The position numbers and the translations under genes were made by a program. The notes beneath the pieces are model-generated. The model saw nothing but the letters and a program-made list of their open reading frames with translations. It was not told the origin of the DNA and searched no databases. Below are positions 1 through 21,392 of a stretch of DNA of 21,392 nucleotides, piece by piece. This DNA comes from a virus: the IMG/VR virus record IMGVR_UViG_3300030329_003444, positions 1 through 21,392 of that record; one strand, given 5' to 3'. Each line of letters starts with the position of its first letter. The stretch's first letter is position 1.

Positions 1-22
1 ACCGGGGGGCCTCTCTCCCAAC

Positions 23-44
23 AACTAGGAACAGGTTCCTGGTT
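23..44 (-). terminator. Hairpin after the last early gene, candidate terminator
   Basis: AACTAGGAAC and GTTCCTGGTT pair over 10 positions (one G-T wobble) around a 2-base loop. The hairpin starts four bases after the TGA stop of the last leftward gene at 49, where an operon terminator is expected. The bases downstream on the minus strand (GTTGTTGGG) are only weakly T-rich, so this may be a 3'-end stabilising structure and not an intrinsic terminator. It reads almost equally well on both strands. Confidence 0.45.
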
Positions 45-48
45 GAGT

Positions 49-279
49 TCACATCTTACACCGAGCGTTACCCGACACCCGGTCACGAAACGGTGACGGA
101 TGGAGGTCGCCTGCACACATCGTCCCGAGGTAATGCCGACGCAACCGCACCTCACCTACGAGCTGCACCAACCTGTCCTCGGGTCGCTCACTGTTGGTTA
201 CGGTGAAGGTCAGTCGGCCATCGTCGGTAGACCACATGGCGATAGTCCAGTCGTCTAGGTGGACTTGGTAGGGTTCCAC
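49..279 (-). CDS. Hypothetical protein, last gene of the early operon
   Basis: A 76-residue frame with a GTG start two bases after the TGA of the helicase-loader-like gene, continuing the tight packing of the operon. I do not recognise a family. The first half (VHLDDWTIAMWSTDDGRLTFTV) reads as alternating beta strands with acidic turns. The second half is basic and ends in an isolated Cys. No membrane segment, signal peptide or metal motif is visible. The Shine-Dalgarno match is poor, so translation may depend on coupling to the preceding gene. A hairpin follows the stop directly, which supports this being the end of the transcript. Confidence 0.55.
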   Translation of the reverse strand: MEPYQVHLDDWTIAMWSTDDGRLTFTVTNSERPEDRLVQLVGEVRLRRHYLGTMCAGDLHPSPFRDRVSGNARCKM

Positions 280-281
280 GT

Positions 282-626
282 TCAGAAATCCGTCTGAGTC
301 CGGTCACTTGCGTCGGACGCAGAAAGTTTCAGACGGGCCTCCGCGATAAACCCCAGCGCCCTGTCTTTCGCCACCCGGTCAGGTGCAGCCTCTAGTTCGT
401 ACATCGGTGTTTCGGCCCGTTTGATGGCATCGACGGTTTCTTTGAGTTCGGACCACGCGGGCCAAAACTTTGAAGTGTCCATGAGCTGGTCGATGGCTTT
501 GATGGTTTGTGCGAAGTCGAGGCGGGTGAGTCGGTTGTTCCAGAGGTGGAGAGTGGGGTCGGAGATTTTGGTAGGCCATGCTTGCGACATGGCGAGGAGC
601 GCGTGTTTGGCCTCGTCGGGAGTCAC
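282..626 (-). CDS. Probable helicase-loader/replication-accessory protein (G39P-like)
   Basis: 114 residues from the GTG at 626, which forms a GTGA overlap with the stop of the preceding gene. A longer frame reaches 812, but its extra N-terminus is Cys/Arg/Pro-rich antisense-like sequence and is discarded. Residues 3-60 are helical, with the pattern AMSQAWP...LWNNRLTRLDFAQTIKAIDQLMDTSKFWPAWSELKE broken here only by the dots. Regularly spaced Trp/Leu and a 'KFWP-x-SELKE' segment resemble the helical domain of phage replicative-helicase loaders of the SPP1 G39P type, which bring DnaB-like helicase to the origin. The C-terminal tail is charged. Adjacent to an HTH protein, the pair could be an initiator and loader set. 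No helicase is in the window. The family call is by pattern only. Confidence 0.6.
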   Translation of the reverse strand: MTPDEAKHALLAMSQAWPTKISDPTLHLWNNRLTRLDFAQTIKAIDQLMDTSKFWPAWSELKETVDAIKRAETPMYELEAAPDRVAKDRALGFIAEARLKLSASDASDRTQTDF

Positions 627-1021
627 GGCATCGACCAGTTCTCTATCGCTGCGACTGCTGTCAGTGTCAGGTTGAAGTTCGCTTTGCCCGGAACAGTTGG
701 CTCCAGGTAGCCGACTTTGCGTGCTTGATGGACAAGGTTTCTCGCATGGTTTTCGCTGCATCCGAACTCGTCCGCGAGCCGCGTATAGATGCCGCGGTGC
801 CCCGCCATCCACGAATAGCAGGCTGCAATCTGCAACAGGTTGAGGTCGCTGATAGTTCGGCCTCGTCCCGGCAGGTTCAGTTCAGCGTTGGCAAGGCGTT
901 GTGCGGGTTCGTAGCTGGCGGTAGTTGGCAACGCAAGCAAGGCGCGGATGCGAGTTGAGTCTCTGTCGAACTCGTCAAGCAGTGTCAGTATGCGTTCTCG
1001 GGTTTGTTCGTCGGGGGTCAC
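623..1021 (-). CDS. Helix-turn-helix protein, possible replication initiator or regulator
   Basis: 132 residues with a GTG start that overlaps the upstream stop as GTGA. An all-helical N-terminus (residues 1-60) precedes a recognisable HTH near residues 78-106: YTRLADEFGCSENHARNLV has the spacing of a DNA-binding HTH, with a Gly in the turn, and is followed by a short wing-like segment (GYLEPT, ANFNLTL). It is coupled to the helicase-loader-like gene, whose start has nearly the same sequence (both proteins begin V/M-TPDE). A role in origin recognition or in local regulation is plausible, but nothing here separates the two. Not assigned to a named family. Confidence 0.65.
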   Translation of the reverse strand: MTPDEQTRERILTLLDEFDRDSTRIRALLALPTTASYEPAQRLANAELNLPGRGRTISDLNLLQIAACYSWMAGHRGIYTRLADEFGCSENHARNLVHQARKVGYLEPTVPGKANFNLTLTAVAAIENWSMP

Positions 1022-1179
1022 GGTGTTTCTTTCTTCGCGGCGTAGTGAAAGTCGGCTTCAAACTCGGCGGCTGCGATGGGGTCGCAGTATTCGCACCCGG
1101 CGTCGTCGCATTGTTCGCAGGGTTCTGGTTCGTCGGGCGGCTGGTAATAACTGTCGCTTCTGCCCGTTAGGTCAGTCAT
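1018..1179 (-). CDS. Small Cys-rich protein with a CxxC-x4-CxxC motif
   Basis: 53 residues. Two adjacent ATG codons exist (1182 and 1179). The second gives an 8-base overlap (ATGACTGA) with the preceding stop, the same junction used elsewhere in this operon. The longer frame to 1230 runs antisense-like into the upstream gene and is not used. Residues 21-32 read CEQCDDAGCEYC, a compact zinc-knuckle-like arrangement within a strongly acidic context, followed by a helical C-terminus. Such small zinc-binding proteins are common in actinophage early regions and have no general function assigned. Metal binding is inferred from the Cys spacing only. Confidence 0.65.
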   Translation of the reverse strand: MTDLTGRSDSYYQPPDEPEPCEQCDDAGCEYCDPIAAAEFEADFHYAAKKETP

Positions 1180-1399
1180 CATCGTTTGTTTCCAAAAACA
1201 AAGCACCAGCATTGACACGAATGAGATCAAGGCTTTCCAGCAAACAGATACGAACTAGGTAGTCGTCCCGGTCGGGTGCCTTATCGACGGTTGTGACGAA
1301 CATCTGGTCGGCGGGAAGTCCAGTCAGGTCGGCTAAATCGTCTTTGGACAAATACAGCCGGTGTTCTCGCGTGTGTCGAGTGACGAGGTGGTCAGCCAT
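1172..1399 (-). CDS. Hypothetical protein, 75 residues
   Basis: Starts at the ATG at 1399, overlapping the upstream stop by 8 bases (ATGGCTGA). A TTG nine bases further upstream is a less likely start. The N-terminal half (TREHRLYLSKDDLADLTGL) reads as a strand followed by helices. The second half contains a VRICLLESLDLIRVN stretch, and the tail is acidic (ETNDDD). It may be a small mixed alpha/beta or winged fold. I recognise no family and see no catalytic or metal motif. Confidence 0.6.
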   Translation of the reverse strand: MADHLVTRHTREHRLYLSKDDLADLTGLPADQMFVTTVDKAPDRDDYLVRICLLESLDLIRVNAGALFLETNDDD

Positions 1400-1667
1400 T
1401 TGAGCCAACTGCCTTCACATACAACGACTGGTAAACACGCTGTTTCCCCCGAGGCGTGTCCACCACCACAAAATCCCATCGCTTCGTTTTCACTCGTAAG
1501 CCGCGCTCTCTCCCTACGCGCTGGATGTAGCGGGCAAGATCCGAAAAGCCCATGTGCTGTAGATCCTCCTCGGTGATTTTCCAGGTCTGACCGTCGAGCC
1601 AGTCGTCCATCGGGTAGGACGAGCCTTGGCTGTCCCACTGGTCGAAGTCGTTTGCGATTTCAGCCAC
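1392..1667 (-). CDS. Hypothetical protein, 91 residues
   Basis: The GTG start overlaps the end of the upstream WhiB-like gene by 8 bases (GTGGCTGA). The N-terminal 35 residues are rich in Asp, Gly and Trp (DFDQWDSQG, MDDWLDGQTW) and probably extended. The middle is helical (MGFSDLARYIQRVGRERG). The C-terminal third is basic with beta character (LRVKTKRWDFVVVDT), which could contact nucleic acid. No known family is recognised. Its place directly behind the WhiB-like gene suggests co-expression, nothing more specific. Confidence 0.6.
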   Translation of the reverse strand: MAEIANDFDQWDSQGSSYPMDDWLDGQTWKITEEDLQHMGFSDLARYIQRVGRERGLRVKTKRWDFVVVDTPRGKQRVYQSLYVKAVGSNG

Positions 1668-1962
1668 AGCGAGATTGCGGGTAGTTGGTGGCGCTGTAGG
1701 TGCCGCGTTTGTTGAGGCGCGTACAGAGGATGCGTTCGCGTCCGCTGGGGCTGACTCCTCCCCAGATTCCGTAGGGTTCTAGGCGGTCGAGTGCGTCGTT
1801 GAGGCAGGGGGTGCGAACGGGGCAGTTGGCGCAGATCGGGTGGATGCGAACACTGATGTCGTCTGTGAAGCGTTGCTTTGTGTTGCCGGGGTGGCCGAAG
1901 CCGTCGCGGTAGAAGCGTTCTGGGTTCATGCCTTTGCAGGCCGCTAACTCACGCCAACTCAC
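1660..1962 (-). CDS. WhiB-family iron-sulfur transcription factor (phage WhiB-like 1)
   Basis: 100 residues from a GTG that forms a GTGA overlap with the transglycosylase stop and has GGGAA 8 bases upstream. An ATG at 1971 is possible but sits too close to that ribosome site. The WhiB signature is complete: W3-x5-C9, then C44-x2-C47-x5-C53 (ICANCPVRTPC), which would ligate a 4Fe-4S cluster, and the GIWGG turn (residues 65-69) that contacts the housekeeping sigma factor, followed by a basic Arg/Lys tail for DNA contact. Host WhiB proteins control division, redox and antibiotic responses. Phage copies such as mycobacteriophage TM4 WhiBTM4 can act on host WhiB genes. Here it follows a secreted transglycosylase and accompanies a second WhiB-like gene. 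Confidence 0.92.
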   Translation of the reverse strand: MSWRELAACKGMNPERFYRDGFGHPGNTKQRFTDDISVRIHPICANCPVRTPCLNDALDRLEPYGIWGGVSPSGRERILCTRLNKRGTYSATNYPQSRCG

Positions 1963-2702
1963 GGCGCACATTCCCAATGCGACCAGCCGCCCCCCGCACG
2001 ATCCACCAAAAACCTCGCCGCCTGCGTCGCCTGCAACGGATCCAACCGGGCCGCAGGGTCCGGGTCCACCCCGGCATCCTCCGCGACCCACAGCCAGGTT
2101 CGCTGAATGAACTGAAACAGCCCAGCGGCACTTTTCGTTTGCGGCGTCTTGTTCTTCGCACCAGTCCAGATCGCGTCCGGGTTCCACGACGATTCACACG
2201 CGACCACCGCGGCGGCATAGTCGTACTCGTCGCCGGGGAAATACTCCCGCACGATGTCCTCTAAGTGTTCACGGGTCACCAGCTCAGGCTGCGCCGTCGG
2301 AGCAGCCGACACCTCCTTTTCTGTGGTTGTGTCAGCTTCCTGAGCCGGTGACCCGCTTTCGTCTAAGTGGTGGGGGTCAGGGGAATCGAACCCCTGTACC
2401 CGCGCAACCAACATGCGATGACAACACGTTGATGCAGCGGGCCGAAACCGATTCACCCCCGACGAGTCAGCCTCTAAATCCAAACTTTTCCGTCCCGTTT
2501 CGGGAGACAACACCGCCGTCAGAACCTCGGGGGTCCAACCATCTGACAGCGATAGGGGATCGGACGCTGCTTGATGGTGTTGAGAGGGGGAGAACCCCGA
2601 GATACCTGCGGCGGCGCTGTCTCCCTGTGCCCGTTCACCAAACAGCAACGCGCAGACAAGCATCACTGCGGTGCCAAGCACGATTGCAAACCACTGCTTC
2701 AT
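1959..2702 (-). CDS. Secreted transglycosylase/lysozyme-like protein with an embedded RNA-like element
   Basis: 247 residues starting at an ATG in an ATGA overlap, so the N-terminus is supported by coupling. Residues 4-22 are a hydrophobic signal segment. Residues 28-140 are a low-complexity Ser/Ala/Asp/Glu linker. Residues 146-247 form a transglycosylase/Rpf-like domain: E170 in ACESSWNP is the likely catalytic acid, followed by AAGLFQF, RTW and the terminal GWSHWECA. Codons 81-112 lie inside a sequence that also folds as a tmRNA-like RNA (2368-2460). The protein would cleave peptidoglycan outside the membrane. Its place in the early operon, away from the late amidase and holin, argues for a role other than lysis, or for remodelling. 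An alternative is that an RNA gene was captured inside the linker. Confidence 0.85.
   Translation of the reverse strand: MKQWFAIVLGTAVMLVCALLFGERAQGDSAAAGISGFSPSQHHQAASDPLSLSDGWTPEVLTAVLSPETGRKSLDLEADSSGVNRFRPAASTCCHRMLVARVQGFDSPDPHHLDESGSPAQEADTTTEKEVSAAPTAQPELVTREHLEDIVREYFPGDEYDYAAAVVACESSWNPDAIWTGAKNKTPQTKSAAGLFQFIQRTWLWVAEDAGVDPDPAARLDPLQATQAARFLVDRAGGGWSHWECAP
2368..2460 (-). ncRNA. tmRNA-like minimal tRNA-like element ending in CCA
   Basis: On the minus strand the 5' end GGGGGTGAATCGGTTTCG resembles the conserved 5' end of tmRNA (ssrA: GGGGCTGAACGGTTTCGAC). It pairs with GACCCCC-A-CCA at 2378-2368: six acceptor pairs, with a G-G clash at the seventh. The T arm is perfect: AGGGG (2395-2391), loop TTCGATT, CCCCT (2383-2379). 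Between the D-like loop and the T arm is one long imperfect helix of about 15 pairs (2441-2425 with 2415-2399) and a 9-base loop TTGTCATCG. This matches the tRNA-like domain plus a P2-like helix. No space exists for a tag reading frame or pseudoknots. The G3-U70 alanine identity pair is absent (G3-C70). There is no normal D stem. It may be a functional mini-RNA, a relic of an old ssrA attachment site, or a degenerate tRNA. Processing is unproven. Confidence 0.6.
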
Positions 2703-2995
2703 ACCGGGTGATGACCGTTCGTGGAAAAATCACCCAAGTCGGGATCGTCAAGGCGGGCAGCAATCTCAAACAAGGTGTCCGCGAGGCTGACCAAGGTCGG
2801 CTTCGACAAGGCAACCGACGCCTCGCGCAGCCACTCACGGGCGATGTCTAACGATTCATTCACATCCGGCGCGGGTGCCACCCAAATGACAGCTTCCCGG
2901 TTATCGGCGTCGTCGTTCCGCACCATGAGGGCGCGTTCACCACGGTCACAAACAACGATGTATACGTTTTCAGGGTCGTCGGTTAGCGAAATCAC
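2699..2995 (-). CDS. Hypothetical protein between WhiB-like 2 and transglycosylase
   Basis: 98 residues from the GTG at 2995, a GTGA overlap with the upstream WhiB-like stop. The longer frame to 3133 adds an Arg/Pro-rich antisense-like N-terminus and is rejected. Residues 1-45 alternate beta strands (ENVYIVVCDRG, EAVIWVAPA). Residues 48-90 are amphipathic helices (SLDIAREWLREAS, LVSLADTLFEIAARLDD). The stop overlaps the transglycosylase start (ATGA), so the two are probably translated together. Family not recognised. Confidence 0.62.
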   Translation of the reverse strand: MISLTDDPENVYIVVCDRGERALMVRNDDADNREAVIWVAPAPDVNESLDIAREWLREASVALSKPTLVSLADTLFEIAARLDDPDLGDFSTNGHHPV

Positions 2996-3237
2996 CCTGC
3001 TTCTCCCAGTCGTACAGTGTCCTCCGGGGGTTCGTCGTCCCACAGCCAGCCGCGGGCGCGACCGCCCCACACACCGAACTCCTCTCGCCGCCCTGCCTCG
3101 TAACATCGGCGGCGAACTTCGCAGCCTCGACAAATGTCCAAAGCAGTCTCGACATACCGTTTCTCAAAAAAGATTTGAACCGGTTGACCGACGCAAGCCC
3201 CATTTTTTTTCCAGTCATGCCGGTTGCGTCGTCCCAC
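2992..3237 (-). CDS. WhiB-family iron-sulfur protein (phage WhiB-like 2)
   Basis: 81 residues using the GTG at 3237, which has GGAG 7 bases upstream. It overlaps the upstream gene by 23 bases. The motif order is D8-W9-x5-C15, then C36-x2-C39-x5-C45 (ICRGCEVRRRC) and GVWGG at 55-59, followed by an Arg-rich segment and an acidic tail. All four cluster ligands and the sigma-contact turn are present. It is shorter than most host WhiB proteins and differs strongly from the other copy at 1660-1962, so it is not a recent duplicate. An ATG at 3218 makes the usual ATGA overlap but is in another frame. Using it would require a -1 slip on the eight-A run just downstream. The GTG start needs no such event. 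Confidence 0.85.
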   Translation of the reverse strand: MGRRNRHDWKKNGACVGQPVQIFFEKRYVETALDICRGCEVRRRCYEAGRREEFGVWGGRARGWLWDDEPPEDTVRLGEAG

Positions 3238-3559
3238 CAAGCCGCTCCAAAATGGCTGTCTGCGTGTCAGACAGACGCGGCTCGTTCCGTCTACGTTCTT
3301 CCCGGGCAGCAATATCAAGGGCTGTCGCCCATGCCCGCTGCGAAGTCCATTTCCAACAGTTGTTGAGCGCCTGAAAGATCACCTCCTGGTCGAAGCCGCC
3401 TTCGACTGCTTCTCGGATGCGTTTCTTGATTGTTTCTTCGCGAGTGGATGGCAGCAGCGGGCGACAATCCGGCGTGTCCCGCCACGCCTCAAACATTCGG
3501 TCCGCAACCGCCTTCGGGGCAGTCGATTCGTACCCCTCAAACAACGCGAGATCAGTCAT
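3215..3559 (-). CDS. Hypothetical helical protein, possible replication/primosome role
   Basis: 114 residues from the second of two tandem ATGs, overlapping the upstream stop by 8 bases (ATGACTGA). The first ATG at 3562 would add one Met. The protein is largely helical. Residues 40-80 (REETIKKRIREAVEGGFDQEVIFQALNNCWKWTS, broken across a helix boundary) resemble the C-terminal helical regions seen in some phage replication and primosome proteins, but the similarity is general. The C-terminus is Arg/Glu-rich. No catalytic residues are apparent. Position among recombination genes fits a DNA-metabolism role. Confidence 0.62.
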   Translation of the reverse strand: MTDLALFEGYESTAPKAVADRMFEAWRDTPDCRPLLPSTREETIKKRIREAVEGGFDQEVIFQALNNCWKWTSQRAWATALDIAAREERRRNEPRLSDTQTAILERLGGTTQPA

Positions 3560-3794
3560 CATTCACCCCGACTTCGATCACGGCTCCCAGAGCCGACAAC
3601 AACAAGTTCTGTCCCTCGATGCGCTGCGTCTTCGCGCGCAGTTCGTTCTGCATGTCATCAACAAGCTCGTCGTATTCATCCATGCAGCGATCAGCTAAAA
3701 ACGCCTTCGCTTGAAGTTCGCGAACTAGACGGTCGAGTCCCGCCAACTCTGCAAACAACGCCCGCCGGGAGCGAAACCAACGACGCAACTTCAC
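3552..3794 (-). CDS. Small coiled-coil protein
   Basis: 80 residues with a GTG start in a GTGA overlap. A basic N-terminus (MKLRRWFRSRR) precedes one continuous helical region, residues 12-68, with heptad-like Leu/Ala spacing (LAGLDRLVRELQAKAF, ELVDDMQNELRAKTQRI), consistent with a dimeric coiled coil. The tail is hydrophobic, then acidic. No recognised family. It may be an accessory or adaptor to the nuclease gene just upstream, with which it is translationally coupled. Confidence 0.6.
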   Translation of the reverse strand: MKLRRWFRSRRALFAELAGLDRLVRELQAKAFLADRCMDEYDELVDDMQNELRAKTQRIEGQNLLLSALGAVIEVGVNDD

Positions 3795-4120
3795 GGCAGC
3801 ACCTCCGCGAACTGCCTGAGCGACATGACGACATACGCATCAGCGACAGGACGCCCACGGCGCTTCACCACCACCGCACCAAACGGCACACCAGCGTTCT
3901 CGGCCTGCGTTTCCGCCTCATAAACAAACGAGGACAGTTCCTTCGCCCACGACTGCCGGTCTTTGCACTCGATGCTCCAGTCGGGCACGCCCACCAAATC
4001 GCCTCGGTCAGACGCCCCATGCAGCGCACGGCGCTCGACTGGATACGGCTTCACCCCATCCAGATAGTTGGCAACCGCAGACTCAAATCGAGTGCCCTTC
4101 ACCTTGTTTGGATGACTCAC
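3791..4120 (-). CDS. Holliday-junction-resolvase-like PD-(D/E)XK nuclease
   Basis: 109 residues, GTG start in a GTGA overlap. The motif order fits the archaeal Hjc/phage resolvase type of PD-(D/E)XK nuclease: KGTRFESAVANYL at the N-terminus (catalytic Glu), DRGDLVGVPDW (metal-binding Asp) and IECKDR (the E-x-K pair) near residues 50-54. A helical segment (SFVYEAETQAENAG) and a basic beta hairpin (AVVVKRRGRPV) follow, as in this fold. Such enzymes cut four-way junctions formed during recombination or replication before packaging. It lies with SSB, an annealing protein and a second nuclease, so a recombination role is well supported. Substrate preference cannot be read from the sequence. Confidence 0.8.
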   Translation of the reverse strand: MSHPNKVKGTRFESAVANYLDGVKPYPVERRALHGASDRGDLVGVPDWSIECKDRQSWAKELSSFVYEAETQAENAGVPFGAVVVKRRGRPVADAYVVMSLRQFAEVLP

Positions 4121-4314
4121 GACGCCACCCGCTGCAACACCCGCACTTGATTATGCAGCTTCTGAAACCCCTGAACTAGAGCCAATGGCAACACATCGTT
4201 CATTCCCGCCCTATCGGCAGTGGCTTGCAGTGTTTCCGCCGTGCGAAGCCCGATCCGCGACAACGACACCAGTGTCTGAATCAGTTCGTCCTCGGTGGGA
4301 TCCCCTATCGCCAT
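4117..4314 (-). CDS. Small helical protein downstream of SSB
   Basis: 65 residues from the ATG at 4314, which shares a base with the SSB stop (TAATG). The longer frame to 4476 is a shadow of SSB. It is wholly helical with an acidic N-terminus (GDPTEDELIQTLVSLSRIGLR) and a Gln/Val/Leu-rich C-terminal helix. It might form a small helix bundle or bind SSB. No family recognised. Coupling to SSB is the only functional hint. Confidence 0.62.
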   Translation of the reverse strand: MAIGDPTEDELIQTLVSLSRIGLRTAETLQATADRAGMNDVLPLALVQGFQKLHNQVRVLQRVAS

Positions 4315-4730
4315 TAGAACGGTTCCTCCCCCGCAGCCCACTGCTGCTGCACCGGCTCCCCCGCTCCAGCACCACTCATCAGCGACTCCGCAACAGCCCA
4401 CTGGAGCGACGAACCCAGCAAGTCGGCACGAATCTTCCAGGTGACCCGCTTCTGGCCGTCCTTCTTCGATTCCCACTCCTCGTTTTGCAGCACCCCGCTG
4501 AAAACAACGTGGTCGCCAGCAGACAAATGGGCAGCAGCGTTATCAGCAAGCGACTCCCACACTTCCATGTCAATAAACAGCGAGGTCCACTCGCCTTTGA
4601 CCTTCTTGTTGGAGGAACGCAAGCGAAGTTTCCCGACGGTTGTCCCTGACGGAAGATCCGTCAGCTCGACTACTTGCGATGCGTTCGGATGCGGCTTTAC
4701 CAAATACCCGTCACCGATAACACGAATCAT
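4314..4730 (-). CDS. ssb: Single-stranded DNA-binding protein (SSB-like)
   Basis: 138 residues with an ATG in an ATGA overlap with the annealing-protein gene. The body reads as an OB fold: VIGDGYLVKPHP at the N-terminus, KLRLRSSNKK, EWTSLFIDMEVWESLADNAAAHLSAGDHVVFSG split between strand and helix, then a basic WESKKDGQKRVTWKIRADLLG strand pair. A short Gly/Ala/Gln linker leads to the terminal EEPF, the acidic hydrophobic tip typical of bacterial SSB tails that recruits partner proteins. It would coat single strands and work with the Rad52/ERF-like protein and nuclease immediately upstream. Slightly shorter than host SSB because the linker is short. Confidence 0.88.
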   Translation of the reverse strand: MIRVIGDGYLVKPHPNASQVVELTDLPSGTTVGKLRLRSSNKKVKGEWTSLFIDMEVWESLADNAAAHLSAGDHVVFSGVLQNEEWESKKDGQKRVTWKIRADLLGSSLQWAVAESLMSGAGAGEPVQQQWAAGEEPF

Positions 4731-5416
4731 GCTGCGGCCTCCTTCTCGTCCAGCTTTTGATTGACGGCCTCGATGTCCTCAAACGACTTCAAATCAGATG
4801 CCTTGGCGATTTTGCGGCCAAGCACCTCCTCCGCCAGCAACCGAATCCCCTCTTTGTTGTAACCAAACGTGTTCGCGCGCTTCGCCAGATCCCCCAGCGC
4901 CTTCAACAAATCTGCGTCCGGGGCAGCGGCGAGGCCAGGATCGGCACCCGTGGATGAGGAGGGGGAGGCACCTGCTGGTGCGGCTGACCCAGCACCTGAC
5001 CTCGCCGCTTTGCCTTTCGACTTTGTTTGCGGCTTCACCGCAGAAGCGTCCTCACCCATCCACAAGTGCAACGCCACCCCGAATCGCATCGCGCAACGCT
5101 TGATGCAGTCAGAAACCGCCTCTTTCAACACCTCGTCCTTTTGGGCCTCGACCGAACCGACCTCGACGCGCGTGACACCGCATACGGTCATTCGGCCCCA
5201 CAAATGAGCCATGTCGTTCATAAACACCAGAGCCGGTAGCCCGTTCTCATCAACCGCAAATGGCTCCCACGACCACTCAGGGTCAACAGCCAGAAGGCGT
5301 TCTGTTACATGCCCGTGATCCACATAGTCAGCGGCGAATCTGCCGCCGCCACCCTTTGTCTTGATGACCTCGGGCGGGAACGGAACAGACAGTGCGGCAA
5401 CCTGTTCGGGAGTCAT
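4727..5416 (-). CDS. Rad52/ERF-like single-strand annealing protein
   Basis: 229 residues from the ATG at 5416 (ATGA overlap). The frame upstream to 5482 is a shadow. Residues 10-120 match the general layout of phage ERF/Rad52-type annealing proteins: FPPEVIKTKGGGGRFAADYV, then HVTERLLAVDPEWSW, strands around 60-90, and DCIKRCAMRFGVALHLW at 103-119, close to the common 'DALKRAA-x-FGIG' helix of this family. A Lys/Ser/Ala/Gly linker (128-165) precedes a helical C-terminal domain that may bind SSB or the exonuclease. It would anneal complementary strands in phage recombination. Together with the Cas4/RecB-like nuclease it forms a Red-like pair. Confidence 0.85.
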   Translation of the reverse strand: MTPEQVAALSVPFPPEVIKTKGGGGRFAADYVDHGHVTERLLAVDPEWSWEPFAVDENGLPALVFMNDMAHLWGRMTVCGVTRVEVGSVEAQKDEVLKEAVSDCIKRCAMRFGVALHLWMGEDASAVKPQTKSKGKAARSGAGSAAPAGASPSSSTGADPGLAAAPDADLLKALGDLAKRANTFGYNKEGIRLLAEEVLGRKIAKASDLKSFEDIEAVNQKLDEKEAAA

Positions 5417-5712
5417 GCCGACACCTCCGCAAAGAGTCGCCGTTGGCCCGCAGGCTCCGGTTCCCGCAGGCGATAAACCCACAAGCCGCCCTCCACGCGT
5501 TCCCGGTCAACGGCATACCCGCCGAAACGGGCCTTCCGCAGATCGCGGATTCGCGCCGACACCGACGCATCCGAACGAACACCCGCCCGCTGGCCGATCT
5601 CTTGGAGCGTGTGCCAGCGCCCATCCAACATCACATCTCTCACCCGCTCCCACTGCTTCCGCAAGCGGTCACCGTCAAGACGCTCATCAAACGTCACCCC
5701 GTCAAAGCTCAT
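5413..5712 (-). CDS. Winged-helix DNA-binding protein
   Basis: 99 residues, ATG in an ATGA overlap. Residues 18-65 fit a winged helix: QWERVRDVMLDGRWHTL, then the HTH LQEIGQRAGVRSDASVSARIRDLRK, then a wing (FGGYAVDRERVEGGLWVYRL). The spacing resembles small phage regulators and host-like helix-turn-helix proteins that read a target with helix 3 (ASVSARIRDL). It sits between the zinc-ribbon peptide and the annealing protein, inside the recombination cluster. Regulation of this operon or an accessory role in recombination are both possible. No ligand domain is present. Confidence 0.75.
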   Translation of the reverse strand: MSFDGVTFDERLDGDRLRKQWERVRDVMLDGRWHTLQEIGQRAGVRSDASVSARIRDLRKARFGGYAVDRERVEGGLWVYRLREPEPAGQRRLFAEVSA

Positions 5713-5849
5713 TCCGTCACCTCACGCTTCGTGTCGCACTTAGGGCAACGCTGCTCATGCCTCTCCCAAATCGACGGCGCAACCCAGCAGCTGCACGCTT
5801 CGCACTTTTCAGGACGGCGATCACGACGCTTCACGCCCAACGCACTCAC
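5709..5849 (-). CDS. Zinc-ribbon peptide, 46 residues
   Basis: A short gene fitting exactly between two neighbours. Its GTG start overlaps the nuclease stop as GTGA, and its TGA overlaps the next ATG as ATGA. Reading the minus strand gives VSALGVKRRDRRPEKCEACS, then CWVAPSIWERHEQRCPKCD, then a short charged tail. The pairs C16-x2-C19 (C21 also nearby) and C35-x2-C38 are spaced as in a zinc ribbon. The N-terminus is strongly basic. Both perfect overlaps make it a real gene despite its size. It may assist the adjacent Cas4-like nuclease or act as a small nucleic-acid-binding factor. Confidence 0.82.
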   Translation of the reverse strand: MSALGVKRRDRRPEKCEACSCWVAPSIWERHEQRCPKCDTKREVTE

Positions 5850-6736
5850 GACGCCGCCTCCAACGGAGCGTCCGCCAACCACGACTCCCGAACCACCAAC
5901 GGAGCCTCAGCCACCGGCACCTGGCCCGACGGCAACTCCGCGCAATAGTCACGCACCCGGCAATAGCGACAGTTCCACGGCTGACCTTTCTTCGCCCCAT
6001 ATTTCGGAGGGACATCAACCAGCCCGTGCCCCGGAACATTTCGGGCAGGGATCAAGTTGCCCTGCACCTGCTCCCAGATCGCCTGCATCCGATGCAACTC
6101 GTCATATGCGAGCTGCTCCAACGTCTGCCCCGTGTCTCCGAACAAGTCATCGAGGTAGAACGTCCACTCCATCGACTCGCCCGCCGTGATCTTGTCCCGA
6201 TACGACGTTTCACGGGCGCAGTAGAAAATCATCACCCGGCGAATCCCCAGCCCCAGCGCGTAAATCGCCGCCTGCACAACCTCTTTCCGCTCAGGGCCGT
6301 TCTCGCGCGCCAACTTGAAACCAAATCCGCCCTTGTATTTCGCCTCGTATACAACTCGGCTCTGCCCCGACGGATGCCGCCTACACCCCATCGTTGCGAC
6401 CCCATCCGCCGACCCCGACACGGTGAAGCCAAGATGCGTCAACACCACCGGCACCTCAGCCTCAAAATCGTCCAGCACATAAGCCAACGCCTCCTGCATC
6501 AACTCATGGCCCGAGTTCCCCTGGTGCATCGCAACACCCGACGCCCCCGACGGGACATGGCAATCGGGCACCCCCGCGGCCGACAACGCCGATTGGCGGG
6601 CGCACCCACCAGACCCAGACGCCCGCATCCCATAACCAAGCACCGTGGGCTTCGGCCCATCCCGCTCCGCCTTTGCCTGCAAATACAGGTCGATGGCGCT
6701 TGCGATGAAACCACCGCTTCCGCTACTGTCATCCAT
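5846..6736 (-). CDS. Cas4/RecB-like exonuclease (PD-(D/E)XK with C-terminal cysteines)
   Basis: 296 residues from the ATG at 6736, which has GGGGG 7 bases upstream. The ATG at 6742 is too close to that site. Catalytic elements appear in order: a Cys near residue 45 (SGGCARQS), GSADGVA (metal-binding Asp), VVYEAKYK (E-x-K) and VVQAAIYALGL (the Q-x3-Y motif of RecB-type nucleases). Three cysteines close the domain (NCRYCRVRDYC). The first Cys plus the C-terminal trio is the Cas4/AddB-type arrangement that holds an iron-sulfur cluster. It would resect DNA ends for the annealing protein three genes downstream. It is the first gene of the leftward operon, opening opposite the attachment region. 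Confidence 0.82.
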   Translation of the reverse strand: MDDSSGSGGFIASAIDLYLQAKAERDGPKPTVLGYGMRASGSGGCARQSALSAAGVPDCHVPSGASGVAMHQGNSGHELMQEALAYVLDDFEAEVPVVLTHLGFTVSGSADGVATMGCRRHPSGQSRVVYEAKYKGGFGFKLARENGPERKEVVQAAIYALGLGIRRVMIFYCARETSYRDKITAGESMEWTFYLDDLFGDTGQTLEQLAYDELHRMQAIWEQVQGNLIPARNVPGHGLVDVPPKYGAKKGQPWNCRYCRVRDYCAELPSGQVPVAEAPLVVRESWLADAPLEAAS

Positions 6737-6744
6737 GTCCATAC

Positions 6745-6758
6745 CCCCAAGTACGGGG
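6745..6758. promoter_or_regulatory. Inverted repeat that carries two opposed ribosome-binding sites
   Basis: CCCC-AAGTAC-GGGG forms a 4-base-pair palindrome. On the minus strand its G-run (extended to GGGGG) lies 7 bases before the ATG at 6736 of the nuclease gene. On the plus strand its GGGG lies 8 bases before the ATG at 6767 of the GcvT-like fragment. One short element thus serves two divergent starts. Whether the hairpin itself modulates translation is unknown. Confidence 0.45.
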
Positions 6759-6766
6759 AAGCACTG

Positions 6767-6874
6767 ATGCAGCTCGCCATCGGGTCGAGGTTGCGGAAGT
6801 CCCCCTACTGGGAGTCAGTCACCCGATTAGGGGTGCAATCCGCATCCGTCTACAACCACATGCTGATGCCGACC
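6767..6874 (+). pseudogene. 5' fragment of a GcvT-family aminomethyltransferase gene (host-derived, at attP)
   Basis: 36 codons from an ATG with GGGG 8 bases upstream. They encode an N-terminus with IGSRLRKSPYWESV and SVYNHMLMPT, which resembles the start of GcvT/DmdA-like aminomethyltransferases, where an 'R-x-SP(Y/F)-x8-10-G...(S/T)-x-YN(H/K)M-x-MP' pattern is typical. After MPT the frame runs on to 7018 with no resemblance to the family. The break falls exactly at an inverted repeat next to the integrase. The natural reading is that the phage carries the first part of its target gene so that, after integration, the host gene regains a start codon and ribosome site. The family call is by memory of the motif; the host gene is not in the window. 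Confidence 0.68.
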
Positions 6875-6879
6875 ATCAG
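6863..6879. other. Candidate attP core (CTGATG-N5-CATCAG)
   Basis: Two 6-base arms, CTGATG and CATCAG, flank CCGAC. This is the shape of a tyrosine-recombinase core, with two inverted core sites around a short overlap. The similarity to a GcvT-like gene ends within it (codons for MPT), and the integrase begins a few tens of bases downstream. Strand exchange would occur inside or beside CCGAC. Arm-type sites were not identified. Confidence 0.55.
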
Positions 6880-6903
6880 ATGCTTCCTTGATTGTCGAGA
6901 GCA

Positions 6904-6933
6904 AACCTACCACTGTGAACCACGAACTGTCAA
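6904..6933 (-). promoter_or_regulatory. Candidate leftward early promoter
   Basis: On the minus strand a perfect TTGACA (6933-6928) is followed after 18 bases by TAGGTT (6909-6904), a poor -10. Transcription would enter the early operon through a leader of roughly 160 bases that crosses the attP region. The -35 sequence extends as TTGACAGTTCG and matches TTGACAGGTCG of the repressor promoter at 7873, so both may be controlled by the same protein. The element lies inside the 5' end of the integrase gene. Confidence 0.35.
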
Positions 6934-7865
6934 GTACCTCTGGACTTGCGGTACCCACGGATACGCGCTACACCAACGACATGGGGGAGTTGCGTGCTCT
7001 GATCGACCGCTTCATTGACGAGCGTCGCCCCCCCTACGCGAAGGATTCAGCTACGACGATTCGGGGGATGCTGCGTCAGTTCTGCAAAGAATCCGGTTGT
7101 CGGGCCGTCGGGGATCTCACGGTGGAGGCGTTGACCGAATGGGTGCATGACCCTACGAAGTCGCCTGCGTATCGGCGTTCGCGCTTTTCGGCGGCGCGTT
7201 CGTTTAGCAGCTTTCTGGTTCAGCACGGCTATTTGGTGCGGAATCTTGGGTGGGAGATTCCGGCCCCGAAGGTGCCTCGTCGGGTGCCGAGGCCGCTGAC
7301 TCATGCGGAGGCTTCGCAGTTGATGGCGACGGCCCGCGCCGTGGACTCGGACTCACGTTCCGCGTTGGGAGTGAGCAATCAGCTGATCGTTTCTTTGATG
7401 TGCCAGGAGGGGCTGCGTGCAATCGAGGTGCGTCGGCTGGAGGTTGCTGATGTTGATTTTGAATCTGCGACGATCACGGTGGTCGGGAAGGGTTCGCACG
7501 AACGTCTGCTGCCGCTATCGCAGCAGTCGTTGAGGTTGCTGCGGACGCATTTGGCGGCGACCGGCGCATCGTGGGGGCCGGTGTTGACGAAGCGTGGGTC
7601 GCATGAGCCTCTTACTAAGTCCGCCATGAATCATCGGACGATGGCGTTGTTTGAACGTGCTGGGGTGAAGGGTGGTCCCCGTGATGGGAAGTCGGGTCAC
7701 GCGATGAGGGCGACTGCGGCGACTGATGTCTATGAAAAGAGCGGCCACGATGTGCGTGCTGTTCAAGAGATGCTTGGTCATCAGTCGTTGGCTACGACCG
7801 AGGCTTACTTGCGTAAGGCGTCGGTTCACCGGCTGCGTGAGGCGATGGCTGGCCGCAGCTACTAA
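6915..7865 (+). CDS. int: Tyrosine-recombinase integrase
   Basis: 316 residues from the GTG at 6915. A TTG at 6888 and an ATG at 6981 are alternatives, and none has a good ribosome site. Residues 23-105 are the helical SAM-like core-binding domain (LRALIDRFIDERRPPY...TIRGMLRQFCKESG). The catalytic domain follows from about residue 130, with all active-site residues: R168 (QEGLRAIEVRRL), K192 (VVGKGSHERLLPL), H262-x2-R265 (SGHAMRATAAT), H289 (MLGHQS) and the nucleophile Y298 (TTEAYLRKA). It would integrate and, with a directionality factor, excise the phage. It lies directly beside the attP candidate and upstream of the repressor, the usual lysogeny arrangement. No separate excisionase is recognised here; one of the small HTH proteins might serve. 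Confidence 0.95.
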   Translation: MNHELSSTSGLAVPTDTRYTNDMGELRALIDRFIDERRPPYAKDSATTIRGMLRQFCKESGCRAVGDLTVEALTEWVHDPTKSPAYRRSRFSAARSFSSFLVQHGYLVRNLGWEIPAPKVPRRVPRPLTHAEASQLMATARAVDSDSRSALGVSNQLIVSLMCQEGLRAIEVRRLEVADVDFESATITVVGKGSHERLLPLSQQSLRLLRTHLAATGASWGPVLTKRGSHEPLTKSAMNHRTMALFERAGVKGGPRDGKSGHAMRATAATDVYEKSGHDVRAVQEMLGHQSLATTEAYLRKASVHRLREAMAGRSY

Positions 7866-7872
7866 TCGGGTG

Positions 7873-7901
7873 TTGACAGGTCGCGCGTATTCCCGTATGG
7901 T
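7873..7901 (+). promoter_or_regulatory. Strong sigma70-type promoter for the repressor gene
   Basis: TTGACA, a 17-base spacer and TATGGT form a near-consensus promoter just after the integrase stop and 35 bases before the repressor start. A short inverted repeat, GGTGC-CTT-GCACC (7899-7911), overlaps the -10/+1 region. An ACAGGT (7876-7881) and ACCTGT (7929-7934) pair brackets the promoter. Either could be an autoregulatory operator. The ribosome site AGGGGG ends 9 bases before the GTG. Confidence 0.8.
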
Positions 7902-7935
7902 GCCTTGCACCTAGTGGAGTAGGGGGTCACCTGTT

Positions 7936-8724
7936 GTGAATGAACTTGCTGTTGCCGTTCGACGGCACCGCACTACTGTCTTGGGGTTGTCGCAAGTCGC
8001 AGCCGCAGAGCAACTTGGCTTTACGCAAGCGAAGTTGTCGCGAATCGAGTTGGGGTCTAGTTCGATTCGTTCGCCGCAAGACTTGAAGGTTATAGCCGAC
8101 TGGCTGGGCATTTCTGTGGATCGTGCGGTGAAGTTGGCTGAGTCTCCGGTGGGAACGGAGAAAGGTGTTTTGGATCTACAGCAGCAGTTGTCGGCTTCAA
8201 CGGAGGCGTTGACTGAACTGCTGAGGGGGTTGACGGCTGCGGTGGATCGCCACACTGGCACGGTGGGGGATTTGAGAGAGCAACTGGATGTAGTTGCGGC
8301 GATGAATCGGGACTTGTTGGAGGACGCCGAGCCTGGTTCTAAAGCGATTGGTCGATGTTTGCGGGCGAAGCGTCAGCACCTACAGATGACGCTGACTGAT
8401 GTTGCGCGCCTGTTTGGGTGTTCAGCTTCCACGGTTGGGTGGATGGAGATTGGTGTTTTCCATCCGTGGCGTTATGTCGAGCAGCTGCATCGTTTTCTGG
8501 AGATCCCCGTAGATGAACTTGAAGCCGTAATGGCCGCAGAGTCTGAGGAGGAGATGAGGTCGTCAATCGCGAATGTTGAGAGGCGGCTGGTTATGCAAAG
8601 TTGGGTCAACGAGTCTTTGGAGACAGCCTTGTCGCGCGCTGAGTCGGTGATGGGGATTTTGGAGGCAGAAGAAACTTCGGAAGTCGAGCAGATTGTGACC
8701 GGCGAGGAGGCGCGAAATGAGTGA
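7936..8724 (+). CDS. Repressor-like protein with two Cro/CI-type HTH domains
   Basis: 262 residues, GTG start with AGGGGG 9 bases upstream. Residues 4-66 form an Xre-type HTH (LGLSQVAAAEQLGFTQAKLSRIELG, recognition helix near 28-37). Residues 77-125 are a helical linker. Residues 136-197 form a second, more diverged HTH (LTDVARLFGCSASTVGWMEIG, with FHPW after it). The C-terminal 60 residues are a Glu-rich amphipathic helix that may oligomerise. No peptidase S24 domain is present, so induction by RecA-type self-cleavage is unlikely. Its own strong promoter and position after int fit the lysogeny repressor. The double HTH suggests binding to two half-sites from one chain. Confidence 0.85.
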   Translation: MNELAVAVRRHRTTVLGLSQVAAAEQLGFTQAKLSRIELGSSSIRSPQDLKVIADWLGISVDRAVKLAESPVGTEKGVLDLQQQLSASTEALTELLRGLTAAVDRHTGTVGDLREQLDVVAAMNRDLLEDAEPGSKAIGRCLRAKRQHLQMTLTDVARLFGCSASTVGWMEIGVFHPWRYVEQLHRFLEIPVDELEAVMAAESEEEMRSSIANVERRLVMQSWVNESLETALSRAESVMGILEAEETSEVEQIVTGEEARNE

Positions 8725-9352
8725 GCGTCACTTCGTGTCTCCGGAGAAGGCCGAGTCGCCTCTGGCGTTTGCCGATTGGGATAGCCGGTATGTGCGGCCA
8801 ACTTGGTCGTTGCTTGATGAGGGTAGGCGCGAACTGACTATCCGCAGAGGCGCACTTGAAGGGGTCGGGGCGGCTTTAGACCGTGCCCGCGACGAGAAAC
8901 TGCGACGCGGGGACGCTCTGTTCAAGCGGCTGTTCTACAAAGACTATGAGTATGCCCATTGGTGGAGGCGTCGAGAAACTCCGACCATTTTCGATTTCCA
9001 GCTTCTCAAAGATCCTCACGGGCTGCGGGCGAGCCTTGCCTCAGAAGTCGAACAAAAGTTTTGGAACCATGAGTGGCCGACTGCACCCGATGCGGAAGTA
9101 CGGGATGCGAAAAGTCGGGTGTCGTTCCTCCACCACTCGTTCGTTGCATCAGTTGGAACAGTCGAGCTGCTTGCTGACCCGTCGGGTAAACGTGTGCCTG
9201 GACCAGTGGCAACACTGACCCTCGGAGCAGGTCATATCGCAGTGACATGGTTCAGACAAGTCAACGACCATGAGAACGACTACCTGCGTTCTAGGGCTGA
9301 ACGCTACAACGATCTGGCTGGCGCTATTTACTCCACAACAACACCTATCTAG
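8717..9352 (+). CDS. Unknown protein co-expressed with the repressor
   Basis: 211 residues. Its ATG overlaps the repressor stop by 8 bases (ATGAGTGA) and has GGAGG 6 bases upstream, so translation is coupled and strong. No membrane segment, signal peptide or familiar catalytic motif is seen. The N-terminal third is helical and charged (LDEGRRELTIRRGALEGVGAALDRARDEKLRRG), the middle holds a Trp/Tyr-rich segment (DYEYAHWWRRRETPTIFDF) and the C-terminal half is strand-rich (FVASVGTVELLAD, PVATLTLGAGHIAVTW). Expressed with the repressor, hence probably in the lysogen. Candidates are an antirepressor-like partner, superinfection exclusion or another lysogenic conversion function. None can be chosen from sequence. 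Confidence 0.8.
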   Translation: MSERHFVSPEKAESPLAFADWDSRYVRPTWSLLDEGRRELTIRRGALEGVGAALDRARDEKLRRGDALFKRLFYKDYEYAHWWRRRETPTIFDFQLLKDPHGLRASLASEVEQKFWNHEWPTAPDAEVRDAKSRVSFLHHSFVASVGTVELLADPSGKRVPGPVATLTLGAGHIAVTWFRQVNDHENDYLRSRAERYNDLAGAIYSTTTPI

Positions 9353-9555
9353 TCGGCAAGTGACGCTGATCCTGACCCCAGTCGGGTAGCCGCCCAACCC
9401 TTCAACACGGACAAGACACCGGCAACGCCGGATGCCACAACGAGCTTCCAAGTTTCGACGCCCAAGTCAAGGACGCTGCTTGTCCCGATGGTCGCCGCCG
9501 CACATTCGATGAACGTCGCAAGGCAACGCTCGACAATATCTCTCGTCGGGTTCAT
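9349..9555 (-). CDS. Holin, phage r1t type
   Basis: 68 residues from the ATG at 9555, with AGAGGAA 5 bases upstream. A longer frame to 9684 is a shadow of the phosphoesterase gene. The N-terminus MNPTRDIVERCLATFIECAAATI and the segment TWKLVVASGVAGVLSVLKGWAA have the form of the lactococcal r1t-like holin family, common in actinophages: an amphipathic first segment, a short polar turn (LDLGVETW) and a second membrane segment ending in a Ser/Gly-rich tail. It would open the membrane so that the amidase can reach the wall. It is the last gene of the late transcript. Its stop overlaps the stop of the convergent repressor-operon gene within CTAG. Confidence 0.85.
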   Translation of the reverse strand: MNPTRDIVERCLATFIECAAATIGTSSVLDLGVETWKLVVASGVAGVLSVLKGWAATRLGSGSASLAD

Positions 9556-9571
9556 TTGATTCCTCTGGTTT

Positions 9572-10759
9572 CTATTTGTTGGAACCGCGGGCCGTATAAA
9601 GTTGCCCGCGGAATATCGCCTCGCCCCGAGAAACGGCAACAAGATCGACATTGAAGTTTCGGTCGCCGTCCTCGTACTCGACAACCGCTAGCCCCTGCTG
9701 CCAATCCTCGGTCGCGTTGACTGGACGGCCATGCGGGTCGGTGGACCCTTTTGACGACGGGACCGCTCCGTCGATGCGACAGAGACACCCCGGCGATGCG
9801 GCAAGGCTGCGTTTGGCTCCCCCAAAGGTGCGGCGTGTCTTGTGCTGCAACTCAATGCGGTGTATGTGCCCGTGGATCACCGAAGTGCGTTCGTCATCGA
9901 CAACGGCGGCGACAGTGGAGCCGCGGCTTCGCGTCGTGTGCCCGTGGATGCACGCGAGGTTCTCGTTGATCCAGAAGATCCCCGCCGGGTACCCCCCGAC
10001 GTATTCGACACGCAGATGATCTTCGTCTAAGCGCAGAAGAAACGGGACGGACGCGACGGGCCAGTCGTCTGGGGTTTCTGCCCGTTTCAGGTGCAGAGCT
10101 GCTGCGGCGTTGGTCGTGACTGCCTTCTGCAACCTGCGGTCATGGTTGCCTTCCAGCAAAACAATGTGGGCGTCGGGGGCGTTGGCCCTCTGTTCACACA
10201 GGAACTGGTGGCCTCGGTCGATGGACGCCTGAGTGGTCTTCGCGAACGCCGGTTCTTGCTCAAACTTGCCGAACTCTGCGAAATCGAGAAAATCCCCAAG
10301 GTTGACGATCAGATCCGGGTTCAGATCACGAACGATTCGGATGGCAACCGCCATCGCTTCCTCGTCGTGGAATGGATCGAGGGAACCATCCTCAAACATG
10401 CGGTACCCGATCTGGGGATCGGGAAGGATCACCGCAGTCTTGAACCGGTTCTTGGTTGGCCGCGATTTGGGCGCATGTCTGATGGCGACTGGTGCCGCCT
10501 GCTGCACGACAGGCCACTCCGGTCCCGTCGCCCACGCAGGGTTGATAACAACCGACACCCCGCCGAGGTCATGGATTTCCGCTTCGCCGTCGTCGTTTTT
10601 TGTTACCCCCTGCCATTCGGAGATTCGCACCTTTTCAACCGACCCGATTTCCCCCAGGTCGATTCCCGACCGTTCCAGCAGGTCAGAAATCTTCCCGAGG
10701 CGGGACCGTGCCCTAGTGCCAGCTGCGGATGTCTCCGCGAACTCGTCTAGGTCGGTCAC
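9572..10759 (-). CDS. Calcineurin-like metallophosphoesterase
   Basis: 395 residues from the GTG at 10759 (GTGA overlap). An extension to 10834 is a shadow. The phosphoesterase core runs from residue 107: ILPDPQIGY (D114 and Q116, with Gln replacing the usual His of D-x-H), NLGDFLDF (GDxxD, D156), EGNHDRR (N205-H206-D207), IHGHT (272-274) and VIHGHIHRIE (G297-H298-I299-H300). The 105-residue N-terminus and C-terminal 95 residues are extra. Enzymes of this fold hydrolyse phosphodiesters or phosphomonoesters with two metals. The D-x-Q start is seen in some phage versions. Its substrate, nucleic acid or nucleotide, is not evident. It lies among tail genes before the holin, so it may be packaged or act late. 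Confidence 0.88.
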   Translation of the reverse strand: MTDLDEFAETSAAGTRARSRLGKISDLLERSGIDLGEIGSVEKVRISEWQGVTKNDDGEAEIHDLGGVSVVINPAWATGPEWPVVQQAAPVAIRHAPKSRPTKNRFKTAVILPDPQIGYRMFEDGSLDPFHDEEAMAVAIRIVRDLNPDLIVNLGDFLDFAEFGKFEQEPAFAKTTQASIDRGHQFLCEQRANAPDAHIVLLEGNHDRRLQKAVTTNAAAALHLKRAETPDDWPVASVPFLLRLDEDHLRVEYVGGYPAGIFWINENLACIHGHTTRSRGSTVAAVVDDERTSVIHGHIHRIELQHKTRRTFGGAKRSLAASPGCLCRIDGAVPSSKGSTDPHGRPVNATEDWQQGLAVVEYEDGDRNFNVDLVAVSRGEAIFRGQLYTARGSNK

Positions 10760-10983
10760 AGGCGGTTCCGTTCGGCAATCAACACCTTGATCTTCGCTGG
10801 GGTGGCACCCTCGTAGCCGAGCGATTCCAGCCATGCGACCACCACCGACGGTGGAGCCTGAGATTCGATGATTTGCGTCACCAACTCGTCGGGCAACTGG
10901 TCAACCCAGCGGCGATGCGTCCTCCCCGCTGCGTGGACCTGAGCGAACTCGGTCAGCGTTATGGCACCGTCACCAGTCGGCAT
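10756..10983 (-). CDS. Hypothetical small helical protein
   Basis: 75 residues from the ATG at 10983 with AAGGA 8 bases upstream. It overlaps the nozzle-like gene by 25 bases. Helical throughout: LTEFAQVHAAGRTHRRWVDQLPDELVTQIIESQ, then VVAWLESLGYEGATPAKIKVLIAERN, each separated by a short turn, reminiscent of small phage DNA-binding or packaging-associated proteins. No clear HTH score can be given by eye. Coupled by GTGA to the metallophosphoesterase gene. Confidence 0.65.
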   Translation of the reverse strand: MPTGDGAITLTEFAQVHAAGRTHRRWVDQLPDELVTQIIESQAPPSVVVAWLESLGYEGATPAKIKVLIAERNRL

Positions 10984-12806
10984 ATGAGGGTTCCTTCCCA
11001 CCACGAATGATCGTCGGCATAGCGGATCGGTTGCATTTCTAAGTCCTCAACGGTGACCGATTCAGAGCGTTCGCCTTCCTCGTAGGTCACAGTCTTCGCT
11101 GCGGTGAGCAGTGTGCGGAGTGCCACAAACTCGTTCTGCGTGTCGTACCCGACTGGTGCGCCGCCCCCGAGAGATGTTTGCACTCGGCCCTGTAGCACGA
11201 TTGGGACGATCAGTTCTTCGACGCGTGCCGGTTGTGGACGAGCGAACACTGACCACCGCTCCAAGGTCGGCCCGGTCGTTGTCGTCGTCCCATCGCGGGT
11301 CAGCGTCACCTTCACAACAAACACCTCTGACGAACTGTCGTTGGTTGCTGGCGCATACGCCTGTTCGGCGGCTTCGGCTGGAAGCGTCATCACGGTCGCG
11401 GTGGACGAATCGTCAGTCAGTGTGATCTGCGTCGTCCCGGGAATACCCTCCGCGGTGCCTTGGTAGTTGAGGCCAGCGTGCCCATAGTCGATGGAGGACG
11501 CTTGGTAATCGACATCGCCAGCACTCGTCGGATTCCCGAACCGGCCCGACACGCCCCGAACAATCTTCTTCGCGACCGTCCCGTAAGACACCTTCCCGAC
11601 AGTGAGTTCACCAGAAGTCGCCAGATCGCCTGTGGCGTCCTCGCCATACAACTCGCCCAACGAATCGGTGAAGAACAGCTTGTCGCTATATACCTCTAGC
11701 GACTGGACGTTTCCGTAACTCGCTGAGTCGTGTGCGAGAAACCGGGCGTAAGCAGGGGTGAGCGTGTCCGTGAACCTGGTCAGATCAGCTTTCCAAGTGT
11801 CACCATTCTTGGTGCCCCAGTAGCAGTATTGGCCGACGATGCGTACCCCATACGCTGCGCCGCCGTCGTCAATGACCGGCCCAAACGTGACCGAGAACTG
11901 GTCGGAGGCGTTGATGACTCCGAATCGCACCCCGGCGGTGGTGCCAACCACCATGATTTCTCCGAATACGTCGATGCAGAACGGTCCGGTGAAGGTTTCG
12001 CCTACAGGGAGAACTGCGGCTGGAACCGGGTAGGTAAGTGCCCCGTCGCTGGTGGACACGGAAATGCCGTAGAGGATCCCTTGCCCGTTGTCGTTGTAAC
12101 CGGCGTAGATAGCGGTCGGCCCGCCCTTGATGACCTTGCAGGCACCGGTCAAGGTTTTGTCGAACGTCAGTACCGTGCCTGACGTATTCAGTTCCACAAT
12201 GCGGGCACCGTCAGCAGACAGCAGCCTGCCGTTAGCGAACTCGATCACATCCCCAGCAAATGTCCCGGCTGTAGACGCGGCAGAAGTGGACGACACCCCC
12301 ACTTTCTTCACAGCAGCGCCGGTTACTGCAAACATGGAGGTGCCGTCTGAGGTCCAGTCCGTGACCGCCGCACCTTGGTCGGAGGACGAGAACGAGGGGG
12401 ACGCCGCATCGGGAGATCCGTAGCGGAGGTACTGGCCGTCAGAGAAATAGAACACCGACCCGTTGACGACACGGGCGTACAGGTTGTTGTTAGTGCCAGT
12501 GTGCTTCTGCTCTATCGCTTTACACAGACTGATCTGCCCCTTAGTGAACACATCTATGTTCTTCGATGAGTCGAAGCGACGCCGATCAGAGTCAGCTAGG
12601 TCGTAATGCGTTTGCCCTGCGCCCAGCGACCAATCTGTTTGCGACCGGACCCACTGCCCAGCGTTCGACAAAGTGTTTTCGCCAACGTCGGTAGACGTAT
12701 CACGCTGTTCCCGCATGGCGGGAAGGGTGCGGCGGCGGAACCCCGTGTAATCAACGAGGTAACCGCGGCCGTCAATGGCTACGTCAAAGCGTGGCGCAAC
12801 CGCCAT
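10959..12806 (-). CDS. Large beta-rich tail protein, probable nozzle (beta-propeller)
   Basis: 615 residues, ATG immediately after the TAG of the adaptor-like gene. Residues 1-100 form an N-terminal domain. From about 100 to 460 repeated beta segments alternate with Gly/Asp turns (SVFYFSDGQYLRYG, TSMFAVTGAAVKKVG, RLLSADGARIVELN, TAIYAGYNDNGQG, KLFFTDSLGELYG), the look of a beta-propeller. A VDYQASSIDYGHAGLNYQG motif lies near 440-460, and a compact strand-rich C-terminal domain (VEELIVPIVLQG...WEGTLICRLV) follows. Short-tailed phages use a propeller-type nozzle protein (T7 gp12-like) below an adaptor. The size, fold pattern and order fit. Virion role is well supported, the exact position less so. 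Confidence 0.72.
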   Translation of the reverse strand: MAVAPRFDVAIDGRGYLVDYTGFRRRTLPAMREQRDTSTDVGENTLSNAGQWVRSQTDWSLGAGQTHYDLADSDRRRFDSSKNIDVFTKGQISLCKAIEQKHTGTNNNLYARVVNGSVFYFSDGQYLRYGSPDAASPSFSSSDQGAAVTDWTSDGTSMFAVTGAAVKKVGVSSTSAASTAGTFAGDVIEFANGRLLSADGARIVELNTSGTVLTFDKTLTGACKVIKGGPTAIYAGYNDNGQGILYGISVSTSDGALTYPVPAAVLPVGETFTGPFCIDVFGEIMVVGTTAGVRFGVINASDQFSVTFGPVIDDGGAAYGVRIVGQYCYWGTKNGDTWKADLTRFTDTLTPAYARFLAHDSASYGNVQSLEVYSDKLFFTDSLGELYGEDATGDLATSGELTVGKVSYGTVAKKIVRGVSGRFGNPTSAGDVDYQASSIDYGHAGLNYQGTAEGIPGTTQITLTDDSSTATVMTLPAEAAEQAYAPATNDSSSEVFVVKVTLTRDGTTTTTGPTLERWSVFARPQPARVEELIVPIVLQGRVQTSLGGGAPVGYDTQNEFVALRTLLTAAKTVTYEEGERSESVTVEDLEMQPIRYADDHSWWEGTLICRLVTVP

Positions 12807-13691
12807 CTACTGCCCCGACCGCACCCATTGAACCGGATACATCTTCGCCAAACGAGCCGACTCTGCTTGCACTCGCTGATCGCGCAGGAACCGAAGGTCC
12901 CTTATCGACTGCGAAATCGCACCCGGCGGCACCTCCTCGGCGCGTCGCACCGGCCCCTGCTGCGTCATCGCCTCACGCGGAATCGGCTTGAACGACATCA
13001 ACTTCAACGCTGCACCCAACGGAGGCAGGTCATAAGCCTCCGTGTGTAAACCAGTGGTGGAAAGAGCTGTTGCAGAGGCCGCCAGCGTCGTGAACGGGGC
13101 CGCGTACTCCACCCGGACGGTCTGCTCGCCGTCAGCCGGATCATGCAAAATCAGCGCCGTCCCCGAAGCAAACGTCGCAGTGTCACGGTTGCGGCGTACC
13201 GAGAAGCGACGGATCTGCGGCTCAGACTTAGTGGAAGTCTTCCGCACATACGACACCGAGTGAACACCCAGCACATCAGACGCCAAGTCGTAACCGTCGG
13301 TGCCAGCAACATAAGTAAACGTCTTCGTTTTGACCTGGAACAACCCACGCTGCGGGGACGACAAGTCATTCAAATCATCGTTGATGGCGTTCAGGATCTG
13401 AAACGCCGGATACTGCGGGTTGGACCGAACGATGTCAGTCGATGAATGATCCGCAGCGGTCGTGCCGCCATATCCGCGAATCACACCGACTGACTGGCCT
13501 GAAACCGAGGTCACATACATCAGTTCCGTGCCGACCTCGACAAGCGACCCGACCACAATCGGACCAGCGTCAAACTCGACAGACAGAGTGGACACGCCAG
13601 AACCAGCGTCGGCGTTCAACCGGTTGATTGGCTCGACAGTGCCCGCCAACAGCAGGTCGCGAGTTCGGTCAATCCATGTCTGTGCTGTCAT
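12807..13691 (-). CDS. Probable head-tail adaptor / tail connector protein
   Basis: 294 residues, ATG in an ATGA overlap. The N-terminal 70 residues contain beta strands (TLSVEFDAGPIVVGSLVEVGTELMYVTS, typical of phage structural Ig-like or adaptor hairpins). Residues 94-130 are helical (FQILNAINDDLNDLSSP) and lead into strands (LFQVKTKTFTYVAG). The C-terminal half ends in a helix rich in Arg (SIRDLRFLRDQRVQAESARLAKMYP). The general arrangement and the position just upstream of the nozzle-like gene resemble adaptor proteins of short-tailed phages. No direct family match is claimed. Confidence 0.62.
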   Translation of the reverse strand: MTAQTWIDRTRDLLLAGTVEPINRLNADAGSGVSTLSVEFDAGPIVVGSLVEVGTELMYVTSVSGQSVGVIRGYGGTTAADHSSTDIVRSNPQYPAFQILNAINDDLNDLSSPQRGLFQVKTKTFTYVAGTDGYDLASDVLGVHSVSYVRKTSTKSEPQIRRFSVRRNRDTATFASGTALILHDPADGEQTVRVEYAAPFTTLAASATALSTTGLHTEAYDLPPLGAALKLMSFKPIPREAMTQQGPVRRAEEVPPGAISQSIRDLRFLRDQRVQAESARLAKMYPVQWVRSGQ

Positions 13692-13996
13692 GTCCCGCCA
13701 CCCTTGATGTCACTGTGCGCCTTCTCCATCGCACGCCGCTGCCGATCAGTTTTTGCCAGTTCACCGGTTTCGACTTCAACCGGCGACTGCGCCCGAGCCT
13801 CCAAATCGCCCGCCCCGCGAATCCCCGGAGGCTGCAACCCGTTGTCCCGCAAGCGCCGGTACGCACCCATGTCGCGATCCAACCGCCTCTCGGCACTTCG
13901 ATTGTCGCCCTTTGAGTTGGCTGCCCCCGTCGAAAACGACAACGATCGAACCTTCTCAGCGAACGCCTTCTTCTCTGCTTCCGTTTGATGACTCAT
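13688..13996 (-). CDS. Small charged protein, possible head-assembly factor
   Basis: 102 residues; ATGA overlaps at both ends show it belongs to the late cluster. It is highly charged and rich in Arg, Glu, Asp and Gly, with helices near 5-20 (EAEKKAFAEKVRSL) and 35-52 (SAERRLDRDMGAYRRLRD), and probably a disordered middle (GLQPPGIRGAGDL). No hydrophobic core for a large fold is obvious. It may bind nucleic acid or assist assembly. Family unknown. Confidence 0.65.
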   Translation of the reverse strand: MSHQTEAEKKAFAEKVRSLSFSTGAANSKGDNRSAERRLDRDMGAYRRLRDNGLQPPGIRGAGDLEARAQSPVEVETGELAKTDRQRRAMEKAHSDIKGGGT

Positions 13997-14820
13997 GCGG
14001 CAACACTCTCCTGAACGTCAATCGCGTACCCGGCAGCCGACAACAGATCGGCTTCTGCTTCTGTCAAATCCGGGCCGACATGCCCGCCGTAAATCGTCCT
14101 GGTGATCGTGGACTCATCCGTTGGCTGCTCCGTCACCACCGACGAACCGTTGACAATCCAAAGGTTCCGGCCCTTAGCGCGGGGGTTGTAGAACCGCGCC
14201 AACCTGTTCTCAGCATGGAACGGGTTGAAGAACTCGTCCCCGACTGGCATCGTTCCCAACGTGTCCGTCGTTCCGGTTTGCACGTTGCGAACCAGCTTCA
14301 ACGACGGCACCGTCGCAGAGCGAGCAATCGTGTCCGGTGTCGGATTCGCCGTCTGTGACGCCTCAGCGGCAGGTAACGCAGCCGCAGCGGCAACAACACC
14401 GGCAGACACAGACACGGTGGATGCAGCAGTCACCGAAGGCACTGCCGCAGCCGCAGCAGTCACCGACGGAGAAACCGCAGCAGTCACCGACAACGTAGGG
14501 GCAGGTGCGGCGACAGTTGCGTCAACCGTGTCAGGAAGCGCAAGGGCCGCGGCTGCCGCCACCGGGGCCGAAACCGCCGCCGCACCCGCCAAAACCGAAG
14601 GAGCAGCATTTGCCGACGCCGTAACCGTCGGCGCAGGAACCGCCGCAACAACTGCAACTACACCAGCTGCCACATCAGCGTTACCTGTAACCGTTGATGC
14701 AGGAACCGCTGCAACAGCCGCAACCGTTGAAACGGCGACGGTTGCCGTCAGAACGCCGCGGTAAGACGCCGTGGCTTCCCGGTAGTCAATACCGGAATGG
14801 CGATAATCAAGCCCCGCCAC
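13993..14820 (-). CDS. Ala/Val-rich structural protein with a C-terminal domain
   Basis: 275 residues, GTG start with a 14-base overlap into the membrane-protein gene. Residues 3-21 contain a Tyr-repeat (DYRHSGIDYREATASYRG). Residues 23-165 are an Ala/Val/Thr/Pro low-complexity tract of short strand-length units separated by Pro, with repeated TVTA, VVAAVPA and AAPS-type segments. Residues 175-275 form a folded end (FFNPFHAENRLARFYNPRAKGRNLWIVNG, then a strand-rich part ending DLLSAAGYAIDVQES). A long repetitive shaft with a compact end fits a fibre or spike, or a head decoration. The mirror-image open frame on the plus strand (14225-14764) is a by-product of GC-rich codon repeats. Confidence 0.72.
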   Translation of the reverse strand: MAGLDYRHSGIDYREATASYRGVLTATVAVSTVAAVAAVPASTVTGNADVAAGVVAVVAAVPAPTVTASANAAPSVLAGAAAVSAPVAAAAALALPDTVDATVAAPAPTLSVTAAVSPSVTAAAAAVPSVTAASTVSVSAGVVAAAAALPAAEASQTANPTPDTIARSATVPSLKLVRNVQTGTTDTLGTMPVGDEFFNPFHAENRLARFYNPRAKGRNLWIVNGSSVVTEQPTDESTITRTIYGGHVGPDLTEAEADLLSAAGYAIDVQESVAA

Positions 14821-15055
14821 GATCCCGCTCCTCTATCAACCGATGCTTCTCGTCATGGACGCGCGACCACACCGTCAACCCGACCACATCCTCAGAAACA
14901 ACATCCATCTTGTTTTCCAAACGACCAAGCGCCTGCGTCGTAGACGCGTGCTGGTCAGTGTTCTCCCGCCGAAACCGGGAAAGAATCAAACCAAACAGGC
15001 CGGTGACAACCGCTGCTGCAACAATGCCGAGCGCCCCAACCCATTCAGCACCCAT
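14807..15055 (-). CDS. Single-pass membrane protein (holin-like/DUF2746-like)
   Basis: 82 residues, ATG sharing one base with the endolysin stop (TAATG). A hydrophobic segment at 6-26 (VGALGIVAAAVVTGLFGLIL) is followed by RFRRE, giving N-out/C-in by the positive-inside rule, and a helical C-terminus (TQALGRLENKMDVVSEDVVGLTVWSRVHDEKHRL) with coiled-coil character. This resembles the actinophage membrane proteins filed under DUF2746, often placed next to endolysins. It may be a second holin or spanin-like helper of the r1t-like holin. Function is not settled. Confidence 0.75.
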   Translation of the reverse strand: MGAEWVGALGIVAAAVVTGLFGLILSRFRRENTDQHASTTQALGRLENKMDVVSEDVVGLTVWSRVHDEKHRLIEERDRGGA

Positions 15056-15792
15056 TACCCGAACATGGCCTTCCAGGTGCGGCGACCAACAATCCCGTCA
15101 GCCTTCAAACCGTTACCGCGCTGCCAATCAACGACCCGTCGCTTCGTCCGCGGTCCAAAAACCCCATCCACCGAATCCGCCCCAACCTTCGCCTGCACCC
15201 ACTTGACCGCATAGCCGCGCATCCGGGGGCGACGCAACCGCAGAACTTTCACATACGGCGGTGGCTTCAAAACCGGCACCGCGGGGGTATTAGCACCATC
15301 ACCGGGCCGCATCTGCGTCATCGCCGCATACGCCGACTCGCCGGGACACGAAGTGTTCTTCACATCTCGATGCCCGCGCAGTTTGAAATCCGGGGCAATC
15401 CGATTCGCTTCAATCCCGGCAGCGATCAAACCACGAATGGCGTCGATGGCGGCCTGAGAAATCTGCTGTTTGCCTGTGTCCCCGATGAGGCAGATCGCAT
15501 ACGAGTCTTTGTTGTAACCACGCGTCGCGCCGCCCCGGTTGCGCCAACCGCGCAGCTCATACACCCTGCCGGATTCGACCCCAACAGCAAACGAGTACGC
15601 GATGTCGGACCATCGGCGGGTTTCGACATGGTGCCGCTGGTAGGCCCGTAGTGTGGCGGCTTCGCCTTCTTGGCTGTGGTCTTTGAGTTCGACTGCGCCG
15701 TGGTGAATGAAGACGTTGTTGACCGGTCGGTTTAGCCGACTTGTCCAACGGGGGGTTTTTGCGCCCCAGTCAGTCCTCGGGATCGGTGGCAT
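15055..15792 (-). CDS. Endolysin: N-acetylmuramoyl-L-alanine amidase with peptidoglycan-binding domain
   Basis: 245 residues, ATG at 15792 with AGAGG 8 bases upstream. Residues 5-160 form an Amidase_2/PGRP domain: zinc ligands H30 or H31 (VFIHHG), H141 (LRGHRD) and C149 (TSCPGE), plus the core WSDIAYSFAVGVESGRVYELRGW. A Pro-rich linker (162-182) leads to a peptidoglycan-binding domain (185-245: RLRRPRMRGYAVKWVQAKVG, DGVFGPRTKRRVVDWQRGNGL, DGIVGRRTWKAM). It cuts the amide bond between MurNAc and the stem peptide. No signal peptide is present, so it depends on a holin. It overlaps the small gene at 15770-15928 by 23 bases. Confidence 0.95.
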   Translation of the reverse strand: MPPIPRTDWGAKTPRWTSRLNRPVNNVFIHHGAVELKDHSQEGEAATLRAYQRHHVETRRWSDIAYSFAVGVESGRVYELRGWRNRGGATRGYNKDSYAICLIGDTGKQQISQAAIDAIRGLIAAGIEANRIAPDFKLRGHRDVKNTSCPGESAYAAMTQMRPGDGANTPAVPVLKPPPYVKVLRLRRPRMRGYAVKWVQAKVGADSVDGVFGPRTKRRVVDWQRGNGLKADGIVGRRTWKAMFG

Positions 15793-15928
15793 CTGCGGCC
15801 TCTAGTTCGGCTAGGCGGCGGGCTTGCGCGTCGATGACGGCCCGCTGCGACGCGAGTTCCAACTGGGTGCGGCCCTCGGGGGTCGCCTGGAGGGCGGCGA
15901 TGACTTCCTCGACGGTCACGTTGGTCAT
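15770..15928 (-). CDS. Small helical protein after the tail fibre gene
   Basis: 52 residues from the ATG at 15928 (ATGA overlap with the fibre gene). The longer frame to 16054 is a shadow. Helical and acidic: VEEVIAALQATPEGRTQLELASQRAVIDAQ, then ARRLAELEAADATD, with Leu spacing suited to a short coiled coil. Small helical proteins beside S74 fibre genes are often fibre-assembly helpers. Here that is only positional inference. Confidence 0.65.
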   Translation of the reverse strand: MTNVTVEEVIAALQATPEGRTQLELASQRAVIDAQARRLAELEAADATDPED

Positions 15929-16968
15929 GCGGCCTCCAGTGCGGCGATGCGGGCGTCTTGGCGCTTGATGAGGTTGATGAGCAGCGGAACGATCCTCGTG
16001 TATTGCACACCGTCGGGTCGCAGCACCTTTTCCCCGTCGGCGTCGAGTTCCCACACCGGGTCGCCGTCCTCATTGACGACCTGTTCGCCGTCGTTGTTCT
16101 CAACAGGCACCCAGCCCCAGTGGACAAGACGAGGGTCGATCTCCGCGACTTCTTCAGCGATGAGTCCCCAATGCGACCAGTCCCGACGATCAGCGGTTGC
16201 CAGCGAACGGAACCAAATGGGCCGCAGATCCAGAACAGCGTCAGCGTAGGAATCGCCAGCGTCCTCCACATCGGTCTTGAGTCGGATCGACCCCGCAGTG
16301 GATCGGTAGAAAGACCCGTCGGTATCGACGTAGAGGTTGGCGGCGTTGCCCGTCGTAGCCGAATAGGAGCGGGGTGAAGTCAGCAAGCCCGTGGAGTTGA
16401 TGGTGAGGCGATTCGCAGCCGTCGAACCTGTCCGCAGGATGAGGTTGTCGTCGGCTTCGAGGTACAACTCCTCCCCGGTGCCCAGCGCCCGCACCCACAG
16501 GTCGCCGTCGCCGTTGTGGTCGATGAAGGAGTTCGACCCGTTCGAGTAGACGAGCAGGTCGTCGCCAGTGCCGAGCCGGATCACGGCGTTGTCATCCATG
16601 TCCAGATCGGCCCCGACGAACGTCCACTCATCAGCCGACTGGTCCCAGAGGGAGTAAACGCCCGAAGTAGTGCCGAACAGTTTTACGTCGTGGCCGGTGC
16701 CGTCCACGCCGACGGTCACCGCACCCTTGAACGTCGGAGAAGTATCCCAAGCCGACGTACCAGTACCAGTCCCCATCAACACCGCATCAGCAACCGGCGT
16801 CGAAGAACCCGTACCGATCTTGGTTTCCAACGCAATCGCCGCACCATGCACATTGACGTGCATCACATCGTGCTCTTTGCCGGAACTGTCCAGGTCATCA
16901 GTCGAGCTGATGTCCGTTCGGAGCGTCCCCCCCGAAGTATCAAGCGAGGTCGGATAAGAAGTAGCCAT
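15925..16968 (-). CDS. Tail fibre with C-terminal S74 intramolecular chaperone
   Basis: 347 residues, ATG with GAGG about 10 bases upstream. Residues 1-60 would attach to the tail; DVMHVNVHGAAIALETKIG is a typical fibre N-terminal helix. Residues 65-220 are repetitive strands (shaft). Residues 222-347 match the Peptidase_S74 chaperone: RSTAGSIRLKTDV, HWGLIAEEVAEIDP, QYTRIVPLLINLIKRQ and DARIAALEAA. This domain trimerises fibres and then cleaves itself off with a Ser/Lys dyad. The Lys is K231, but the usual Ser five residues before it is Gly226, with a Ser at 227 instead. Self-cleavage may therefore be altered. The fibre should be the host-recognition part of the virion. Confidence 0.85.
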   Translation of the reverse strand: MATSYPTSLDTSGGTLRTDISSTDDLDSSGKEHDVMHVNVHGAAIALETKIGTGSSTPVADAVLMGTGTGTSAWDTSPTFKGAVTVGVDGTGHDVKLFGTTSGVYSLWDQSADEWTFVGADLDMDDNAVIRLGTGDDLLVYSNGSNSFIDHNGDGDLWVRALGTGEELYLEADDNLILRTGSTAANRLTINSTGLLTSPRSYSATTGNAANLYVDTDGSFYRSTAGSIRLKTDVEDAGDSYADAVLDLRPIWFRSLATADRRDWSHWGLIAEEVAEIDPRLVHWGWVPVENNDGEQVVNEDGDPVWELDADGEKVLRPDGVQYTRIVPLLINLIKRQDARIAALEAA

Positions 16969-16979
16969 CGCTCAAAACC

Positions 16980-17423
16980 TCACGGAGTCAAATCGAGAGT
17001 GAAGATCCCACTGGCGTTCCAGGTGATCGTGAACGTCCCATTTGCACTGGAATAATCAGCCCCAAAGTTGACAAGACACACCAGTGGATCACTCGTCAAC
17101 GTGTCGTCATAAACCACCGCAGCACGGGCATTAGAAATCGTGGACGACGACCACGCCACATCATCGGCATCAAACTTGATCGTCCCAGACGAACCAGTCA
17201 GCGTCTTATTTGCGAGCGTCGCACCACCCGCCGTGTAGTTCGTACCAGACACTTCGTTGCCAGACAGGTCCGACCAGTGGTCGTGCGAGTCGAAGTCCGG
17301 GCTGCTGCTATTTGTGATAAGGCCGACCTTTACGGTGTCACCAACAAGGTTTACAGCCAGCTGCGTCGCATCAAGAATGTCTAAAAATGTGGGCACAAAC
17401 AGGCCCGAGGCTGAAACAGCCAT
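16980..17423 (-). CDS. Structural protein of a common phage family (beta-rich)
   Basis: 147 residues starting at an ATG that shares one base with the upstream stop (TAATG). The start MAVSASGLFVPTFLDILDATQLAVNLVGDTVKVGLITNSSSPDF resembles a widespread small phage structural family seen next to tail fibre genes, split here by short turns. The remainder is alternating strands with Gly/Ser/Thr turns (YTAGGATLANKTL, TGSSGTIKFDADDVAW, NGTFTITWNASGIFTLDL). It probably forms a virion surface or tail decoration. The exact role is unknown. Confidence 0.75.
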   Translation of the reverse strand: MAVSASGLFVPTFLDILDATQLAVNLVGDTVKVGLITNSSSPDFDSHDHWSDLSGNEVSGTNYTAGGATLANKTLTGSSGTIKFDADDVAWSSSTISNARAAVVYDDTLTSDPLVCLVNFGADYSSANGTFTITWNASGIFTLDLTP

Positions 17424-17617
17424 TAGTCGTCACCTCCAGGTACTCCTCGTAACTGCACCGATTCCGGCATGACCTTTGCGTCAACGCGGCCATCCCAATG
17501 CTCTACATGCAGCCCGCCGACCGTGCCGTCAGAATCCCGACGCACAACCGACGCTTCCGATGTGCCGCGACGCTTCAAGAATCCAATCGAACGAGCCTTC
17601 TCACCGAAGTCGCTCAC
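17423..17617 (-). CDS. Small structural-region protein, 64 residues
   Basis: GTG start, making GTGA with a possible 19-residue frame upstream, and TAATG with the next gene. It reads as a basic helix (EKARSIGFLKRRG) followed by strands (SEASVVRRDSDGTVGGLHVEHWDGRVDAKVM) and an acidic tail. It lies between the capsid and tail-proximal genes, so it may be a small head or neck protein. No family recognised. Confidence 0.68.
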   Translation of the reverse strand: MSDFGEKARSIGFLKRRGTSEASVVRRDSDGTVGGLHVEHWDGRVDAKVMPESVQLRGVPGGDD

Positions 17618-17673
17618 CTTCGCCCACCTTTCGGTCTGCGAGGCTTCTTGGCTGGTTTCTTGTAGTAGGTCAC
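17614..17673 (-). CDS. Possible 19-residue basic peptide
   Basis: A short frame, MTYYKKPAKKPRRPKGGRR (GTG start), with GGA 8 bases upstream. Its TGA overlaps the next gene's GTG as GTGA, the junction style used throughout this phage. Ten of nineteen residues are Lys or Arg. It is too short to be recognised by family. The junction and ribosome site argue for translation; the size argues for caution. It may be only a leader that couples translation of the 64-residue gene. Confidence 0.4.
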   Translation of the reverse strand: MTYYKKPAKKPRRPKGGRR

Positions 17674-17696
17674 GGCAGTTGTCCTACGACCGGATG

Positions 17697-17735
17697 AGCG
17701 GGAACCGGCCCGTTTGCCAGAGGCCGGTTCCCGCT
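17697..17735 (-). terminator. Perfect 14-base-pair hairpin after the major capsid gene
   Basis: AGCGGGAACCGGCC and GGCCGGTTCCCGCT pair perfectly around an 11-base loop. An outer GACCG/CGGTC pair (17688-17692 and 17737-17741) extends it. It lies 15 bases after the capsid TAG on the minus strand. No U-run follows, so it is not a textbook intrinsic terminator. It may cause partial termination or protect the capsid mRNA end, a common way to set capsid excess over later genes. Confidence 0.55.
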
Positions 17736-17750
17736 ATCGGTCATTCGGGG

Positions 17751-18683
17751 CTACGAGTTGGCACCGATGCTGGAAGCGGACTCGATCCGACGGATCGAAG
17801 CCTCACGGAACCGGCCAAACCCGCAAAGCGAATACCAGCCGACGCTATGGAAACGCCGCAGCGAGTCGGTCACCGGACCGAACACAACCTGCGGATCCGG
17901 TCCGTACATGGTCGAGTAGGCGTGAGCCATAGCCTGCTGGCCGATAATGACAGTGCCATACGCGTCTACGTTGCTGTTGCCGCCGTTGGCGACGAGCAGC
18001 GCCCGAGGCGTTTCGATGAAATCAACGCCGTCGAACGTGCCGATGCTGCCCTTGCGGACGTTCTCGCCGTCCAGACGAATCTGGAACGAACGAAGATCGG
18101 CAGTGCCGGTAGCGCCGATGAAGTCGTAGGCGACATCCGGGTGGATAAACCCGATATAGGTGCCGCCATCGAACGTCGGAGAAGCAGCCGTCCGCAGCGC
18201 AGCGACCTCCTCGCGAACCGAGTTCGATGTGATCGTGTTGCCAGCCACCAAGGCCCCACGCGAAGTCTGGGAAATGTATGAAACATTCGACCCTGCGTAA
18301 AGGAGGTCAGCGACTACCTGGTCAAGCGAGTCAGCTGCGTTGAAGCCAACAATGTTGGCCGCATCAGCATCGACATTGAGGAAAGACTGGCCGCGAAGTG
18401 CAGCAGTGGTGACCACCGCGTTGCCGTATTCGGTCAGACTCACGGTCACAGTCGAATCGCTGAGAGCGACTGCCGTGACATCACTGGTTTCGGTCAGCGC
18501 CGAGGTGGCCTGAGCCAGATCAGCGTAGATGTTGAACTGAACGCTAGAGCCACGGTGGCTCTGGCGGGTAGCGCGAACAGACGCGTAGTCAGCGTGAAGC
18601 GGCTGCTTCCGAAGCGCAAAATACGCAAGCTGTTCAAACGCCGCAGTGTCGGAAGCGACACTCGACTTTTGGGTATAAGCCAT
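17751..18683 (-). CDS. Major capsid protein (N4-gp56-like family)
   Basis: 310 residues, ATG with AGGAG 10 bases upstream. The start (TAAFEQLAYFALRKQPLHADYASVRATRQSHRGSSVQFNIYADL in short pieces: QLAYFALRKQPLHADYA, RGSSVQFNIY) followed by ATSALTETSDVTAVALSDSTV and YGNAVVTTAALRG matches the usual layout of N4-gp56-type HK97-fold capsid proteins. The body shows the expected beta-rich peripheral domain and a long helix (ADSLDQVVADLLYAG), then DVAYDFIGATG, and ends with FHSVGWYSLCGFGRFREASIRRIES. It directly follows the scaffold gene, and a strong hairpin follows its stop. This would be the most abundant virion protein. Confidence 0.88.
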   Translation of the reverse strand: MAYTQKSSVASDTAAFEQLAYFALRKQPLHADYASVRATRQSHRGSSVQFNIYADLAQATSALTETSDVTAVALSDSTVTVSLTEYGNAVVTTAALRGQSFLNVDADAANIVGFNAADSLDQVVADLLYAGSNVSYISQTSRGALVAGNTITSNSVREEVAALRTAASPTFDGGTYIGFIHPDVAYDFIGATGTADLRSFQIRLDGENVRKGSIGTFDGVDFIETPRALLVANGGNSNVDAYGTVIIGQQAMAHAYSTMYGPDPQVVFGPVTDSLRRFHSVGWYSLCGFGRFREASIRRIESASSIGANS

Positions 18684-18685
18684 GA

Positions 18686-18722
18686 GTTAGTTACTCCTGA
18701 AAGGGATCGGAGGCTAACTAAC
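18686..18722 (-). promoter_or_regulatory. Inverted repeat framing the capsid ribosome site
   Basis: GTTAGTTA and TAACTAAC (8 base pairs) enclose 21 bases that contain the AGGAG Shine-Dalgarno sequence of the capsid gene; the upstream arm includes the scaffold stop codon. In the transcript the hairpin would place the ribosome site in its loop, beside the start codon. Ribosomes finishing the scaffold gene would open the structure, linking capsid translation to scaffold translation. This is inference from pairing only. Confidence 0.35.
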
Positions 18723-19221
18723 CCTGCACGTTGAACTCGTAACCTTCTGACCTCATAAGGGCCATCAGTTCGTCTTCTGACTTCGTAGCGTAAATCCGGT
18801 CATTCAAACCAGGCTGCGCCACCGGCTGACCCTGAACCCCGGCATCAGCAACTCTCTGCTGCGCCATCATCTCTTGATGAATCGTCACCGCCTCCCCCGC
18901 ATAAGGAGTCGGCTGTAACGCCGGTTCAGATGCGACCTGCGAGCCACCGAGAAAGCCTGCTTCCTCAGCTGCCGTCCGAATCGACTCTGCGTCGATCTCA
19001 CCGTCATACCCCTTCACGAAGTACGACTGACGAGTGTCGGCTGGGTCGATTCCTGCCGCCCGAAACGCTTCTGTCCGCTGCAACTGCGCCAGTTGAGTCT
19101 CCAGTTCAGAGGCTCTTGCTTCGGCAGTTTCCGCCCTTTCTTCAAGGACTCTGCGAAAGTTGCGCTTCGGTTCGCCGTTTTCGTCTAGTTCAACGGTTTC
19201 GGGTTCGTTTGCCTCAACCAT
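18718..19221 (-). CDS. Capsid scaffolding protein
   Basis: 167 residues, ATG with GGGAG 8 bases upstream. Position just before the capsid gene and composition are typical of phage scaffolds: an acidic start (EPETVELDENGEPKRNF), a heptad-rich helix (RRVLEERAETAEARASELETQLAQLQRTE), a Gly/Asp/Gln-rich middle (QSYFVKGYDGEI, QGQPVAQPG) and a helical end (SEDELMALMRSEGYEF) where scaffolds often bind the capsid. It would guide shell assembly and leave before maturation. No protease domain is present. Whether it is cleaved is unknown. Confidence 0.82.
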   Translation of the reverse strand: MVEANEPETVELDENGEPKRNFRRVLEERAETAEARASELETQLAQLQRTEAFRAAGIDPADTRQSYFVKGYDGEIDAESIRTAAEEAGFLGGSQVASEPALQPTPYAGEAVTIHQEMMAQQRVADAGVQGQPVAQPGLNDRIYATKSEDELMALMRSEGYEFNVQG

Positions 19222-19356
19222 CTATGTCACTCCCTTTTCAGGTTTCGCACCGACCCAAGGGGCAGGCCGGTGGCCTTTAGGGACAGACAGCTCTCGCGTG
19301 GCAAACGATTTCCGCGGCCGTATGTGCCTGCGGTTACTGTAGCACCGTTTTCGGGG

Positions 19357-19380
19357 GCAAACCACATATATGTGATTTGC
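19357..19380. promoter_or_regulatory. 24-base inverted repeat before the scaffold/capsid genes
   Basis: GCAAA-C-CACATATATGTG-A-TTTGC is an almost perfect palindrome (one mismatch pair) centred at 19368/19369, in the longest gene-free stretch of the late region. It lies six bases after the stop of the 298-residue gene and is more AT-rich than its surroundings. It could be an operator for a promoter of the scaffold-capsid unit or a terminator of the upstream unit. No good promoter was found around it, so the role is open. The 164-base gap otherwise holds only a weak GGCC repeat near 19264-19276 and the scaffold ribosome site. Confidence 0.4.
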
Positions 19381-19385
19381 TGGTT

Positions 19386-20282
19386 TCAGCCTGCGGATCC
19401 GAGTCCGGTATAGCCGCCACGCGTCATGGCAGGACCGCCACTCTGGCTGAACTCAGCCAACCGGCGCTGCCGACGACCCTCGATGCGGCGCTGCGCCTCA
19501 GCATCAGTGCCGAACCGCGCACCAATCGCTTCCTCCTGAGTGATGTCCCCCGGAGGCTTCGCCCCAACAACAGCAGCCATCACCATCGGTCTGCCCGTTT
19601 TGGGATCTATGTACCCGCCTTCCGAAGCAGTTTCTTCGGTTAGCGTGGAAGCGGCTACTTCCTGAAACCCCCGACGAGCTTCCTGTTCAGTGACCCCGGA
19701 TTGGCGAAGCCGCTCCGCAGTCTGACGGGCGATGGAACCAAGCCCCGCTTCGGCGGCAATCCCGCCAATCCGAGCCGATTCCAACCGCTCACGTTCTTCA
19801 AAAACATTCGCTGCTCTCTCCGGGTCCAAGTAGTAGGCCGTTAGGTCTTCCTGAGTAATACCGTAGTAGTCCTCCAGCTGCTGCTTCACTTCTGGCGTGA
19901 CAGCGGTTGCTGCCTCTGAGGCGAGGCCGACGCGTTGCTGGAACTCTTGCGGCGACACATCCCCGGCGATCAACGACCCGAAATCGGAAGCGTCGTCGTA
20001 GAACGTGGCTGGCATCCCGTACATCGACAGAATCGACGCGTACTGGCGTTCCAACGCAACATAAGTTGCTTCGGTAATGGCACGGCCTGCGTCTGCGAGT
20101 GCCTGCATGGCGGGAAACCGGTCGCGGTACGGTTGCGATGTTTGCACCCTTGACCAGACGGCATCCATGTTGGCGGTGCGTTGCCAAGTGCCGATGAGGT
20201 CAAGTTCTTGGTCATCCAGTAGCCCTTCTAGGCCGTATCCGGCGAGGGCGTTGCGGATTATCTCATTGGCTGTTTCGGCCAT
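19386..20282 (-). CDS. Probable internal head/virion protein, helical
   Basis: 298 residues from the ATG at 20282 (a TTG at 20288 forms a TTGA overlap and is an alternative). Almost entirely helical: AETANEIIRNALAGYGLEGLLDD, SQPYRDRFPAMQALADAG, ITEATYVALERQYASILSMYG, VTPEVKQQLEDYYGITQEDLTAYY, ARIGGIAAEAGLGSIARQ. Long amphipathic segments with Tyr/Phe anchors resemble the internal or ejection proteins found before scaffold and capsid genes in short-tailed phages. A basic C-terminus (RRIEGRRQRRLAEF) may touch DNA. Not matched to a named family. Confidence 0.65.
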   Translation of the reverse strand: MAETANEIIRNALAGYGLEGLLDDQELDLIGTWQRTANMDAVWSRVQTSQPYRDRFPAMQALADAGRAITEATYVALERQYASILSMYGMPATFYDDASDFGSLIAGDVSPQEFQQRVGLASEAATAVTPEVKQQLEDYYGITQEDLTAYYLDPERAANVFEERERLESARIGGIAAEAGLGSIARQTAERLRQSGVTEQEARRGFQEVAASTLTEETASEGGYIDPKTGRPMVMAAVVGAKPPGDITQEEAIGARFGTDAEAQRRIEGRRQRRLAEFSQSGGPAMTRGGYTGLGSAG

Positions 20283-20284
20283 TG

Positions 20285-21392
20285 TCAAGCAGCCTTTCCG
20301 AACTTCTTGCCGATGAACTCTGCGAAGCGATGAGCCTCATCGGTGGCGTTTTTTGTGGTTTGCCAGTCGTCCAAGCCGCGGACGTACTGTCCGACTTCTG
20401 CGACGGACATGACACGGGTGGTGCCGTCGTCGTTCTGCTGCTGCCAGATCGGCTGGAACCGGGGGTCGGTCATCAAGTCAATGGACGAGGCGTCGATTTC
20501 CAGCAGGCGTGCTGCTTCTTGACGTAGCGGGGAGAGGATCTGGCGGGCCGTGTAGCCCTGTCCGATGCGGTTATCCATCGACGGGAACGCCGATTGGGCT
20601 AGGGCTGCGATGTCGTTGCGGATACCCATTTCGGTGGCGTCACCGAGGTAGAGGGCGCGTGCCCATTCGTCTTTGGTGGTGTCGTCTATGAGGTGGCCGA
20701 CCATGTAGTCGCCTGCGTGGGCGTCGATGACCGAGTAGTAGTCGGCTACTTCTCCACCGGCTTGTCCGGGTGCCCATTCGGCTTCTAGGAGCATGTTCTG
20801 GTTGATCTCGTAGTCGGACCAGTTTTCGACATGGGCGGCTCTGGCTATTTCGCGAACACGGTCGTCTGCGATTGCGAGGCCGAGTTGTCCTGCGGCGCGT
20901 TGGAGCCGGTCTACTTGGAGGTCGAGGAGGCGTTCGGCTTCTGCCGGGTCGGATGCTTCTAGGAGCTGGTGGTTGCGTTCATTGGCATCGTGGTTGTCCC
21001 ACCAGTCGGTTCCTTTGATGGCTGCTTCAAGGCGTGCCTGACCGGTGGCGTTGTCGTACCAGCCTTCTTCGGCGGCTTGGCGCAGGATTGGGCCTAGTTC
21101 TTCGTGGTTGAGCCAGCGTGCGCCGTATCCGTAGGCGGCAGCGAGGTTGGCGATGTCTTCGTCGGTGACAATCTCGTCGGGGGGTTCTGTCGAGTCGCCT
21201 CCTGTGTCGCCGGTCGAATCGCCGGTCGAATCGCCGCCGGATGCGTCAGCACCATCGTCAAACCGGTCAACGCGTTCGCCACGCTTGTCCTCTGGCACCG
21301 CAGATGGCACATCCTCATTCGCCATCGCCAACGCCACCTCATCAGAGAACCCCTGCGCCCGGTATTCCTCAAACAGCGCCTGGTGGACGGCC
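20285..21392 (-). CDS. Internal virion/structural protein, 5' end beyond the window
   Basis: At least 368 residues; the frame is open to the window edge. Residues read at the edge (AVHQALFEEYRAQGF, SDEVALAMANED) look coding, so the start is probably outside, although GTG 21337 and ATG 21325 are internal candidates. A Gly/Asp/Ser/Thr tract (GDSTGDSTGDTGGDST) follows the N-terminal helix and corresponds to a 12-base tandem repeat (CGGTCGAATCGC twice, 21211-21234). Then come regular helices: EDIANLAAAYGYGARWLN, DPAEAERLLDLQVDRLQRAAGQ, QILSPLRQEAARLLEIDASS, ending in a short basic tail. Helical like its downstream neighbour; probably packaged or used at ejection. Confidence 0.65.
   Translation of the reverse strand, partial: AVHQALFEEYRAQGFSDEVALAMANEDVPSAVPEDKRGERVDRFDDGADASGGDSTGDSTGDTGGDSTEPPDEIVTDEDIANLAAAYGYGARWLNHEELGPILRQAAEEGWYDNATGQARLEAAIKGTDWWDNHDANERNHQLLEASDPAEAERLLDLQVDRLQRAAGQLGLAIADDRVREIARAAHVENWSDYEINQNMLLEAEWAPGQAGGEVADYYSVIDAHAGDYMVGHLIDDTTKDEWARALYLGDATEMGIRNDIAALAQSAFPSMDNRIGQGYTARQILSPLRQEAARLLEIDASSIDLMTDPRFQPIWQQQNDDGTTRVMSVAEVGQYVRGLDDWQTTKNATDEAHRFAEFIGKKFGKAA

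Follow-up and report, generated by a model that had tools for sequence, protein, structure and literature searches.

Why would a phage carry what looks like the beginning of a host metabolic gene directly ahead of its integrase? This question is raised by a virus record of 21,392 bases (hereafter the window, meaning the whole stretch of DNA analysed), which is probably a fragment of a phage genome. The window encodes a tyrosine integrase, an HTH regulator, an exonuclease, a single-strand annealing protein, an SSB, a RusA-like resolvase, an endolysin and a major head protein, and this content, as annotated, is that of a temperate tailed phage. It also encodes an alanine/valine-rich repetitive protein of 275 aa that has no PHROG match (13993-14820, minus strand). 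We consider it very likely that this locus serves as attP for a temperate, marine-type actinobacterial phage, that the phage's tyrosine integrase directs insertion into the 5' end of a chromosomal DmdA-like (GcvT-family) gene, and that the phage carries a replacement for the gene start (Table 1).

Table 1. Features in and around the proposed attachment region, in order of position in the window.
Feature	Position	Strand	Evidence
Cas4/RecB-type exonuclease, divergent neighbour of the gene start	5846..6742	-	PHROG 1706, E=1.9e-15; 81% identical in L065-L067
24-base gap between divergent starts, with ribosome-site-like GGGGAAG on + (gene start) and GGGGGT on - (exonuclease)	6743..6766		Sequence; conserved in L065
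Opening 36 codons of a DmdA-like (GcvT-family) gene, copied in frame, ATG start	6767..6874	+	PRK12486; 3tfh; up to 60% identity to host-type genes, 70% to the related phage copy
CCGTCTACAACCACATG, candidate att core, common to both phages and several host-type genes	6846..6862	+	Alignments; exact-match scan of loci
CTGATGCCGACC, extra gene-like codons (LMPT) that the window has and the related phage lacks	6863..6874	+	Alignment with L065
CTGATG-N5-CATCAG inverted repeat, judged incidental	6863..6879		Missing from L065; 17% of shuffles have such a repeat
Tyrosine integrase, GTG start at about 6915 (longest frame from TTG 6888)	6915..7865	+	PF00589, E=1.8e-28; TIGR02224, E=5e-37
HTH regulator (probable repressor), same module as the integrase	7936..8724	+	PF13560, E=2.8e-19; absent along with the integrase in L067
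Metallophosphoesterase, right-hand neighbour of the integration module; adjoins the exonuclease in relatives without the module	9572..10834	-	PHROG 20266, E=4.6e-92; L067, L112

The window carries an in-frame DmdA-like gene start

In translation, the frame opened by the ATG at 6767 reads MQLAIGSRLRKSPYWESVTRLGVQSASVYNHMLMPT for 36 codons and then diverges. An earlier note on this DNA had proposed that this ATG, with the ribosome-site-like GGGGAAG visible upstream of it, opens a GcvT/DmdA-like N-terminus, and profile and structure searches bore this out. The 36-codon peptide matched the NCBIfam model PRK12486 (DMSP demethylase; residues 3-37 against profile positions 6-40, E=1.7e-7) and the crystallised DmdA in PDB entry 3tfh (DmdA/GcvT-like; residues 3-36, E=1.4e-4), such that the best counterparts of the translated segment among GcvT-family proteins are the N-termini of DMSP demethylase (DmdA)-like members. 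A Pfam search with the same peptide gave no matches at such short length. The resemblance ends at codon 36, just ahead of the integrase, as the note had also described, and a search with full-length DmdA-like proteins found no later parts of such a gene in the window or in related contigs, which argues for an attachment site.

The frame lies between two genes of phage type. The adjoining site-specific recombinase is a tyrosine integrase whose catalytic-type residues (R, K, HxxR, H and Y) are invariant in a five-member alignment. A host chromosome joined to phage DNA, either at a prophage edge or by misassembly, would produce a similar picture, since attL or attR would likewise join a gene start to phage DNA, but the exonuclease and integrase directly flank the segment on both sides and the same arrangement recurs in two contigs of a related phage (L065 and L066). 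A hybrid contig is thus already contradicted, and we regard it as extremely improbable.

The gene start is conserved in a second phage and linked to the integration module

L065 and L066 are two IMG/VR contigs of one related phage, found through the neighbouring exonuclease among viral contigs; its exonuclease and integrase are 81% and 73% identical to those of the window, respectively. Between these two genes, and adjoining the recombinase as in the window, the related phage carries the gene start LQFASGARVRKSPYWEAVTRSGVQSVTVYNHM, which is in frame, begins with TTG and is 70% identical to the window copy. This second copy matches the same DMSP demethylase family model (E=1.9e-5). Both the family matches of the two copies and the position of an in-frame gene start directly before the integrase in both phages argue for attP. 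When 70 viral loci with related integrases were compared, a DmdA-like start was seen in no phage but this same relative, which points in the same direction. L117 has an integrase (2501-3481) that is 35% identical and an exonuclease-like frame, judged by eye, divergent upstream of it; the layout is the same, and no DmdA-like start is present.

The two gene-start copies differ at 17 positions over 96 bases. The dN/dS ratio based on these 17 differences was about 0.30 in the gene frame, and the other two forward frames gave 1.1 and 3.0 (Fisher test on few sites, p=0.03). This pattern lends support to the attP reading but is not strong evidence for it, and the small number of differences counts against it. 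The DmdA likeness in L065 ends after GTCTACAACCACATG, 12 bases earlier than in the window, which continues with CTGATGCCGACC; this offset between the two phages counts against an attachment site.

Because the open frame in the window continues to 7018, the segment might instead encode a small phage protein of 39-84 residues that merely resembles DmdA, or comprise integrase-binding arms with an accidental coding look, for which conservation would be expected of attP arm DNA in any case. However, two independent copies match the same family model, the related phage has an earlier and different end to this frame, and most of the changes between the copies are ones that the gene frame tolerates. 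We therefore judge a small protein or accidental coding in the arms to be very unlikely.

In L067 (exonuclease 81% and metallophosphoesterase 91% identical) and in L112, the exonuclease lies directly beside the metallophosphoesterase. These contigs (L067, 1-4051; L112, 1-5165) lack the gene start, the integrase and the repressor together and are natural module-free variants of the same phage group. Their joint absence indicates that the gene start belongs to the integration module. The metallophosphoesterase itself is 85% identical in L113 (8001-9128) and L114 (8001-9128), where the other genes are mostly unrelated to those of the window, and its sharing by largely unrelated contigs suggests gene exchange.

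Phages carry metabolic genes, and the fragment has both a start codon and a ribosome-site-like sequence, so an ancestor could have possessed a whole DmdA-like gene, as an auxiliary metabolic gene, and kept only its start. Such a remnant is hard to reconcile with the retention in two phages of practically the same 32-36 codons, in frame and straight before the integrase, with the lack of any trace of the remaining gene, or with L067 and L112, from which both the fragment and the integrase are absent. Furthermore, no whole DmdA-like gene was present on the viral contigs found by the DmdA-like scan. Decay of a complete gene consequently appears to us a poor explanation with little probability.

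A conserved 17-base segment is the candidate att core

If the gene start is part of attP, the crossover would fall within or near CCGTCTACAACCACATG, whose 17 bases are matched in several host-type genes. Since this segment encodes a conserved motif in common codons, its presence in hosts fits attB but is no proof of it. The earlier note had placed the recombinase core in CTGATG-N5-CATCAG, which occurs once in the record. This assignment did not hold up, because the repeat is absent from L065, 17% of shuffles of the segment contain a repeat of this kind and about 70 such repeats occur in the window; the 6-bp inverted repeat is thus neither conserved nor significant.

Two other candidates were set aside. 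CAAGTAC arm repeats were rejected as evidence because the right-hand copy falls where the integrase coding sequence begins, a stretch that is itself conserved, and a 26-bp match to genome G338 (L036) was rejected as attB because the motif, which uses common codons, is also present in Proteobacteria (L007, L009 and L013). The core is flanked by an imperfect inverted repeat (72%; 6832-6849 and 6957-6974), with a similar pair (78%) at a like place in L065; the right arm lies inside the integrase coding region, so this resemblance may reflect coding conservation.

Recombination at this site would generate two hybrid junctions. At one prophage end, the ribosome site, start codon and N-terminus of the phage would be joined to the remainder of the host gene, the phage bearing a diverged, in-frame replacement of the first 32-36 codons; at the other, the displaced native promoter and gene start would lie ahead of the integrase. 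The enzyme combining the phage N-terminus with the host remainder would be expected to work, and expression of the host gene might change after integration. The phage presumably also supplies a promoter for the restored gene. With only 24 bases between the exonuclease start and the ATG at 6767, such a promoter must overlap the first codons of the exonuclease. A consensus scan found no promoter on the plus strand before the gene start, which counts against attP.

The proposed target gene points to a probable acidimicrobial host

DmdA-like genes were found when genomes were scanned with a pattern, and one of them belongs to a named genome of the Acidimicrobiales that comes from station ALOHA (L005, the same genome as G001). 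Within the family of the ALOHA genome, which comprises Acidimicrobiia-type actinobacteria, 35 of 48 genomes have a match to the phage gene start, the best being 60% identical (E=1.9e-10). No closer match was found in the order, class and phylum samples, and that the nearest host gene starts are just 60% identical counts against the proposed integration. In most host genes the start codon precedes the position of the phage start by two or three codons.

The full-length members of this host family match DmdA best, at 347-380 bits compared to a curated DmdA cut-off of 410, and thus fall below the equivalog threshold; their nearest solved structure is again 3tfh. Accordingly, the host-family gene is best called DmdA-like, with a putative substrate only. 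DMSP demethylase DmdA (3tfh; PRK12486) is therefore the best family for both the 36 codons and the full-length host-type genes, although the latter differ from it in these scores.

Two WhiB-type regulator genes lie within this one small phage genome (1660-2187 and 2992-3318, minus strand). Because WhiB-like proteins have been described as confined to Actinobacteria (PMC8612146), the two genes point to an actinobacterial host. The distribution of the DmdA-like gene also points to Actinobacteria, and an acidimicrobial actinobacterium is the probable host.

No lysogen was found in the sampled genomes

We surveyed overlapping samples of 397 genomes from the order, 395 from the class, 48 from the family and 396 from the phylum, all species representatives and many of them bins from metagenomes, in which prophages are often missing. 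No lysogen, attL or attR, or exact attB was found in these samples, so the prophages with attL and attR in a DmdA-like gene for which the earlier note had proposed a search were not found among the sampled species representatives. The lack of these structures from the samples, and of a whole DmdA-like gene on the viral contigs found by the DmdA-like scan, counts against attP.

Likewise, none of the sampled genomes had a close integrase or an N-terminus resembling that of the phage. The best integrases, in G209 and G005, were 34-36% identical and were rejected as signs of lysogeny because they are distant and because that of G005 appears to be inserted at another gene. In the G005 locus (L071), the integrase (1420-2367, 34% identical) adjoins an ORF on the minus strand (1163-1438) that we take, by eye, to be the apparent C-terminal part of D-aminoacyl-tRNA deacylase (dtd). 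Relatives of the window integrase may thus target other protein genes.

Replacement of a target gene's start has precedents

The earlier note had considered insertion at the 5' end of a gene to be unusual, which is fair, but the strategy has already been described. In dusA elements, the 5' end of the target is replaced by the element's own sequence (PMC4482086), and IMEVchUSA3 was shown to provide dusA with both a new promoter and an N-terminus of 35 residues that is 61% identical (PMC8409611). The SXT ICE is stated in the latter paper, citing Hochhut and Waldor 1999, to use the same strategy at prfC.

The proven layout of the dusA islands and prophages (PMC4482086; PMC8409611) matches the window in having a tyrosine integrase, an insertion point (predicted in the case of the phage) inside the 5' end of a conserved gene and a diverged replacement start of similar length, which argues for attP. 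The systems differ in target, dusA in one case and a DmdA-like one-carbon gene in the other, and in the probable acidimicrobial host of the phage; moreover, integration and expression are proven for dusA elements, while in our phage both are deduced from sequence. The SXT ICE, to the extent that it is covered in PMC8409611, differs in being a conjugative element of Gammaproteobacteria with prfC as target and proven junctions, whereas the junctions of the phage are predicted. In the literature searched, no GcvT or aminomethyltransferase gene was found in use as an att site, and a separate set of papers, covered by title and abstract, contained no dmdA-targeting prophage. Taken together, the start-replacement strategy is known, while the target gene and the probable host lineage appear to be new.

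With the proposed attP, the gene for a one-carbon (DmdA-like) enzyme would join the few genes known to have their start replaced by integrating elements. The actinobacterial lineage concerned has an open-ocean genome (ALOHA) as its nearest named member. The proposal also gives an uncultured phage group a host assignment that can be tested, and lysogeny may have a direct route to altering the methyl or sulphur metabolism of the host. In a further scenario, which we put forward tentatively and consider rather doubtful, integration would amount to a promoter swap: the DmdA-like gene would come under phage signals in lysogens, with the native promoter and start before the integrase, so that lysogeny would rewire methyl or DMSP-type metabolism and excision would be coupled to it.
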